A stretch of 64,000 nt of DNA, from positions 1-64,000 of the forward strand of contig JAVJSI010000004.1 of assembly GCA_040219515.1 (NCBI GenBank), given 5' to 3'. Of the stretch, positions 1 to 64,000 are shown piece by piece. The number at the start of each line of letters is the position of its first letter. Position 1 is the stretch's first letter. The notes beneath the pieces were generated by a model, which had not been told where the DNA came from, ran no database searches, and saw only the letters and a list, made by a program, of their open reading frames with translations. Made by a program: the position numbers and the translations under genes. This stretch comes from Acidimicrobiales bacterium. GTDB lineage: Bacteria > Actinomycetota > Acidimicrobiia > Acidimicrobiales > Aldehydirespiratoraceae.

Positions 1-113
1 GTCTGGACCTTCTCCGCCGCGGCCTGCACCACCGCACCCGGCAGCAGCGCATAGTCGACCTTCGCCGCCAGTCCTATCGCTTCGCCAAGGTCGTCCAGCT
101 CCGAAACTTCCAT
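1..113 (-). CDS. Hypothetical protein, N-terminal fragment cut by window edge
   Basis: Only the first 37 codons are in the window. They read MEVSELDDLGEAIGLAAKVD, then a stretch rich in Ala and Leu, so the N-terminus is probably helical. The ATG at 113 has no Shine-Dalgarno, but TATGTT on the minus strand (120-125) sits 6 nt upstream, which fits a leaderless start. Too little is present to name a family. A DUF222/HNH-type N-terminus is conceivable but not shown. Confidence 0.55.
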   Translation of the reverse strand, partial: MEVSELDDLGEAIGLAAKVDYALLPGAVVQAAAEKVQ

Positions 114-200
114 ACACGAAACATACCGAGAGGGTATGACACTCAACATCCGTACAAGGTCAACTCCACGTCGCTTCCGCCCGGCATCGAACCCGTCAGC

Positions 201-995
201 TCACCAGGTCATCCATTGGCCGCCGTTGGCGTCGAGGCTGGTGCCGGTGCAGGCGGCGGAGAGGTCGGACGCGAAGAACACGACGGTGCCGCAGATCTGG
301 GCGGAGTCGGGGATGAACCGGAGCGCGATCTGGTCGGCGATCAGGTCGTACTGCTCCTCGTAGGTGATGCCGGCGGTCTCGGCCATCCCGGTCAGATAGG
401 CCCGCACCGAGGCGCCGAAGATGTAGCCGGGGCAGACGGCGTTGACCCGGATGCCGTCGGGGCCGACCTCGTTGGCGAGCGTGCGGGTGACCGACGTGAG
501 GGCGGACTTGGCGGCCGCGTAGGCGCCGAAGTTCGGACGGTTGTTGCGGATGGACATGGTGGCGATGTTCACGATCGACCCGCCGCCCTGGGCTCGCATG
601 GTGGGCAGCGCCGCCTTGCTGGTGCGCAGGGCGACGGTGCAGTTCATCTGGAGGCTCTCGTTCCAGGTGTCCATCGACGTCTGCTCGAGCGTCTCGAACG
701 GTGGCTGCTTGAACGCGTTGTTGACGAGCACGTCCAGTCGGCCGTACTCGGCGACGGTCGCGGCGACCAGGGCATCGACGGCATCGTCGTCGGTTGCGTC
801 GGTCGGCACGCACAGCGCCCGGCGACCGAGCGCCCGCACTTCCTGGGCGACGTCCTCGAGACGGTCCGCGGAACGGGCGGCCAACACGATGTCGGCGCCC
901 TGTTCGGCCAGCCGCAGCGCAGCGTCTCGCCCCATTCCGGGGCCCACGCCCACCACCACACACGCCCGGTCCTGTAGCAGCATCGTCCCTGTCAT
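201..995 (-). CDS. SDR family NAD(P)-dependent oxidoreductase
   Basis: This 264-residue classical short-chain dehydrogenase should reduce or oxidise a hydroxyl/keto group in the cytoplasm; the substrate is unknown. The Rossmann motif GVGPGMG is at residues 16-22, the NNAF structural motif at 92-95, and the catalytic pair Y159/K163 lies in YAAAK. Length is typical of the family. An internal Met at residue 5 (position 983) follows AGGGACG and could be the true start. The gene stands alone, with the unrelated small gene at 1117 on the opposite strand behind it. Specific function cannot be assigned. Confidence 0.9.
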   Translation of the reverse strand: MTGTMLLQDRACVVVGVGPGMGRDAALRLAEQGADIVLAARSADRLEDVAQEVRALGRRALCVPTDATDDDAVDALVAATVAEYGRLDVLVNNAFKQPPFETLEQTSMDTWNESLQMNCTVALRTSKAALPTMRAQGGGSIVNIATMSIRNNRPNFGAYAAAKSALTSVTRTLANEVGPDGIRVNAVCPGYIFGASVRAYLTGMAETAGITYEEQYDLIADQIALRFIPDSAQICGTVVFFASDLSAACTGTSLDANGGQWMTW

Positions 996-1056
996 CTCTG
1001 TCGCCCGCGTCGACGACCAGCAGACCGTGTGGTCCGGCGCCGGTCAATTCGGTGGG

Positions 1057-1082
1057 GTTTGGTCGATCGACGCGATGGGAAT
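1057..1082 (+). promoter_or_regulatory. Possible stress-sigma (SigB/SigF-like) promoter for the small membrane protein
   Basis: GTTT at 1057-1060 and GGGAAT at 1077-1082 are separated by 16 nt, resembling the GTTT-N14-17-GGG(T/A)A(T) pattern of general-stress sigma factors in Gram-positive bacteria. It lies 34 nt upstream of the 1117 start. The match is short, so this is tentative. Confidence 0.35.
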
Positions 1083-1116
1083 ACCCCGCGACGACAAAGC
1101 GACCGGGAGGTCATCA

Positions 1117-1326
1117 ATGAGTGAGCACGAGAAAGAACCCGATGTCGTCGAACGCGAGATCCACCACACCGAGACACGTCGGGCCGGCGGCGTCGTCGCC
1201 GGTTTCATTCTGGCGGTCGTGCTGATCGCCGCGGCCGCCGTCGCGTATCTCGTGATCTCCGACGACGACGCCGACGGCGAGATCGACGTCGACGTTCCGA
1301 GCGTCGACGTGGACATCGACGAATAG
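1117..1326 (+). CDS. Small single-pass membrane protein with acidic tail
   Basis: The 69-residue product has a charged N-terminus (MSEHEKEPDVVERE), one hydrophobic helix (about residues 24-47, GGVVAGFILAVVLIAAAAVA) and a strongly acidic C-terminal tail of alternating Val/Ile and Asp (DVDVPSVDVDIDE). GGGAGG at 1105-1110 is a good Shine-Dalgarno 6 nt before the ATG, which fixes the start. No family is recognised. With the possible stress promoter upstream, a small envelope stress protein is a guess. Topology is probably N-in with the acidic tail outside, by inference only. Confidence 0.75.
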   Translation: MSEHEKEPDVVEREIHHTETRRAGGVVAGFILAVVLIAAAAVAYLVISDDDADGEIDVDVPSVDVDIDE

Positions 1327-1333
1327 CAAGGTC

Positions 1334-1370
1334 TCGCGGCCGGGCCGACCGCCCCCCGGCCTGGCCGCGA
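1334..1370 (+). terminator. GC-rich hairpin after the small membrane protein gene
   Basis: Arms 1334-1347 and 1357-1370 are complementary except for one pair, with a 9-nt loop. The stem begins 7 nt past the stop codon at 1326. There is no U tract, as is usual for high-GC actinobacterial terminators. Confidence 0.55.
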
Positions 1371-1399
1371 ATGTTCGCTCCGGGCACGGCATGAACCCA

Positions 1400-1435
1400 A
1401 TGTCAAGTTCACTTTCCGGAAAGTGACCTTGACAT
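1400..1435. promoter_or_regulatory. 36-bp near-perfect palindromic operator overlapping a promoter
   Basis: The left half TGTCAAGTTCACTTTCC (1401-1417) mirrors the right half with a single mismatch (1408/1427), and the flanking A/T pair extends it to 36 bp. The right end contains TTGACA (1429-1434), a good -35. TACCTT (1452-1457) serves as -10 and the ATG at 1465 follows 7 nt later, so the transcript is probably leaderless. A dimeric regulator bound here would block RNA polymerase. The XRE protein encoded in the same operon (1899) is the obvious candidate. Confidence 0.75.
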
Positions 1436-1464
1436 AACGACAAGCGTCCTTTACCTTCGGGATC

Positions 1465-1899
1465 ATGAGCGATTCCAACGAAACGACCCCTGAGCTCGAG
1501 ATCCGGGGCCACCGGCTCAGCGCGGAGGACAAGCGCCAGCGCGACAGCTACCTCCGAGAGTTCATACCCGCGATCGCCGTGTTCGGCATCCTGCTGGCGG
1601 TGGTGAGCAACACCGTCGACGAGAACACCTCGGGCGCTCGCCTGTGGATACTCCTGCCGGTGGTCCCGATGATCGGCGTCGCCGTGGCCCTCTTCCGGGC
1701 CGTCCAGCGGGCCGACGAGTACGGACGCATCGTGATGCTCGAATGCATGGCCCTCGGTTTCGGGGTGGCGATGATCGCGGCATTCGCGCTCGGCTTCCTC
1801 GGCATGGTCGGGGTGGCCTGGACCTTCAGTGGTTGGGTCGTGTTCGGCGTAGGAATGACCACGTGGAGCGTGGCCCTCATCGCGCGCGGGATCGGTTGA
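1465..1899 (+). CDS. Small integral membrane protein, partner of XRE regulator
   Basis: The 144-residue protein has a charged N-terminus (about 30 residues) followed by four hydrophobic segments (about 32-50, 61-77, 93-113, 120-141). It forms a two-gene operon with the XRE regulator at 1899, sharing one base (TGATG). Small four-helix membrane proteins coupled to compact Cro/CI-type regulators are a recurring pair in Firmicutes and Actinobacteria, where the membrane partner may sense or sequester the regulator; that role is inferred. The start is leaderless (TACCTT 7 nt upstream) and overlooked by the large palindrome at 1400-1435. Confidence 0.85.
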   Translation: MSDSNETTPELEIRGHRLSAEDKRQRDSYLREFIPAIAVFGILLAVVSNTVDENTSGARLWILLPVVPMIGVAVALFRAVQRADEYGRIVMLECMALGFGVAMIAAFALGFLGMVGVAWTFSGWVVFGVGMTTWSVALIARGIG

Positions 1900-2813
1900 T
1901 GGAGAATCGACTGAAGGAACGCCGGGCGGCCGCCGGATGGAGTCAGGCCCACCTGGCCGACCTCCTCGGGGTGAGCCGACAGACGGTCAATGCCCTCGAG
2001 AAGGGGCGCTACGACCCCAGCCTGCCACTGGCCTTCCGGCTCGCCCGGGTCTTCTCCACCACGATCGAGGACCTGTTCAACCCGAGTGCCGAAGACCTCG
2101 GTACGGCGGCCGAGTCGTCGGCCGCCCCGGCTGAGCAGCGTCCTCGCCATGAGATCGACGGGGATGAAGGCAGCGCGTGAGCGGGTCCACGGCTGGCCCG
2201 ACTCCGCGTCGTACCCGCTCGGGAGCTGCACACTCTCAGGTACGGCGGCGATCATCCCTGCAGCCTCGGCGGTGAGTAGGCAGCGGTTGACATGGTCGGC
2301 GTGGCCGAGCACCCCGGCCCGGCCGGCTTCCATGCCGGCGGCCGCGAGGAGCCGCAGCCCCTTGGCCAGCACCCCTTCGGTGCTGAGGTAGACGACGGAA
2401 CCATCGGCGGCCGCATCGGGCTCGATCGAGATCACCCCGGGCACGTGCATGTCGGCGAGGACGTGCGCCACCTCCCATTGAGCGATGATCGGCACCGGTC
2501 GGTGGGCGACGAACGCAGCGGCGATGCGTGCGAGTTCCTCGTTGGTCGGGCCGGGCGCCAGAGATGCCATGGCGGGGATCTCGCCCTCCGCCGTCTCGAC
2601 GCCTGACCGCAATCGGTAGCCGTAGGCGAGGATCCACAGCGACTCGACGATGTCGTCGGCGATCCGGGTCGGGCGATAGGAGAGAAGGGGAGCGGTGGCG
2701 ACGCCCTCCCCCCGGATGAGCGACTCGACGATGTCGTCGGGGAGATCGGCGACCACCGCGCCAGCGAGCCGAGGGTCGCGGAGCTCCAGTGCGAGTCGTT
2801 CCTCGATCTCCAC
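1548..2813 (-). CDS. YdcF/DUF218-like protein with uncertain 3' end
   Basis: The convincing part is 2110-2813, about 235 residues. It contains VPIIAQWEVAHVLADMHVPG, VYLSTEGVLAKG, VLGHADHVNRCLLTAEAAG and YDAESGQPWTRSRAAFIPVD, which resemble YdcF-like proteins (HxxR in a late helix). The GTG at 2813 is chosen because GGAAG lies 6 nt upstream; the longer ATG start at 2888 would run into the next gene. No in-frame stop occurs until 1548, so the frame reads antisense through the XRE gene and much of the membrane-protein gene. That tail has shadow-like composition. The real protein probably ends near 2070-2110, with the stop lost by mutation, frameshift or sequencing error. Confidence 0.5.
   Translation of the reverse strand: MEIEERLALELRDPRLAGAVVADLPDDIVESLIRGEGVATAPLLSYRPTRIADDIVESLWILAYGYRLRSGVETAEGEIPAMASLAPGPTNEELARIAAAFVAHRPVPIIAQWEVAHVLADMHVPGVISIEPDAAADGSVVYLSTEGVLAKGLRLLAAAGMEAGRAGVLGHADHVNRCLLTAEAAGMIAAVPESVQLPSGYDAESGQPWTRSRAAFIPVDLMARTLLSRGGRRLGRRTEVFGTRVEQVLDRGGEDPGEPEGQWQAGVVAPLLEGIDRLSAHPEEVGQVGLTPSGGRPAFLQSILHQPIPRAMRATLHVVIPTPNTTQPLKVQATPTMPRKPSANAAIIATPKPRAMHSSITMRPYSSARWTARKRATATPIIGTTGRSIHRRAPEVFSSTVLLTTASRMPNTAIAGMNSRR
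1899..2180 (+). CDS. XRE (Cro/CI) family transcriptional regulator
   Basis: This 93-residue DNA-binding protein begins MENRLKERRAAAGWSQAHLA. The helix-turn-helix spans about residues 14-36 (SQAHLADLLGVSRQTVNALE), followed by the family-typical KGRYDPSLPLAFRLARVF and IEDLF. It belongs to the compact YozG/PBSX-like group, which carries no sensor domain; the C-terminal tail after residue 65 is low complexity. The ATG overlaps the stop of the membrane gene by one base, so translation is coupled. The 36-bp palindrome upstream of the operon suggests autoregulation. Confidence 0.9.
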   Translation: MENRLKERRAAAGWSQAHLADLLGVSRQTVNALEKGRYDPSLPLAFRLARVFSTTIEDLFNPSAEDLGTAAESSAAPAEQRPRHEIDGDEGSA

Positions 2814-2835
2814 GATTCCCTTCCGTGGTCGGAGG

Positions 2836-4836
2836 CTAGGTCGGCGGTGCCACGCAGGGCGCACCACCGCAGACGTCGATGACTTCACCGGTGCGCAGGA
2901 AGTGGTCGATCTGCTCGATGGCGGGCAGGTGGCGGCGAGGGTCCTCGTGGGGGTCGTCGCCGTCGCGGGGCGGCGTGTTCGTGATCGGCGAAACCGGCGA
3001 ACCGGTGTCCCAGAGCACCAGGGCCGAGCCGGCGAACGGATACGAGTCGATGCGGGGGATGTTCCAGAACGGTTCGACGTCGGTCGAGCGACCCGGGGCC
3101 ACCGCAGGCCACACCACCGACGCGCCCATCGTGCGGGCCATCACGTCCATGGCGACGTTGGCGACCTGGTGGTCGCCGAGGGCACCGTGCAGGAGCGCCC
3201 GCTTCTCGTTCTGGCCGCGGAGCGGCTCCTCGAAGTAGGTGGCGTAGCCGTTGCCCTCGCTGCGGTCCCACAGCATCTGCATGAGGTCGAGCAGCAGCGC
3301 CTGGTCGGCCTTGTCGGGGTAGGCCGGGTTGAGCACCAGTTGGAACGCGTCGAAGTCGACGCTGCGGTTGAGCAGGGTGCTGTAGTTCATGCCCGGCACG
3401 CCGAAGACGCCGATGTCCCAGTCGGTCGAGACCGCGGTGGACACCGGGCCCATGATCCCGCCCTGGCTGATGCCGTAGTAACCGAGTTCGGAGGTGTCGA
3501 GACGCGGCGCGCCGTCGTCGTCCTGGAACGCAGGGTGCGACGCGAAGCCGTCGGCGTGGCGCATGAGACGGCCGAGGAAGAGGGTGTTGAGATGGCCCTG
3601 GAGCAGGCGGTCGGCCAGGGTCGGGAACAGGCTGGCATCGCCGAGCACCCTGACGGCGTGGGGGACGTCCTCCGCGGCCATGCCGATGAGGTCGGTGCCG
3701 CACACGACGTGGTTGTGGTTCTCGGCGAGCAGGCGCGGCCCGGTCGAGGTGGTCTGACTCCTCGTGCCGAGCAGACCATGGCCGTAGACCAGGCCTCGTC
3801 CCGGATCGGCCGCGGTGGCGATCTCGGGGATCATGCAGCGATACACGGACGAAAAGGTGCCGTTGACGGTCGGCCGTCCACGCCGGTCGAGGTTGAGGCC
3901 GTTGCCGGGTGAACCGTCGCCGGTGAGGTACAGCGGCACCTCGTAGGTGCCCTCGATCAGTCGGTACGTCGAGCCGTTCGGCACCTCGTCGCGATCGACC
4001 GTGAACGTCGGTGACGCCCGGCGGAGGGAGCGGAACGCGTCGTCGCGCATGCGCACCAGAGGGTCGGTGAGGTCCCTCGTGGAGATGACCGTGAACTCCC
4101 AGGCGAGCACGAGGTCGTCGCGTTCGACCCCGGCCCGTTCGAGCTCGCCGAACATGCGGTCCATGTCGCGGCGCCGGTCCTCGACCTCGGCAACGTCGCT
4201 CTCCAGATTGTCGCGGTAGGCCCGGAAGGCGTCGGTCGGCTCGATCGGGTTGCCGTCGTCGTCGACCAGATCGCGCAGGGCCACGATGATCCGGTGCCCG
4301 TTCTCGTAGTTCTCGGCCGGGCGGACGTAGAGGACCTGGCGATCGGGGTCGGTGGCGTTGGCGTCGAGTTCGGCCCAGTGCGGCCAGCGCTCGCCGGTGG
4401 TGGCGTCGAGGACCACGCTGCCGGAGTCCGCATCGAGCGAGCGGGCGATGTCGGTGATGGGCGCAAGGCCCGAACCGTCGGGATCGACGCCCGGGATGAG
4501 GGCGAGGGCGGCAGCACCGGGGCTGAACCCGTCGTTGGCATTGATCCGGGAGGCGTCGACCGAGGCCTCCGAACCGTTGACCGGGAGCGCGATGTCGGGG
4601 ATCTCGACGTGGTGGATCCGGCCGGATGATCCCCGCTGGTCGGCGAAGTGGTTGCTCGGGAAGGGCAACGCACACCCGTTGCCGATGAACTCACACGCCG
4701 GATCCTGGTCCAGGGTGAGGTCGATCGTGCCGTCGAATCGTCCCTTCCCGTCGTGATCGTGGCGTCCGCCCCGGTGCGGATGGCAGGCCGCCGCCACCAG
4801 TCCCACGGCCATCAACAGCACCACGATCCGTCGCAT
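2836..4836 (-). CDS. Secreted lipoprotein, alpha/beta-hydrolase-like
   Basis: The 666-residue precursor has a lipoprotein signal peptide, with lipobox VAAAC and the acylated Cys at 18, so it should be anchored outside the membrane. The N-terminal half holds beta-rich segments (LPFPSNHFAD, IPGVDPDGSGLAPITDIARS). The C-terminal half contains a nucleophile elbow GISQGG, preceded by VYGHGLLGTRSQ, as in lipase/esterase folds such as the VolA-like surface lipases. A catalytic Asp/His cannot be fixed by eye, though GDHQVANVAMD is a plausible late loop. GAGGGGGA before the ATG supports the start. It is most likely an esterase or lipase of unknown substrate. Confidence 0.75.
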   Translation of the reverse strand: MRRIVVLLMAVGLVAAACHPHRGGRHDHDGKGRFDGTIDLTLDQDPACEFIGNGCALPFPSNHFADQRGSSGRIHHVEIPDIALPVNGSEASVDASRINANDGFSPGAAALALIPGVDPDGSGLAPITDIARSLDADSGSVVLDATTGERWPHWAELDANATDPDRQVLYVRPAENYENGHRIIVALRDLVDDDGNPIEPTDAFRAYRDNLESDVAEVEDRRRDMDRMFGELERAGVERDDLVLAWEFTVISTRDLTDPLVRMRDDAFRSLRRASPTFTVDRDEVPNGSTYRLIEGTYEVPLYLTGDGSPGNGLNLDRRGRPTVNGTFSSVYRCMIPEIATAADPGRGLVYGHGLLGTRSQTTSTGPRLLAENHNHVVCGTDLIGMAAEDVPHAVRVLGDASLFPTLADRLLQGHLNTLFLGRLMRHADGFASHPAFQDDDGAPRLDTSELGYYGISQGGIMGPVSTAVSTDWDIGVFGVPGMNYSTLLNRSVDFDAFQLVLNPAYPDKADQALLLDLMQMLWDRSEGNGYATYFEEPLRGQNEKRALLHGALGDHQVANVAMDVMARTMGASVVWPAVAPGRSTDVEPFWNIPRIDSYPFAGSALVLWDTGSPVSPITNTPPRDGDDPHEDPRRHLPAIEQIDHFLRTGEVIDVCGGAPCVAPPT

Positions 4837-4902
4837 GAGTCCCCCTCGTCCCCGTGCTTGTTGTAGTGCAGGCGGCGACGGGAGTAAATCGTTCGAAGCC
4901 GC

Positions 4903-6585
4903 TCAGGCGTTGGCGGCGATGACGCGACCGGGAAGGTCGCCGGTGAACTGCCCGTCGAGTTGGACCGGCACGCCGCCCACGATCGTGGCCCGGTAGCCAC
5001 CGTCGGGGCGGCGCAGGCGGGCGCCGTCGTTGGGAAGGTCGTGGACGAATCCGTCGGCGTCGTAGTGGATCTCGTCGAGCGCGAACACGACGAGATCGGC
5101 GATCTTGCCCTCGGCGATCACGCCGCGGTCGGTGAAGCCGAACACCTCGGCCTGACGACCGGTCAGCTCGTGGACCGCCGCTTCGAGGGTGAAGTCGCCG
5201 CGCTCACGGACATGGCGGGTGAGCAACAAGGTGGTGTCGCCCGAGGCGCACAGCATCTGCATGTGGGCGCCGGCGTCGGACGAGCTGACGAGCACGGCCG
5301 GGTCGGTCAGGGTGCGGCTCATGCCCTCGACATCGGTGTTGGCCACGCCAGTGGCGACGATGCCCGGGCGGCAGTCGTTGGCGAGCACGAAGTCGGCCAG
5401 TACGTCGGACGGGTGGCCGCCCTTGGCGGCAACGAGTTCGGCCAGGTTGCTGCCGAGCCACTGCTGGTTCGCGTCGCCGACCACCTCGACGAAGCGGGCC
5501 TTCTCCGGCGCATTGACGGGGAACATGGAGCGGGTCGTGCGGTCCCACTCTGCCCTCGCGGCGTCTCGCCACTCGGGGTCGTGCAGGATCGCCGCCTTCT
5601 CGTCGGCCGGTGCGGCGATGACCTTGTGCCAGCCCTCGGGCATCGACATGAACATCATCGACGAGTCCCAGTTGAGGCGGAAGTCGACCGTGCGTGGAGA
5701 GAGCTGGGGATAGGTGTGGCAACCCTCGGCCGCCAGCATGCGGGTGACGTCGAGCCACTTCAGGGTGGTGTCCCCGGAGTGGACGAAGCCGGTCCACGTC
5801 ATCGGGATGCCGCGAGCGCCGCAGCGGCGGGCGAGATCGATGAAGGCTGTCTCGGCGTCCTCGCCGAGCAGGTTGGGGATGAACTCGACGAGGCCGTGCC
5901 CGTGGCGCTCGATCACGTCGAGGAGGGCGTCGAGTTCGGCGCCGTCGGCGAAGCGGGATGGGACGGGGCGGCCCTGCGCATCGACGTCGAACTGCGAGGT
6001 GGACAGGCCCCACGCTCCGGCGGTCATGGCGTCGTCGAGGAGCGCGGCCATGGCGGCGATGTCGTCGTCGGTGGCCGGCTCCCACGCCCGGTCGCCCATT
6101 ACGGCGAGGCGCAGCGGGCTGTGGCCGACGAGGGCGGCGAGGTTGATGCCGGTGCCGGTGGTGTTGACGGTGTCGCGATAGCCGGAGTAGTCCTCCCAGG
6201 TCCACGGCACGGCGTCGTCGAAGAGGTGACGGGGCACGTCCTCGATGTAGGCGAAGAGGTCGGAGATCTCCGCTCGGGAGCTCTCGGTGACGGGGTAGAG
6301 CGACAGGCTGCAGTTGCCCACGAGCATTGTCGTCACGCCGTGCAGGGGGTCCGGGTCGAGCCGCGGGTCCCAGAACACCTGCGGGTCGGTGTGGGCGTGC
6401 GAGTCGATGAACCCCGGGGCCACGATCGCGCCGGCAGCGTCGATCACGGTCTCGCCGGTCGGTTGAAGGTCGGGACCGACCTCGACGATGCGGCCGTCCT
6501 TCGTGCGAACATCGCCACGAACGGCCGGCGCGCCGGTGCCGTCGATGACCATCCCGCCGCGGATCAGAAGTCCCTTGTCGGTCAT
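4903..6585 (-). CDS. Amidohydrolase, N-acyl-D-amino-acid deacylase type
   Basis: The 560-residue amidohydrolase starts MTDKGLLIRGGMVIDGTGAP, the usual small beta-sandwich of the urease superfamily, then APGFIDSHAHTDP with metal ligands H63 and H65. Later metal-site regions include LVEFIPNLLGED, SSDAGAHMQML and the C-terminal GKIADLVVF return strand. The layout matches the D-aminoacylase/dihydroorotase-like subgroup (amidohydrolase_3), which opens cyclic amides or removes N-acyl groups. GGAG lies about 8 nt before the ATG at 6585; a longer frame to 6711 lacks a ribosome site. The substrate is unknown. Confidence 0.85.
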   Translation of the reverse strand: MTDKGLLIRGGMVIDGTGAPAVRGDVRTKDGRIVEVGPDLQPTGETVIDAAGAIVAPGFIDSHAHTDPQVFWDPRLDPDPLHGVTTMLVGNCSLSLYPVTESSRAEISDLFAYIEDVPRHLFDDAVPWTWEDYSGYRDTVNTTGTGINLAALVGHSPLRLAVMGDRAWEPATDDDIAAMAALLDDAMTAGAWGLSTSQFDVDAQGRPVPSRFADGAELDALLDVIERHGHGLVEFIPNLLGEDAETAFIDLARRCGARGIPMTWTGFVHSGDTTLKWLDVTRMLAAEGCHTYPQLSPRTVDFRLNWDSSMMFMSMPEGWHKVIAAPADEKAAILHDPEWRDAARAEWDRTTRSMFPVNAPEKARFVEVVGDANQQWLGSNLAELVAAKGGHPSDVLADFVLANDCRPGIVATGVANTDVEGMSRTLTDPAVLVSSSDAGAHMQMLCASGDTTLLLTRHVRERGDFTLEAAVHELTGRQAEVFGFTDRGVIAEGKIADLVVFALDEIHYDADGFVHDLPNDGARLRRPDGGYRATIVGGVPVQLDGQFTGDLPGRVIAANA

Positions 6586-6674
6586 TGCGAGTCTCCAGCC
6601 GTCGAGGATCAGCTCGGGGGAGACGGTAGTGGTGGCCGACGGGCCGGTCCGCATCCTCGGTCGCGTGGACTGAA

Positions 6675-7955
6675 TCAGAGCTCGACCGGTGTGCCGAGAT
6701 CGAAGTGCCATTCCCAGAGCTTCCCCACCCGCATCAGCGCGACGGCGTCGGGTTCGGGTGCCTCAGCGGCATCCGGGTCGATGGTGATGTCGACGAGGAC
6801 CCGGCCCCGTTCGGGGGTGGTGACCTCGACCCGGCTGCGACGATCGACGCCGAACGCGGTGCCGACGAAACCGGCTGGTTCGCCGGCCGCGCAGAGGCCG
6901 ATCCATCCGGGGTGGCCGGGATCATCGAGGCCGGGGTGCTCGGACGTCAGCTCGACCCGGACCGTGTCGCCGTCGATGGTGATGTCGCGCCGGTAGCCGT
7001 GGGGGATGGCGCCGGTGACGGCGAGCACCGCGGCCATTGTTTCTGTAGGCCGTGGCTCGGTCGGGCGGGTCTCGGTCGGGTGGACGCCGGTCACGAGCGG
7101 GGCGAGCCGCTCGGCCGAGATGGCGGCGCTGGCCAACCACGACTGCACGATCATCGTGTGGGCCACGTCGGCGCCCCAGCGTTCGGCCATCGTGAGCTGT
7201 GCCGCGGCGGTGAGGAGTTGCGCCTGCACGATGAACTCGCGGGTGACTGCGGCAAGCGTCGACGAGTCGAGATCGGGGAGCTTGGCCGTGGGCACGAAGG
7301 CACCCGAGTAGTCCTCCATGCCGTCGCCGACCGGGGCGCGACGCTCGTTGGGCACCGTGCTGCCGGCCAACGCCTTCACCTCTTCGGTGATGGGGAACGT
7401 GGTGATCGGCTCGTTGGCCGGATCGATCTTCAGCGTCCAGTGGCAGTGGGGATGGCGGTCGACCGGAGTGCGCGGGGGCCGGTGGATGGGTCGGATGCGG
7501 GCCCGGGGGTTGGTGGCCAGCGCGGTGGCGTCGAACGTGGGGTCCTCGATGGTGTGACACATGCCGAAGACACGTTCGTCGCCGTGCTCCTCGGCGTCGA
7601 TGAGCGCACCACAGTGGTTCAGCCAGAACTCGGCGTCGTGCTCGTCGTGCACGCGGTAGGCGACGTCCATGTACTGATGGACGAAGCCGTTGTCGAACTG
7701 CAGCGCCTTCATGATCGCGTCGACGCCGTCGCCCTCGATCCCGAGGAGTGACCGGAGCCGATGCGTGTAGACGGGGCTGGCCCCCATCCACAGGTCGATG
7801 GCGACCTCGTTCATCGAGTCGAACTCGCCGGTGTGCAGCACGACCTGGGGCAGCATCCCGCGGTTGGCGATCATGCCGAGGAGCATCAGCTCGTGGGCCA
7901 CCGCCAGAAGCGTCTCCCGGTCGAGTTCGTCGAGCGTCGTCGAAGCGGTGGTCAT
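6675..7955 (-). CDS. Conserved actinobacterial protein of unknown function
   Basis: This 426-residue soluble protein starts MTTASTTLDELDRETLLAVA behind the strong Shine-Dalgarno GGGGGA. A conserved-looking core has FWLNHCGALIDAEEHGDE, then MCHTIEDPTFDATALATNP and RPIHRPPRTP. The Cys/His-rich composition there suggests a metal or catalytic site. I recall similar sequences from mycobacteria and other lipid-degrading actinobacteria but no established activity; a distant resemblance to L-2-amino-thiazoline-4-carboxylate hydrolase-like proteins is possible. The region after residue 280 contains a Thr/Pro-rich linker (TETRPTEPRPTETM). It lies 89 bp behind the amidohydrolase gene and on the same strand. 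Confidence 0.75.
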   Translation of the reverse strand: MTTASTTLDELDRETLLAVAHELMLLGMIANRGMLPQVVLHTGEFDSMNEVAIDLWMGASPVYTHRLRSLLGIEGDGVDAIMKALQFDNGFVHQYMDVAYRVHDEHDAEFWLNHCGALIDAEEHGDERVFGMCHTIEDPTFDATALATNPRARIRPIHRPPRTPVDRHPHCHWTLKIDPANEPITTFPITEEVKALAGSTVPNERRAPVGDGMEDYSGAFVPTAKLPDLDSSTLAAVTREFIVQAQLLTAAAQLTMAERWGADVAHTMIVQSWLASAAISAERLAPLVTGVHPTETRPTEPRPTETMAAVLAVTGAIPHGYRRDITIDGDTVRVELTSEHPGLDDPGHPGWIGLCAAGEPAGFVGTAFGVDRRSRVEVTTPERGRVLVDITIDPDAAEAPEPDAVALMRVGKLWEWHFDLGTPVEL

Positions 7956-8282
7956 GACGTCCCCCTTGTCGTCCGTCTCCAGTGGCGACGGCTGTGGTCG
8001 CGCGTTGTGTCGGACGACCACACGATGATCTGTCCCGAATGTTACGAGGCCGGGCCAGCGGACGCTATGGTGATCACCGCAACTTATCGCCGGTGTCGTC
8101 GTGACGCCGGCCGGCAAGTGTGGCGCCGACGTCGAACACCTCAGGGGGTGATCCGGAAGAAGCCACCGGCCGGCCGACGGAGACGCCCATGTGCCGCCAG
8201 GGGTTTCCGACTCCAGTTTCGCGCGGCCCTCGAACGAACCGGCGTTGCTCGACCTGAACCGCAACCCCGGACATCCACCGAC
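7956..8282. other. Divergent control region of the conserved protein and the ect operon
   Basis: The 327-bp gap separates two divergent transcripts. It contains an inverted repeat TGTGGTCG (7993-8000) / CGACCACA (8015-8022) with a 14-bp spacer, near the minus-strand gene. TATGGT at 8067-8072 is the best -10-like hexamer toward ectA. I see no gene here. Confidence 0.4.
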
Positions 8283-8843
8283 ATGCAGGCCACTGGACAA
8301 CGCAGCAGCCCCACTGGACAACGCACGGATCGCAGCGATGGCACCCCACCGCTCACCATCCGACCGGCCACCGCCGACGACGGCGCCGCCATGTGGGATC
8401 TCGCCCAAGGCGCCGTGGATGACAACTCCCCGTACTCCTACCTTCTCATCGGCGAGTACTTCGGTGACACGTGCGTCATCGCCGAGCGCGAGGGCGACGT
8501 GCTGGGGTTCGTCACCGGATTCCGCCGCCCGGACGAACCCCGCACCCAGTTCGTGTGGCAGATCGTCGTCGGCGAGGCAGGACGCGGCGAGGGCCTGGGC
8601 TCCAAAATGCTCGAGGCCCTGGTCGACGGCCCCGGCCCCGGCACGCCGGCCGACTGCCTCGAGGCAACCGTGACGCCCGACAACGCGGCGTCGCAGGCGC
8701 TGTTCCGGTCCTTCGCCCGGCGCCGATCGGCCGAGTGCGTCGAGACGGTGCTGTTTCGGCGTGAACAGTTCCCCGTGGACGCCGGCGAACACGAACCAGA
8801 GGTGCTGTTCCGAATCGGGCCGTGGCCCGACCGCAGCGACTGA
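8283..8843 (+). CDS. ectA: L-2,4-diaminobutyrate N-acetyltransferase
   Basis: EctA (186 residues) acetylates L-2,4-diaminobutyrate with acetyl-CoA, the second committed step of ectoine synthesis. The GNAT fold is visible: TIRPATADDGAAMWDLA, then the family-specific NSPYSYLLIGEYFGDTC, the acetyl-CoA loop RGEGLGSKML, and LEATVTPDNAASQALFRSFA. The C-terminus ends in EPEVLFRIGP, as in other EctA proteins. ATG 8283 is the only start codon in frame before the conserved domain; it has no clear Shine-Dalgarno. The first 25 residues are poorly conserved and encode a direct repeat (8290-8325). It is the first gene of the ect operon. Confidence 0.95.
   Translation: MQATGQRSSPTGQRTDRSDGTPPLTIRPATADDGAAMWDLAQGAVDDNSPYSYLLIGEYFGDTCVIAEREGDVLGFVTGFRRPDEPRTQFVWQIVVGEAGRGEGLGSKMLEALVDGPGPGTPADCLEATVTPDNAASQALFRSFARRRSAECVETVLFRREQFPVDAGEHEPEVLFRIGPWPDRSD
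8290..8325. repeat. Tandem 15-bp direct repeat at the 5' end of ectA
   Basis: CCACTGGACAACGCA occurs at 8290-8304 and again at 8311-8325. The copies start 21 bp apart, close to two helical turns. It lies in the unconserved N-terminal codons of ectA, giving a TGQR peptide repeat. It may be a chance duplication or a regulator site placed just inside the gene. Confidence 0.6.
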
Positions 8844-8966
8844 CCGCAGCGAGGCTCTCGCCCGAACCGGTCCGGTCGCTCCCATCGGCGCGCCCCACCG
8901 GAGCAACGCACGACTTCCCCCACCCCCCCCATCCCTCGAACAATGAACTCACCCAAGGAGAACCCC

Positions 8967-10255
8967 ATGGAATCGATCGAACAGCACGAGTCGCAGGTGC
9001 GGTCCTACTGCCGCGGCTGGCCCACGACCTTCGTCTCCGGCCGCGGCGCGACCCTGACCGCCGCCGACGGGCGCGAGTACGTCGACTTCTTCGCCGGCGC
9101 CGGCGCGCTGAACTACGGCCACAACGACCCGACCATGCGTGACGCGCTGATCGACTATCTGACCAGCGGTGGCGTGATCCACGGGTTGGACATGGCCACC
9201 GCGGCCAAGGAACGTTTTCTCGACACGTTCCACGATCTGATCCTGGCGCCCCGGAACCTCGACTATGTGGTGCAGTTCCCCGGCCCGACCGGCACCAACG
9301 CGGTCGAGGCGGCTCTGAAACTCGCCAGAAAGGTGAAGGGTCGTGACGGTATCGCGAGCTTCACCAACGGGTTCCACGGCATGACCCTCGGTGCACTGGC
9401 GGTGACCGGCAACGCGATGAAGCGCGAGGGTGCCGGCGTGCCGCTGACCAATACCGTCAACCTGCCGTTCGAGGGGTTCCACGGCAGCGACGTCGACACG
9501 ATCGAGCTGATCGCCCGGGTCCTCGATCAGGACGGCAGCGGCGTCGATCTTCCGGCCGCCGTGATCGTGGAGACCGTGCAGGCGGAGGGCGGCATCCACG
9601 TGGCGTCGATGGAGTGGCTGCGGCGACTCCGCGAGGTCTGCGACGAACTCGACATGCTGCTCATCGTCGACGACATCCAGGCGGGTTGTGGGCGCACCGG
9701 CTCGTTCTTCTCGTTCGAAGAGGCGGGCATCGAGCCCGACATCGTGTGCCTGTCGAAGTCCATCAGCGGCTTCGGGCTGCCGATGGCGCTCACCCTGTTC
9801 CGCCGCGAGCACGACATCTGGATTCCCGGCGAGCACAACGGGACGTTCCGCGGCAACAACGCGGCCTTCGTCACGGGCACTGTCGCCCTCGAGAAGTACT
9901 GGGGTGACTCGGTGCTCTCCCGCGAGACTCAGCGCAAGTCCGCCGCCGTGCGCGAACGTCTCTCGATGCTGGCCGAGGCACACCCCGGCGTCTTCGGCGA
10001 GGTGCGAGGACGAGGACTCATCCAGGGAATCGACAGCCTCTCCGGAGAAACGGCCGACCTGGTGACCACTCGTGCATTCGAGCTCGGCCTGCTGCTCGAG
10101 ACGGCAGGGCCGGACGGTGAGATCACCAAGCTTCTCCCGTCACTGACGATCGAGGACGACCTCCTCGACCGCGGTCTCACCCTGCTCGAACAGGCCGTTG
10201 AGGACGTGGTCGATCGCGAGGGCGCCCGTCTCCTCGAAGTCGCGGAGGCCAACTG

Positions 10256-10256
<1 letters not shown>
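8967..10256 (+). CDS. ectB: Diaminobutyrate--2-oxoglutarate transaminase
   Basis: EctB (429 residues) is a PLP class-III aminotransferase that converts aspartate-semialdehyde and glutamate into L-2,4-diaminobutyrate. The N-terminus [12 protein letters not shown] is the EctB signature. [17 protein letters not shown] binds the PLP phosphate, [17 protein letters not shown] holds the Asp that contacts the pyridine nitrogen, and [13 protein letters not shown] carries the Schiff-base lysine K264. AAGGAG at 8955-8960 sits 6 nt before ATG 8967, so the in-frame ATG at 8943 is rejected. The 123-bp gap after ectA is the only sizeable gap in the operon. The stop shares one base with ectC. Confidence 0.97.
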
Positions 10257-10671
<415 letters not shown>

Positions 10672-10675
<4 letters not shown>

Positions 10676-11589
10676 ACACGTCACCGAGACGAACCGCGGA
10701 CGACCGCTATCCATCCCGCATCGGCGGCTCCGCCGAAATCTCCGAACGCACGGCCCCACTCGTGTGGGGCGACGACGGACCGCTGTCGGGCCACGAGCTC
10801 CGCCGCTACGAGCGCGACGGCTTCCTCATGTTCTCCGGCCTCCTGCCGGAATCGACGGTCGCCGAGTGCCTGGAAGCGGTTTCGGAGCTCGAGCGCGGTG
10901 CCTACTCGAACTCGAGCGCCGAGGTGGCCGAACCCGGCGACGACGCGGCGCTCCGCTCGCTGTTCCAGCTGGACCGACACCCGGCCTTCGCCGCGCTCAT
11001 GGCCCGCCCCGAGCTGGCCGACGTCGCTCGTCAGCTGCTGGGTTCCGACGTGACGATCCACCAGAGCCGCCTCAATCTCAAGCGGGCGTTCGAGGGTCGC
11101 GGCTTCCCGTGGCATTCGGATTTCGAGACCTGGCACGTCGAGGACGGCATGCCCGAACCCCGGGCCGTCAGCTGCTCGGTCGCCCTGACGCCGAACCACG
11201 CCCACAACGGCCCGTTGCACCTCATCGCCGGTTCGCATCGCTGGTTCGTGTCGTGCCCGGGCCGCACCCCGAGCGACCATCATCTCGAGTCGCTCCGCCG
11301 TCAGGAGTACGGCGTGCCCGACGAGAAGACGCTCACCGAGCTCGGTCGACGCGGGTCGCTCGACACGTTCACCGGCCCGGCCGGCAGTGTCGTTTTCTTC
11401 GAGTGCAACGTGATGCACGGCTCGGGCGACAACATCTCGCCCGAACCGCGCACCAACGCGTTCTTCGTCTACAACAGCGTCGAGAACGCCCTCGAGGCGC
11501 CGTACGGCGCCGAGAAGCCCCGGCCCGAACATCTGGCCGCACGGTCCGCCGAGCCGGTGGGTCGATCCGCAGGGAGCTGGCCGTCATGA
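10672..11589 (+). CDS. ectD: Ectoine 5-hydroxylase (Fe(II)/2-oxoglutarate dioxygenase)
   Basis: EctD (305 residues) converts ectoine to 5-hydroxyectoine using O2 and 2-oxoglutarate. The EctD signature [17 protein letters not shown] supplies iron ligands H148 and D150, and the third ligand is H249 in [18 protein letters not shown] and [18 protein letters not shown] match the family. Start is GTG, forming a GTGA overlap with the ectC stop; the stop overlaps the ATG of the aspartokinase gene. Its presence means the strain can make the hydroxylated solute, usually linked to heat or desiccation as well as salt stress. Confidence 0.97.
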
Positions 11590-12962
11590 CGACAGGACTC
11601 AACGACACCATCGTCTGCAAGTTCGGCGGCAGTTCCGTGGCCGACGCCGATCAGATCGTGAAGGTGCGCGACATCGTGGCGGCCGACGAGCGCCGCCGCC
11701 ACATCGTGGTGTCGGCGCCGGGGCGACGCCACGCCCACGAGGAGAAGGTGACCGATCATCTCCTCAACATCGCCACCCACGGCGCGCACTTCGCCGAGCG
11801 TCGTCCGCCGATCGCCGTCGAGGACAGCACGAAAGCCGTCAATACCCGGTTCGGCGAGATCCTCGTGGGCCTCGACCTGCCGTCGGAGCCGATGCTCCAG
11901 GAGTTGGACCGAGATCTCGCCACCGACCTCGAGGGTGCGGCGCGCGTGGCTTTCCTCGCGTCTCGCGGCGAGCACTACTCGGCTCGCATCGTGGCGGCGT
12001 TCCTCACCGCCAGCGAGATGCCCGCGTCGGCGCGCCTGCCCGAGGACTTCGGCCTGCTGGTCGACGGGCCGATGCTCCAGGCCCGCGTCCACCCCGACAC
12101 GTCGGAACGGATCGCGGCGCTCGACGTCACCGACGAGCTCGCGGTGATCCCGGGCTACTACGGCGTGCAGGAGGACGGCACCGTCGCTGTGTTCTCCCGC
12201 GGCGGGTCCGATCTCACCGGGGGAGAGGTGGCCGCCGCGGTGAACGCCGGCAGCTACGAGAACTGGACCGATGTGAGCGGCGTCTTCGAAGCCGATCCCC
12301 GCGTCCTCCCCGAGGCACGGGCCATTCCCCGACTGACCTTCAAGGAGATCCGTCTCCTCGCTTCCAAGGGGTTCAACGTCTTCCACTTCGACGCGATGGT
12401 CAACTGTCGCCGGCGGGGGGTGCCGATCCACATCCGCAACACCAACGACCCCGAGGCGGCGGGTACCCGCATCCTCAACGAGCGGGTGCCCGAAGAGGGC
12501 GTGGTGGGGATCGCCCGCCTCGACGACGTGGGCTACATCTACCTCGAGAAGGACGATCTCAGCATGGAGGTGGGATTCACCGCCTCGCTGCTGCGCATCT
12601 TCCAGGACTTCGGCATCAACACCCACCACTATCCGACCGACCGCGACGACATCGCCGTGCTGGTCGACCAGACGGACCTGAAGGGCAGCATCAACGACCT
12701 ACGTCGGGCCATCGACGAGACGCTGCAACCCGACGCGATGGAGGTGGTCTACAACCTCTCGATCCTCACGCCGGTGGGTCTGGGGCTGAAGCACAACTCG
12801 TCCCCCGTGGCCGACGCCCTCCAGTCGCTGTCGGAACGCAACATCGCCCTGGAGATGTTCCACCAGAGCCCGTCGCAGCTGTGCTTCCACCTCGGTGTCT
12901 CGGGAGCGGCAGCCGACGTCGCGTACCGCGCCCTCTACGAAGCGCTGATCGGCGGCGACTGA
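11586..12962 (+). CDS. ask: Aspartate kinase of the ectoine cluster (Ask_Ect type)
   Basis: The 458-residue aspartokinase supplies aspartyl phosphate for the aspartate-semialdehyde consumed by EctB. KFGGSSVADADQ is the N-terminal kinase signature. VIPGYYGVQEDGTVAVFSRGGSDLTG and YENWTDVSGVFEADPRVLPEA follow, then C-terminal ACT-type segments (SMEVGFTASLLRIFQDFGIN, SERNIALEMFHQ). It closes the operon through an ATGA overlap with ectD, and that position argues for the specialised feedback-tolerant Ask_Ect paralogue rather than the lysine/threonine housekeeping enzyme. No aspartate-semialdehyde dehydrogenase gene lies nearby. Confidence 0.93.
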   Translation: MTTGLNDTIVCKFGGSSVADADQIVKVRDIVAADERRRHIVVSAPGRRHAHEEKVTDHLLNIATHGAHFAERRPPIAVEDSTKAVNTRFGEILVGLDLPSEPMLQELDRDLATDLEGAARVAFLASRGEHYSARIVAAFLTASEMPASARLPEDFGLLVDGPMLQARVHPDTSERIAALDVTDELAVIPGYYGVQEDGTVAVFSRGGSDLTGGEVAAAVNAGSYENWTDVSGVFEADPRVLPEARAIPRLTFKEIRLLASKGFNVFHFDAMVNCRRRGVPIHIRNTNDPEAAGTRILNERVPEEGVVGIARLDDVGYIYLEKDDLSMEVGFTASLLRIFQDFGINTHHYPTDRDDIAVLVDQTDLKGSINDLRRAIDETLQPDAMEVVYNLSILTPVGLGLKHNSSPVADALQSLSERNIALEMFHQSPSQLCFHLGVSGAAADVAYRALYEALIGGD

Positions 12963-12971
12963 GCGAGGCAC

Positions 12972-12999
12972 GAGGACTGGGGCGGAAAGCTCCAGCCTC
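12972..12999 (+). terminator. Hairpin ending the ect operon
   Basis: GAGG-a-CTGGGGC (12972-12983) pairs with GCTCCAG-CCTC (12989-12999), leaving loop GGAAA and one bulged A. It begins 10 nt after the ask stop. There is no U tract. Confidence 0.5.
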
Positions 13000-13197
13000 T
13001 CAGGAGCGGCACAGCCGGTGATTGACGGTGAGTAGCTCAGCGAGTTCCGTCCAGTCCTGGTCCTGCTCGATCGTGAAGCCGACGATGCCCGGTCTCCACT
13101 GCGGAAGCTGGAACGGGTCTCCGACATCCGCGAGCACAAGGCGTTCATCGGACTCGACCTCGGTCGACCATCGCAGCGGGAGGTTGCGGCCGATCGG
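13000..13197 (-). pseudogene. Small minus-strand gene or gene remnant without clear start
   Basis: Reading the minus strand from an in-frame TGA at 13198-13200 down to the TGA at 13000-13002 gives a 65-codon frame with gene-like composition: SDERLVLADVGDPFQLPQW, RPGIVGFTIEQDQDWTELAE and LLTVNHRLCRS. No ATG is present; the only normal start is a GTG at the Val of ERLVLADV (about 46 residues). The text looks like the C-terminus of a longer protein that lost its beginning. No family is recognised. The rest of the 435-bp gap (12963-13397) shows only the ect terminator and the Shine-Dalgarno of the next gene. Confidence 0.35.
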
Positions 13198-13397
13198 TCA
13201 TGGGTCGCGATGCGCCGGCGCGATCGTGCTCATTCCACAACCGTTCCGGGCAGGCATCTGCCTGTCAAGGTTCTCAGTACGCACGACGGACTGCTCGATC
13301 GCGAGGTGGGCCTGGGTCGACGCATCCGAGTCCGTCGCTCGTTGTCACAGGGTCCGGGTAGCTTCTTGCTCGGACTGATCGGCGAGAAGGTAGTGCG

Positions 13398-14369
13398 ATG
13401 ACGGATGCGATCCGGGCGACGGGCCTGGTGAAACGATACGGCGACGTGACGGCGCTGGCGGGGCTCGATCTGGCCGTGCCGGAGGGGACCGTGCTGGCCC
13501 TGCTCGGGCCGAACGGCGCGGGCAAGACCACCGCAGTGTCGATCCTCTCCACACTGCTCATTCCCGACGAGGGACAGGCCACCATCGCCGGGGCCGACCT
13601 GATCTCGGCGCCGGTCACCGTGCGTCGGCGGATCGGTTTGTCGGGCCAGTACGCGGCGGTCGACGAGGTGCTGACCGGCTTCGAGAACCTCGACATGATC
13701 GGTCGTCTCTACCGCATGGGGAAGTCCGCCTCGAAGACCCGGGCCCGCGAGTTGCTCGAACGTTTCGATCTGGTCGAGGCCGGCGACCGTCCGGTGAAGA
13801 CCTACTCCGGCGGCATGCGCCGTCGCCTCGATCTCGCCGGCGCGCTGGTCGCCGAGCCGCCGGTGCTGTTCCTCGACGAGCCCACAACCGGGCTCGATCC
13901 CCGGAGCCGCATCGAGCTGTGGGCGATCATCCGTGAACTGGTCGAACGGGGTTCCACGCTGCTGCTCACCACGCAATACATGGAGGAGGCCGATCAGCTC
14001 GCCGACGACATCGTGGTGATCGACCACGGGCGGGCGATCGCCCAGGGCACGAGTGACGAGCTCAAGACCCAGATCGGTGGCGAGCGCATCGAAGTGATCG
14101 TCGCCGATGCGGCCGATGTCGAAGCCGCTCGCGGCGTGTTGGCGGAGGTAGCGGTCGGCGACGTCGAGGTGACGGAGTCGGCCCGTCGACTTCTCGCACC
14201 GGTGACCGCCGGCGCGGCCTCGCTCACCCGCACGCTGCGCGGTCTCGACGACGCCGGGATCGCCGTCAGCGACATCGGGCTTCGTCGGCCCACGCTGGAC
14301 GACGTGTTCCTCACGCTCACCGGCCACGCCGCCGGAGATGGGGCAGCCGAAGGAGAGGGGGAGTCATGA
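13398..14369 (+). CDS. ABC transporter ATP-binding protein, DrrA family
   Basis: This 323-residue ATPase powers the membrane partner encoded next. Walker A GPNGAGKTT is at 37-45, signature YSGGMRRRL at 136-144, Walker B VLFLDE at 156-161, and the switch region TTQYMEEADQLADD follows. The C-terminal extension (about 225-323, ending RPTLDDVFLTLTG) is typical of daunorubicin-resistance DrrA-type exporters. GAGAAGG 7 nt before ATG supports the start. The stop overlaps the ATG of the permease gene by four bases, so the two form an export unit for a lipid, drug or antibiotic-like substrate that cannot be named. Confidence 0.93.
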   Translation: MTDAIRATGLVKRYGDVTALAGLDLAVPEGTVLALLGPNGAGKTTAVSILSTLLIPDEGQATIAGADLISAPVTVRRRIGLSGQYAAVDEVLTGFENLDMIGRLYRMGKSASKTRARELLERFDLVEAGDRPVKTYSGGMRRRLDLAGALVAEPPVLFLDEPTTGLDPRSRIELWAIIRELVERGSTLLLTTQYMEEADQLADDIVVIDHGRAIAQGTSDELKTQIGGERIEVIVADAADVEAARGVLAEVAVGDVEVTESARRLLAPVTAGAASLTRTLRGLDDAGIAVSDIGLRRPTLDDVFLTLTGHAAGDGAAEGEGES

Positions 14370-15169
14370 GCGCAATCCGCTGGATACTCGCCGACACCGC
14401 CGTCATCGCGAAGCGCAACGTCATCAAGATCGCCCGGGTGCCCGAGGTGATGGTGTTCGTCGTGCTCTCGCCGATCATGTTCGTGTTGCTGTTCGGCTAC
14501 GTCTTCGGCAACTCGATCGTCATCGAGGGCACGAACTACCGCGAGTTTCTGATCGCCGGCATCTTCGCCCAGACGGTCATGTTCGGTGCCACGTTCACCG
14601 GCGCCGGGATCGCGGAGGACATGCAGAAGGGCATCATCGACCGGTTCCGGTCGCTGCCCATGTCGCGTTCCGCAGTGCTGGCCGGTCGCACGATCAGCGA
14701 CGTGATCTACAACCTGGTGTCGCTCGTGATCATGGCCCTCACCGGGCTGCTGGTCGGCTGGCGCATCAGGGGGTCGATCCTCGACGCCGTCCTCGGCATC
14801 CTGCTTCTGCTGCTGTTCGCCTACGCGGTGTCGTGGATCATGGCCTACGTGGGGCTGGTGGTGCCCAGCGTCGAGGTGGTCAACAACGCCTCGTTCATGT
14901 TCATCTTCCCGCTCAGCTTCATCGCCAACACCTTCGTACCGTCCGACGACCTGCCGGGGCCGCTCAAGGCATTCGCCGAATGGAACCCGGTCTCGACCGT
15001 CACCCAGGCATCACGAGAACTGTTCGGCAACATCCCCGAGGGCGTACCCGAACCCGAGGCCTGGCCGCTCGAGAACCCGGTCGTCTACACGCTGATCTGG
15101 GTCGTGCTCATCATCGCAATCTTCGCGCCGCTGTCGGTCGGTCGCTACAAGAAGGCCAACCGGGGCTGA
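14366..15169 (+). CDS. ABC-2 type transporter permease, DrrB family
   Basis: The 267-residue membrane protein has about six helices (near 32-52, 72-92, 113-137, 140-165, 178-200, 235-255). Segments such as FGATFTGAGIAEDMQKGIIDRF and RSLPMSRSAVLAGRTISD are characteristic of ABC-2 permeases that pair with DrrA. SFMFIFPLSFIANTFVPSDDLP is the conserved late loop before the last helix. ATGA overlap with the ATPase gene indicates coupled translation. One ATPase and one permease, each presumably dimeric, would form the complete exporter. Confidence 0.93.
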   Translation: MSAIRWILADTAVIAKRNVIKIARVPEVMVFVVLSPIMFVLLFGYVFGNSIVIEGTNYREFLIAGIFAQTVMFGATFTGAGIAEDMQKGIIDRFRSLPMSRSAVLAGRTISDVIYNLVSLVIMALTGLLVGWRIRGSILDAVLGILLLLLFAYAVSWIMAYVGLVVPSVEVVNNASFMFIFPLSFIANTFVPSDDLPGPLKAFAEWNPVSTVTQASRELFGNIPEGVPEPEAWPLENPVVYTLIWVVLIIAIFAPLSVGRYKKANRG

Positions 15170-15180
15170 CCACAGCCGGG

Positions 15181-15510
15181 CTATGAGACGATCGCGACGC
15201 CACCCAGCTTGTGGTTGGCGAAGCCTTCGACCCTTTCCACGAACTGCGGCGAGCGCCGCAGTCGGGAGGCGATCTCGGCAGTGTCCACGCCGTCGGCGCG
15301 GGCCTTCAGCACGTGGCGCTCGATGGGTCGGAGCGTCCCGTCGTCGGAGTCGAAGGACGACGCATCGCGGTCGATCTTCGTCAGGTCGATGATTCGCTGC
15401 ACTGCGCCGGGGCTGCGGCGAAGTCGCCAGGCGATCTCGTCGGTCGTCATGCCCTGCCGGGTGCGCTTGAGGATCGTGCGTTCGAGGGGGCGGAGATCGT
15501 CGAGACTCAC
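15181..15510 (-). CDS. Tandem helix-turn-helix small protein
   Basis: The 109-residue protein is two copies of the same about 40-residue HTH unit: LRPLERTILKRTRQGMTTDE-IAWRLRRSPGAVQRI and LRPIERHVLKARADGVDTAE-IASRLRRSPQFVERV. Each resembles the C-terminal HTH of sigma-70 region 4 or LuxR proteins (ER-x2-L, EIA-x-L, second helix for recognition). A short acidic linker (DASSFDSDDG) joins them. Start is GTG with AAAGG 8 nt upstream. There is no sensor, kinase or core-binding domain, so it could bind DNA as a pseudo-dimer. It is convergent with the ABC exporter and divergent from hsp20. No named family is recognised. Confidence 0.8.
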   Translation of the reverse strand: MSLDDLRPLERTILKRTRQGMTTDEIAWRLRRSPGAVQRIIDLTKIDRDASSFDSDDGTLRPIERHVLKARADGVDTAEIASRLRRSPQFVERVEGFANHKLGGVAIVS

Positions 15511-15605
15511 AGGTCGGGCCTTTCGGGAGCGGATATCCCGCGTGACCTACCCTGCGGCGCCGAGCGGCAAACACCGTCACATGCACTGCAGTCGCGGTCC
15601 GCGGC

Positions 15606-15631
15606 GTTTAGCGGCGCCCGCCGCCGGGTAG
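15606..15631 (+). promoter_or_regulatory. Stress-sigma (SigB/SigF-type) promoter of hsp20
   Basis: GTTTA at 15606-15610 and GGGTAG at 15626-15631 are separated by 15 nt, matching the GTTT-N14-17-GGGTA pattern of general-stress sigma factors. It lies 44 nt upstream of the hsp20 start, leaving a leader of about 37 nt that carries the Shine-Dalgarno. Confidence 0.6.
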
Positions 15632-15674
15632 CCCTCCATCAGGAGCACGCAATCGACTCGAAAGGATGATTTCA

Positions 15675-16094
15675 GTGTTGTTCCGCTTTGACCCCTTCGA
15701 TCAGCTCGACCGCTTCGGACGCCCCCAGTCGATGCTGGCGATGGACGCCACCCGCACCGACGACGAGGTGAACGTCTACTTCGATCTCCCCGGCGTGATG
15801 CCGGAAGACCTCGACATCACCGTCGAGAAGAACGCCGTCACCATCGAGGCGAGCCGCCGCTGGTTCGACGCAGACGCGAAGACCGTGGCGAGCGAACGCC
15901 CGCAGGGCACCTTCAAGCGTGAGCTGCAACTCGGCGAGCACCTCGACAGCGATGCCCTCAAGGCCAAGCTCGAGAACGGTGTGCTCACCCTGTCCGTGCC
16001 GATCAAGGAAGGCACCAAGCCCCGCTCGATCAGCGTGTCCACACGCGACGGCGAGGCGAAGGAACTCTCCACCAGTTCCGCCAGTTCGGGCTGA
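15675..16094 (+). CDS. Hsp20/alpha-crystallin small heat-shock protein
   Basis: The 139-residue holdase chaperone binds unfolding proteins in the cytoplasm. The alpha-crystallin domain runs from about residue 20 to 125: EVNVYFDLPGVMPEDLDITV, NAVTIEASRRW, GTFKRELQLGEHLDSDALKA and the signature LENGVLTLSVPIKEG. The GTG at 15675 gives the usual MLFRFDPFDQLDR start with AAAGGA 8 nt before it; the ATG at 15666 overlaps that Shine-Dalgarno and is rejected. The C-terminal IxI-type tail is represented by RSISVSTRDG. A stress-sigma-like promoter lies upstream. Convergent with the MarR gene. Confidence 0.93.
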   Translation: MLFRFDPFDQLDRFGRPQSMLAMDATRTDDEVNVYFDLPGVMPEDLDITVEKNAVTIEASRRWFDADAKTVASERPQGTFKRELQLGEHLDSDALKAKLENGVLTLSVPIKEGTKPRSISVSTRDGEAKELSTSSASSG

Positions 16095-16113
16095 TCGCCA
16101 CCACTATCAGCCC
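16088..16113. terminator. Bidirectional hairpin between hsp20 and marR
   Basis: GGGCTGAT (16088-16095) and ATCAGCCC (16106-16113) are perfect 8-bp arms around a 10-nt loop. The hsp20 TGA (16092-16094) lies in one arm and the MarR stop (16107-16109) in the other. Confidence 0.65.
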
Positions 16114-16613
16114 CGCTTGGCCGGGCGGACCTCCGGGTCCGCCCGGTTCGGCGTTTTCGGGTCGGTGGCCGGCGTCCGGGTGAGATCGCCGACCAGTCGT
16201 TCGATCGACGCCGAGAGCGTCGAGAGGTCACCGGCCTGCCATTCCGACAGGGCGTCGGTGAGATAGCCCAACCGGTAGGCGACGACTGCGTCGTAGACGG
16301 CACGGCCGCGCGGCGTGATCGTGACGCTGACGGCCCTCCCGTCGTTTTCGTCGGCGCGCCGCACGACGAGTCCATCGGTTTCGAGTCGGTCGACCTGGCG
16401 ACTGGCCGTGGCCGCGTCCATCGCACACGCCTCGGCCAACGCAGCCACACCCATCCCGTCGGACGAGGACAGACAGCGCAGCACGGCGTAGCCGGCCCGG
16501 GTGACCGCCGCGCCAACGGCCTCCTCCTGACGCGCGTCGAATCGGCGGTTTGCCCCGAGCCGGAACAGCTGCTCGAGAGCACGCTCGACGTCGGCCAGGA
16601 GATTAGATGACAT
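16107..16613 (-). CDS. MarR family transcriptional regulator
   Basis: The 168-residue protein has the MarR winged-helix layout: dimer helices at both ends, HTH at about 55-85 (GVAALAEACAMDAATASRQV-DRLE), and the wing VRRADENDGRAVSVTITPRG with the DxR of the family. It is divergent from the DegT-family gene at 16688. GTCAAT-a-ATTGTC at 16615-16627, a near-palindrome (5 of 6 pairs), overlaps its start and is a likely self-operator. ATG 16613 is preferred; a TTG at 16619 is in frame. Confidence 0.9.
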   Translation of the reverse strand: MSSNLLADVERALEQLFRLGANRRFDARQEEAVGAAVTRAGYAVLRCLSSSDGMGVAALAEACAMDAATASRQVDRLETDGLVVRRADENDGRAVSVTITPRGRAVYDAVVAYRLGYLTDALSEWQAGDLSTLSASIERLVGDLTRTPATDPKTPNRADPEVRPAKRG

Positions 16614-16614
16614 A

Positions 16615-16642
16615 GTCAATAATTGTCAGGGTCATGTATACT
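16615..16642. promoter_or_regulatory. Divergent marR/DegT promoter with MarR-like operator
   Basis: The imperfect inverted repeat GTCAAT-a-ATTGTC (16615-16627) is followed by the -10-like TATACT (16637-16642) facing the DegT-family gene. A perfect 10-bp palindrome GTTGCGCAAC at 16654-16663 lies further downstream in the leader and might be a second site. Confidence 0.45.
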
Positions 16643-16687
16643 CAAACCTAGGGGTTGCGCAACAGGCGTGACAAGAGGGGACACAGC

Positions 16688-17923
16688 ATGGGTGAGGAAC
16701 AGGGACGTCGGATCGAATACGCGGGGTCGGTGCACGACGAGCGCGAGATCGAGGCCGTCGTCGAGGTGCTGCGGGGTGGACCCACCGCGCTGCGCATCGG
16801 CAAGAACGTGCGGGCCATGGAGGCCCGCGTGGCCGAGCTGTTCGGCAAGCGCCGCGGTGTGATGTGCAACTCGGGGAGCTCGGCGCTCTATCTCGCCATC
16901 GAGGTGCTCGGCCTCGAGCCCGGCGACGAGATCGTCACGGCTGCGGTCACCTTCTCCACCGACATCGCGCCGATGATCCGCGCCGGCATCGTGCCGGCGT
17001 TCGTGGACGTCACCCGGGACACCTTCCAGATCGACGTCGATGGCATCGAGGAGATGATCGGCCCCCGCACCCGGGCGATCCTGGCGCCCAACCTCATCGG
17101 CAACGCGCCTGACTGGGACCGCATCCGTGAGATCGCCGATCGCCACGACCTCAAGGTGATCGAAGACTCGTGCGACGCCCTCGGGCTCACCCTGCGGGGC
17201 ACGCCCACTGGCACCCGGGCCGACATCAGCCTCACGAGCTTCGCCCTGTCGCACATCATCACCGCGGCCGGCACCGGTGGCATGGTCTGCTTCGACGACG
17301 ATGAGATGGCCGACCAGGCACTGCTGCTCCGCCGGTGGGGGAGGCGCTCCGAGGTGCAGCTCTTCGGCTCTCGCCGCGGGGAAGGCGACCGCTTCTTCAG
17401 CGCGATCGAGGACGACCTCGAATACGACAACCTGTTCATCTTCGACGAGGTCGGCTGGAACTTCGAGCCGTCGGAGCTGTCGGCCGCGTTCGGTCTCGTG
17501 CAGCTCGACAAGCTCGGCGACAACCTGGCCCGCCGCCAGCGCAGCTTCGAGCTGACCAGCGCCCAGTTCGCCAAGTGGCCCGACATGTTCGAGCTCCCTC
17601 GACTCACCGACGGCATCGAGACCGGGTGGCACATGTTCCCGCTGATCATCCGCGAGCACTCCGGTATCCGCCGTGGCGACTTCCAGAAGTGGATGGAACG
17701 CCACGGGGTCGACACCCGCATGGTGTGGACCGGCAACGCCGCCCGTCAGCCGGCCTTCCGCGACAAGCCGCTGCGCCAGCCGACCGCAGGGCTACCCAAC
17801 GCCGACCGGGTCATGGAATGGGGAGTGGTGCTCCCCAATTCCCACTCGCTCGACGACGACGACTGCGCGTACATCGGCGAGTGCGCCGAAGGGTTTCTCG
17901 CGGCCGAAGGCCTGCTCGGCTGA
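16688..17923 (+). CDS. DegT/DnrJ/EryC1-fold enzyme, ColD-like with His in place of the PLP lysine
   Basis: This 411-residue protein belongs to the sugar aminotransferase fold: GGPTALRIGKNVRAMEARVA, MCNSGSSALYLAIEVLGLEP, DVTRDTFQIDVDGIEE and IEDSCDALG (Asp contacting PLP nitrogen). At the internal-aldimine position the usual Lys is replaced by H189 in TSFALSHIITAAGTGGM. ColD and RfbH/E1-type deoxysugar 3-dehydratases carry the same swap, so a PMP-dependent dehydratase is more likely than a transaminase. No nucleotide-sugar genes are nearby. GAGGGG before ATG 16688 sets the start. The MarR gene is divergent, and MFS genes abut the 3' end. Confidence 0.85.
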   Translation: MGEEQGRRIEYAGSVHDEREIEAVVEVLRGGPTALRIGKNVRAMEARVAELFGKRRGVMCNSGSSALYLAIEVLGLEPGDEIVTAAVTFSTDIAPMIRAGIVPAFVDVTRDTFQIDVDGIEEMIGPRTRAILAPNLIGNAPDWDRIREIADRHDLKVIEDSCDALGLTLRGTPTGTRADISLTSFALSHIITAAGTGGMVCFDDDEMADQALLLRRWGRRSEVQLFGSRRGEGDRFFSAIEDDLEYDNLFIFDEVGWNFEPSELSAAFGLVQLDKLGDNLARRQRSFELTSAQFAKWPDMFELPRLTDGIETGWHMFPLIIREHSGIRRGDFQKWMERHGVDTRMVWTGNAARQPAFRDKPLRQPTAGLPNADRVMEWGVVLPNSHSLDDDDCAYIGECAEGFLAAEGLLG

Positions 17924-17924
17924 G

Positions 17925-19316
17925 CTATTCGATGAACGGGGCGACAGTGGGTGCGAGCTCGGGCGTCGGGTCGTCGGCGCGCGCACCCGCAGTCCACAGC
18001 ACGGCCGCGCTGAGCGCGCCGAATCCGACGACCATGGCGAACACAGGGGTGAACTCGCCGAGCGACGGCTGATTGCCGAGGAGGGTGATCGCGATCGCGA
18101 TCGCGAATGCGTTTCCCGTGTTCTGCATCGTCTGGTTGATTCCCGAGGCGCTCGCGAACCCATGACCGTCGAGCTCCTCCATCGTCAGCGTCGGCGTGGC
18201 TCCCCAGAAGAGGCCGGAGCCGACGCCGCTGGTCACGACGACGATCAACCACATCGTCACGTCGGGTTCGTCGCTGATGAGCACGGCGAGTACGAGCATG
18301 GCAACCGTCCAGAGCCCGGCACCGAGTGTGGCCACGGGGCGGGGTCCGGCGCGGTCGACGGCCCGTCCGGCGATCGGGCCCATCAGTCCGGTGGTCAGGA
18401 AGAAGGGCGCGGCGAGCAGGCCGGCCCGACCGATCTCGTAGCCCCAGACCTCGGTGAGGAAGAAGATCGCCGCGAACTGCATCGTGAAGAAGCTGGCGGC
18501 GAACGTCGCCAGGCCGCCGTTGCCGGCGCGGAAGGTGCGCAGCCGGTAGAGCCCGAGATCGATGATGGGCGCCGGGTGACGCATCGACCGACGGAGCAGC
18601 GCAGTGATGAGCACGAGGCCGGTCACCGCTGCGGCGATCGTGCGGGAGTCGGCCCACCCCCACTCGTCGGTCTGCACGAGCGCGAGGATCAGTGACCCGA
18701 CACCGAACATGAGCATCAGGGAGCCCAACGGGTCGGGCAGTCGTTCACGACGCGTACCGAAGCTCTCGGTGAACACGACCGCTCCGAGCACCACCGAGAC
18801 GAGGCCGACGGGCACGACCGCCAGGAACGCCCAGCGCCACCCGAGGTGTTCGACGATCACGCCGCCGAGCGACGGGCCGAGTGCGGCGGCGAGTCCGCCA
18901 CCCATGGTGAACACGCCGATGGCGATCCCCCGCTTCTCGAACGGAAACGCCTCGAGCACGAGCGCGATCGACGACGGACCGGCGAGGGCTGCGCCGAGGG
19001 CCTGGATGCTCCGTCCGAGGATCAGGATTCCCACGCCGGGCGCCGTGCCGGCGACGATGGATCCGACCGCGAAGATCAGCGTGCCCGTCAGGGTCGTGCG
19101 CTTTCTTCCCCATTGGTCGCCGATCGCGGCCCCCAGTACGACGGTCGACGCGCTCACGATCGTGAACGCGTTGATGGCCCACGAGAGCTCGGAGTTCGTT
19201 GCGTCGGGGAAGTAGTCGCCGAGGTCGACGAACACCACGAACACCGCCGACAGCGTCATCGTGGTCTGGAAGGCCGCGAGGATCACCACGGCGACCGTTG
19301 TCCACGCATGGCGCAT
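17925..19316 (-). CDS. MFS drug/solute exporter, DHA2-like
   Basis: The 463-residue membrane protein has about 12-14 helices. Motif A-like GDQWGRKRTTLTG (about 65-77), motif C-like GGGLAAALGPSLGGVIVEH (about 140-158) and WRWAFLAVVPVG place it with EmrB/QacA-type proton antiporters; the length is short for 14 helices. ATG 19316 is preferred over GTG 19325 because TAGCGT on the minus strand (19324-19329) lies 7 nt before it, a leaderless arrangement. Its stop is one base from the stop of the convergent DegT gene. The substrate is unknown. Confidence 0.9.
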   Translation of the reverse strand: MRHAWTTVAVVILAAFQTTMTLSAVFVVFVDLGDYFPDATNSELSWAINAFTIVSASTVVLGAAIGDQWGRKRTTLTGTLIFAVGSIVAGTAPGVGILILGRSIQALGAALAGPSSIALVLEAFPFEKRGIAIGVFTMGGGLAAALGPSLGGVIVEHLGWRWAFLAVVPVGLVSVVLGAVVFTESFGTRRERLPDPLGSLMLMFGVGSLILALVQTDEWGWADSRTIAAAVTGLVLITALLRRSMRHPAPIIDLGLYRLRTFRAGNGGLATFAASFFTMQFAAIFFLTEVWGYEIGRAGLLAAPFFLTTGLMGPIAGRAVDRAGPRPVATLGAGLWTVAMLVLAVLISDEPDVTMWLIVVVTSGVGSGLFWGATPTLTMEELDGHGFASASGINQTMQNTGNAFAIAIAITLLGNQPSLGEFTPVFAMVVGFGALSAAVLWTAGARADDPTPELAPTVAPFIE

Positions 19317-19376
19317 CGAAGGCACGCTAACGATGGTCTCGTGTGAGAGGAAATCGGCGCCTACGACGAGCCTGGG

Positions 19377-20603
19377 CTAGCCGCGCACGTCGTAGCGGAT
19401 GCGCATCTCCTTGATGCCGTTGATCAGATTCGAATGGAGGCGTCGAGGCGGCGCCTCGAGTTCGACGTTCTCGATCGCTCCGAGGAGCTCGGTGTAGAGC
19501 AGTCGCAGCGACATCCGGGCCAGGTTGGCGCCGAGGCAGAAGTGTTCGCCGATGCCGAACGACTGCTGGCGGTTCGGCGTGCGATCGATGTCGAAGGTGT
19601 GGGGATTCTCGAACACCGAGGGATCACGGTTGGAACCGGCGTACCACATGATGACCTTGTCGCCCGCGGCGATGGGCTGGTCGCCGATCACCGTGTCGGC
19701 CGTGGCGGTGCGGCGGAAGTGATGAATCGGCGGCTCCCAGCGCAGGATCTCCTCCACCGCGCCCGGAATCAGGCTCGGGTCGGCCTGGAGGCGCGCCATT
19801 GCCTCCGGGTGCTCGATCAGCGCGAGGAGACCGTGGGAACTCGCCGTGCGCGTGGTTTCGTTGCCCGCCACGATCAGGAACATGAAGAACAGCGTGTATT
19901 CGAGGTCGGTCAGCTTGCGGCCATCGACCTCGGCCTCGAGCAGGGTGCTGGTGAGACTGCCCGTCGGGTTGGCGCGCTCGCGGGCCGCCATCTCGTTGGC
20001 GTAGGCGAAGATCTCGATGGACTGCTCCGCCGTGACATCCGGGCTCGGCGCCACCTCGGGATCCTGGTCGTCGATCAGGGCGTGGCTGAGTTCGTAGAGG
20101 CGGTGGCGGTCGGCCTCGGGCACACCCATGAGTTCGCTGATCGACCACATCGGGATCAACGCGGCGACCTCGCTGACGAAGTCAGCAGTGTTCCTCTTGC
20201 GGAGATTGCCCACCACGCGGGCCGTCTCTGCCCGCAGGGACGACTCGAGCCGAGCCATCATCTTGGGCGTGAAGGCCTTCGACACGATGCTGCGGAATGC
20301 CTGGTGCTCGGGCGGGTCCATGCCGATGATGATCATGCGCACCTGATCGAGGCCGCCCTCGGGCGGATCGAGTCGCAGCGGGCCGCCGAGGTAGCTCGAG
20401 AAGAGTCCGGGCGAGGTGGAGATGTGGCGGACGTCCTCGTGACGTGTGATCGCCCAGAATCCCTTGCCGTCGGATTCCTCGTGCCAGTGGACGGGCGACT
20501 CGCTGCGCAGACGGTCGAGCCACTCGTGCGGCGCAGCCTGCTCCCAGACCGACGCGTCGGTGAGGTCGATGTCGCTGAGGTCGGGGGCGCGGAGATCGCT
20601 CAC
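19377..20603 (-). CDS. Cytochrome P450
   Basis: This 408-residue soluble bacterial P450 should hydroxylate a hydrophobic substrate. The I-helix AGNETTRT is at 246-253, the K-helix ExxR at E285-R288 (EEILRW), and the haem loop FGIGEHFCLGANLAR holds the axial Cys356. PPEHQAFRSIVSKAFTP is the usual C-helix region. Length and motifs resemble the CYP124/125/142-like lipid and sterol hydroxylases of actinobacteria, but the subfamily is inferred. GTG start overlaps the stop of the SRPBCC gene (GTGA); a TetR gene lies further upstream. The electron partner is not encoded here. Confidence 0.94.
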   Translation of the reverse strand: MSDLRAPDLSDIDLTDASVWEQAAPHEWLDRLRSESPVHWHEESDGKGFWAITRHEDVRHISTSPGLFSSYLGGPLRLDPPEGGLDQVRMIIIGMDPPEHQAFRSIVSKAFTPKMMARLESSLRAETARVVGNLRKRNTADFVSEVAALIPMWSISELMGVPEADRHRLYELSHALIDDQDPEVAPSPDVTAEQSIEIFAYANEMAARERANPTGSLTSTLLEAEVDGRKLTDLEYTLFFMFLIVAGNETTRTASSHGLLALIEHPEAMARLQADPSLIPGAVEEILRWEPPIHHFRRTATADTVIGDQPIAAGDKVIMWYAGSNRDPSVFENPHTFDIDRTPNRQQSFGIGEHFCLGANLARMSLRLLYTELLGAIENVELEAPPRRLHSNLINGIKEMRIRYDVRG

Positions 20604-21142
20604 TTGGCCGCTCCGGCCGTGGTGAAGTCCGCCTCGACGAGTTTGCCGAACTTCTTCAGCATGCGCCTCACCATGAAGCCCATCATCTTGTCGCCGACCT
20701 TGGCCTTGGCTCCGGACTTCTCGGTGGCCTCGTCGCCCCCGGGCTTCCCCGTTTTCGGCTTCAGCGCCATCGTCCACTCGACGCGGCACCGGCCGCCACC
20801 GAGATCGGTCACCTGGTAGTCCTCGGCGAACGCGGCGAGCGAGTCCTTCGACATTTCGTTGAAGCGGAACGCCATGCGCACACCGTGCTCGTAGGCGATG
20901 AACTCCTCGTAGCCGATGAGGTCGCCGCGCATGTGCACGTTGCGGGTGGATCCGACTTCGAGCGGGAAGCCGGAGGTCCAGTCGACGCGGGTGATGGGCA
21001 TGGCCCACTTCGTCCACGCTTCGGCATCCAGAAACGCGTCGAAGATCTGATCGGGTGTGGCCGCGACCTCCACGTTCGCTCGGTGGATCGTCGGGGCGGT
21101 CTCGAAGAACTCGAGCCCCACTTTCTCGCAACTGAACGTCAT
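20600..21142 (-). CDS. SRPBCC family (START-like) ligand-binding protein
   Basis: The 180-residue protein has the START/Bet v1-like pattern: RANVEVAATPDQIFDAFLDA, WAMPITRVDW, GSTRNVHMRGDLIGYEEFIA and CRVEWTMALKP, followed by a Lys-rich C-terminal part (GKPGGDEATEKSGAKAKVGD). Such proteins bind lipids or aromatic intermediates. It sits between a TetR and a P450 gene with 4-base overlaps on both sides, so it may carry or shield the P450 substrate; that is inference. GGGAG before ATG 21142 supports the start. Confidence 0.85.
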   Translation of the reverse strand: MTFSCEKVGLEFFETAPTIHRANVEVAATPDQIFDAFLDAEAWTKWAMPITRVDWTSGFPLEVGSTRNVHMRGDLIGYEEFIAYEHGVRMAFRFNEMSKDSLAAFAEDYQVTDLGGGRCRVEWTMALKPKTGKPGGDEATEKSGAKAKVGDKMMGFMVRRMLKKFGKLVEADFTTAGAAK

Positions 21143-21738
21143 TTCTTGCTCCCTCGTGGATCGAGATCGAATTGGGTGGTGAGAACCGGGACGACATACG
21201 TGTCGATCATCCTGCGCTCGGCCTCGGGGCTGGGTCCGGGCATCACGAGGAGCGAGATGATCGTGCGCAGCAGCCACTCGCCACGTCGTTCGATCTCGGC
21301 TCGCTGCGTCCCGTTCGTCTCGAGCTGGCCGACGAGTCCGACCGACATCGCTCGGAGCAGCTCGGAGTTCTGGCTCACTGCGATGGGCACGGCCATGTTC
21401 TCCGGTTCGAACCACACGGCGAGCAGCGGGTCGGTTCGCACCGCCTCGATGCCGCTGAGGATTCGGTCGGTGAGGGACTCGGCGCCATTGTCCTGACGCG
21501 CCGAGTCGAGTCGACTGGCGATCCGCAGCGTTGCCCGGTGAACGAAGCTGACCTGTAGCGCTTCCTGATTCGGGAAATAGCGGTAGAGGGTCGCCCGCGA
21601 ACAGCCCGCCTCGCGGGCCACGTCGACCATCGTCGCCCTGGACACCCCGTGCTCGGCAAACGCCTGGCCGGCGGCATCGAGAATGCGGTCGACGGCGACG
21701 TCGCCGTCTGCATGTCGGGGCCAGCGCTTGTGAGACAT
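21139..21738 (-). CDS. TetR family transcriptional regulator
   Basis: The 199-residue one-component regulator has an N-terminal HTH at about 30-55 (STMVDVAREAGCSRATLYRY region: RATMVDVAREAGCSRATLYR) after ILDAAGQAFAEHGVS. The C-terminal ligand/dimer domain contains FEPENMAVPIAVSQNSEL. It heads the TetR-SRPBCC-P450 operon and is divergent from enoyl-CoA hydratase, only 21 bp away, so it probably controls both directions. An imperfect repeat GTTAG-tatgc-CTTAC (21744-21758) lies in the gap. Confidence 0.92.
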   Translation of the reverse strand: MSHKRWPRHADGDVAVDRILDAAGQAFAEHGVSRATMVDVAREAGCSRATLYRYFPNQEALQVSFVHRATLRIASRLDSARQDNGAESLTDRILSGIEAVRTDPLLAVWFEPENMAVPIAVSQNSELLRAMSVGLVGQLETNGTQRAEIERRGEWLLRTIISLLVMPGPSPEAERRMIDTYVVPVLTTQFDLDPRGSKK

Positions 21739-21759
21739 ATAGGTTAGTATGCCTTACAT
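21739..21759. promoter_or_regulatory. Compact divergent promoter, TetR/enoyl-CoA hydratase
   Basis: Only 21 bp separate the two start codons. TAGTAT (21745-21750) is a -10 for the plus gene, 9 nt before ATG 21760, so it is leaderless. GTTAG and CTTAC flank its end as an imperfect inverted repeat. One bound regulator would cover both promoters. Confidence 0.5.
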
Positions 21760-22581
21760 ATGACCACCTCGCGCAACGACCTCGTCCTGATCGACAAGCC
21801 CCGGCCCCACACCACGGTGATCACGCTGAACCGCCCCGAGCGAATGAACTCGATGGCCTTTCACCTGATGGTCCCGCTGCACGAGGCGTTCGAGGAAGTC
21901 GCAGCCGACAATGACACGTGGACGGTCGTGCTCACCGGCGAGGGGCGTGGCTTCTGCTCGGGCGCCGACACCTCCGACGACGGCGGCCCCCCGCCGAACA
22001 TCGACGGCATGACCCTCACCCGCATCGCCAGCAAGGCGATGTCGGTGCTGGCCGATCTCGTGCCCGCGATGCAGCGCATGCCCCAGCCGGTGATCTGCGC
22101 GATCAACGGCGCGGCCATCGGCGGCGGCATGTGTCTCACCCTCGGGGCCGACATCCGTCTGGCCGGCGAATCGGCCTATTTCCGCGCCGCAGGGATCAAC
22201 AACGGCCTCACCGCCACCGAGCTCGGCCTCAGCTTCCTGCTGCCGCGGGCCATCGGTTCGTCGCGAGCGATGGAGATCATGCTGTCGGGTCGCGACGTCG
22301 ACGCCCACGAGGCCGCGAACATCGGTCTCGTCTCCCGGGTCGTGCCCGACGAGGACCTGCTCACCGAGGCCCTCGACCTCGCCGACCAGATCAACGGCTG
22401 GAGCACCCACGGCACCCAGCTCACCAAGCGGACGATGTGGGCCGGCCTCGAGATGGGCAGTCTGCGGGCGGCGATCGAGATGGAGACCCACACCCAGTTG
22501 TACATTCGCCTGACCACGAAGAACTTCGAGGAGGGTGTGCGGGCTCGCAAGGAAGGCCGCGCGCCGGACTTCCAGGACTGA
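21760..22581 (+). CDS. Enoyl-CoA hydratase/isomerase family protein
   Basis: The 273-residue crotonase-fold enzyme acts on acyl-CoA thioesters. The oxyanion-hole segments are GRGFCSGADTSDDG and INGAAIGGGMCLTLGADIRLAG. The position of the second catalytic Glu (E164 of rat crotonase) lies in FRAAGINNGLTATELGLSFLLP. Other features are RAMEIMLSGRDVDAHEAANIGLVSRVV and the C-terminal GRAPDFQD. Sequence is closest in feel to mycobacterial EchA proteins. It is leaderless and paired with a CoA-transferase gene 8 bp downstream, suggesting a shared acid-degradation route. Confidence 0.92.
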   Translation: MTTSRNDLVLIDKPRPHTTVITLNRPERMNSMAFHLMVPLHEAFEEVAADNDTWTVVLTGEGRGFCSGADTSDDGGPPPNIDGMTLTRIASKAMSVLADLVPAMQRMPQPVICAINGAAIGGGMCLTLGADIRLAGESAYFRAAGINNGLTATELGLSFLLPRAIGSSRAMEIMLSGRDVDAHEAANIGLVSRVVPDEDLLTEALDLADQINGWSTHGTQLTKRTMWAGLEMGSLRAAIEMETHTQLYIRLTTKNFEEGVRARKEGRAPDFQD

Positions 22582-22589
22582 GAGACCCG

Positions 22590-23795
22590 ATGAGCGACGG
22601 CAGGAACACCACCGGACCCATGGAGGGTGTGAAGGTGCTCGACATCTCGATCGCCCTCACCGGGCCCTACGCGGCGGCGTTGCTCGCCGATCAAGGGGCC
22701 GAGGTCATCAAGGTCGAGCGGCCGGGCATCGGCGACATCGCCCGCTACGTCGGTGTGTCGGTCAACGGAATGAGTTCCCTCTACCTGGTCTGCAATCGGG
22801 GCAAGCGGTCGATCGCGGTCGACATGCAGACGCCCGAGGGGGCCGAGATCGTCCGTCGTCTCGCGGCCGACGTCGATGTGGTGATCCAGAACTTCCGGCC
22901 CGGGGTGATGGACCGCCTCGGCCTCGGCTACGACGACGTCAGGAAGGACAATCCCGACGTGGTCTACGTCTCGCTCTCCGGCTTCGGCTCCGAGGGTCCC
23001 TATCGGGACCGGAGTGCGTACGACACCGTGATTCAGTCCTACGCCGGGCTCGCCGCGAACCAGGCCGACCCCGACGACGGCGTGCCCACGTTCCTCCGTC
23101 AGACGGCGGCCGACAAGGTGACCGCGCTCTACGCGACGCAGGCGGTCACCGCGGCGCTGTTCGCCCGCGCCACCGGTCGAGGTGGCCAGCACGTCGAGCT
23201 GTCGATGACCGACGCGGTGGTGTCGTTCCTCTGGGCCGACGCGGCGGCCAACGAAGTGCTGCTCGACGCCGACCATTCCCAGCACTCGAGCTTCGTCGCC
23301 GGGTTTCGTCCCATGCGGTTCCTCGACGGATGGGGCATCGTCACCCCCACGTCGGATCACGACTTCGCGGGCATGTGCAAGGCGCTCGACGTCGAAGGCT
23401 GGGACGATCCCCGCATCGCCACGATCCACGAGCGGACCAAGAACCGGGACGTGCTCGAGCCGGTCATGGACATGGTCTACGCGATGGCCGCCAACCGCAC
23501 GATGGCGGAAGCCACCGAGCGGTTCGAGGCCGAGCGGGTGCCGTTCTCGATGATCCTGACCCCCGAGGACATCACGAAGGATCCCCACGCCGTCGCGATC
23601 GGCCTGTTCGAGGAGGCCGACCATCATGTCGTCGGCCGCACCCGCCTCCCGCGGCACCCCGGCCAGTTCAGCGAGACGCCGGCGCAGGTCACCGGCGACT
23701 CGCCGGCGCTCGGCCAACACACCGATGAGATCCTCGCTGAACTCGGCATGGCCGACGAGATCACCGGGCTGCGGGAACGGTCCGTCATCAGCTGA
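22590..23795 (+). CDS. CaiB/BaiF family (class III) CoA-transferase
   Basis: The 401-residue enzyme moves CoA between carboxylic acids. The N-terminal motif MEGVKVLDISIALTGPYAAA and GAEVIKVERPGIGD are diagnostic, and VIQNFRPGVMDRLGLGYDDV carries the family Asn-Phe-Arg-Pro-Gly stretch. The catalytic Asp lies in the segment LRQTAADKVTALYATQAV. The C-terminus VGRTRLPRHPGQFSETPA is also typical. It follows the enoyl-CoA hydratase gene by 8 bp and probably activates the acid that the hydratase later handles. Confidence 0.93.
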   Translation: MSDGRNTTGPMEGVKVLDISIALTGPYAAALLADQGAEVIKVERPGIGDIARYVGVSVNGMSSLYLVCNRGKRSIAVDMQTPEGAEIVRRLAADVDVVIQNFRPGVMDRLGLGYDDVRKDNPDVVYVSLSGFGSEGPYRDRSAYDTVIQSYAGLAANQADPDDGVPTFLRQTAADKVTALYATQAVTAALFARATGRGGQHVELSMTDAVVSFLWADAAANEVLLDADHSQHSSFVAGFRPMRFLDGWGIVTPTSDHDFAGMCKALDVEGWDDPRIATIHERTKNRDVLEPVMDMVYAMAANRTMAEATERFEAERVPFSMILTPEDITKDPHAVAIGLFEEADHHVVGRTRLPRHPGQFSETPAQVTGDSPALGQHTDEILAELGMADEITGLRERSVIS

Positions 23796-23855
23796 CCTTC
23801 GTCGATGGCCTAGCTTCGGAGGCGACGCCGACCCGAGGAAGAGCCAGCCGCTGCC

Positions 23856-24692
23856 ATGTTCGCCGAATCCGATCTCACCCCGACGCTTGCTGATGATCTG
23901 ACGGCGTGGGATTGGGGCCAGGCAGCCATCGTCCTGGTGGCGGCAGTGGTGCTGGCCCGGGTGCTGCGGATCGTCATACGACGGGCCTTCGCCCGCAGCC
24001 CGGCCGATGACTTCCTCGGCGATCTGATCGGGCGGATCGCGGCCTACGTGACGGTGGCGGTCGGCATCGTCTACTCCCTCGAAGGACTCGGGGTCGCCAT
24101 CGCGCCGATCCTCGGCGCCCTGGGCATCGCCGGCATCGCCATTGCGTTCGCGCTCCAGGACATTCTCGAGAACTTCGTGGCCGGCATCATCCTCCAGCTC
24201 CGTCGGCCGTTCACCGCGGGCGACGAGATCGAGTCATGTGATCACGAAGGAACCGTGGCCTCGGTCGACGCCCGCACCGTCACCGTACGAACGCCCGACG
24301 GCGAGCTGGTGCGACTGCCGAGTGCCGAGGTGATCAAGAATCCGATCATCAATCACACCGCCCTCGGTCGTCGGCGCACGACGGTCGACGTCGGCGTCGC
24401 CTACGGCACCGATCTCGACATGGCTGCGCGGGTTGCGGCAGAAGCGGCGGCTGGTGCCGAGGGGGTCCGGTCGTGGCCCGAACCGGATGCGCTCGTCCAC
24501 ACCTTCGGCGAATCGAGCATCGACATCGCCGTGCGGTTCTGGCACGAGCCGACGATCCTCGCCCGTTGGCAGACACGAGACAGTGTGGTCCGCGCGATCG
24601 CGCGAGCGTTCGACGACAACCAGATCACGATCCCGTTCCCGCAGCGGGTCCTCCACCCTGCGCCGACCGAGTCGCCGTCGGGCGGCGACTGA
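23856..24692 (+). CDS. MscS-type mechanosensitive ion channel
   Basis: The 278-residue membrane protein gates ions or solutes on hypo-osmotic shock. Three hydrophobic segments lie at about 20-42, 57-80 and 83-110; the pore helix GIAIAFALQDILENFVAGI matches MscS TM3. It continues into the beta domain (LRRPFTAGDEIE, GTVASVDARTVTVRTPDGE, LPSAEVIKNPIINHT) and the alpha/beta vestibule. GAGGAAG precedes the ATG. With the ect operon 11 kb away it adds to osmotic-stress capacity, though no link is shown. Confidence 0.93.
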   Translation: MFAESDLTPTLADDLTAWDWGQAAIVLVAAVVLARVLRIVIRRAFARSPADDFLGDLIGRIAAYVTVAVGIVYSLEGLGVAIAPILGALGIAGIAIAFALQDILENFVAGIILQLRRPFTAGDEIESCDHEGTVASVDARTVTVRTPDGELVRLPSAEVIKNPIINHTALGRRRTTVDVGVAYGTDLDMAARVAAEAAAGAEGVRSWPEPDALVHTFGESSIDIAVRFWHEPTILARWQTRDSVVRAIARAFDDNQITIPFPQRVLHPAPTESPSGGD

Positions 24693-24704
24693 CCTGCAGG
24701 TCAG
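24689..24704. terminator. Palindrome covering both stops of mscS and the PQQ-propeller gene
   Basis: CTGACCTGCAGGTCAG is a perfect 16-bp palindrome. It contains the mscS TGA (24690-24692) and the convergent gene's stop (24701-24703). As RNA it gives a short stem usable in both directions. Confidence 0.5.
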
Positions 24705-26269
24705 GACGCGACCTCGTAGGCGATCACCTGTGGGGGACCGGCTTGTCCCACGGGCACGAAGATCCGGTCCCCGACGACCGACATCCACCCGTTGATGCCA
24801 CCCGGCGTGGCGAGCTCGTACATGATCTCGCCGGTGTCACGTGCCAACGCCAGGATCCGTCCGTCGAGCAGCGCGGTGAGCACGAGATCGTTGACCACCG
24901 TGACCCCACCGAGCGGATCACCGGGCACCGAGGTGGCCCAGAGCACGCCGCCGGTGGCGGCGTCGATGGCGACGACCTCGCCCGGACCGGTGCCCAGTTC
25001 GCTGCCGAAGTAGGCGGTTGCGTCGGGCACGAGTCGGGTCGGGGCGTTGAGCGTGGCGACGTAGACGATGCCGTCCTGCGACGCCGGCGGGGTGAGCACG
25101 CCGCCGTAGGTGCCCGGATACACGGTCGTTTCGCCGGTGAGCTCGTCGAGGTCGTCGTTCTCGTGGCGACCAACCGGGGTCTCCCACAACGGCTCGCCGG
25201 TCGGGTCGATGCCGACGACGGTGCCGCCCTTGCCGGTGGCGATCACGATCTCTTTCGCTGCCGAATCCGAGCCCGTGTCGAGGTCGACGAGCATGATGTG
25301 CACGAGGTCACGGTCGAAGATGTCGTGCGGGATGACCTGGTGGTACCACTGCAACTCGCCGGTGGCGATGTCGAGCGCGACGGCCGAGTTCGTGTAGAGG
25401 TTGGGCCCCGGCCGGCTGGACCCATTGGGGAATTCGGCGGTGCCCGGGAAGGGGGCCGGATTGGCCACGCCCCAGTAGATGAGGCCGCGGGCCACATCGA
25501 TGGCCGGCGGGTACCAGGCGCCGCCGCCGGAGTTGACGTCGGGATTGCCCCAGAGGTCCTCGCTGTCGACGGTATCGAACGTCCAGACGACCTCGCCGGT
25601 GACGGCATCGAGCGCATGGAGCACGCCGCGATCGCCGCCCACGTAGATCCCTCCGATGCTGACGGGGACGGTGCTCACCATCACGAGTCCGTCGTAGACG
25701 ACCGGCTGGATGTCGATGCCGGTGGTCGGGGTCGCGATGATCTCGCGCACCCAGAGTTCCTCGCCGGTCTCGGCGTCGAGGGCGACGACGCCGCTCGATC
25801 CGTAGACCGCGAACACCCGGCCGTCGGCGATCGCCGCGCCGAAGGGGCCGATGTTGAACCCGGTGGCGGTGCTGGTCCAGATGGCCTCACCGGTCTCGGC
25901 GTCGACGGCATGGACCGAGCCGCTGCCGGACTGGGTGTAGACGACGCCGTCGGCCACGATGGGCACCGTCGAGAGCGTCCCGCCGAATTCGGCCGACCAG
26001 ACCATCGAGAGGGTGTCGATGTTGGCGCTGGTGATGGAGGACCCGACGGCGGCCCGGGAGTTGCCGTAGTCGGCGCCGGGCAGCGCCCAGTCCTGCGGTT
26101 CGACCTCGACCGGCGTGCCGGTGGTGGACGGCGACGTGGATTCGGCCGCCGGGAGTGTCGTGGAGGCCGGGGCAGTGGTGGCCGTCGACGCAAGATCGGG
26201 GAGCGGATCGTCGCCGGCACAACCCGCCGCGAGCAGGACGGCGACGGCCGCCACGAGGGCGTGTCTCAC
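24701..26269 (-). CDS. PQQ-binding-like beta-propeller lipoprotein
   Basis: The 522-residue precursor has a lipoprotein signal (LLAAGC, Cys about 16) and a Thr/Ser/Pro linker, then WALPGADYGNSRAA and repeated propeller blades of the form VYTQSGSGSVHAVDAETGEA, VVALDAETGEELW, LHALDAVTGEVVWTF. This is the quinoprotein alcohol-dehydrogenase-like fold. WGNPDVNSGGGAWYPPAID and IYWGVANPAPFPG are typical of PQQ enzymes, but the vicinal Cys pair was not found. GTG start overlaps the MarR stop (GTGA). It ends an operon with YceI and MarR. Confidence 0.85.
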   Translation of the reverse strand: MRHALVAAVAVLLAAGCAGDDPLPDLASTATTAPASTTLPAAESTSPSTTGTPVEVEPQDWALPGADYGNSRAAVGSSITSANIDTLSMVWSAEFGGTLSTVPIVADGVVYTQSGSGSVHAVDAETGEAIWTSTATGFNIGPFGAAIADGRVFAVYGSSGVVALDAETGEELWVREIIATPTTGIDIQPVVYDGLVMVSTVPVSIGGIYVGGDRGVLHALDAVTGEVVWTFDTVDSEDLWGNPDVNSGGGAWYPPAIDVARGLIYWGVANPAPFPGTAEFPNGSSRPGPNLYTNSAVALDIATGELQWYHQVIPHDIFDRDLVHIMLVDLDTGSDSAAKEIVIATGKGGTVVGIDPTGEPLWETPVGRHENDDLDELTGETTVYPGTYGGVLTPPASQDGIVYVATLNAPTRLVPDATAYFGSELGTGPGEVVAIDAATGGVLWATSVPGDPLGGVTVVNDLVLTALLDGRILALARDTGEIMYELATPGGINGWMSVVGDRIFVPVGQAGPPQVIAYEVAS

Positions 26270-26769
26270 TGATCCGCCGTTCGGTCGCCGGTCCGCAGGG
26301 CGTGGAGGTGTTCGGCGACCTTGCCGAGGCCGACCGCCAACGCGGCGACGTCGTCGGTGTCGAGGTGGTCGAAGACCAGTCGGCGGACCGAGTCGAGATG
26401 GTTCGGCGCCACCTCGACCAGCAGGTCGTAGCCGGCCTCGGTGAGCACCACGTTGATCGCCCGCCGGTCCTCGGGACAACGCTCGCGGGCCACGAGGCCG
26501 CGTTCGCTGAGCCGGTCGAGGCGCTGGGAGAGTCGGGTCCGGCTGGCCAGCATCTCGTTGGCGAGGCTGCCAACACGGAGTCGGCGCGTTTCCTGGTCGG
26601 AGAGGAGGTGGAGGACCTCGTAGTCCTCCAGCGTGAGGTCGGCGATGCCGCGGAGGTCACTCGACAGTGCGTCGAAGAGCCCCGATCCGACTTCGATCAG
26701 GGCCAACCACGCGGCCTTCTCGGCGTCATCGAGCCAGTGCACGTCGGTGCGGGTGGCGGTTCGTTCCAT
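26266..26769 (-). CDS. MarR family transcriptional regulator
   Basis: The 167-residue winged-helix regulator has LEDYEVLHLLSDQETRRLRV, the recognition helix region LASRTRLSQRLDRLSERGL and wing CPEDRRAINVVLTEAG, which carries the DRR of MarR proteins. It lies between yceI (70 bp upstream) and the PQQ-propeller gene (overlapping). A separate leaderless promoter is likely: TACATT on the minus strand (26776-26781) ends 6 nt before the ATG. The two ATGTCAA/TTGACAT-type sites before yceI are its probable operators. Confidence 0.92.
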   Translation of the reverse strand: MERTATRTDVHWLDDAEKAAWLALIEVGSGLFDALSSDLRGIADLTLEDYEVLHLLSDQETRRLRVGSLANEMLASRTRLSQRLDRLSERGLVARERCPEDRRAINVVLTEAGYDLLVEVAPNHLDSVRRLVFDHLDTDDVAALAVGLGKVAEHLHALRTGDRTADQ

Positions 26770-26838
26770 CGGGCGAATGTAGTTCGTGCCCTGCGCCGGG
26801 ACCGCCCGGAGGGAGGTGGCGGCCCCGGCGCGCGGCGG

Positions 26839-27393
26839 TCACGGACGCACGAACTGGGCCTCGATGCTGAGGGCGACCTTGTCGCCGATGGCGACCTTGT
26901 CGGCGCCCATGGGCACGTCGAACTCGATGCCGAACACCTTGCGGGACAGCGTGCCGGTGGCCGAGAAACCGGCCCGGTACGACCCGTCCATCGGGTTGTC
27001 ATCGGTGCCGTTGAACTCGACGTCGAGCGTGACGGGGGCGGTCACCCCGTTGAGCGTGAGGTCGCCGACGACCGTGTAGGTGCCGTCGCCCCCGTCGGTG
27101 ATGGCGGTGGACGCGTAGGTCATCCGGGGATGGGTGTCGGTGTCGAAGAAGTCGGTGCTGCGCAGGTGGGCGTCGCGGTCGGCGTTGCCGGTGTCGACGC
27201 TGGCGAGCTCGATCGTGGCCCGCAGCGAGCTGGTGTCGAGCGAGTCGGCGACCTCGAGGCCGGCGTCGAAGGCGTTGAAGCGGCCCCGCACCTTGCTGAG
27301 CCCGAGGTGGCGGACGGTGAACTCGACCGTGCTGTGCACGGCGTCGACCGGCCAGCTGCCGGCGGTGAGGGGGAGGGTGGTGGTCGTGGTCAT
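26839..27393 (-). CDS. YceI family lipid/isoprenoid-binding protein
   Basis: The 184-residue protein has the whole YceI barrel: WPVDAVHSTVEFTVRHLGLS, VRGRFNAFDAGLEV, IELASVDTGNADRDAHLRS, DFFDTDTHPRMTYAS, GDLTLNGVTAPVTLDVEFNG and the C-terminal KVALSIEAQFVRP. Family members bind long polyisoprenoids or similar amphiphiles. No signal peptide is seen, so it is likely cytoplasmic. AGGAAAG before ATG gives a leadered start. It is the first gene of the yceI-marR-PQQ operon and has two operator-like repeats upstream. Confidence 0.93.
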   Translation of the reverse strand: MTTTTTLPLTAGSWPVDAVHSTVEFTVRHLGLSKVRGRFNAFDAGLEVADSLDTSSLRATIELASVDTGNADRDAHLRSTDFFDTDTHPRMTYASTAITDGGDGTYTVVGDLTLNGVTAPVTLDVEFNGTDDNPMDGSYRAGFSATGTLSRKVFGIEFDVPMGADKVAIGDKVALSIEAQFVRP

Positions 27394-27425
27394 GTTCGGT
27401 TGCTTTCCTGATGTGGTGGCAGGTG

Positions 27426-27474
27426 TGCCAATTTTGACGTATCTGAGGGCACCAACTCATGTCAAGATTGACAT
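27426..27474. promoter_or_regulatory. Two MarR-type operators before yceI
   Basis: ATGTCAA-GA-TTGACAT at 27459-27474 is a perfect 16-bp inverted repeat. TGCCAA-TT-TTGACG at 27426-27439 is a weaker copy with one mismatched pair plus divergent ends. Their centres are 34 bp apart, about three helical turns. They flank the presumed yceI promoter region, so a dimer pair could repress it. Confidence 0.7.
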
Positions 27475-27527
27475 ATTCCCGCGACCCGAGAATTCTTGCG
27501 CGAGATTCGCGGCGGTAGCGTGCGGCG

Positions 27528-27911
27528 ATGGACGAGCCACAGGGCAAATCGAAGGCGGAGCGCAAGAAGGCCCGCCGTCGCGCTCGCAAGGCCGCCGAGG
27601 TCGCCGAGTCGAAGCGCCTCGAGACCCTGGCCACCGAAGGTGTCGATGCGGCGCTCCGCCTTGCGCCCGAGGTCGCCGCGGCGGCCCATGACTCGGCCGA
27701 CCGGGCCCTGCCCGTTGCGGTCACGACGGTCGATGCCGCGCGCTTCGTCCGCAAACGGATCAACGAAGCGCTTGCCTACGAGGAATGGCACACCGAGGTC
27801 GAAGCGTGGGTCTGGGATGCCGACACCTCGGTGCGCGAGGCGCTGACCGAGCACGGTGCCGAGGTCGGCGTGGAGTTGCGGCTCGAACAGGTGCGCACGG
27901 TCCGCGACTGA
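27528..27911 (+). CDS. Hypothetical basic-N-terminal helical protein
   Basis: The 127-residue protein begins with a Lys/Arg-rich stretch (KSKAERKKARRRARKAAEVA) followed by amphipathic helices (LETLATEGVDAALRLAPEVA, VDAARFVRKRINEALAY) and an acidic segment EEWHTEVEAWVWDADTSV. The basic arm could bind nucleic acid; that is inference. TAGCGT (27516-27521) lies 6 nt before ATG, so the start is leaderless. It precedes the PrmA-like methyltransferase by 19 bp. No family recognised. Confidence 0.7.
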   Translation: MDEPQGKSKAERKKARRRARKAAEVAESKRLETLATEGVDAALRLAPEVAAAAHDSADRALPVAVTTVDAARFVRKRINEALAYEEWHTEVEAWVWDADTSVREALTEHGAEVGVELRLEQVRTVRD

Positions 27912-27930
27912 TCGCAGTGGCCGTCTCGCC

Positions 27931-28749
27931 GTGCTTGCCGTCGCCACCACCGCCGATCGCATCGATGCTCTGATCCGACGCCTATGTGATTTCGGGCTGC
28001 TCGCGGCCGAACACCGGGCCCCGGGGGAGGCCCGACGGGTCGTCGTCGCAAGACTCGACGACGAGTCCACGTCCGAGAGCGCCGCGGTCGCGCTGCGGGC
28101 GGAAGGATGGATGGCGGTCACCCGGCCGGCCGAGGGGCCGGCGCTGGCGGCGTGGCACTCCGCGACCCGGCCGGTGGTGATCGCCGACCGGTTCGGGATC
28201 TGTCTCGCGTGGTCCGAGCACGACCGCGCCGGGCTGCCGGCGATGATCGAGCTGGGCCCGGGCGGCTTCGGCAGCGGCCACCATCCGACCACCCGCATGC
28301 TCGCCGAGGAGATCGCCGCCCGGACCAGACCCGGTGACCGGGTCCTCGACGTCGGCTGTGGCAGCGGTGTGCTCGCCTTCTGCGCGATCCGGGCCGGCGC
28401 CGCGCACGCCGTCGCCCTGGACCTGAAGCCGGAGGCGATCGCAGCCACGCGGGCCAACGCTGCGCTCAACGGCATGGCCGACACGGTCCGGGCCACATCG
28501 ACGCCGCTCGAGCAGATCGACGACTCGTTCGACCTCGTCGTGGCCAACATCGCCCGGGCCGGCATCGTGGCGTCGGCCCGCGGGCTGGTGTCGTCCGTTT
28601 CCTCCGGCGGTGTGCTGATGGTGAGCGGCATCAGCCCGGCACAACGCTCCCTGGTCGCGGGTCACCTCCAGCCGCTCGTGGCGATCGACGACCGCATCGA
28701 CGGCGACTGGTCCACCCTCACCCTCGCCCACCCCACCCCGGCAACTTGA
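27931..28749 (+). CDS. PrmA-like SAM-dependent methyltransferase
   Basis: The 272-residue protein matches ribosomal protein L11 methyltransferase in its C-terminal half: GPGGFGSGHHPTTRMLAEE (PrmA GAFGTGxHxTT), motif I VLDVGCGSGVLAFCAIRAGA, ALDLKPEAIAATRANAALNG and VVANIARAGIV in place of the NIL motif. The N-terminal half (RLDDESTSESAAVALRAEGW) is not like classical PrmA. GTG 27931 is the best start after the previous stop. The enzyme may methylate L11 or another protein. The TGA lies in the arm of a bidirectional hairpin. Confidence 0.82.
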   Translation: MLAVATTADRIDALIRRLCDFGLLAAEHRAPGEARRVVVARLDDESTSESAAVALRAEGWMAVTRPAEGPALAAWHSATRPVVIADRFGICLAWSEHDRAGLPAMIELGPGGFGSGHHPTTRMLAEEIAARTRPGDRVLDVGCGSGVLAFCAIRAGAAHAVALDLKPEAIAATRANAALNGMADTVRATSTPLEQIDDSFDLVVANIARAGIVASARGLVSSVSSGGVLMVSGISPAQRSLVAGHLQPLVAIDDRIDGDWSTLTLAHPTPAT

Positions 28750-28788
28750 GGCGAGTTCACTACCTCCGCGGTGGTCAACTCGCCTCAA
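28746..28788. terminator. Bidirectional terminator with stop codons in both arms
   Basis: TTGAGGCGAGTT (28746-28757) and AACTCGCCTCAA (28777-28788) are perfect 12-bp arms; the interior extends the stem after one mismatch. The left arm holds the methyltransferase TGA (28747-28749), the right arm the heparinase-like gene's stop (28785-28787). Confidence 0.75.
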
Positions 28789-31700
28789 TTTCGTGGGGGT
28801 GGGGTGGTGTCGACGACGACCCAGATGAGTTCGTTCTTGTCGTCGGCTCCCGCGATGACACCGGGCGCAAACTCGATGATGCGACCGGTCCAGCGCCGCA
28901 CCTCTCGCTGGTCGGCGTCCGGATCGATGAGGACGATCACGCCGGTGCCCCGATCGTCATCGCCCAGGCTGCGGACGAGCACGGTCATGCGGCGGGTGCC
29001 GTCGCGACCGGTCATCGCCACCAGGGCGGGCGAGCCATCGACCCTTCGCCGCACCGTGGCCGTGCCGAGATCCTCGGCGATCGAACCGATGTAGCCGGTC
29101 CGAAGGAACCCGACGGCGTCGGTGGGGAACGGCGGCTCCGGTCCGTCGCAGTCGGGGTCGGCGGCGTCGAACAGGCCGTCGAGATCGTCGTCGCGTTCGT
29201 CGCCACAACGGTCGCCGCCGGTCAGGACGACATCGACCGGATCCGATCGGTGGCCGTCCCGGTCGGTCACGGTGAGCCGAACCCGGAAGGTGCCCGGCGC
29301 GTCGACGAGCAGACTCGGGGTCCAACCGTCGGCACCGCCGAGCTGCCAGGCCGATCCCCGGGGGGCGGACACCAGCTGCCATTGCGGCGTGAGGCGACCA
29401 CCATCAGGGTCGCACGACGCCCGACCATCGAGTCGGACCTCGGTGCCGAGGTCGACGCGGGTGGCGGGCGCGTTCGCAACGGCGCCCGGGCGGCCATCGA
29501 CGGGTGACGGTGACCAGAGAACGCGGTCGGCGCCGCTCGGGTCGATCCGAACGCGGTCGCCCGAGACCTCGGCGGCGCACCCGTGATCGAGGTGACCGGC
29601 CCCGAGACCGTCGAGGAAGAGGGAGTGGGCCGGATCGGTGGCGACGATCTCCCAACCGCCGGAGACGCCGGTGGCCAGGGCGACGGCCGAGGCACCGGGT
29701 GCCCGCAGCGTCACGTCGCCCGTCTCGACGGTGTCGCCGGTGGCGTAGGCGATGACATCAGGCCCCTCGACGGCGCGGTCGTCGAGCGTGAGGCCGGCGT
29801 CGCCCAGCGAGATCTCGACCGCTCGACCGGCCGCGGGGTCGTCGATCGAGACGGTGATGGTACCGTCCGGGCCGGTCTCGGTCTCGATGGTCGGCGCGGT
29901 ATCGGCCAGGGCCGACGGCACGAGCACCTGGAGCGCCCGCACCGTTCCCGCGGCCGACACGGTGGCGTACTGCGCCTCGTGGGTGGCCTCGGCCCGTCGC
30001 TCATCGGGCACCTCGTGCTCCTCGACGCGGCTGGTGATGGTCGGCGCTCCCACCGAGGTGGCCACCGCGCTCGTGAGCCGGGCGTCGTCGTGGGTCCACG
30101 TGCCGCCGTTGGCCTCGGCGACGTAGGTACCGCCGCTCGTGGCGCCGCCGTTGCCGTGGAGCACCCAGTCGAGCGTCACCGATTCGTCGCCGTCGGGCAC
30201 GATCTCGTCGGTGATCAGCAGGTAGCGGTCGTCGACGAACAGGAAGTCGCGGTCCAACTGGATGTCGGTACCCGACGCCGCCGCGCCGTAGCGGGTCGTG
30301 ACCGAGGCGCCGTCGATGCGGTCGGTGTCGAGCGTGTTGTGCAGTGTCGCGAAGCCGTCCTGCGGTGGTGGACCGGTCGGGTCGTTGCGCCAGTTGATCG
30401 AGTTGAGCAGCATCGCCTCCGGTCCGGCGCCGTTGACCAGCACCATGTTGTGATCGCGCGCCTCGAGGACCTGGCCGTGGGTGCCGAACGTGAAGTAGCC
30501 CGGATCGAGCACCAGGGTCGAGCCGTGGGCATAGAGCAGGAAGGAACCCGGCTCCATGTGTTCGTGGCTCTGCGGGGCGCGGCCGATGCCGTTGGAATCG
30601 CGGCCGAACAGGGATGCGGTGATGCCCTCGGCCTGGGCGATGACCATGGTGGCATCGGTCGACCAGTCCGAGCGGAAGACCGCGTTGCCGCCCTCGTACC
30701 AGAACGACGTCGGCGAGCCGGCCGGCGGCTCGGCGACGACCGTGTCGTCGAAGGCCATGAGACTGTCGACGGCGAGGTCGGTCGTGGCCTCCCACACGTG
30801 GGCCGGTTCGGCGTTGGCCCAACGCCAGGCGTAACTGCCCTGGTTGGGCAGCGTGGGCAGCGCGCCGAAGTAGTGGGCTTCGTGCGTGTTCGCGTCGTCG
30901 ATCGGGGCGAGGGTGCCGTCGGGGAGCGTGAGCGCCAGCATCCAGTCCTGCGTGAACCCGAACTGGGCGGTCCGGTGGATCGCCGGAACCACCCGACCGT
31001 CGCCGGTCGTCCACGAAGCATCGCCCAGCAGACGGTCCCACATGCCGAAGAACGGTGCCATCGTCTCGGTGGTGAAACGCTCGTAATGGGGACCCTCGGC
31101 GTAGGCGCCGTCGCCGGTCACCAGGATGTAGCGCAACGCCTCGTCGACCAGGGTGATGCCGTAGTCCCACCACGCGAGCGGATTGCGACTGCCGTCGGGA
31201 TCGTCGGCCGGGTCGGGCCCGAACTCGGCGAGCACGACGGCCGCGGTGGCCATTGCTGCGCCGCTCTTCGATCGATGGTTGTTCTGGTGCAGTTCGGCGA
31301 CGCCCCCGGCGGTCTCCGGCCGGGTGTAGTTCCGGTAGAGCTCACTCGTGACGTCGGTCAGGCGCTCCGCGATGATCTCGTCGTTGCCCTCGAAATCGAA
31401 CCCGGCGCCGAGCAGGGTGTCGAACGCGCCCGCCCACTGCAGGATCTCGGCTGCGGTGTCGATGTCTCGATCCCAACCCCCGATCGGGGCCGGGACGGCG
31501 AAGCGGCTCCGCTGGTAGAGGCCGAGCAGCAGCTCTTCCACGATCTCGCCGGCCGCGAGGCGAGCCTCCGGCGTGGGGAACGGCACGATCTCGCCGTCGA
31601 CGACGGTGCGGTCGATGGCGTAGGCGAACGCGAGGAACCGCGCCGCCCGGGTCATGTCCTTCTGGGCCTCGCGGCTCGGGTCGCCAGGCGTTCGGGAGAG

Positions 31701-31952
31701 CCGACGGGCCTCGTGGAGCGCGTGGGCATCCAGGAAGATCGAACGGTAGGGCTCTCGATCGAGTCGGGCCGCGAGCTCGGCCTCCGTCCCAGGGGTGTAG
31801 ACCGCGCGGGGGCGTTCGGTGTCGAACCCGGGGACGGTTCGCTCTGTCTGCGCTGCGGCCGGTCGGATACGCGACGGGGTGAACCCGATGACCGCGGCCG
31901 CACAGGCGGCCGCGAGGAGAACCGTGCACCATCGTCGCCCCATGACGACCAC
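28785..31952 (-). CDS. Large secreted heparinase II/III-like protein with PKD-type domain
   Basis: The 1055-residue precursor starts with a signal peptide (LLAAACAAAVIGF, cleavage near AAAQ). An alpha-helical toroid follows (about 60-400; LAFAYAIDRTVVDG, HQNNHRSKSGAAMATAAVVL, WWDYGITLVDEALRYI). The beta-sandwich has heparinase-like motifs: FRSDWSTDATMVIAQ, QSHEHMEPGSFLLYAHGSTL, DPGYF and RDHNMVLVNG. A PKD-like domain lies near 830-915 (LDGRASCDPDGG, TFRVRLTVTDRDGHRSDPVD), then an Asp-rich segment DRCGDERDDDLDGLFDAADP that may bind calcium. It probably depolymerises an acidic polysaccharide outside the cell. Start could also be the ATG at 31943. Confidence 0.82.
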   Translation of the reverse strand: MVVMGRRWCTVLLAAACAAAVIGFTPSRIRPAAAQTERTVPGFDTERPRAVYTPGTEAELAARLDREPYRSIFLDAHALHEARRLSRTPGDPSREAQKDMTRAARFLAFAYAIDRTVVDGEIVPFPTPEARLAAGEIVEELLLGLYQRSRFAVPAPIGGWDRDIDTAAEILQWAGAFDTLLGAGFDFEGNDEIIAERLTDVTSELYRNYTRPETAGGVAELHQNNHRSKSGAAMATAAVVLAEFGPDPADDPDGSRNPLAWWDYGITLVDEALRYILVTGDGAYAEGPHYERFTTETMAPFFGMWDRLLGDASWTTGDGRVVPAIHRTAQFGFTQDWMLALTLPDGTLAPIDDANTHEAHYFGALPTLPNQGSYAWRWANAEPAHVWEATTDLAVDSLMAFDDTVVAEPPAGSPTSFWYEGGNAVFRSDWSTDATMVIAQAEGITASLFGRDSNGIGRAPQSHEHMEPGSFLLYAHGSTLVLDPGYFTFGTHGQVLEARDHNMVLVNGAGPEAMLLNSINWRNDPTGPPPQDGFATLHNTLDTDRIDGASVTTRYGAAASGTDIQLDRDFLFVDDRYLLITDEIVPDGDESVTLDWVLHGNGGATSGGTYVAEANGGTWTHDDARLTSAVATSVGAPTITSRVEEHEVPDERRAEATHEAQYATVSAAGTVRALQVLVPSALADTAPTIETETGPDGTITVSIDDPAAGRAVEISLGDAGLTLDDRAVEGPDVIAYATGDTVETGDVTLRAPGASAVALATGVSGGWEIVATDPAHSLFLDGLGAGHLDHGCAAEVSGDRVRIDPSGADRVLWSPSPVDGRPGAVANAPATRVDLGTEVRLDGRASCDPDGGRLTPQWQLVSAPRGSAWQLGGADGWTPSLLVDAPGTFRVRLTVTDRDGHRSDPVDVVLTGGDRCGDERDDDLDGLFDAADPDCDGPEPPFPTDAVGFLRTGYIGSIAEDLGTATVRRRVDGSPALVAMTGRDGTRRMTVLVRSLGDDDRGTGVIVLIDPDADQREVRRWTGRIIEFAPGVIAGADDKNELIWVVVDTTPPPRN

Positions 31953-32004
31953 GCTGCCACACGGTCGTGACGAGCGTCGAGAAACCCTTCAGGCAGTGCC
32001 GCCC

Positions 32005-32940
32005 TCAGACAGTGCCGGCGAGGCGGGCGACCACGGGTTCGAGGGCCATCGCCGTTTCGATCCCCTGGACGATGAAGTAGCTGAAGCCCCAGCGTTCCCG
32101 TCGTTCCTCGAGCTGGCGGACGATCTGGTCGACCGAGCCGATCAGCAGCAACGGGCTGGCGGCGGCGTCGGCGGGGTCGAGGCCGAACATCGCCGCAGTG
32201 GCCTCGATGGCTGCCTGCTGGTCGTCGACGATCTGCGTGGTCATCACGAGCGAGTTGAGCTCTATCCGATCCATGCGATCGCCGGCCGCGTCGGCGACCC
32301 AGGCGAGCTTCTCGTCGAATCGCGCCGGCGTGATGTCGGCCACGGCATCGGGGCCGACCGCGCCGGCCCGCAGGTTGGCCGTGATGCCGACGATGTCGGC
32401 CTGCTGCGCGGCGATGGTCAGCATGCGCTTGCCGCCACCGCCGATCAGCAGCGGGGGCGGGGACTGGATCGGCTTGGGTCGACCGTCGAGACCGGTGATC
32501 GAGTAGTGCTCGCCCTGGAAGTCCACTGGCCCGTCGCCGAACAGTCCGCGGATGATCTCGATCGACTCGAGCATGCGCTCGATCCGTTCGCCCGGGCGGT
32601 CATAGGACATGCCGGCGGCGTCGTAGTCGGTGCGCATCCAGCCGGCGCCGATGCCGAACTCCATCCGTCCGCCGCTGAGCACGTCGAGCGTGGCCATGTC
32701 CTTGGCCAGCACGACCGGGTGGCGGTAGTCGTTGCCGAACACCAGTGCGCCCACCCGCAGGGTGGTCGTGGCTTCGGCGGCCACAGCCAGGGCGGGACCC
32801 ACGGCGAGTTGATCCTCGAAGTGGTCGGGCATCACCAGGGTGGAGAAGCCGAGCGACTCGATCCGACGCGCGGTGTCGCTCCAGCTCGTGCCGTCGGTGG
32901 CGGTGTTCATCTGAACGCCGAAGCGGAACGGATGGGTCAT
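32005..32940 (-). CDS. LLM class F420-dependent oxidoreductase
   Basis: The 311-residue TIM-barrel protein belongs to the luciferase-like monooxygenase family: [78 protein letters not shown] and [20 protein letters not shown] are typical of the mycobacterial TIGR03621-like F420 group. ATG overlaps the stop of the BVMO gene by four bases, so the two are co-translated. A shared pathway oxidising a ketone or lipid is likely, but the substrate is unknown. Confidence 0.92.
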
Positions 32941-34730
32941 GGGTTCGCTCCTGATTCCGGGCGGGTGCCGCGTGTGATTCGGGTGCCGGCCATCTCGCCC
33001 TCGTCGCGCCATCGTTCCAGATAACCGGCGTAGTGCATCAGACTCCCGGGGTAGACGAGGTTGCGGGCGCCCTCGGCGGTGAAGCTCCCCTCGCTGTTGT
33101 AGTAGCCGGGGGTGCAGGTCAGCGAGTACTCGGCGAGGCCCATGGCCACGCCGTAGAGGACGTCGAGCCATTCGTCCTCGGCCTCCGGGGTCGCCTCGAT
33201 CGAGGTGATGCCCTCCTCCTCGCATGTGGCCACGATCCAGGCCACGTGCTTCGCCGACTCCGAGAGGAAGTGGACGAAGTTGGTACCGAAGCCGGCCTGC
33301 ACCGTGCTGATGACCAGCAGATTCGGGAAATCGGCCGAAAGCACGCCGTGGAGGGTGTGCGCCCCGTCCGACCATCGCTCGCCCAGGGTGATGCCGTTGC
33401 GGCCGACGGGGTCGAAGCCGAGGCGGCGAACGAGGCCGGTGGTCACCTCGAAGCCCGAGGCGAAGATCAGCAGGTCGAGGTCGTAGTCGACGCCGTCGAC
33501 CACCGGGCCGCCCGGCCCGATCTCGCGGACGCCCAGCCCGTCGGTGTCGACGAGATGGACGTTGGGCTCGTTGAACGCCGCGAGGTAGTCGTCGTGGAAG
33601 CACACCCGCTTGCAGTGCTTCCCGTACCAGGGCTTGAGTTTCTCGGCCGTCGCCGGGTCGTCGACGGTCTCGTCGACTCGACGCCGGAGTTGTTCCATCA
33701 CCTCGAAGTCCGCCTCGTCGAGTTCGCGGCGCTGTTCGGGGCTCTCGGCCTGGATGTTGGTGTTCTCCCAGAGCACCTCGGTCCAACCGTCGCCCACGAG
33801 GTCGCGCTCGGGCTTCTCGCCGGTGACGGCGGCGGTGAAGTTGCGCATTCGTTCCGCCTGCCAACCCGGTTCGAGGCCGGCGAACCACTCGGCGTCGGTC
33901 GGGCCGTTGTTGCGCACGCCGACCGCCGATGGCGTGCGCTGGAACACGAACACGTCCTTGGCCGTGCGGGCGAGCTGCGGGACCACCTGCACCGCCGTGG
34001 CACCCGTACCGATGATGCCCACCGTTTTTTCCTCGAGGTTGTCCATCGGCGTCGTGGCACTACCGCCGGTGTAGTCGTAGTCCCAACGGGCGGTGTGGAA
34101 CGACCGGCCGGCGAACGTCTCGATGCCCTCGATGCCCGGGAGCTTCGCCTTGTGCAGGATGCCGCCGGCGGTGATGAGGAACTCGGCCGCGATCCGGTCG
34201 CCGCGGGTGGTGGTGATCTGCCACCGTGCTGCCTCGTCGTCCCACTCGGCGGTGGCGATCTCGGTCTGGAAGAGCGCGTGGTCGTAGAGCTCGAACTGGC
34301 GACCGATGCGCTGGCAGTGTTCGAAGATCTCGGTGGCGCTCGCGTACTTCTCGGTGGGCATGTAGCCCGTCTCCTCGAGGAGGGGCATGTAGGTGTACGA
34401 CTCGACGTCGCACATGCAGCCCGGGTAGCGGTTCCAGTACCAGGTGCCGCCGAAGTCGCCGGCCTTCTCGATGATGCGGAAATCGCGGATGCCGAGCTTC
34501 GTCAATTCGACCGCGGTGAGCATGCCGCCGAACCCGGCGCCGACGATCACCGCCTGGCGTTCCTCGACCACCGACTCGCGGGTGAACCCGGGTTCGACCC
34601 ACGGGTCGCGGTCGAAATCCTCGAGCTCGCCGGTGAACTCCCTGTACTGCGCGATGCCATCGGTACGGAGCCGTTTCTCGCGTTCTCGTTGGTAGCGGTC
34701 TCGGGCGGCAGCGATCTTGTCGGGGTTCAT
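32937..34730 (-). CDS. Flavin-containing Baeyer-Villiger-type monooxygenase
   Basis: The 597-residue flavoprotein inserts oxygen into ketones. [20 protein letters not shown] is the FAD Rossmann motif, the class fingerprint is [12 protein letters not shown], and [18 protein letters not shown] is the NADPH Rossmann motif. [20 protein letters not shown] and [18 protein letters not shown] match cyclohexanone/steroid BVMOs. The fingerprint ends in Asp where type-I enzymes usually have Pro. ATG 34730 gives [17 protein letters not shown]; a second ATG at 34748 is possible. Coupled to the F420 oxidoreductase downstream. Confidence 0.92.
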
Positions 34731-34796
34731 CGCCCGAGAGTCTCGCATTTCGTCAGGCCGGGAACATCAGCGCGCCGCCGCGGGTTGTTCGGTTCC

Positions 34797-35231
34797 ATGG
34801 CCTACAACGACGCACCTGAAGGCTGGTGGCGGGAGTTCGTCGGCGCCACTCCGGCCCGCACCGCCAAACTCGCCGTGGTCCGCAAGGACGGCTCACCGCA
34901 CGTTGCGCCGGTGTGGGTCGACCTCGACGGCGATGACATCGTCTTCATGACCAGCGCCGACACGATCAAGGGCAAGGCGGTGCTGCGGGACCCGCGGGTG
35001 GCGTTGTGTTTCGACGACGAAGACCCGCCGTTCTCGTTCGTCACCATCGCCGGCACCGTGTCGCTGTCGACCGATCCCGACGAGCTGCTCCACTGGGGCA
35101 CCCGCATCGGCGGGCGCTACATGGGCGCCGAGCAGGCCGAGGCCTACGGCAGACGCAACGCGGTGCCGCCGGAGATGGTCGTGCGGGTCCACGTCGACAA
35201 GGTGGTGGCGAAGGTCGACGTCGCCGGCTGA
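34797..35231 (+). CDS. PPOX class F420-dependent oxidoreductase
   Basis: The 144-residue split-barrel protein has the family features: ARTAKLAVVRKDGSPHVAPV, WVDLDGDDIVFMTSADTIKG, NLRDPRVAL-type segment VLRDPRVALCFDDEDPPFSF and VTIAGTVSLS. Such small proteins bind F420 or FMN and reduce conjugated compounds, or bind biliverdin. ATG 34797 lacks a clear ribosome site. The gene is divergent from the BVMO-LLM operon, which also uses F420-type chemistry. Confidence 0.9.
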   Translation: MAYNDAPEGWWREFVGATPARTAKLAVVRKDGSPHVAPVWVDLDGDDIVFMTSADTIKGKAVLRDPRVALCFDDEDPPFSFVTIAGTVSLSTDPDELLHWGTRIGGRYMGAEQAEAYGRRNAVPPEMVVRVHVDKVVAKVDVAG

Positions 35232-35239
35232 CGGACCGA

Positions 35240-35276
35240 GGGGCCCGGAGGTGTGTCACTTCGCTGATCGGGCCCC
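35240..35276. terminator. Weak bidirectional hairpin between PPOX and SRPBCC genes
   Basis: GGGGCCC (35240-35246) and GGGCCCC (35270-35276) are perfect 7-bp arms around a 23-nt loop that contains the SRPBCC stop (35256-35258). The long loop lowers confidence. Confidence 0.35.
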
Positions 35277-36044
35277 CAACCATTCGCGCCACGCCAACTC
35301 GTCGTGCTCGATCGCGGCCGCACCCGGCTCGCCGTAGAGGTAGCGCCACACGGACACTTCGATCCCGTCACCGCGCCCTTCCGCGGCGATGAACGCGGTG
35401 CCGGGCGCCGGAGAGTCGACGACGAGCGAAACGCGGTGCGGTGTCACCTCGACGACCTCGCCGGCCAGTCCGGCGGTGCCCGCGGCCCTTGCCTCGATGC
35501 GCTCGCCCACCGCGGGATGGGCGGGGACACCCAGCTCGCTCGTCAGCCGGGCCCACGCCTGGTCGCGGGGTCCGGCCCATGTCGCCATGGGAAGGCTGGC
35601 CGTGGCCGACCGCCCGGCGAAGCGCTCGAGATGGAGACGGAGATTGGCCAGGAAGATGGCCCACCCCTCGGTCATCCCGTCGTAGTGGTCGTCCCATTCG
35701 CCGCCGACCATGAAGCCCGAGTTCACGAGGCGGACGATGCACGTGCCGCCGTCCCGGGCCTCGATGAGCCACTCGAACGCGAGACCCTCGTCCTGGTCGC
35801 CACCGTCGAAGACGACTCGGCGCGGCGGTTCCCAGGCGGCCACCCGACCGGGCGCCTGCATCTCGGGCTCGGGGCCGAACGACGCGACCGCGGCACCGCC
35901 CTCGCGCTCCTCCACGACGTGGGGTACGTACCAGGAGGAGATGCCGGGGCCGGTGGCGATCGCTCGCCACACCTCCTCGGGCGTGCCTGGCACCTCGATC
36001 TCGATCTCTATCGATCGGCGCTCCTCGGGATCGGTCTCGGTCAT
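35256..36044 (-). CDS. SRPBCC/AHSA1 domain protein, partner of ArsR regulator
   Basis: The 262-residue protein begins with an AHSA1-like START domain (EIEIEVPGTPEEVWRAIATG, SSWYVPHVVEERE, FEWLIEARDGGTCIVRLVNS, WDDHYDGMTEGWAIFLANLR) and has a C-terminal half with a second, more diverged alpha/beta unit (VGERIEARAAGTAGLAGEVV, ISVWRYLYGEPG-like). ATG overlaps the ArsR gene's stop by four bases. ArsR/AHSA1 gene pairs are common in actinobacteria, where expression of the SRPBCC protein is under the adjacent repressor; the ligand is unknown. Confidence 0.87.
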   Translation of the reverse strand: MTETDPEERRSIEIEIEVPGTPEEVWRAIATGPGISSWYVPHVVEEREGGAAVASFGPEPEMQAPGRVAAWEPPRRVVFDGGDQDEGLAFEWLIEARDGGTCIVRLVNSGFMVGGEWDDHYDGMTEGWAIFLANLRLHLERFAGRSATASLPMATWAGPRDQAWARLTSELGVPAHPAVGERIEARAAGTAGLAGEVVEVTPHRVSLVVDSPAPGTAFIAAEGRGDGIEVSVWRYLYGEPGAAAIEHDELAWREWLGARSAK

Positions 36045-36637
36045 CGCGTGGGCTCCTTCTCGGGGGCGGGACGGGGATGGGCGGCGATCACGAGTCGATG
36101 CCAGCGGCCGTTGCGGCTCGTCTCGTCGTGGTGTCGGGCACAGACGGCGGCCACCGCTTCGGTGAGTTCCCGCGTGAACGCGGCGCGGTCATCGGCGGTC
36201 GCGAAACGAACGTCGGACTCGATCGTCAGTGTCGCGAGGGGCTTGTTCGCCGCATCGGCCGAACGGGCCAGTGCCGCGACGTCGCGGATCAGGCGGCCCG
36301 CCACGGCCACGAGGTAGCGGCTCGAGAGCTTGTCGACCCGAGCGGGAGTGGCGGCGTTGTCGCCGAGCACGTCGGGGGACAGTGCGTAGGCAGCCGCGCT
36401 CGCGACCATGATCCGTTCGGAGAGGCCCCGGCGGGGACGGGTTTCGATCAGCCGCACGAGTCCGTGGTCCTCGAGCGTCCGCAGGTGGTAGTTGATCTTC
36501 TGGCGGGTCTCGCCGAGGGTCGCGGCGACGGTGGACGCCGAGCCCGGCTCGGCCAGCACGGCGAGGATTCGGGCTCGGAGCGGGTCGAGCGCGGCGATGG
36601 CCGCGGCCGGCTGGTCGATGACGTCGAGGTCAGGCAC
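36041..36637 (-). CDS. ArsR/SmtB-type winged-helix regulator
   Basis: The 198-residue protein has the HTH near residues 20-75 (IAALDPLRARILAVLAEPGS, STVAATLGETRQKINYHLRT, LEDHGLVRLIETRPRRGLSE). No metal-binding ELCVCDL-type motif is present, so it is not a metal sensor of the classical kind. The C-terminal half is helical and probably binds a ligand or dimerises. GTG 36637 gives MPDLDVIDQPAAAIAALD. A perfect inverted repeat at 36652-36675 is its likely operator. Overlaps the SRPBCC gene. Confidence 0.88.
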   Translation of the reverse strand: MPDLDVIDQPAAAIAALDPLRARILAVLAEPGSASTVAATLGETRQKINYHLRTLEDHGLVRLIETRPRRGLSERIMVASAAAYALSPDVLGDNAATPARVDKLSSRYLVAVAGRLIRDVAALARSADAANKPLATLTIESDVRFATADDRAAFTRELTEAVAAVCARHHDETSRNGRWHRLVIAAHPRPAPEKEPTR

Positions 36638-36651
36638 GAGGCACAGTGTCG

Positions 36652-36675
36652 TATTGACAAGAAAGATTGTCAATA
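36652..36675. promoter_or_regulatory. ArsR-type operator: perfect 9-bp inverted repeat
   Basis: TATTGACAA (36652-36660) and TTGTCAATA (36667-36675) are exact inverted repeats with 6-bp spacer GAAAGA. It lies 15 bp before the regulator start and 50 bp before the divergent IMPase gene. Its AT-richness stands out from the surrounding sequence. Confidence 0.75.
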
Positions 36676-36724
36676 AGCCGGGAAGTATCTTGCCGGAAAA
36701 AGCGCGAGGGTCGGGGTCGTGAGG

Positions 36725-37531
36725 ATGACCCGAGTGGGCGAGATCGACATGGACGCCGTCGCCGCGGTGATTCAGGAGGCCGATGCGGCCGAGATCGCGC
36801 CCCGGTTTCGCACCCTGCACGCTGGTGACATCGAGGAGAAGGCGCCCGGCGAGATCGTGACGGTGGCCGATCGAGCCTGCGAGGCACGGCTCACGGCGCA
36901 CCTCCGCGAGATCGCCGACCTGCCGGTGGTGGGCGAGGAGGCCGCGTCGGCCGATCCCTCGCTCGCCGCGGTACTCGCCACCGCCGACGCGGCCTGGCTC
37001 GTCGACCCCCTCGACGGCACCACGAACTTCGCCGACGGTTCCTTCGACTACGCGGTCATGGTCGCCCTCGTCGAGCAGGGCCGAGCGACGGCGAGCTGGA
37101 TGTGGCACCCGACCGGCGGGTCCATGTCGATGGCGGCCCGCGGTGCAGGGGCGACACGCAACGGCGTCACGGTCGCGATGTCGATGCCGAGATCCGGCGA
37201 CGCCATGCGTGGGGTGGTGAAGGGGCGGTTCCTGCCGCCGGCCGTCGCCCAGCGCGTCGCTCACAACCGTGAACGCTTCGCGGGATACGACGCCGGCCCG
37301 AACTGCGCCGGTGTCGAATACCCGTCGCTGGTGGCCGGAGAGGTGGACTTCCTTCTCTACTGGCGCACCCTGCCGTGGGATCACGCGCCCGGCGCACTCT
37401 TCGTCGAGGAGGCCGGCGGCACCGTGTGCCGTCCCGACGGTGAGGCCTACCGATGCGGGTCAGGTGGCGAGGGTCTGCTCGCCGCCCACGCCGATGTCAT
37501 CGACGACGTGCGGCGACGGCTCCTGACCTGA
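36725..37531 (+). CDS. Inositol monophosphatase family protein
   Basis: The 268-residue Mg2+-dependent phosphatase has all three metal motifs: VVGEEAAS (Glu), WLVDPLDGTTNFADGSFDYA, and the late WDHAPGALFVEEAGG. It dephosphorylates inositol phosphate, histidinol phosphate or related sugars; the family cannot be narrowed by eye. RFRTLHAGDIEEKAPGEIVT VADRA corresponds to the KxxxDxVTxaD region with Ile-Val substitutions. ATG 36725 is preferred over GTG 36719. The gene shares its control region with the ArsR repressor and could be part of that regulon. Confidence 0.9.
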   Translation: MTRVGEIDMDAVAAVIQEADAAEIAPRFRTLHAGDIEEKAPGEIVTVADRACEARLTAHLREIADLPVVGEEAASADPSLAAVLATADAAWLVDPLDGTTNFADGSFDYAVMVALVEQGRATASWMWHPTGGSMSMAARGAGATRNGVTVAMSMPRSGDAMRGVVKGRFLPPAVAQRVAHNRERFAGYDAGPNCAGVEYPSLVAGEVDFLLYWRTLPWDHAPGALFVEEAGGTVCRPDGEAYRCGSGGEGLLAAHADVIDDVRRRLLT

Positions 37532-37545
37532 CCGCGCGGCGGGCG

Positions 37546-38181
37546 TCACCCGGGTCGGCTCGCGGGCGGGTCGACGGCCGCTTCGACGACGGCGAGCATG
37601 TCGCGACCGTGTGACATCGCGCCCTCGGTGCCGAACTGCACGGCGGCGAGCAGCATGGTGATGAAGATGCCGACGATGCCGTGGCCGATGGTCTCGGCGT
37701 CGATCTCGGCCCGTACCAGGCCGGCCTCCTGGTCGGCCCGCAGGCGGGCGGCCACCGCGCCGCGGAGGTGCTCCATCGCCGGGAGTTCGATGATGCGATC
37801 GGCCACCTCGGGTTCGAGGCCCGCCAGCATGCGCCGGGCCAGAGGACGACGATCGAGCGCCTCGATGAGGGTGAGGACGAGCGAGTCACGCCAGGTCTGA
37901 TCGCCGGGGGTCTCGAGCACCGAACTGACGCCTTCCTCGATGAGGGCGGCGATGTCGGCGTCGAGTGCAGCCAGAAAGAGGGCCCGCTTGTTGTCGAAGT
38001 AGGCGTAGGCGAGTGTGCCGCTGACATCGGCGTCGCGGGCGATGTCGGCGACCGAGGTGGCGCGGAACCCATCGCGACCGAAGCGCTGGATGGCCACCTC
38101 GAGAATCTCGCGTCGGGTCTGCTCGCCCTTTGTCGTGATCGCGGTCGTGGGTGCAGTCGTGCTCGAATCGGTGACGGACAT
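37546..38181 (-). CDS. TetR family transcriptional regulator
   Basis: The 211-residue regulator has a flexible Thr-rich N-terminus (MSVTDSSTTAPTTAITTKGE), then the HTH RATSVADIARDADVSGTLAY and AYFDNKRALFLAALD. The C-terminal ligand domain includes a hydrophobic late helix (GIVGIFITMLLAAVQFG). Its start is leaderless: TATGCT on the minus strand (38188-38193) is 6 nt upstream. It is divergent from the metal-hydrolase/BVMO operon, and the ATTGAGT inverted repeat between them is its probable operator. Confidence 0.92.
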   Translation of the reverse strand: MSVTDSSTTAPTTAITTKGEQTRREILEVAIQRFGRDGFRATSVADIARDADVSGTLAYAYFDNKRALFLAALDADIAALIEEGVSSVLETPGDQTWRDSLVLTLIEALDRRPLARRMLAGLEPEVADRIIELPAMEHLRGAVAARLRADQEAGLVRAEIDAETIGHGIVGIFITMLLAAVQFGTEGAMSHGRDMLAVVEAAVDPPASRPG

Positions 38182-38205
38182 GTGACAAGCATAACAGATT
38201 GAGGG

Positions 38206-38224
38206 ATTGAGTAAATCACTCAAT
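38206..38224. promoter_or_regulatory. TetR operator between divergent genes
   Basis: ATTGAGT (38206-38212) and ACTCAAT (38218-38224) form a perfect inverted repeat with a 5-bp spacer. GATTGAG also occurs just before it (38197-38203) as a direct repeat. It ends 5 bp before the -10 TACGAT (38230-38235) of the leaderless gene at 38242. Confidence 0.75.
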
Positions 38225-38241
38225 TTCGCTACGATGACGTC

Positions 38242-39119
38242 ATGAACGACCTCATGAACCCCGAAGCCGAACGTTCCGTACGCCAGGTCCCGACCCGCCG
38301 GGTGTCGTTCGAGGCGTCGCTGCGAGACCTGCCGAAGCACTTCGCCGGCGAGGGCGACCTGATCGCCAGTCACCTCGTCGCCGTGCTCTCGGCCGTGTTT
38401 CCCGACGGCGAGGACTTCTTCGTGCGCTCGGTCCGGAACTACCGCGACCAGATCGACGACCCGGTCCTCAAGCGCGACGTGGCCGGGTTCATCGGGCAGG
38501 AGGCCATCCACGGGCGTGAGCACCGAGTGCTCAACGACCGTCTCGCCGAACTCGGTTATCCCACCAAGCGACTCGAGCGCAACGTCCGGTTCGGGCTGAA
38601 GATGCGTGAGCGGATCGCCTCTCCCATCGCCAATCTCGCGGCCACCGCGGCGCTGGAGCACTACACGGCCACCCTGGCCGAAGTACTGCTCAGCAGTGAG
38701 GAAGCCCGTGCCCAGCTCGGCGACGCCGCGTTGCGCGACGTGTTCCTGTGGCATGCGATGGAGGAGTCCGAGCACAAGGCCGTGGCCTTCGACGTCTTCA
38801 AGGCCGTCGGCGGTACGGAGCGGACCCGCACCCTGCAGATGAACCTCATCACGCTCACCTTCATCGGCGGCATCTCGTTCAACGTGTTCCTGTCGTTATT
38901 GCGAGATCGGGAGACCTACCGTCGTGGCGTGTTGAAGGAGAGTTTCCGCCGGGCCCGCAAGAGTCCGATCTTCTCCCGTGACACGTGGCGCCGCCTGCGC
39001 GACTACAACCGGCCGGACTTCCACCCCGACGATCACGAAACCGACGAGCTCCTCGAGCGCTGGCGCGACGAGCTGTTCGGTGATCACGGACGTCTCAACC
39101 ACATGCTGGCGGGCGCTGC

Positions 39120-39123
<4 letters not shown>
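38242..39123 (+). CDS. Metal-dependent hydrolase-like protein (PF10118 type)
   Basis: The 293-residue, mostly helical protein fits the uncharacterised metal-dependent hydrolase family often found beside monooxygenases in mycobacteria. Conserved acidic/His motifs are GQEAIHGREHRVLNDRL and LWHAMEESEHKAVAFDVFKA, reminiscent of di-iron or other metal centres. A hydrophobic stretch ITLTFIGGISFNVFLSLL lies near 205-222. Leaderless start with TACGAT 6 nt upstream. The stop overlaps the GTG of the BVMO gene, so both are co-translated under the divergent TetR. Confidence 0.85.
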
Positions 39124-40604
<1,481 letters not shown>

Positions 40605-40623
40605 TCCGCGTATCCTGCGACCC

Positions 40624-41187
40624 ATGAGCGACGACGAGACGACACAACAGACCCTGGTGGGCATCTCGTTCGAGGATGTCTTCCGAGCGCAGGAGTTCAT
40701 GAGTGCGGCAGCAGGCATGGCGTCTCGCGGCGACCTCGTGCTCGACGACCGGGTGCTGATCGTCAAGGACGACGACGGCAACACCCGAGTCGTCGAGACC
40801 ACCGATCTCCAGGGCGGCCGGGCTGCGTTCTCGGGCGCCGTGTGGGCCGGTCTCGTCGGCGTGATCCTCGGTGGCCCCGTGGGTTGGGCGGCCGGCATCG
40901 CCGCCGGTGCGGGGGCGGGCGCGCTCGCCGCGAAGGTCATCGACGTCGGCATCTCCGACGAGTGGGTCGAGTGGTTCCGCGAGGCGGTCGTGCCGGGCTC
41001 GGCCACGGTGGCGATGCTCGTCACCGATCTCAAGGAAGACGCGCTGTTGGCCGAGGCCGGGCGCTTCGCCGGCTCGCACCTGGTCTACGCCAACCTCGAG
41101 GACGGCATGGTCGACCGGCTGGCCGACGCCCTCGGCGATGCCGACGGACCCGATGCCCGGGTGGCGCCGGCGGAAACCGCCGACTAG
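40624..41187 (+). CDS. DUF1269-like membrane protein
   Basis: The 187-residue protein has LVGISFEDVFRAQEFMSAAA, then a Gly/Ala-rich hydrophobic hairpin (WAGLVGVILGGPVGWAAGIA-AGAGAGALAAKV, about 73-105). The tail ISDEWVEWFREAVVPGSATV-AMLVTDLKED resembles the DUF1269 family of unknown role. TATCCT (40611-40616) lies 7 nt before ATG 40624, a leaderless start. Its TAG stop overlaps the convergent gene's stop within CTAG at 41184-41187. Confidence 0.82.
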   Translation: MSDDETTQQTLVGISFEDVFRAQEFMSAAAGMASRGDLVLDDRVLIVKDDDGNTRVVETTDLQGGRAAFSGAVWAGLVGVILGGPVGWAAGIAAGAGAGALAAKVIDVGISDEWVEWFREAVVPGSATVAMLVTDLKEDALLAEAGRFAGSHLVYANLEDGMVDRLADALGDADGPDARVAPAETAD

Positions 41188-41192
41188 CGGCG
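41178..41192. terminator. Palindrome centred on two overlapping stop codons
   Basis: CGCCG (41178-41182) and CGGCG (41188-41192) flank ACTAG. The plus-strand TAG (41185-41187) and the minus-strand TAG (41184-41186 on plus as CTA) share bases in the centre. Confidence 0.4.
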
Positions 41193-41981
41193 TCCGCGTT
41201 CGGGCTTCCAGTAGCCGCGAATCGTCGCCTGGAATCGGGCGAGTTCGCGTTCGTCGAACAGGTGCTTACGGATGGCCTGCATCGACGCGGCCTCGCCGGC
41301 GGCCCACACGTGTGTGGCCGGATCGATCTCGGGCAGGGCCGTTGCTGCTGCGACCAGACGGGCACCGGGTGGGGCGGTCGGGTCACGGAGCAACCACTCG
41401 ACAGTGACGTCGGGGTGGTCGGGCAGCGGGCGAATCGCGTGCTGGGCCTCGACCTCGGCATGGACGGTGATCGCTGCGGCGCGGGGAAGGACGGTCAGGA
41501 GCTGGCCGATCGCGGGGACTGCCGTCTCGTCGCCGAGAAGGTGGAACGTGGTGGTTTCGTCGGGCCACTCGAAGCCCCGGCCGGGCCCGGAGAGCGCGGC
41601 CGGTGCCCCCACGGCGACGTGCTCGGCCCACTCGGACACCACGCCGCCAACGTGGCGAACGATCCCCAGATCCAGTCGGTCGGGTCGGTCGGCCGCCAGG
41701 GGAGTGAAGGTGCGCAATGCAGGCCGTTCGCCGCCGGGCAACAGGAACTCGTTGCCGTCCCAGGTGGGCATCACGAGCTCGGTCGAGCCGGGCGACGGCA
41801 CGAGCAGGCGGACACTCGCGGCCGGATCGGCGTGCATCTCGTGGATGCCGTCACCCTCGAGCGTCAGTCGCAGCAGCCGGGGCGTCACCTCGTCGCGGGC
41901 GATGACCTCCACCGGCACGAGCGGCGGGGGCTCGCGGCGGCGAAGCCGTGAGAGTCGATCTTCGGCGGTGTTGTCACCCAT
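41184..41981 (-). CDS. Siderophore-interacting-type FAD reductase
   Basis: The 265-residue protein fits the SIP family that reduces ferric siderophores with NAD(P)H. VEVIARDEVTPRLLRLTLEG opens the FAD domain, ALRTFTPLAADRPDRLDLGI holds the flavin-binding RxFT motif, and HLLGDETAVPAIGQLLTVLP begins the NADPH domain. The C-terminus ATIRGYWKPERGRR is the SIP hallmark. ATG 41981 overlaps the upstream gene by 8 bp; ATG 41990 is also possible. No siderophore synthesis or uptake genes are nearby. Confidence 0.9.
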   Translation of the reverse strand: MGDNTAEDRLSRLRRREPPPLVPVEVIARDEVTPRLLRLTLEGDGIHEMHADPAASVRLLVPSPGSTELVMPTWDGNEFLLPGGERPALRTFTPLAADRPDRLDLGIVRHVGGVVSEWAEHVAVGAPAALSGPGRGFEWPDETTTFHLLGDETAVPAIGQLLTVLPRAAAITVHAEVEAQHAIRPLPDHPDVTVEWLLRDPTAPPGARLVAAATALPEIDPATHVWAAGEAASMQAIRKHLFDERELARFQATIRGYWKPERGRR

Positions 41982-42531
41982 GCCCACCATCATCGCGGTT
42001 GGCGAGGCGTCGCCAGTCACCGGCGGCCAGACGCTGCCAGAGTGCGACCTCCCACCGCACCGGGAGTGTGAGGTCCAGTTCCGTCGCGGCGGCCGCGGCG
42101 GCGATGTCGTCGGTGCCGTAGGCGATGCTCAGGTGCAACCAGTCCTTCGGACGCAGCGGGTCGTCGCCGGGGCCGATGCGGTGACAGCCGATGAACCGTT
42201 GCGTCGCCTCGATGAGCCAGGGCGACGACAACTCGAGGCCGACCCAGTCGGCGCTGCGGCGCAGGGCGATGATGTCGACCGCGTCGGCCGGCATGGGTCC
42301 GCTCTCGCGCACTGCTCGGTCGACCTCGGCGAGGATCCTCGGGATCTCGGCCTCGCGGCGGTGGAAGAAGCCGGTGAGCGTGCAGTGGGGTGGATAGGTC
42401 TGGGCGGTGGTCGGGCCGAGCGCCGAGATGCGGTGGAACTGCTCGTCGAGCGCGTCGGCCAGCGGCCCGGTGGGCGTGGCGTAGAGGATCAGTTCGGCTC
42501 GCGTCACGGCGTCACCGTCTGGGGATGTCAC
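41974..42531 (-). CDS. 2H phosphoesterase / 2'-5' RNA ligase-like protein
   Basis: The 185-residue protein carries the two HxT/S motifs of the 2H superfamily: HCTLTGFFHRREAEI and DWLHLSIAYGTDDI. The family cleaves or ligates cyclic phosphodiesters in RNA or nucleotides. GTG 42531 gives MTSPDGDAVTRAELILYATP; GTG 42507 is an alternative. It is squeezed between the PhnM-like pseudogene (5-bp gap) and the SIP gene (8-bp overlap), so all three are one transcript. Confidence 0.8.
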   Translation of the reverse strand: MTSPDGDAVTRAELILYATPTGPLADALDEQFHRISALGPTTAQTYPPHCTLTGFFHRREAEIPRILAEVDRAVRESGPMPADAVDIIALRRSADWVGLELSSPWLIEATQRFIGCHRIGPGDDPLRPKDWLHLSIAYGTDDIAAAAAATELDLTLPVRWEVALWQRLAAGDWRRLANRDDGGHG

Positions 42532-42536
42532 GGGCT

Positions 42537-43570
42537 TCAGGGTGTGAGGGCGGCGAGGCGGCCGCCGACCACGACGGCGCGCCACGCGTCGCCGAGCGAA
42601 GCGCCGAGGGAACGGAGGGCGAACGGTGCGTTGAGCAGGGATTGGTAGTGGTAGTCGGAACAGATCAGGTCCGCCACGCCCGCGTCCCAGGCATCGCGTA
42701 CGGAGAGGTTGCCGAGGTGCGACCGGCCCCGCACCAGGTTCGGGGCGCCGAGCAGGATGGCGATGCCGTGCTCGCGATAGCCGTGGGCGAGGTCGATCGA
42801 GAGCGGGAACTCGGCGACCGCAACCCCGAGTTCGAGGTCGCGGTGGGGGTCCTCCGCGGTCGAGGCGTCGTGGCTGGCGGTGACGACACCGGCAGCCGCC
42901 GCTGCGGCGGCCAGCCGTGGTTCCTGGGCCTCACCGTCGGCCCGTCGCCCCACGGCGGTGGCCTGGCATCGTTCGAGTTCGTCACGAGCCACGCCCGAAC
43001 GCTGGGTCTGGAGCTCGCTGAGTCCGCTCACGCCGACGATCCCGCCCGGCGTGTGGTCGCTGTACGACAGCATCTGCACCGCACCACAGGCGATCCACTC
43101 GACGAGCTCATCGAGGTCCTCGGTGTTGGTCCGCTCGTGACGGACGTGCAACGCGAGCCAGGGAAGCGGTCGGCGGCCTCGGCCGCGCCGAGAGCGCCGA
43201 CGAGATGGCGGAGCGTTTCGCGGCTGCGCAGACCGGGCTCCCAGCCGTCGGTGACCGACACGAAGCCGGTGGTGATGCCGGCGGCGAGCAGCTGCGCTCG
43301 GGTCTCGGCCAGCGCCGCGTCGACGTCGACGAACACACCCGGTCGCGGCATGAGGGTCCGCTCGAACCCGTCGCCGTGGATGTCGACCAGACCGGGGAGG
43401 ACCAGCGCGTCGTGGGCATCGATCTCGATGGCGGCCTCGGCCCGCGAACCGATCGAACTGATCGAATCGATCACCGTCCCTGCACAGACGACGTCGGCTT
43501 GCGTCTGCGAACTGTCGGGCAGAAGAACGGTCCCTCCTCGTATCGCCAATGGTGCGGGGAGGGGGGTCAC
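42537..43570 (-). pseudogene. PhnM-like amidohydrolase, frameshifted
   Basis: The N-terminal part, from GTG 43570, reads LVLPGLVDIHGDGFERTLMP (metal-site HGD), then GITTGFVSVTDGWEPGLRSR. After GAAEAADRF the homology jumps to the next frame: LPWLALHVRHERTNTEDLDE, MLSYSDHTPGG and late SDYHYQSLLNAPFAL. A single missing base at about 43165-43170 explains this and would restore a protein of about 345 residues. PhnM hydrolyses alpha-D-ribose 1-methylphosphonate 5-triphosphate in the C-P lyase pathway, but no other phn gene is here. A sequencing error is possible. Start is leaderless (TAGATT, 8 nt). Confidence 0.85.
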
Positions 43571-43643
43571 GGGGGATCAATCTACGCCGGGCGCGTCAGC
43601 CGATGTCGAGACATTCGAGCCCGTCCCGTGCCACCATCTGTCC

Positions 43644-44048
43644 ATGAGCAGGAGGGTTCGATCGTTCGTCGCCCGCCGTCGGTCCGTCACTGGCTGTCTC
43701 GTCGCAATCGTGTGCCTCGGGCTCGCCGGTGGCGACGCCGCCGTGGTGGAACCGGCGCGAACCCCGGTGCCGAGTGTCGGGCCGGTCAGCGAGAACCCCC
43801 ATCCGCCGGCGCCGACGACCGCTCCCGATCGGTCGACTCCCACCCTCACCCTGCGATCGAACCCGGTGGTGGTCGAGCCCGACCCTGATCCGAACGGGCC
43901 GTGCGACGGACCGTCGGATGGCGACGAGCCGTGGATCCCCGCCGTGGTGCCGCCGGCCGTCGGGGAGAACCGAGGCGAGTCACACGATCTCTTCCTACGC
44001 GACGACCAGGAGATCTGCATCGTCCTCCTGGCCGCGCGGCTTCGTTGA
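43644..44048 (+). CDS. Small secreted protein with Pro-rich middle
   Basis: The 134-residue product has a basic N-terminus (MSRRVRSFVARRRSVTG), a hydrophobic core CLVAIVCLGLAGGDAA like a signal peptide, then a long Pro/Thr/Asp-rich segment and a short C-terminal strand LFLRDDQEICIVLLAARL. No domain is recognised. No good ribosome site precedes ATG 43644. The opposite strand is also open, so the call is moderate. Confidence 0.55.
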   Translation: MSRRVRSFVARRRSVTGCLVAIVCLGLAGGDAAVVEPARTPVPSVGPVSENPHPPAPTTAPDRSTPTLTLRSNPVVVEPDPDPNGPCDGPSDGDEPWIPAVVPPAVGENRGESHDLFLRDDQEICIVLLAARLR

Positions 44049-44054
44049 GCCGCG
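44035..44054 (+). terminator. Hairpin at the end of the secreted-protein gene
   Basis: CGCGGCT (44035-44041) and AGCCGCG (44048-44054) are perfect 7-bp arms with loop TCGTTG, and the gene's TGA (44046-44048) lies at the loop edge. Confidence 0.5.
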
Positions 44055-44075
44055 ATCCTCAGTGAGTCGCCCTCT

Positions 44076-44399
44076 TCAGTGAACCCCACGGGTGTTCGGG
44101 CCGTTCGGCTCGACCACCTCGTCGACGTCGATCATCCGCTCGAGCAGGAACTCGAACGGCAGATACGACACCTTGTGCTGTTCGCCTTCCCGGGGCGGGA
44201 GCAGTTGCGACATCTGGAGCAGGCGCCAACCGTCGCGTAGCGCATCCAGCCCGGTGACGTAGGGCGGCGAGCCGTCGCGGTCGGGGATGTCCGGCCCGTT
44301 GCCGTCGGTGCCGTCGTGGAACGCCCAGGCGACCACATGGCTGCCGAGCGACGAGTTCGTCGTGTAGAGCTGCAGCACCTGCTGACGTTGCGTCGTCAC
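44076..44399 (-). CDS. Small conserved-looking partner of PhyH dioxygenase
   Basis: The 107-residue protein reads VLQLYTTNSSLGSHVVAWAF, then a DGT/DG-rich loop (HDGTDGNGPDIPDRDG), PPYVTGLDALRDGWRLLQMS and EHKVSYLPFEFLLERMIDV-like text. It looks like a compact alpha/beta domain. GTG 44399 overlaps the PhyH stop (GTGA), so it is translated with it, and the pair is likely functional together. The family is not recognised. Confidence 0.75.
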   Translation of the reverse strand: MTTQRQQVLQLYTTNSSLGSHVVAWAFHDGTDGNGPDIPDRDGSPPYVTGLDALRDGWRLLQMSQLLPPREGEQHKVSYLPFEFLLERMIDVDEVVEPNGPNTRGVH

Positions 44400-45298
44400 C
44401 CGACGACTCCGTCGCGGTCGATCAGCGCCGAACGACCCTCGATGCGGGTGCGGTACCAGTCGACGTCGAAGTGCTCGTCGCCGCTGAGGTAGCGCCACAG
44501 GCGCACCCGTTCCATCGTCTCGAGCCGGTACTCACCGTCGAACGACCAGGCCTGCATCTTGCGCAGATGGTTGGCCACGGTGTCGCCCTCGGCGGTGGTG
44601 GCGAACATGTGGTCCCACGACCCACTCACGGCATCGTCGTAGTCCGAGGTGTCCCACAAACGAACCTGGGGCTCGGTGGGGTTGAGCCGCAGTTTGAACA
44701 TCCACCGGTGGTCGTCGGACGGGTTGGGCTGGCCGGCGTGCCACACACCCTGATGGAAGATCAGGACGGTGCCGGCCGGGCCGGTGAAGTACTGCTCGCC
44801 GGCGATGTGCTGGTAGCGGGCGACGCTGTTCTCGTGGATGTTGCGGATGTGGCTGCCGGGCACGAATCGGGTGCCGCCTGCGCCCTCGGCAACGTCGTGG
44901 GGGAAGTAGAAGAGCTGGATGTCGAACGGTGGATCGCCGCTGTCGATCGCCGCATCGCAGTGGAGGTCCTGGATGTAGTCCGAGCCTCGGGGCAGGAAGT
45001 GGATCGCGTGGTGGTCGAACAGGGGATTCGATCCGACCAGCGACAGGATCGCCCCCGCGATCTCGGGTACTTCGTAGACCCGACGGATCGCGCTGTCGGC
45101 CGGGTAGCAGTCGCGCAGCGGCGTGCCCGAGCGGGGTTGGAACGGCGACGGCTCGTGCGACGGCTTCCCCAACCGCTCGCGGAGCTCGGCCATCACGCCC
45201 TGGTTGATCTCGTCCGGGACCACGGCGTCGAGGCGCAGATAGCCGTCGGCCACGAATCGGGCCATGTCGAGCGTGCTCAGCAGCTTCGGTTCGGTCAC
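44396..45298 (-). CDS. Phytanoyl-CoA dioxygenase (PhyH) family protein
   Basis: The 300-residue Fe(II)/2-oxoglutarate oxygenase has iron ligands H113 and D115 in [11 protein letters not shown] and H187 in [37 protein letters not shown] and [13 protein letters not shown] are typical PhyH segments. The C-terminal third ([40 protein letters not shown]) is longer than in phytanoyl-CoA hydroxylase and may define a subgroup. Start is GTG. It is linked to the 107-residue gene and divergent from the aldo/keto reductase gene. Confidence 0.9.
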
Positions 45299-45386
45299 GT
45301 CCGGCCCCCAGGATCATCGCCAGTGTCGTCGCGTCGGTGACGCGTTCGCGATCGCCATTCGTAGCAGCCGGACTACGGTCGGCGCC

Positions 45387-46376
45387 ATGACTCGACCCAA
45401 TGTGAACCCGCAGATGGAATACCGACGGCTCGGCCACACCGGGCTGAAGGTGAGCGTGCTCTCCTTCGGGAGCTGGGTCACGTTCGACACCCAGCTCGAC
45501 GACTCCCTGGCGATCGACTGCATGGCTGCGGCCGGGGAGGCGGGCTGCAACTTCTTCGACAATGCCGAGGCCTACGCCCGCGGTGAGAGCGAGGCGATCA
45601 TGGGTCGTGCGCTCCAGGAACTGGGTTGGCCCCGGTGGTCCTACGTGCTCACCACCAAGGTCTTCATGGGCATCCACGGCGATGTGCCGAACATGCGCAT
45701 GACGCTCAACCGCAAGTACCTGATGCAGGCGATCGACGCGTCGCTCGAGCGGCTCCAGACCGATTTCGTCGACGTGCTGTACTGCCATCGGGCCGATCCC
45801 GACACGCCGATCGAGGAGACGGTGTGGGCCATGAGCGACATCATCTCGGCCGGCAAGGCCCACTACTGGGGCACGAGCGAGTGGCGGGCCGACGAGATCA
45901 TCGCGGCCATCGAGATCGCCGAGCGCCACCACCTGCACAAGCCGGTCACCGAGCAGAGCCAGTACAACCTGCTCGAACGCAAGAACGTCGAGAAGAACTA
46001 CGCCCGCCTGGTGAACGACCACGGCTACGGCAACACGATCTGGAGTCCACTGGCCTCGGGTCTGCTCACCGGCAAGTACCGCGACGGCATCCCCGACGAC
46101 TCCCGCGCCGCCCTCGAGGGCTACGAATGGCTCGCCGGCCGGCTCACGGCGGCCGAGGGAATCGAGCGGGTCGAGAGGTTGCGACCCATCGCCGAGCGGC
46201 TCGACTGCTCGATGGCCCAGTTGGCGCTGGCGTGGTGCACGAAGAACCCGGCCGTGTCGACCGTCATCACCGGTGCCTCGAAGGTCGAGCAGGTCGTCCA
46301 GAACTTCGGTGCGCTCGACGTGATTCCCCGGCTCACCGACGAGGTGAAGGCCGAGATCGAGGCGGCCGTCGCCTGA
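45387..46376 (+). CDS. Aldo/keto reductase, potassium-channel-beta-like
   Basis: The 329-residue NADPH reductase has the TIM-barrel motifs [35 protein letters not shown] (catalytic Asp/Tyr), [19 protein letters not shown] and [15 protein letters not shown]. The [14 protein letters not shown] and [20 protein letters not shown] segments match the Kv-beta/YghZ subgroup. The start is leaderless (TACGGT 45374-45379, 7 nt). Its stop shares one base with the ATG of the oxygenase gene, so the two enzymes are produced together. Confidence 0.93.
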
Positions 46377-47317
46377 TGGAACTGGGCGTCGTCGACCTGT
46401 CGGCGCCGATGCCCGATCAGGTGCGAGCCATGCGGAGGGCCTGCGAGAGCCTCGGCTTCATCCGCCTGCCGGTGAATGTGATCGATCGCGACGTCGCCGC
46501 CGAGGCGTGGGCCACCACCGCAGAATTCTTCGCACTGCCCGAACCCGTGAAGCGCGAGATCGAGTTCCCCGAACCCGGATACCCCTACGGCTACTCGCCC
46601 TATCGATACGAGACGCTCGCGCGCTCGCTCGATGACGCGACCTCCCGGCCCGACATGAAGGAGTCGCTGTCGGTCGGTCCGGATTGCGGATCCGCGCCGG
46701 CGTCGGCAACTGATGAGGAGTGGATCCGCTCGCCCAGCCTCTGGCCGTCGGCGCTGCCCGGACTCCGGCCGGCGTGGACGGCCTACTACCGGGCGCTGGC
46801 CGACGTGGCGGCCTCGCTCATGTCGCTGATGGCACAGGCGCTCGATCTCCCACCCGATCACTTCGACGCAATGATCGACCGTCCCATCAGCTCGATGCGC
46901 GGCATTCACTATCCGGCGGCCGAGGCGACCGACGGTGCGCTGCGGGCGGGCGCCCATGCCGACTACGGCACGTTGACGATCCTGCGGACCGACGACGTCC
47001 CGGGCCTTCAGATTCGCGCCGTCGACGGGACGTGGCTCGACGTCGCCCCCGACCCCGACATGTTCGTGGTCAACCTCGGCGACTCGATCTCGCAGTGGAC
47101 GAACGGCCGCTGGCCGTCGACGGTGCATCGTGTGGTTCCGAGCACGATGCCCAGGCAGTCGATGGCCTTCTTCCACATGGCCAACTGGGACGCGACGATC
47201 GAGGCCCTGCCCGGCTGCGTCGAGGCCGGCGAGGCGCCCCGCCACCCGCCGGTCCAGGCCGGTCCATGGTTGATGAAGAAGTTCCGGTCGACGGTGGTGG
47301 GCGACGGCGCTGCGTGA
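46376..47317 (+). CDS. Isopenicillin-N-synthase-like 2-oxoglutarate/Fe(II) oxygenase
   Basis: The 313-residue oxygenase follows the IPNS/plant-dioxygenase layout: N-terminal DIOX_N region (VVDLSAPMPDQVRAMRRACE, SLGFIRLPVNVIDRDVAAEA), iron ligands H194/D196 in AGAHADYGTLTIL and H251 in STVHRVV, and NLGDSISQWTNGRWPST. An Arg following the last ligand (R252/PRQS) probably binds 2-oxoglutarate. ATG overlaps the reductase stop. The coupled reductase-oxygenase pair suggests sequential modification of one small molecule; the substrate is unknown. Confidence 0.92.
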   Translation: MELGVVDLSAPMPDQVRAMRRACESLGFIRLPVNVIDRDVAAEAWATTAEFFALPEPVKREIEFPEPGYPYGYSPYRYETLARSLDDATSRPDMKESLSVGPDCGSAPASATDEEWIRSPSLWPSALPGLRPAWTAYYRALADVAASLMSLMAQALDLPPDHFDAMIDRPISSMRGIHYPAAEATDGALRAGAHADYGTLTILRTDDVPGLQIRAVDGTWLDVAPDPDMFVVNLGDSISQWTNGRWPSTVHRVVPSTMPRQSMAFFHMANWDATIEALPGCVEAGEAPRHPPVQAGPWLMKKFRSTVVGDGAA

Positions 47318-47362
47318 CGTGTGTCACACTATGAGCCCTGGGAAGATCGGAGACGAGCGAAC

Positions 47363-47794
47363 GTGTTGATCAGCGAGGTCCTGCAACGGAAAGGCAACGC
47401 GGTTGCCACGATCGCGCCAGGGGCGTCGATCACCGAGGTCGTCACGGCTCTCGCCGAGTACGGCGTCGGTGCGCTGGTGGTGTCGGCCGACGGAAACGCC
47501 GTCGACGGCATCATCTCCGAACGCGATGTGGTGCGCGGTCTCGCCACCCACGGTGGCGACACCATGGATCGCACCGCCGCCGACCTGATGACCCGCGAGG
47601 TCGTCACCTGCAGTCAGCAGGCGACCATCGAGCAGCTGATGACCGAGATGACGGAACGTCGATTTCGTCATGTCCCGGTGACCGAGGACGGTCGCCTGGT
47701 CGGCATCGTGAGCATCGGCGACGTGGTCAACGCGCGGGTCCGCAATCTCGAGACCGAGACGCGTCAGCTCACGAACTACATCTCCGGCTACTGA
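47363..47794 (+). CDS. Two-CBS-domain protein
   Basis: The 143-residue protein consists of two CBS motifs: IAPGASITEVVTALAEYGVG-ALVVSADG with GIISERDVVRGLATHG, and VTCSQQATIEQLMTEMTERR-FRHVPVTEDGRLVGIVSIGD. It ends in VRNLETETRQLTNYISGY, as do stand-alone CBS regulators that sense adenine nucleotides. GTG 47363 is preferred (GGAGAC upstream) over GTG 47321. A perfect palindrome ACTGATCAGT (47790-47799) covers the stop. The partner is unknown. Confidence 0.88.
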   Translation: MLISEVLQRKGNAVATIAPGASITEVVTALAEYGVGALVVSADGNAVDGIISERDVVRGLATHGGDTMDRTAADLMTREVVTCSQQATIEQLMTEMTERRFRHVPVTEDGRLVGIVSIGDVVNARVRNLETETRQLTNYISGY

Positions 47795-47828
47795 TCAGTT
47801 CCGTCCACTGACCGGTTCGATCCTCGGA

Positions 47829-48863
47829 TCAGCGCCGCCGTCGGCGGGCATGTGACGCCATGTGCGGCTCCGGCCGGTTCGTGTCGACGACGTCGATGTC
47901 GAGACCCGGTGGCAACAACTCGTCGAGGGCGTCGAGAACCGATTCGTCGAGCCGGACCGACGCCGAGGCGAGTGCGTCGTCGAGTTGGGCGGGGGTGCGT
48001 GGTCCGATGATCACGCTGGAAACGGCCGGGTGTTCGGCCACCCACGCATGGGCCATGTGGCTGAGCGGGAGACCCGCGTCCTCGGCGATCGAGAGGAGCT
48101 CTTCCACGAGGTCGAGCTTCGCCCGTGTCTGCGTTCGACTGCGGTCCCAGCGCGCCGCGTTGTGTGCCATACGAACAGCCCGGGCATCGTCGGGCACGTC
48201 GACATCGTGGCGGTACTTGCCGGTCAACCAGCCGCCGTTGAGCGGGGAGTAGGTCATCACGCCGACGCCGAGTCGCTCGCAGGTGGGAAGCACGGCCCGC
48301 TCGACGTCGCGGTTGAACAGGCTGTAGAGGCACTGCTCGGAGCGCACGCGAACGTGGCCGCGTCGGTCGCTGATGTGGCGGGCCTCGACGATCCACTCGG
48401 CCGGGGTGGCCGACATGCCGGCATAGAGGATCTTGCCCTGCCGCACGAGGTCGTCGAGGGTGCCGAGCGACTCGTCGAGGTCGAGCCTCGTGTCGCGTCG
48501 GTGGAGCTGGAAGAGATCGATGTGGTCGGTGTCGAGCCGGCGCAGGCTGTCCTCCACCGCCCGGACGAGCCAGCGCCGCGACCCGCCCTGGTGATTCGGG
48601 TCCTTGCTCATCGGGATGAAGGCCTTGGTCGCCAACACGACCTCGTCTCGGCGGCCCTTCAGCGCCCGGCCCACGATCTCCTCGCTCTCGCCCATGCTGT
48701 AGGCATCGGCGGTGTCGATGAAGTTGATCCCGCCGTCGAGCGCGGTGTGGACCATCGCCACGCACTCGTCGTGGTCGGTGTTCCCCATCGCACCGAACAT
48801 CATGGCGCCGAGGCAGTACTTCGAGACCGAGACGCCGGTGGCGCCGAAGGTTCGCTGATCCAT
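47829..48863 (-). CDS. Aldo/keto reductase
   Basis: The 344-residue enzyme begins MDQRTFGATGVSVSKYCLGA, with catalytic-site text NFIDTADAYSMGESEEIVGR, HIDLFQLHRRDTRLDLDESL and KILYAGMSATPAEWIVEARH. TYSPLNGGWLTGKYRHDVDV and SVIIGPRTPAQLDDALASAS are the NADPH-binding C-terminal part. It starts 11 bp after the acyl-CoA dehydrogenase stop, so it is likely in one operon. It is only distantly like the other reductase at 45387. Confidence 0.92.
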   Translation of the reverse strand: MDQRTFGATGVSVSKYCLGAMMFGAMGNTDHDECVAMVHTALDGGINFIDTADAYSMGESEEIVGRALKGRRDEVVLATKAFIPMSKDPNHQGGSRRWLVRAVEDSLRRLDTDHIDLFQLHRRDTRLDLDESLGTLDDLVRQGKILYAGMSATPAEWIVEARHISDRRGHVRVRSEQCLYSLFNRDVERAVLPTCERLGVGVMTYSPLNGGWLTGKYRHDVDVPDDARAVRMAHNAARWDRSRTQTRAKLDLVEELLSIAEDAGLPLSHMAHAWVAEHPAVSSVIIGPRTPAQLDDALASASVRLDESVLDALDELLPPGLDIDVVDTNRPEPHMASHARRRRR

Positions 48864-48873
48864 GTTCACGTCT

Positions 48874-50157
48874 TCAGCGGCCGCGGGATGCCATGTACTT
48901 CGCCATCCCGTCGGCCCAGTCGCGCAGCTCCGGGTCGGCGGCGAAAAGTGGCTCGAACTTCTCTCGGGCCTTCCGTCGCTTCTCCGGGTAGTACTCGGTC
49001 GGCCAGTAACCCTCGTGAGGGGCGTAGCCCTTGAGCACGTTGCGGGCCACGGTGGCCTTGTGCACCTCGTCGACACCGTCGGCGATGCCCATCGTCGGCG
49101 CCGCGGCGTACATCGCCTGGATCGGCGTGAGGTTGGTGGTGCCCAAGGATCCGAGGATGTGCAGGGCGTTGAACGACACCTCGCGCAGCACCTTGGCCAT
49201 CGAGAACTTCACGGCCGCGATGTCGGTCCGGGTCTCCTGGGTGCTCGAGTTGTCGATCTTCCAGGCCGTCTCGAGCACGAACAGTCGCAACATGGCGATC
49301 TGGGCGTAGGAGTCGGCGATCTTCTCCTGGACCATCTGGTGGTCGCCGATGATCTTGCCGTGCGACTCCCGGCTCAGGGCCCGCTCGCACATCATGTCGA
49401 AGGCCAGCTTGCAGTTGGAGATCGTTCGCATGGCGTGGTGGATGCGTCCGCCGCCGAGCCGACGCTGGGCGAGCACCTTCGCGCCGTCCTCGGGCCCGAG
49501 GAGATGATCGGCGGGAATGCGCACGTCGTTGTAGATGATGTGGTTGTGGGTACGGGGCTCGGGCTGGATCTCGACACCCGGCGTGTCGGTGGGCACCACG
49601 AACATGCCGTTGGTGCACATGACGAACAGGATGTCGGCGGCCCGGCCGGCGCTGGTGAACCACTTCTCGCCGTTGATGACCCACTCGTCGCCGTCGCGCA
49701 CGGCGTGGGTCCTGAACAGGTTGGGGTCCGATCCGCCCTGGGGCTCGGTCATGGAGTACGCCGACCACATCTCCTGGTTCAGCATCGGCGTCAGCCAGCG
49801 CTCCTTCTGCTCGTCGGTGCCGTAGGCCGCGAGCAGTTCCATGTTGCCGGTGTCGGGCGCGGCCGACCCGAAGATCTGCGGGGCCGAGCCGTAGCGACCG
49901 AGGATCTCGTTGAGCAGGCCGAGCTTGAGCTGGCCGAGGCCGGGGCCGCCCAGTTCCTCGTCGAGGAACAGCGCCCAGAGTCCCTGTTCCTTCACCTGGT
50001 CCTGGAGGGGCTTGACGAGCGCCTTGATCTTCGGATCCTTCGACCGCACGGCATACGGGAAGATCATGTCGAGCGGTTCGATCTCCTCCCGGCAGAACTT
50101 GTCGACCCAGTCGAGCTTCTCCTGAAACTCGGGTTCAGTGGAAAAATCCCAGGCCAT
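48874..50157 (-). CDS. Acyl-CoA dehydrogenase family protein
   Basis: The 427-residue flavoenzyme oxidises acyl-CoA thioesters. AYSMTEPQGGSDPNLFRTHA is the FAD/substrate signature, VINGEKWFTSAGRAADILFV the middle beta domain, and ARRLGGGRIHHAMRTISNCK-type text (QRRLGGGRIHHAMRTISNCK) and DGVDEVHKATVARNVLKGY the C-terminal helical domain. The position of the usual catalytic Glu appears as DGVDEVHK. GAGGAC before ATG 50157 fixes the start. Length fits FadE-type enzymes of actinobacteria that handle steroid or branched acyl groups; the substrate is not shown. Confidence 0.94.
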   Translation of the reverse strand: MAWDFSTEPEFQEKLDWVDKFCREEIEPLDMIFPYAVRSKDPKIKALVKPLQDQVKEQGLWALFLDEELGGPGLGQLKLGLLNEILGRYGSAPQIFGSAAPDTGNMELLAAYGTDEQKERWLTPMLNQEMWSAYSMTEPQGGSDPNLFRTHAVRDGDEWVINGEKWFTSAGRAADILFVMCTNGMFVVPTDTPGVEIQPEPRTHNHIIYNDVRIPADHLLGPEDGAKVLAQRRLGGGRIHHAMRTISNCKLAFDMMCERALSRESHGKIIGDHQMVQEKIADSYAQIAMLRLFVLETAWKIDNSSTQETRTDIAAVKFSMAKVLREVSFNALHILGSLGTTNLTPIQAMYAAAPTMGIADGVDEVHKATVARNVLKGYAPHEGYWPTEYYPEKRRKAREKFEPLFAADPELRDWADGMAKYMASRGR

Positions 50158-50235
50158 CGTCAGTCCTCGTTCTCGTCGTCGCGAGAAATGTAGGTCAGAC
50201 GCGACACCGCACGCCTCTTGCACCAGGATTGACCG

Positions 50236-50439
50236 GTGGACGCCCCCGAATTCGACGAGGACGACGAACCGGACCCGGAGCGCCTTCGCGAGTGCGAGTA
50301 CTGGCGCTGTGGTGAGCTCTTCGAGGCGCGGTCGGCCACGCACCGTTTCTGCCGCAAGGCCTGCCGCAGCCGCCACCACAAGTGGCACCGGGCCGAAGCC
50401 CGCCGGGTCCGCCGGGCGGCGCGCCGAGCAGGTCGTTGA
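50236..50439 (+). CDS. Tiny Cys4 zinc-finger protein
   Basis: The 67-residue protein has an acidic N-terminus (MDAPEFDEDDEPDPERLREC) and a zinc-finger-like core CEYWRCGELFEARSATHRFC-RKACRSRHHKWHR with four Cys in C-x4-C ... C-x3-C spacing plus several His. It resembles treble-clef/CGNR-type fingers found at actinobacterial C-termini. The Arg-rich tail AEARRVRRAARRAGR could bind nucleic acid. Start is GTG 50236 and no ribosome site is visible. It is divergent from the acyl-CoA dehydrogenase gene. Confidence 0.72.
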   Translation: MDAPEFDEDDEPDPERLRECEYWRCGELFEARSATHRFCRKACRSRHHKWHRAEARRVRRAARRAGR

Positions 50440-50481
50440 CGGTTCGTGGCCGCCGAGCGACGGCCACTACGCTCCGCCGGC

Positions 50482-51477
50482 ATGGCTACTCCGTCGATCT
50501 CCATTGGCATTCCTCCGCGACCGGGAGCGACCGATCTGGCGGTGCTCGCGGAGGAACTCGGCTTCGAACGGGTGTGGCTCTACGACTCGGCATCCATCTA
50601 CGAGGACATCTGGATCCACCTGGCGCTGATCGCCGAGCACACCAGCCGCATCGGGCTCGGCACCGCGGTGCTGGTCCCCAACCTCCGACACGTGATGACG
50701 ACGGCGTCCGCGGTCGCCACGGTGGCCCGCATGGCGCCGGGGAGGCTCGCGGTTGCGATCGGCACCGGCTTCACCGCCCGGCTGGTCATGAACAAGGGGG
50801 CTCTGTCATGGGCCACCACCGAGACGTATGTCCGCCAGCTCAAGGGCCTGCTCGCCGGTGAGGTCGTCGAGATCGCCGGTGAGAAGTGCCAGATGATCCA
50901 CCACCCCGACATGGCTGCACCGCGTCCGATCGACGTGCCGGTTCTCCTGTCGGCGATGGGTCCGAAGGGGCAGGGCATCGCGGCCGAGATCGCCGATGGG
51001 CTCATGCACGTGGCGCCGCCCGACGGCGGCGACTGGGACTGGTACGTCGAGATGCTCAACGGCACCGTCCTCGACGAGGGCGAGTCGGCGACCGATGCCC
51101 GTGTCGTCGAAGCGGCCGGCCCGTGGGAGGTGCTCGCCTATCACGGGGCGTGGCATCTCGGCGGTGAGGAGATCGTGCCGATGCTGCCGTCGGGCGAGGA
51201 GTGGTTGGCCCGCGTGGTGGCCGATCGGCCCGCCGACGAGCGTCACCTCTCGGTCCACGAGTGGCACTGCAGCCACGTGAACGACCGGGACCGGCCGCTG
51301 CTCGACGGCAAGGGCACGACCGAGTCGCCGTGGTCGGGTTGGGTCGGCGACGACGCGTACTTCGCGGGACGGATCGCGGCGAGTGGCGCGGCCGGTACCA
51401 CCGAGGTGCTCTACACGCCGGCCGGGCCCGACCTCGAGCGCGAGATGCGGGCCTTCGCCCGCGCCGCCGGGCTCTAA
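50482..51477 (+). CDS. LLM class F420-dependent oxidoreductase
   Basis: The 331-residue luciferase-like protein has GIPPRPGATDLAVLAEELGF, ERVWLYDSASIYEDIWIHLA, RIGLGTAVLVPNLRHVMTTA and ARMAPGRLAVAIGTGFTARL, the usual F420 barrel segments. PVLLSAMGPKGQGIAAEIAD marks the substrate/cofactor end. Leaderless start: TACGCT (50468-50473) lies 8 nt before ATG 50482. Its TAA overlaps the convergent serine hydrolase stop. It is unlike the 32005 paralogue in sequence and probably acts on a different substrate. Confidence 0.92.
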   Translation: MATPSISIGIPPRPGATDLAVLAEELGFERVWLYDSASIYEDIWIHLALIAEHTSRIGLGTAVLVPNLRHVMTTASAVATVARMAPGRLAVAIGTGFTARLVMNKGALSWATTETYVRQLKGLLAGEVVEIAGEKCQMIHHPDMAAPRPIDVPVLLSAMGPKGQGIAAEIADGLMHVAPPDGGDWDWYVEMLNGTVLDEGESATDARVVEAAGPWEVLAYHGAWHLGGEEIVPMLPSGEEWLARVVADRPADERHLSVHEWHCSHVNDRDRPLLDGKGTTESPWSGWVGDDAYFAGRIAASGAAGTTEVLYTPAGPDLEREMRAFARAAGL

Positions 51478-51489
51478 GTGAGCGCGGCG
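51465..51489. terminator. Hairpin with overlapping stops in its loop
   Basis: CGCCG-G-GCTC (51465-51474) pairs with GAGC-G-CGGCG (51480-51489) except for one G/G mismatch. The 5-nt loop TAAGT carries the overlapping stops of the LLM gene (TAA) and the hydrolase gene (TAG on minus). Confidence 0.55.
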
Positions 51490-52688
51490 TAGACCACGTT
51501 GCGCAGTTCCCGGCGCAGCGGATAGGTGCTCGAGGGCATCTGCTGGGTCATGAACACCACGGCGAGATCCTCGGCGGGGTCGACCCAGAAACCGGTGCTG
51601 GCCGCGCCACCCCAGGCGAACTCGCCCTCGCTGGCGATCAGCCGATTGGCGACGGCGTCGGTGAGAACCGAGAAACCGAGGCCGAAGCCCATCCCCGTCA
51701 TCTGCGCCTCGGCGAAGGTCTCGGCCAGCCACATCTCTGCCACCGTCTTCCCGCCGGGAAGGTGGTTGCGGGTCGCGATGTCCAGCGTCTTGCGGCCGAT
51801 CACCCGAGCCCCGCCGAGTTCGCCGCCGTCGAGCAGGCACTGGCAGAAGCGCAGGTAGTCGTCGAGGGTGCCGACCATGCCGCCGCCCCCGCCCTCGAAA
51901 GCGGGCGCCTCGCGGACCGATGAGGTGGCGGGGTCGTCGATCAGGAAGAGCTTCTCGTCGGAGGTGGCGAAGTAGTTGGCGGCCAGCCGATCGTGCTGAT
52001 GCGGTCGGGCCCAGAACGCCGTCTCGTCCATGCCCAGCGGGCCGGTCACCTGCTCGGCCAGGTACTCACCGAGCGTCGTGTCGGCGACGACCTCGATCAC
52101 CCGGCCGCACACGTCGGTCGCCATCGAGTAACCCCAGTGGTCGCCCGGCGAGTAGGCGAGCGGAAGCTTCGCCAGCGCGCGGGTGACGTCCGCGAGGGAC
52201 CGTTCCTCCCGGGCGAACGTGCCGATGCCGGCGGCGGAGTAGATGGCGTCGACCGGGTGGGCGTCGAGGAACGCATAGCTCAGTCCCGAAGTGTGGCGGA
52301 GCAGATCGACGATCTCCATGGGCCGATCCGGCGGACGGGTTTCGTAGCCGTCGAGGTCACCGCTGACGTAGACCTCGGTGTTCGCGAACTCGGGGAGGTA
52401 GGACGCCACCGGGTCCTCGAGCCGGACGAGCCCCCGTTCGACGAGTTGGAGCAACCCGATCGACGTGATCGGTTTCGTCATCGAGAACAGTCGGAACACG
52501 GTGTCGTCGGCCACCGGTGTGCCTCGCTCGACGTCGGCCAGACCGTAGGCGTCCCGGTACACCTCCTCGCCGTGCCGGATCACCGCGACGAGCGCGCACG
52601 GCATCTTGCCCTCGTCGACATAGCGGTGGGTGAGGTCGGCGATGCGCGGGAGGCGTTTCGGGTCGACGCCGAGTTGCTCGGGTGTCAT
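51474..52688 (-). CDS. Serine hydrolase, class C beta-lactamase/esterase family
   Basis: The 404-residue enzyme has the nucleophile motif SMTK (S69-K72), the Tyr motif region HWGYSMATDVCGRVIEVVAD (YSM) and GGAASTGFWVDPAEDLAVVF for the third box. No signal peptide is seen, so it is probably a cytoplasmic esterase rather than a beta-lactamase. The start is leaderless: TACGCT on the minus strand (52695-52700) ends 6 nt before ATG 52688. It is divergent from the B12 mutase gene. Confidence 0.92.
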   Translation of the reverse strand: MTPEQLGVDPKRLPRIADLTHRYVDEGKMPCALVAVIRHGEEVYRDAYGLADVERGTPVADDTVFRLFSMTKPITSIGLLQLVERGLVRLEDPVASYLPEFANTEVYVSGDLDGYETRPPDRPMEIVDLLRHTSGLSYAFLDAHPVDAIYSAAGIGTFAREERSLADVTRALAKLPLAYSPGDHWGYSMATDVCGRVIEVVADTTLGEYLAEQVTGPLGMDETAFWARPHQHDRLAANYFATSDEKLFLIDDPATSSVREAPAFEGGGGGMVGTLDDYLRFCQCLLDGGELGGARVIGRKTLDIATRNHLPGGKTVAEMWLAETFAEAQMTGMGFGLGFSVLTDAVANRLIASEGEFAWGGAASTGFWVDPAEDLAVVFMTQQMPSSTYPLRRELRNVVYAALT

Positions 52689-52694
52689 CGCGGC

Positions 52695-52755
52695 AGCGTA
52701 GGTCGGTGCCGCAGCGCAGGTCGGTGGATGCAGGACAGGGGCGGTGAAATAGGGT
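52695..52755. promoter_or_regulatory. Back-to-back leaderless -10 elements
   Basis: On the minus strand TACGCT (52695-52700) lies 6 nt before the hydrolase ATG. On the plus strand TAGGGT (52750-52755) lies 7 nt before the mutase GTG at 52763. No Shine-Dalgarno is needed for either. Confidence 0.6.
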
Positions 52756-52762
52756 GGCGGCC

Positions 52763-54721
52763 GTGACGCAGAACCGAGCGCCGGCCGACCGACCGTGGAT
52801 CATGCGGACCTACTCGGGGCACTCCTCGGCTGCCGCCAGCAACGAGCTCTACCGGACCAATCTGTCCAAGGGGCAGACCGGGCTGTCGATCGCCTTCGAT
52901 CTCCCCACCCAGACCGGCTACGACCCCGATCACCCGCTGGCCCGCGGCGAGGTGGGAAAGGTCGGGGTGCCGGTGGCGCACCTCGGCGACATGGCCAGGC
53001 TGCTCGACGGGATCCCGGTCGACTCGATGAACACGTCGATGACGATCAATGCGCCGGCCGCGTGGCTGCTGGCGCTCTACGTCGCCCATGCCGAGACACG
53101 GGGTGTCGCCCGCGCGCGGCTGCGTGGCACGACCCAGAACGACATCGTCAAGGAGTACCTCAGCCGGGGGACCTACATCTTCCCGCCGGAGCCGTCGCGC
53201 CGGTTGACCGTCGACACGATGGCCTTCTGTGCGGCCCACGTGCCGAAGTGGAACCCGATCAACATCTGCTCGTATCACCTCCAGGAAGCGGGAGCGACGC
53301 CGGTGCAGGAGGTCGCCATCGCCCTCGCCACGGCGATCGACGTCCTCGACGCGGTGCGGACGTCCGGGCAGGTCGACATCGACCGGTTCGCGGCGGTCGT
53401 GGGTTCGGTTTCGTTCTTCGTGAACAGCGGCATCCGCTTCGTGGAGGAGACCTGCAAGATGCGGGCCTTCACCGAGATGTGGGACCGCATCACCGCTGAG
53501 CGCTACGGCATCACCGATCCCAAGGCTCGCCGTTTCCGCTACGGCGTGCAGGTCAACTCGCTGGGTCTGACGGCCGAGCAACCCGAGAACAACATGCACC
53601 GCATCGGGCTCGAACTGCTCGGCGTCACGCTGTCGAAGGACGCCCGGGCCCGCTCGATCCAACTGCCGGCGTGGAACGAGGCGTTGGGTCTGCCCCGACC
53701 GTGGGATCAGCAGTGGTCATTGCGGATGCAGCAGATCCTCGCCCACGAGTCCGACCTGCTGGAATACGACGACATCTTCGCCGGGTCGCGCGTGATCGAG
53801 GCGAAGACGGCCGAGATCATCGAGGGCGCCGATGCCGAGCTCGAGGAGATCCTGTCGCTCGGCGGCGCGTTCGCCTCGATCGAGGAACTCAAGACCCGGC
53901 TCGTTCGATCGCACGCGGCACGGCGGGCCCGGATCGAACGAGGCGACCTCACCGTGGTCGGCGTCAACGACTTCGTCGAGACCGAACCGTCGCCGCTCGG
54001 CGGTGGCGCGAGCGTGCTCACGGCCGACCCGGCCATCGAGCAGGAACTCGTCGACGCGCTGGCCGGCTGGCGCGCCGCCCGTGACGGCGACGCGGTCGAG
54101 GCCGCGTGTCAACGCCTCGCCGCCGCAGCCGCCAGTGGCGAGAACGTCATGGACGCCTCGATCGCGCTGGCCCATGCCGGTGGCACCACCGGCGAGTGGG
54201 CCGACGTGCTGCGGGCCGAGTTCGGCGAGTACCGCGGCCCGACCGGGGTGTCCGGCGCCGGACCCCGTCCTGCGTCGTCGTCGCTGCGGGCCGTGGCCGT
54301 TCGGCTGCAGGCACTCGACGCGGGACCGCCCCGCATCCTCATCGCGAAGCCGGGGCTCGACGGCCACTCGAACGGGGCCGAGCAGCTCGCCATCGCGGCC
54401 CGCGACGCGGGGATGGAAGTGATCTACCACGGCATTCGCTCGACGCCGGAACAGATCGCCCATGCCGCCCGTGACGAAGACGTCGACCTCATCGGACTCT
54501 CGGTGTTGTCCGGCAGTCATCTCTCGCTCGTGGCCGACACACTCGACCGGCTGCGCGCCGTCGCCGTCGACGCACCGGTCGTGGTGGGCGGCATCATCCC
54601 CGACACCGACCACGCCGTCCTTCGGACTCTCGGGGTCGCGCGGATCTACACCCCGGTCGACTTCGACCTGGCATCGATCGTGGACGACCTGGCCGATCTC
54701 GCGCTCGCCCACCGCGCATGA
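52763..54721 (+). CDS. B12-dependent acyl-CoA mutase, ethylmalonyl-CoA-mutase/MeaA type
   Basis: The 652-residue single chain holds both halves of a B12 mutase. The N-terminal TIM barrel starts RPWIMRTYSGHSSAAASNEL, with FDLPTQTGYDPDHPLARGEV and MNTSMTINAPAAWLLALYVA. The C-terminal cobalamin domain has LDGHSNG (axial H535), SVLSGSHL and VVGGIIP. The sequence and length match ethylmalonyl-CoA mutase (Ecm) and Streptomyces MeaA rather than methylmalonyl-CoA mutase. It would rearrange ethylmalonyl-CoA to methylsuccinyl-CoA. GTG 52763 is leaderless (TAGGGT, 7 nt). No crotonyl-CoA carboxylase/reductase gene is nearby. Overlaps the next gene by four bases. Confidence 0.92.
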   Translation: MTQNRAPADRPWIMRTYSGHSSAAASNELYRTNLSKGQTGLSIAFDLPTQTGYDPDHPLARGEVGKVGVPVAHLGDMARLLDGIPVDSMNTSMTINAPAAWLLALYVAHAETRGVARARLRGTTQNDIVKEYLSRGTYIFPPEPSRRLTVDTMAFCAAHVPKWNPINICSYHLQEAGATPVQEVAIALATAIDVLDAVRTSGQVDIDRFAAVVGSVSFFVNSGIRFVEETCKMRAFTEMWDRITAERYGITDPKARRFRYGVQVNSLGLTAEQPENNMHRIGLELLGVTLSKDARARSIQLPAWNEALGLPRPWDQQWSLRMQQILAHESDLLEYDDIFAGSRVIEAKTAEIIEGADAELEEILSLGGAFASIEELKTRLVRSHAARRARIERGDLTVVGVNDFVETEPSPLGGGASVLTADPAIEQELVDALAGWRAARDGDAVEAACQRLAAAAASGENVMDASIALAHAGGTTGEWADVLRAEFGEYRGPTGVSGAGPRPASSSLRAVAVRLQALDAGPPRILIAKPGLDGHSNGAEQLAIAARDAGMEVIYHGIRSTPEQIAHAARDEDVDLIGLSVLSGSHLSLVADTLDRLRAVAVDAPVVVGGIIPDTDHAVLRTLGVARIYTPVDFDLASIVDDLADLALAHRA

Positions 54722-55467
54722 GGATGCGGGTCGCCACCTACAACATCCGCAACGGTCGGGCGATCGACCTGTCGTCGTTCTGGTGGATGCGGCGGCGAGC
54801 GGTTCGTGCGGTCATCGCCCGGATCGATGCCGACATCTGGGGCCTGCAGGAGGCCTACGGGTTCCAGCGCCGCCACCTCGAACGCACGGTGTTGCCCGAC
54901 GAGCAGTGGGGGAGCGCAGGCGACGGTCGCCACGGAGGTGGCCGGGGCGAGCAGGTGCCGATCCTCTATCGCCGCGCCGCGTTCGCCGAGGCGTCGGCAT
55001 CGACCCGTTGGTTCGGGCCGACCCCGGAAGTGGCCGGTTCGGTGGTCGACGGTGCCGCGTTCCCCCGGATCGCGACCGTGGCGGACCTGACAATGCAGGC
55101 CGGCGGTGTCGTCCGGGTGGTCAACGTCCATCTCGACAGCGACTCCTCGGACCGGCGCGAAGCCGCGCTGCGCCAGCTGGTCGACTGGCTCGACGAACTG
55201 ACCGAGGCGCCCACGATCGTGATGGGCGACTTCAACGGCACGTTGCACGACCCCGGCTACGACGCGTTCGCGGGGGCCCGTCTGCGGACGGCGTTGCCGG
55301 CCGACACGGGACCCACATCGAACGGGTTCGGCCGGTATCTCGGCGCCCAACGACAGATCGACCATGTCCTCGTCTCCGAGGAGTTCACGGTGCGATCGGC
55401 GCGGATCGACGTCGAGTCGGGGCACGCGTCCGACCACTATCCGGTGGTGGTCGATCTCGAGCTCTGA
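54718..55467 (+). CDS. Endonuclease/exonuclease/phosphatase family protein
   Basis: The 249-residue EEP-fold hydrolase has MRVATYNIRNGRAIDLSSFW, DIWGLQEAY (metal Glu), RVVNVHLDSDSSDRREAALR (catalytic His), APTIVMGDFNGTLHDPGY and the final HASDHYPVVVDLEL with the SDH motif. Activity may be a nuclease or a phosphodiesterase. No signal peptide. The ATG overlaps the mutase stop (ATGA), though no metabolic link is obvious. Convergent with the VOC gene. Confidence 0.9.
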   Translation: MRMRVATYNIRNGRAIDLSSFWWMRRRAVRAVIARIDADIWGLQEAYGFQRRHLERTVLPDEQWGSAGDGRHGGGRGEQVPILYRRAAFAEASASTRWFGPTPEVAGSVVDGAAFPRIATVADLTMQAGGVVRVVNVHLDSDSSDRREAALRQLVDWLDELTEAPTIVMGDFNGTLHDPGYDAFAGARLRTALPADTGPTSNGFGRYLGAQRQIDHVLVSEEFTVRSARIDVESGHASDHYPVVVDLEL

Positions 55468-55475
55468 CCGGTCAG
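55464..55475. terminator. Palindrome with both stops, EEP/VOC junction
   Basis: CTGACCGGTCAG is a perfect 12-bp palindrome holding the plus-strand TGA (55465-55467) and the minus-strand stop (55472-55474). As RNA it forms only a very short stem. Confidence 0.4.
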
Positions 55476-56209
55476 GCGGATGCGGGGCTCTCGATGAACT
55501 CGAGGCAGGTGCCGTCCGGGTCCCGGAAGAAGGCCGCCCACAAGCCGGCGATGGGAATGGTCGGGCCCATGTCGAGCAGGACCGGATCGGGGCACTCCGC
55601 CTCGTTCCGGCGTGCTTCGGCCACCGCAGCGGTTGCGTCGTCGACGAGGAACGCCATGCGGAAGATGCCGAGGTCGTTGGCGTTCGCGTAGGCAGGACGG
55701 TCGGGCGCGCCGGGACGGAGCCGGATGACGAAGTCGTCGCCGGGCACCGACAACTCACCGGTGGGTCCGGTGAGCCCGAGCACCCGGCGGTACCACGCAT
55801 CGCTCGCGTCGACATCGCGCACGTTGACGACCACCCCGAGGAACCGGACGGCGTCGCCGGGCTCGAGGACCAGCCGGGTGCCATCGGGGTCGATCACCTC
55901 GGTCGTGTCGTTTAGGGTCGGGCTGGCGAGGCGTAGAGCGATCATGCCGAGAGCGTCGGGCGACGAGTGGGGTGGCCGCCCCGGCGCCGGGACCTTCCAC
56001 TCCAGCAGGTCGATCACCGGGTTCGCCCGTCCGTCGGACATCATCCACGCGTCCCACTGGGCGGGCCCGTCGATGCCGAACCCCGAGCCGTCCTGGGGGT
56101 CGGGTGCGGTCCGTACCAGCGGGTGCAGTCCGAGCTCGTCGCGGTAGAAGTCGACCGATCGCCCGAGGTCGCGGCAGTTGACGTTGCAGTGCTGCACGTG
56201 GCGGAGCAT
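55472..56209 (-). CDS. Two-domain VOC/glyoxalase-like protein
   Basis: The 245-residue protein has two VOC modules. The first begins LRHVQHCNVNCRDLGRSVDF-YRDELGLHPL (His metal ligand region), the second FLGVVVNVRDVDASDAWYRR-VLGL and ends GLWAAFFRDPDGTCLEFIES (metal Glu). Such proteins are extradiol dioxygenases, isomerases or ligand binders. ATG 56209 follows the SDR stop by 2 bp, so it is expressed with the SDR. No specific substrate can be named. Confidence 0.88.
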   Translation of the reverse strand: MLRHVQHCNVNCRDLGRSVDFYRDELGLHPLVRTAPDPQDGSGFGIDGPAQWDAWMMSDGRANPVIDLLEWKVPAPGRPPHSSPDALGMIALRLASPTLNDTTEVIDPDGTRLVLEPGDAVRFLGVVVNVRDVDASDAWYRRVLGLTGPTGELSVPGDDFVIRLRPGAPDRPAYANANDLGIFRMAFLVDDATAAVAEARRNEAECPDPVLLDMGPTIPIAGLWAAFFRDPDGTCLEFIESPASA

Positions 56210-56211
56210 CT

Positions 56212-57099
56212 TCAGTCCCGGTCGGTCGGGCGAATGGTGGCGATGATGTCCTGGATGCCGCCGAGGTCGTAGGCCGTCTCCGGGTCGGCTCGCACCGCAG
56301 CGTCGAGCGCGTGGGCGTCGTCGCCGACCAGGATGCGCCACCGGCTCTCGCGCACCCCGTCGAGGATGACGGTCGCCGCGTCGGCAGCCGACATCGGGGC
56401 GTTCTGCTCGAAGGCATCGGCGGCGGCGTCGAAGAGCTGCTGGACGTCGTCGGTCAACGCCGGGTTCTCGCCGTGCCGAAGTGAGCTCCGCACGATGCCG
56501 GTCCCGATGTGGCCGGGCATCACGAGAGAGACGCCGACGTGGGGGGCGTGCACCCGCAGGTCGGTGACGAGCGCCTCGGTGAATCCCTTCACCGCGAACT
56601 TGGCGGCGGAATACGCGGTGTGTGGCTGGGTGGGGCCGAGGCTGGCCCAGAACCCGTTGACACTCGAGGTGTTGACGAGGTGGCCCTCGTCGGCCGCCAC
56701 CAGCAGCGGCAGGAAGGCGCGGGTGCCCCAGTAGACGCCGCCCCAGCAGACGGCGAAGCACCGATCCCAACTCTCGCGAGTGCCCTCGAAGAGGCTGCCG
56801 CCGCCACTGATGCCCGCATTGTTGAAGACGAGATGGACGCGGTCCGTGTCGTGCTGCGCCACGACCTCGTCGCGGAAACGCAGGATCGCCTCCTCGTCGC
56901 CGACATCGCAGTGATGGCTGGTCACCTCGACGCCGGCCGATTCCTCGCGGATCTGGGCGGTGGTGTCGGCCATGTCGTCGTCGGACAGGTCACAGATGGC
57001 GACGTCACAACCCTCGGCCGCGAGTTGGCGGGCGATCTGGCGACCCATTCCGCTCGCACCGCCGGTGATGACCGCCAACTTTCCCGAGAAGTCCCGCAT
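56212..57099 (-). CDS. SDR family oxidoreductase
   Basis: The 295-residue classical SDR has TGGASGMGRQIARQLAAEG for cofactor binding (about 12-19), NNAGISGGG, and YSAAKFAVKGFTEAL with the catalytic Tyr/Lys. The long C-terminal part (GENPALTDDVQQLFDAAADA) and the Asp at the end of the second strand (CDLSDDDM) suggest NAD(H) specificity. The start is leaderless: TATGCT on the minus strand (57106-57111) is 6 nt from ATG 57099. It heads a two-gene unit with the VOC gene. Confidence 0.92.
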   Translation of the reverse strand: MRDFSGKLAVITGGASGMGRQIARQLAAEGCDVAICDLSDDDMADTTAQIREESAGVEVTSHHCDVGDEEAILRFRDEVVAQHDTDRVHLVFNNAGISGGGSLFEGTRESWDRCFAVCWGGVYWGTRAFLPLLVAADEGHLVNTSSVNGFWASLGPTQPHTAYSAAKFAVKGFTEALVTDLRVHAPHVGVSLVMPGHIGTGIVRSSLRHGENPALTDDVQQLFDAAADAFEQNAPMSAADAATVILDGVRESRWRILVGDDAHALDAAVRADPETAYDLGGIQDIIATIRPTDRD

Positions 57100-57105
57100 C
57101 CGGCG

Positions 57106-57139
57106 AGCATATGGGCGACGACGCTGCGGGACCTAAGCT
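57106..57139. promoter_or_regulatory. Back-to-back leaderless -10 elements
   Basis: TATGCT on the minus strand (57106-57111) serves the SDR (6-nt gap) and TAAGCT on the plus strand (57134-57139) serves the gene at 57147 (7-nt gap). Confidence 0.6.
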
Positions 57140-57146
57140 CCCCGCG

Positions 57147-58154
57147 ATGACCGATCCCCGCACGCTGAGCGATCTACCGACGCCGAGCCTGGTGGTCGAG
57201 CGTTCGATCTTCGACGCCAATGTCGCGGCGATGGCCGCCGCCCGGCCCGGGGCCCGGCTGCGCCCCCACGTGAAGGCGTTCAAGTCGACGGCCCTCGCCG
57301 CGGAACTGGCGGCGGCCGGCCACGAGAACTTCTGCGCGGCGACCGTTCGCGAGATGGAGGGCATGGCCCGGGCCGGTCTCGGCACCGACCTCCTCCTGGC
57401 CAACCAGTCGCTCGACCTGCGCCGCCTCACTCCACTGGTCGAGGCCGGTCACCGGATGACCGTCGCCATCGACTCGCCCGAGACACTCGCCGCCGCCGTG
57501 AACGCGGGTATTCCCGAGGTGCTCGTCGACGTGTTCGTCGGCATGCCGCGCTGTGGCATCCACGCCGACGGCGCCGGTGCGCTCGCCGACGCGGCACGGG
57601 CCGCCGGGCTCGGGGTGCGCGGGGTGATGGGTTACGAGGGGCACCTGATGATGGCCGACGCGGCCGACAAGCCGGCTGCCGTCGAGGCGGCGATGGCCCT
57701 TCTGCTCGCGGCCGCAGCCGATGTGGGGGGCGACATCGTGTCGGCCGGGGGCACCGGCACCTACGACGTGAACACGTGGGCCAGCGAGATCCAGGCGGGT
57801 TCGTACTGCCTGCTCGACACCGACTACGCGAAGCTCGAGTCGCCCTTCGAGATCGCCATCACGGTGCTCGCCACCGTGATCTCGGTGAACCGCGACGGCT
57901 GGGCGGTGGCCGATGCCGGCCTGAAGTCGTTGGGAATGGACCACGGCAACCCCACATGGCCCGAGGGCGATTTGTTCTTCTGTTCCGACGAACACACGAC
58001 GTTGTTCGACCCCGACACCCGTATGCGGGTGGGGGACCGGGTGAGGCTCCAGCCCGGCCACGTCGACCCCACGATCGCTCGACACGAGGTGATGTGGGTC
58101 GTCGACGGTGAGGACATCGTCGATCGCTGGCCGGTCGATCTGAGGCACTGGTGA
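57147..58154 (+). CDS. D-threonine-aldolase/D-serine-dehydratase-like PLP protein
   Basis: The 335-residue fold-type III PLP enzyme has TPSLVVERSIFDANVAAMAA, RPHVKAFKS with PLP lysine K43, FVGMPRCGIHADGAGALADA and SAGGTGTYDVN (phosphate binding). The C-terminal domain LKSLGMDHGNP, SDEHTTLFDPD and RLQPGHVDPTIARHEVMWVV matches the metal-site half of DSD1 and D-threonine aldolase. It may cleave beta-hydroxy D-amino acids. Leaderless. The stop overlaps the GTG of the lactone oxidase gene. Confidence 0.9.
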   Translation: MTDPRTLSDLPTPSLVVERSIFDANVAAMAAARPGARLRPHVKAFKSTALAAELAAAGHENFCAATVREMEGMARAGLGTDLLLANQSLDLRRLTPLVEAGHRMTVAIDSPETLAAAVNAGIPEVLVDVFVGMPRCGIHADGAGALADAARAAGLGVRGVMGYEGHLMMADAADKPAAVEAAMALLLAAAADVGGDIVSAGGTGTYDVNTWASEIQAGSYCLLDTDYAKLESPFEIAITVLATVISVNRDGWAVADAGLKSLGMDHGNPTWPEGDLFFCSDEHTTLFDPDTRMRVGDRVRLQPGHVDPTIARHEVMWVVDGEDIVDRWPVDLRHW

Positions 58155-59455
58155 GCACGACCTTCCGCAACTGGGCCGGGAACCAGGTCTGTCTGCCGAC
58201 CGAACGGGCGATGCCGCGGTCGTCCGACGAGGTGGCAGCGATCGTCGCCCGGGCCGCGGCCGACGGTGTGCGGGTGAAGGCGGTCGGCGCCGGTCACTCG
58301 TTCACCGCTGCGGCGATGACCGACGGCGTGTTGATGTCGCTCGACCATGTCGCCGACGTCATCTCGGTCGACACCGAACGCCGGCGGGTCACGGTGGGCG
58401 CGGGCATGCGGCTCGCGGACCTCAACGTGGTGCTCGACAAGGCGGGCCTGGCCATGCCCAACCTGGGCGACATCGCCTATCAGTCGATAGCCGGCGCGGT
58501 GGCCACGGCCACCCATGGCACCGGCGCCGAGCTCGGCAATCTGGCCACCACGATCGTCGGCATGGAGATCGTCGACGGCACCGGACAGCGGATCCGCTGC
58601 GACGAGAACGAGCGGGCCGACCTGCTCCGCGTCGCCCGAGTGGGCGTCGGTGCGCTGGGGATCGTCACCGAGGTGACCCTCCAGTGCGTGCCCGCGTTCG
58701 ACCTCCACGCCGTGGAGACCATCGAGGTGCTCGACGACGTACTCGACGGCTTCGAGGACAACTGGCGGGGCAGCGACCACTTCGAGTTCTTCTGGATGCC
58801 GGGCGCTCGACGCTGTCAGGTGAAGCGCAACAATCGCACCACCGAACCGCGCCGCCCGCAGCCTCGGTTGGCCTACCTGCGAGACAAGATCGTCGCCGAG
58901 AACCTGGCGTTCGGATTGGTCACCAAGGTCGGTGCTCGTTTCCCCGGGGCGGCGCCGCGCATCGCCAAGCTCGTCGACTCCGGTGTCTCGGGGCGTGATC
59001 TCGTCGATGCCAGCCACCGGATCTTCGCCAGCCCGCGATGGGTGCGCTTCACCGAGATGGAGTACGGCATCCCGCGAAATGCCCTACCCGAGGCGATGCG
59101 GCGCGTGCGCGATCTCGTCAAGCGCGGAAGCGAGCCGATCTTCTTCCCGATCGAGGTGCGGGTATCGGCCGCCGACGACATTCCCCTGTCCACCGCGCAG
59201 GGCCGCGACACGGCGTGGATCGCCGCCCATGTGCACAAGGGCGGCTCCTACGAGACGTACTTCCAGGGCATCGAGCGGATCATGGCCGACTACGACGGCC
59301 GCCCTCACTGGGGCAAGCTGCACTTCCAGGACCACACGACGCTGGCGCCGAGGTATCCCGAGTGGGAAGCCTTCCAGGCCGTGCGGGCGGAGCTGGATCC
59401 CGCCGGCCGGTTCGCCAACTCCTACACCGATCGGGTGCTCGGACCGGTCGCATGA
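58151..59455 (+). CDS. FAD-linked aldonolactone oxidase-like protein
   Basis: The 434-residue flavoprotein belongs to the D-arabinono/L-gulono-1,4-lactone oxidase group. VKAVGAGHSFTAAAMTDGVL carries the His (H49) that often bonds FAD covalently, GAVATATHGTGAELGNLATT is the PP-binding loop, and the C-terminal ALO domain has HFEFFWMPGARRCQVKRNNR and RPHWGKLHFQDHTTL. The presumed reaction oxidises a sugar lactone with O2. GTG start overlaps the upstream stop (GTGA), so the pair may act on one sugar or hydroxy-acid route. Confidence 0.92.
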   Translation: MSTTFRNWAGNQVCLPTERAMPRSSDEVAAIVARAAADGVRVKAVGAGHSFTAAAMTDGVLMSLDHVADVISVDTERRRVTVGAGMRLADLNVVLDKAGLAMPNLGDIAYQSIAGAVATATHGTGAELGNLATTIVGMEIVDGTGQRIRCDENERADLLRVARVGVGALGIVTEVTLQCVPAFDLHAVETIEVLDDVLDGFEDNWRGSDHFEFFWMPGARRCQVKRNNRTTEPRRPQPRLAYLRDKIVAENLAFGLVTKVGARFPGAAPRIAKLVDSGVSGRDLVDASHRIFASPRWVRFTEMEYGIPRNALPEAMRRVRDLVKRGSEPIFFPIEVRVSAADDIPLSTAQGRDTAWIAAHVHKGGSYETYFQGIERIMADYDGRPHWGKLHFQDHTTLAPRYPEWEAFQAVRAELDPAGRFANSYTDRVLGPVA

Positions 59456-59475
59456 CCGGGCGAGGTTGAGCCGGT

Positions 59476-60531
59476 GTGCCGATGAGTAGCGAGGTCGCCG
59501 ACTTCTTCCGGGCGTTCGCCGACTACTCGTTGAAGGGCTACGCACCGATCTACGAATCGATGGTGCGCGCCGCAGCCGACAACGACGAGGTGATCGCGCT
59601 CGTGGCCTCGGCGCCGGCGGAAGCCCACGTACCCAACAACCTCCACGCGGCAGCCCGCTATCTGACGCTCACCGGCGTCGATCATCCCCTTGCTGCGGTC
59701 TACGAACCCGGATTCGTGATCGGGTCCGGCGAGGACGTGGGCGCGATGTTCTGCGATCTGGTGCTCGCCTGTCCCGATGAGATCAGCCGGCTGCTGGCGA
59801 CCCGCTACGTCCAGACCAACGAGGTCAACCGGACGTCCGCGATCGCGCCCTTGCTCAATCTGATCGGCCGCCGGACCGGGTCGGGTCTCGCACTGATCGA
59901 TGTCGGATGCAGCGCCGGGCTCAACCTGCTGCTCGATCGGTACCGGATCGATCTCGGCGCCGTTGCCCTGGGCCCGGCCGACGCTCGGCTGCATCTCGCC
60001 GCGGAGAGCCGGGGGAGCACGCCGGTTGCCGAGCCGGCCGACATCTCGTGGCGACGGGGCGTCGACCGCAACCCGATCGACGTCACCGATCCCGACGAGG
60101 CCCGCTGGCTGGAGTCGCTCGTGTGGCCGGACCATCCCGAACGGCTGGCTCGGCTCCGGGCCGCGATCGCCGAGGTGCAGGCCGACCCGCCGACGCTCGT
60201 GCGTGCCGATGCCGTCGCCGGTGTGCGCGCCGCGCTGTCGGCCGCGCCGCCCGACCTCCATGCGGTCGTCCTCACGACCTGGGTGGTCTTCTACTTCGAC
60301 GAGCAGCTGCGCCGGGAGTTCGAGGCGGCGATCGTCGGCGCCGACCGGACGACGTCATGGTTGGCGATGGAGATGGCGGGCATCGTGCCCGGCATCGACG
60401 TCCCGCCGGCGCCGACCGGCGAAGGCGAGGTGAGCGTGATGACCCTGGTCAACGGTGGTGCCGGCCGACCCGTCACCCGCGAGTTCCTCGGCTTCACCCA
60501 TCCCCACGGCGCGTGGGTGGATCTCGCCTGA
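59476..60531 (+). CDS. DUF2332 family protein
   Basis: The 351-residue protein reads EVADFFRAFADYSLKGYAPI-YESMV, LVASAPAEAHVPNNLHAAAR, VQTNEVNRTSAIAPLLNLIG, ALIDVGCSAGLNLLLDRYRI (a SAM-like glycine motif), and ends GFTHPHGAWVDLA. This is the DUF2332 layout, common in actinobacteria and of unknown activity; the glycine motif hints at a methyltransferase-like fold. GTG 59476 has GAGG 10 nt upstream; ATG 59482 is an alternative. Codirectional with, and 20 bp after, the lactone oxidase gene. Confidence 0.85.
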   Translation: MPMSSEVADFFRAFADYSLKGYAPIYESMVRAAADNDEVIALVASAPAEAHVPNNLHAAARYLTLTGVDHPLAAVYEPGFVIGSGEDVGAMFCDLVLACPDEISRLLATRYVQTNEVNRTSAIAPLLNLIGRRTGSGLALIDVGCSAGLNLLLDRYRIDLGAVALGPADARLHLAAESRGSTPVAEPADISWRRGVDRNPIDVTDPDEARWLESLVWPDHPERLARLRAAIAEVQADPPTLVRADAVAGVRAALSAAPPDLHAVVLTTWVVFYFDEQLRREFEAAIVGADRTTSWLAMEMAGIVPGIDVPPAPTGEGEVSVMTLVNGGAGRPVTREFLGFTHPHGAWVDLA

Positions 60532-60543
60532 GAAGCCTGAGGA

Positions 60544-61332
60544 TCAGCGGACAAGCGTGGTGCCGCCGTCGACCGTGATGATCTGGCCGGTCATGAACGC
60601 ACCCGCCGGGCCGGCCAGCAGCAGGGCGACCCCCTTGATGTCGTCGGCATCGCCCCAGCGGTGCATCGGGATCATCCGGAGTTCGGCTTCGTAGGCCGCC
60701 GGATCCTGCTTCGCGTATTCGGTGAGGTCGGAGTGGAACCGGCCGGGGGCGATGGCGTTCACCCGGATGTGTTGCGCAGCGAGCGTGGAGGCGAGATTGC
60801 GGGTCATCTGGTGCAACCCGGCCTTGGACACGCTGTAGCTGTAGGTGTCGCTTGCGTTGGCGCTGATGCCCGAGATCGACCCGATGTTGATCACCGCGCT
60901 CTGCTGCTCGGCCGTCGCCCGCTTGGTCAGCAACGGAATGAGGGCCCGGGTGAGGAAGAACGGTGACTTGAGGTTGAGGTCCATCACCTTGTCCCAGCCG
61001 TGCTCGGGGAACTCGCCGAGCGGGGCGAGCCAGCCGCGGCCGGCGTTGTTGACCAGCACGTCGAGGTGCGCTTCTCGCTCGCTGATCGTCGTGGCGAGCG
61101 TTTGCACGTCGTCCATGGTGGAGAGGTCGCCGGCCAGGGCGATGCACTCGCCCTCGTGAGCGGCCGTGAGTTCGGTGGCGGTCGCCTCGACGACGTCGGT
61201 GTTTCGCGCCGTGATGTAGACTCGGTCGGCCCCGGCCTCGAGGAACGCCTCGGCCATGTGGCGGCCCAGCCCCTTCGATCCGCCCGTGACGAGACACGTA
61301 CGATCAACCAACGAAAAAAGTCCAGCGCCCAT
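60544..61332 (-). CDS. SDR family oxidoreductase next to RAYT element
   Basis: The 262-residue SDR has TGGSKGLGRHMAEAFLEAGA, NNAGRGWLAPLGEFPEHGWD, INIGSISGISANASDTYSYS-VSKAGLHQM with the catalytic Tyr/Lys, and the C-terminal GQIITVDGGTTLV. GGGAGGG 7 nt before ATG 61332 is a good ribosome site. The REP repeat of the neighbouring RAYT element begins only 20 bp upstream of the start, so the native promoter has probably been displaced or lies inside the element. Confidence 0.93.
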   Translation of the reverse strand: MGAGLFSLVDRTCLVTGGSKGLGRHMAEAFLEAGADRVYITARNTDVVEATATELTAAHEGECIALAGDLSTMDDVQTLATTISEREAHLDVLVNNAGRGWLAPLGEFPEHGWDKVMDLNLKSPFFLTRALIPLLTKRATAEQQSAVINIGSISGISANASDTYSYSVSKAGLHQMTRNLASTLAAQHIRVNAIAPGRFHSDLTEYAKQDPAAYEAELRMIPMHRWGDADDIKGVALLLAGPAGAFMTGQIITVDGGTTLVR

Positions 61333-61351
61333 CCCGAAACCCTCCCACACC

Positions 61352-61383
61352 TGCAGCGTTGGGGTCAGACCCCCGTCCCAACT
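61352..61383 (+). repeat. REP-like terminal repeat, left
   Basis: This copy reads TGCAGCGTTGGGGTCAGACC at its start. It includes the stop codon of the transposase gene (61365-61367 on plus as TCA). Confidence 0.8.
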
Positions 61384-62237
61384 TGGGTTGTGAGGCGCTG
61401 TCGGGCGGACTCGAGGAGCGCGCGGAAGGCGGGGTCGGTCCGGGCGAGCGCTCGTGCCCGAGTCGTTGCTGACCGAACGCTGCTGGCGGAGCGAAAGCCG
61501 TAGCGATCGGCGAGGGTCTGGGCGGTGCCGGCGGTGAGTTCGGATGCAAGTAGGACGCAGGCCATCCGCAATTCGTTGCGCACCCCGCGCCCGCCGGCCC
61601 GGAGAAGCTCTCGCTCGGACGGCGACGACACACCGAGCGCCTGTTCGATGGCATCGGCGCCGGTGAGTCGTGGTGCAGAGCCGAGAATCGGGCGGTCGGG
61701 TTCGACCTCGCCGCCTACGACGAACTTCCGGTAGGCCGCGACATCCCCGGAGAATCGGTCCAGGATCGGTGTGATCGAGAGCCAAGGAGGCGCCGGTGAA
61801 ACCCCGAGATAGGCGAGGTGGCTCGTCCATCGGAACACCGACAGCGTGGGCCGGTCCGAGGTGACCGGGTTGCGGTGGATGTAGCGCACGACCTGGTTGA
61901 GGTATCGGTCCTCGATGATGGGCTTCGTGCGATATCGGCCTCGAAGGAGCGCCCCGTCGAGGCCGTACTTGGTGTTGAACCGCTGTGTGTAGCCGCTGCA
62001 CAACGCCTGCATGGTCGAGGAGAGCGACTCCACCGTGCCCCGGACGAGCAGGTGGAAGTGGTTGGGCATCAGTGCGTAGGCGTGGACCTCGAGTTCGTGG
62101 TGTCGCGCCGCCTCGCCGAGGCGGCGCAGGAATGCATCCCGGTCGCCGTCGTCGCCGAAGATCGGCAGCCGCCGTGCGCCCCGATTCATCACGTGGAACC
62201 ATCCGTCGTCCATCAACCGTCTCGGAATTCGTGCCAT
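61365..62237 (-). CDS. REP-associated tyrosine transposase (RAYT, Y1 family)
   Basis: The 290-residue protein has the Y1 fold: RLMDDGWFHVMNRGARRLPI, the HUH motif MPNHFHLLVRG with H60/H62, and the catalytic Tyr (about Y119) in LNQVVRYIHRNPV. FRWTSHLAYLG and the C-terminal helices (SERELLRAGGRGVRNELRMA, LADRYGFRSASSVRSA) are typical of the RAYT group. It should nick and join single-stranded REP hairpins. Leaderless start: TAGCGT on the minus strand (62245-62250) is 7 nt before ATG 62237. It appears intact. Confidence 0.92.
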   Translation of the reverse strand: MARIPRRLMDDGWFHVMNRGARRLPIFGDDGDRDAFLRRLGEAARHHELEVHAYALMPNHFHLLVRGTVESLSSTMQALCSGYTQRFNTKYGLDGALLRGRYRTKPIIEDRYLNQVVRYIHRNPVTSDRPTLSVFRWTSHLAYLGVSPAPPWLSITPILDRFSGDVAAYRKFVVGGEVEPDRPILGSAPRLTGADAIEQALGVSSPSERELLRAGGRGVRNELRMACVLLASELTAGTAQTLADRYGFRSASSVRSATTRARALARTDPAFRALLESARQRLTTQVGTGV

Positions 62238-62271
62238 GCGGTCGACGCTAGAAATCCACTGTGACACTCCG

Positions 62272-62303
62272 AGTTGGGACGGGGGTCTGACCCCAGCGCT
62301 GCA
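62272..62303 (-). repeat. REP-like terminal repeat, right
   Basis: Inverted copy of the left repeat; the only difference is a single base. It contains GGGGTCTGACCCC and lies 97 bp before the peroxidase start. Confidence 0.8.
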
Positions 62304-62400
62304 ACTGGGGGAAGAAGCATGGGGGAACTGTGCGATGGGGGGTGTGGGTCGTCTAGGGTCACCGCAAAACCCCGAGAACTCGACAAGAGGAAATTTTTCA

Positions 62401-63315
62401 ATGGCAACTTCGCAGCCCGCGATCCTGTCCGATCTCCAGAAGTACCAGTGGTACGTCCACATGAGCCGTGTCGACGGTGCCGACCTCGGCCACATCAAGA
62501 GCGTGCTGAAGGCCACCCAGGCCGACGCCGATGCCCAGGGCGTCAACCTGTGCATCCTGCTCGGCCCGTCGCTTGCCGCCGACCTCGGCGTCGAGACCGA
62601 TGGCGATTTCCAGGCCTACCCCGGCTACGAGTCGCCCGACGGCGCCAAGGTCGCCAAGGGCACCCAGGAAGAACTGCTCCTGTGGCTGCACCACGCCGAC
62701 AAGGACCTGATCTGGGAAGTCCAGCACACCGCCCGCAAGGCCCTCGCCGGCCACATGTCGGTCGCCCGTGAGACCCCCTGCTTCATCTACAAGAACAGCC
62801 TCGACCTCACCGGTCACATCGACGGCACCGGCAACCCCGAGCCCGAGGACCAGAAGGACCGCGGCATCATCGACGACGGCCAGGCCGGCGAGGGCGGTTC
62901 GTACTGCATCGCCCAGCGGTGGGTGCACGACCTCGACTACTGGGCCTCCCTGAGCCTCGATCAGGAGGAGAACACCTTCGGTCGCACCAAGGCCGACTCC
63001 ACGAAGCTCGAGACCCAGGTCCCGCGCTCGCACCTCTCCCACGTGGAGCTGCGTGAAGGCACCACGGCCGACGAGTCCACGCCCAAGCGGGGCGAGATGG
63101 TTCGTCGTTCCACTCCCTACGCCTTCCACGACGGCACCGTCGGCCTCTACTTCATGGGGTTCTGCAAGACCCAGGCGCCCCTGCGTGAGCGCATGGAAGC
63201 CATGTACGGCCACAACGGCCACGAGACCGACTTCATCACCGACTACTCGACGCCTGCGTCGGGCGCGTTCTACTTCGCCCCGTCGGTCGAAGCGCTGGCG
63301 GCCGCGCTCGGCTGA
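62401..63315 (+). CDS. Dyp-type peroxidase
   Basis: The 304-residue haem peroxidase has the GxxDG motif in TGHIDGTGNPEPED (D141), and C-terminal haem-pocket text PRSHLSHVELREGTTADE and EMVRRSTPYAFHDGTVGLYF. It oxidises bulky dyes or phenols with H2O2. No Tat or Sec signal is visible, so it is cytoplasmic or an encapsulin cargo; no encapsulin gene is adjacent. GAGGAAA before ATG 62401 fixes the start. The upstream region holds the right REP repeat, which may have displaced its promoter. Confidence 0.93.
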   Translation: MATSQPAILSDLQKYQWYVHMSRVDGADLGHIKSVLKATQADADAQGVNLCILLGPSLAADLGVETDGDFQAYPGYESPDGAKVAKGTQEELLLWLHHADKDLIWEVQHTARKALAGHMSVARETPCFIYKNSLDLTGHIDGTGNPEPEDQKDRGIIDDGQAGEGGSYCIAQRWVHDLDYWASLSLDQEENTFGRTKADSTKLETQVPRSHLSHVELREGTTADESTPKRGEMVRRSTPYAFHDGTVGLYFMGFCKTQAPLRERMEAMYGHNGHETDFITDYSTPASGAFYFAPSVEALAAALG

Positions 63316-63330
63316 GCCCCACCACTCGTG

Positions 63331-63367
63331 AGAAGGGCGGTCCTCCGGGGCCGCCCTTCTGCATTTT
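63331..63367 (+). terminator. Intrinsic terminator after the peroxidase gene
   Basis: AGAAGGGCGG (63331-63340) and CCGCCCTTCT (63351-63360) are perfect 10-bp arms with loop TCCTCCGGGG, followed by GCATTTT. Confidence 0.85.
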
Positions 63368-63395
63368 GGCGTGTCGCCCGGTTACCGTCGGGGCC

Positions 63396-63896
63396 ATGGC
63401 GACCAAGGACGTGGCTCCCGCAGGAGCGGCCGACGGATCCGGATTGCGGGTCGTCGTGATCCGCACTCGGTGGAACCCCGAGATCATCCGACGACTGGCC
63501 GACGGCGTCGACCGGGCACTGGCCGAGGCCGCCGTCACCGACGTGACCGTCGTCGAGGTGCCCGGCGCCTTCGAGATCCCCTTCGCGGCCCGCACTGTCG
63601 CCGCCTCGGGCCGAGTCGACGCGATCGTCGCGATCGGCGCGGTCATCCGCGGCGAGACGACCCACTACGACCTGGTGTCGGAGGAATGCGCCCGAGGACT
63701 CCAGCACGTGCAGATCTCCACGGGTGTGCCGATCGGGTTCGGCGTGTTGGCCACCGAGAACCTCGAGCAGGCCCTGGCTCGCAGCGAGGGCCCCGACAGC
63801 AACGAGCCCGACAATGTCCCTCAGCCCCACAATGTGGGATACGACGCGGCACAGGTCGCGGTCGAGATGGCGTTGCTCGCCCGGGTCTGGCGCTGA
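63396..63896 (+). CDS. ribH: 6,7-dimethyl-8-ribityllumazine synthase
   Basis: RibH (166 residues) condenses 5-amino-6-ribitylaminouracil with dihydroxybutanone phosphate in riboflavin synthesis. VVVIRTRWNPEIIRRLADGV, the substrate loop VEVPGAFEIPFAAR, GAVIRGETTHYDLV with catalytic H90, and GVPIGFGVLATENLEQALAR are all present. It normally forms icosahedral or pentameric assemblies. TACCGT (63383-63388) lies 7 nt before ATG, a leaderless start. No other rib gene is in the window and no FMN riboswitch was seen upstream. Confidence 0.96.
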   Translation: MATKDVAPAGAADGSGLRVVVIRTRWNPEIIRRLADGVDRALAEAAVTDVTVVEVPGAFEIPFAARTVAASGRVDAIVAIGAVIRGETTHYDLVSEECARGLQHVQISTGVPIGFGVLATENLEQALARSEGPDSNEPDNVPQPHNVGYDAAQVAVEMALLARVWR

Positions 63897-63900
63897 CCTC

Positions 63901-64000
63901 GTGACCGAGGCGCGTCGGCCGCCGACGACGCACGTGATCCACGAGCGACTCGCCGCGGGCTCGCGACCGGGCGAACGCACCGACGGCTACACGGTCGCCC
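63901..64000 (+). CDS. Partial gene at window end, unidentified
   Basis: The GTG at 63901, 4 bp after ribH, opens a frame that runs off the window: MTEARRPPTTHVIHERLAAG, then SRPGERTDGYTVA. The last residues could lead into a patatin-like GGGxRG motif, but this is only a guess. It would be in an operon with ribH. Confidence 0.5.
   Translation, partial: MTEARRPPTTHVIHERLAAGSRPGERTDGYTVA

Follow-up and report, generated by a model that had tools for sequence, protein, structure and literature searches.

What does a protein of 109 residues do if it holds two HTH units and nothing else? The gene that raises this question lies in a 64-kb stretch of DNA, hereafter the window, where an ABC-2 permease gene converges on it from one side and an Hsp20 gene diverges from it on the other (Table 1). 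The answer that we favour, and consider reasonably probable, is that its product is a small free-standing transcription regulator that would read two DNA sites as a monomer and that takes part, in this genome, in a stress regulon of the sigma-B type.

Table 1 Features of the tandem-HTH gene and its divergent neighbour (window coordinates)
Feature	Position	Strand	Details and basis
Tandem-HTH miniprotein gene	15181..15510	-	109 aa, GTG start; ORF and codon usage; 66/395 class genomes at E<=1e-12
HTH unit 1, residues 6-45	15376..15495	-	Pfam HTH_23/Sigma70_r4_2/GerE; helices 8-18, 23-29, 34-45
Linker, residues 46-59	15334..15375	-	pLDDT <50 over residues 47-56; linker charges
HTH unit 2, residues 60-101	15208..15333	-	Pfam; helices 62-72, 77-83, 88-103
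Probable ribosome binding site GAAAGG	15519..15524	-	8 nt upstream of GTG start; sequence read directly
Sigma-B-type promoter GTTT-N16-GGGTA, tandem-HTH gene	15548..15572	-	37 nt before start; pattern searches
Sigma-B-type promoter GTTT-N16-GGGTA, Hsp20 gene	15606..15630	+	Pattern searches
Hsp20 gene, divergent neighbour	15666..16094 (start 15666 or 15675)	+	Pfam HSP20 1.4e-22

Two copies of one HTH in a single short chain

The reading frame has codon usage of the coding type. Searched as a whole against Pfam, the protein matched HTH_23 (3.9e-9), Sigma70_r4_2 (1.1e-7) and GerE (9.4e-7), each in two stretches, and neither Pfam nor NCBIfam placed any other domain in the 109 residues; no NCBIfam model scored above its cut-off. 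The frame stops after the second HTH and thus lacks the catalytic DDE domain of Tc1/IS630-type transposases.

The two units are copies of each other. Residues 6-40 (LRPLERTILKRTRQGMTTDEIAWRLRRSPGAVQRI) and 60-94 (LRPIERHVLKARADGVDTAEIASRLRRSPQFVERV) align without a gap over 35 residues, and the local score of one half against the other is 94, compared with a mean of 20.3 (sd 4.0, maximum 50) for 5000 shuffles, giving a z of about 18. The duplication is old, since over 39 codons the halves share 51% identity at the amino acid level and 56% at the nucleotide level; the profiles of half 1 and half 2 still match (99.5%). A tree of the halves, built on 40 columns and poorly resolved, nevertheless separates the first halves from the second halves (5 changes versus 29 in shuffles), which dates the duplication before the radiation of the family. 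The first-pass annotation had described two duplicated units resembling sigma region 4 and LuxR with no further domain, and the ungapped alignment, the Pfam matches and the AlphaFold model all bear this out. The shared sequence frame that it gave for the halves holds overall, except that its element LKxR fails in half 1, which reads LKRTR, and that half 2 ends in RV and not RI.

Structure prediction, which the annotation had proposed as a check, yielded two three-helix HTHs joined by a disordered linker, both for the window protein (pLDDT 75.8, pTM 0.40) and for one relative (pLDDT 80.6, pTM 0.44). With a pTM of only 0.40, the window model is no guide to how the two HTHs are placed relative to each other. 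The linker is acidic in the window protein (net -4) and neutral or basic in most homologues, while the net charge of the whole protein is positive in 43 of 43 family members.

Taken singly, each HTH has a common fold: per-domain searches returned sigma region 4, DosR, NarL, RcsB and others at Z 7-9. The likeness to sigma-70 region 4 (Sigma70_r4_2, Sigma70_r4) extends to both fold and sequence, yet a sigma-70 factor has both region 2 and region 4 in its chain, whereas here the whole protein is two region-4-like HTHs in one short chain, without region 2 or the core-binding parts. Likewise, each half, and half 1 above all, resembles in sequence the GerE HTH of NarL/FixJ/LuxR proteins, but the unit is duplicated and the N-terminal receiver, ligand or sensor domain of such regulators is missing. 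Matches that cover two HTHs were all weak, namely the bipartite domain of Tc3 transposase (1u78), Cbp2 and the paired domains (1pdn, 1k78). Tc3 and the paired domains, which are among the top two-domain fold matches, also fit two HTHs into about 105-125 aa; unlike them, the tandem-HTH protein has no transposase domain and its halves are close copies of each other. PHROGs and PADLOC gave matches at the HTH level only, with phrog_323 (a D5-like regulator) spanning both halves at E 8e-5.

A single-copy family of the Acidimicrobiia

At E<=1e-12, a profile search found family members in 66 of the 395 Acidimicrobiia genomes sampled and in 44 of 184 genera, one copy in every carrier. Among 100 genomes of relatives, 8 had homologues, one of them marginal, and a search of genome contigs with a narrow alignment returned 7 loci. 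The record titles of genome-contig hits name Acidimicrobiia. Outside this class, the profile search found the family in none of the sampled genomes of the phylum. The phylum-wide search left a clear gap, with all members at E<=1e-20 and all of them from Acidimicrobiia, and the remainder at E>=9.5e-7; we rejected these other matches as members because they are weak, mostly cover part of the profile and lie in longer reading frames. Three GenBank MAGs titled Acidobacteria (loci L049, L050 and L051) also carry the gene. Since L049 and L050 have matching loci in genomes placed in the window's class, the Acidobacteria titles are probably wrong.

Both halves are present in all aligned members, and the length is mostly 100-123 aa. 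The window protein shows the marks of the family, being a single-copy protein in the range of about 100-120 aa with two LRPxER...RRSP HTHs. The family is under purifying selection: in close pairs, synonymous exceeded non-synonymous change (pS/pN 0.13/0.02, 0.23/0.03 and 0.35/0.13). The nearest relative of the window protein (about 60%) comes from G218, a genome of another family of the class, and not from the same-genus genome G002, a pattern consistent with a gene that is mobile or has been lost repeatedly. A phage or plasmid origin was also considered and dropped, as viral contigs, phages and plasmids held no relative.

The Pfam and NCBIfam profile libraries contain no model dedicated to the family, and the libraries and papers that we searched contained no description of it, so that the tandem-HTH family of the Acidimicrobiia appears to be new. 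The architecture itself is not, since free-standing tandem HTHs are known from archaeal Cbp2, paired-domain proteins and the DNA-binding domain of Tc3. The earlier statement that this design had not been described therefore stands for the family, which Pfam and NCBIfam do not list, and falls for the design, of which Cbp2 with its two HTHs is an example.

Sigma-B-type promoters and gene neighbourhood

The tandem-HTH and Hsp20 genes are separated by a gap of 155 bp. In the entire window, the pattern GTTT-N(12-17)-GGGTA occurs at 2 sites against 0.24 expected, and two or more sites arose in 3 of 100 shuffles. Both lie inside the gap and face away from each other, one towards the tandem-HTH gene and the other towards Hsp20. 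The pattern was picked after the Hsp20 site had been seen, so that this site is not independent evidence; the one on the tandem-HTH side was unexpected.

We then extended the search to the whole genome with a spacer of N14-17, which gave 31 sites, compared with 8 for a reversed control pattern. Judged with a rough gene caller, 22 of these sites are located outside called genes and at most 150 nt upstream of a start on the same strand. The genes behind the sites include catalase, CsbD, hemerythrin and BrkB as well as, recognised by eye, one for a universal-stress-like protein; a glycosyltransferase-20 gene follows further down, 283 nt from its site. Only one gene of the genome, on contig C9 at 160893-161636, scores above the cut-off for SigB/F/G sigma factors (252.6 bits at 160959-161624; cut-off 234.35), and five of the sites fall within 13 kb of it. 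The surrounding region (C9:159500-175500) holds, besides this gene and five sites, two RsbW-like genes (HATPase_c_2), one RsbV-like gene (STAS), and the CsbD, hemerythrin and universal-stress-like genes, and is probably a general stress locus.

In B. subtilis and S. coelicolor, SigB promoters share the consensus GTTT-N14-16-GGGWA, and SCO1276p (GTTTGC-N14-GGGTAG) equals the window site in both boxes and in spacing (PMC8346170). The promoter pattern, the stress genes behind its sites, the SigB/F/G cluster and the published consensus together suggest that the window gene, which has its promoter at a plausible distance, probably belongs to the general stress regulon of this genome, with the Hsp20 gene as a probable fellow member. 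The promoter, the SigB/F/G gene with RsbW/RsbV-like neighbours and the stress genes liken this set to known SigB/SigF regulons, from which it differs in that we infer it from the promoter pattern. The suggestion that the gene acts under stress control is thereby strengthened, by its own promoter and by a recognisable regulon, which are more direct grounds than those given in the annotation. As a trait of the family, however, a sigma-B-type promoter was rejected: an exact site stands upstream of 2 of 43 homologues, and because the only one besides the window gene is L086, stress control is not a property of the family.

The divergent arrangement with Hsp20, which the first-pass annotation had made part of its case, does not extend beyond this locus. 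Apart from the window, no family locus has an Hsp20 gene nearby, and in another genome of the same taxonomic family (G020, contig C48) the ABC-2 permease and Hsp20 genes are directly adjacent with no tandem-HTH gene between them; we thus discarded a conserved tie to Hsp20. A link to tRNA genes was dropped as well, being seen at four loci only. The sole recurrent neighbour is a gene for a mono-cluster ferredoxin (Fer4_15), present at 13 of 43 loci (L056, L058 and 11 others), downstream of the tandem-HTH gene in most of them and upstream in two. The loci concerned come from three or more parts of the tree, and at two loci the stop and start codons of the two genes overlap as ATGA. In some relatives, then, the two genes probably form an operon. 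The window genome has the corresponding ferredoxin gene on contig C9, where it has no tandem-HTH neighbour. A search for an operator by upstream alignments, k-mers and repeats produced no convincing shared motif; the intergenic region of the window contains no direct repeat, and no shared upstream motif links the window gene to the ferredoxin gene on C9.

Proposed function and competing explanations

In the reading that we prefer, the protein would be a single chain of two sigma-4/NarL-type HTHs on a flexible linker, an arrangement by which a monomer could bind two neighbouring major-groove sites. Its expression in vivo would depend on a sigma-B-type factor, acting at the promoter divergent from that of Hsp20 within the general stress regulon, and it would presumably tune some of the stress or redox genes, acting as a repressor or activator at a bipartite site. 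A monomeric two-site regulator is the simplest reading of HTHs of the DNA-binding type, positive charge, the lack of any other domain and a flexible linker. The best candidate target is the ferredoxin gene, given the probable operon in some relatives. We counted against this reading that no DNA site was found and that the ferredoxin gene does not adjoin the window gene.

The likeness of each half to sigma region 4 (Sigma70_r4_2; 1rp3 and 1ku7 at Z of about 8) also raises the idea of a sigma mimic, with one HTH on the beta-flap of RNA polymerase or on an anti-sigma factor and the other on promoter DNA, which would act as a co-sigma, a sigma competitor or an anti-sigma decoy. In the alignments, half 2 of many members ends in IRQVEGLAHYR, which we take to resemble the stretch IRQIEAKALR of sigma 4.2, and the probable expression of the window gene in the sigma-B regulon would suit such a role. 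However, NarL and RcsB HTHs match equally well or better, the fold is common to ordinary regulators, sigma region 2 is missing, and no sigma or anti-sigma gene is a conserved neighbour in the 43 loci; we regard this explanation as unlikely. Improbable to a greater degree, and the least probable of our proposals, is a class-specific stress factor in which a duplicated sigma-region-4 module would contact RNA polymerase as well as promoter DNA, or else two -35-like sites at once. If it were true, such a module, lacking the other parts of a sigma factor, would redirect promoter choice in the general stress response.

The neighbourhood data suggest another alternative, in which the ancestral role is control of the mono-cluster ferredoxin and the window copy keeps this target in trans. 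Their adjacency in several parts of the tree, whichever of the two genes comes first, speaks for it, but 30 of the 43 loci, the window among them, have no ferredoxin gene, and no upstream motif is shared in the window genome; it is slightly less likely than the sigma mimic. A shade below it we place a repeat- or chromatin-binding architectural protein like Cbp1/Cbp2, with its HTHs lined along repeated or bipartite DNA. Cbp1 has three HTHs and Cbp2 two, both bind CRISPR repeats, and their genes are not linked to CRISPR loci (PMC10883916, PMC4390879). Cbp2 (2LVS), a relative of Cbp1, came up in the fold search and is also the only natural PDB protein that we saw with a significant match along both halves of the family profile (positions 13-91, E=0.0012). 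Like the window protein, it consists of two HTHs and a linker in about 105 aa, with no other domain, and the variable, often basic linker of the family is a further point of likeness. Yet Cbp2 is archaeal and binds CRISPR repeats, and its E value is no better than those of the single HTHs of NarL (0.0006-0.0008) and RcsB (0.0012), which supports similarity at the HTH level only.

The family would provide a bacterial counterpart to the stand-alone two-HTH design of archaeal Cbp2. For this uncharacterised class-wide family, anatomy and distribution are now described, together with two regulatory links that can be tested, the stress regulon here and the ferredoxin operon elsewhere. The promoter survey, in addition, outlines a general stress regulon for one genome of the Acidimicrobiia, a class with few cultivated members. 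Elsewhere in the window, the genes at 8391-12962 look by eye like an ectoine/hydroxyectoine operon (ectA, ectB, ectC, ectD and aspartokinase), and the one at 61365-62213 like a gene for a REP-associated tyrosine transposase (MNRG...MPNHFHLL).
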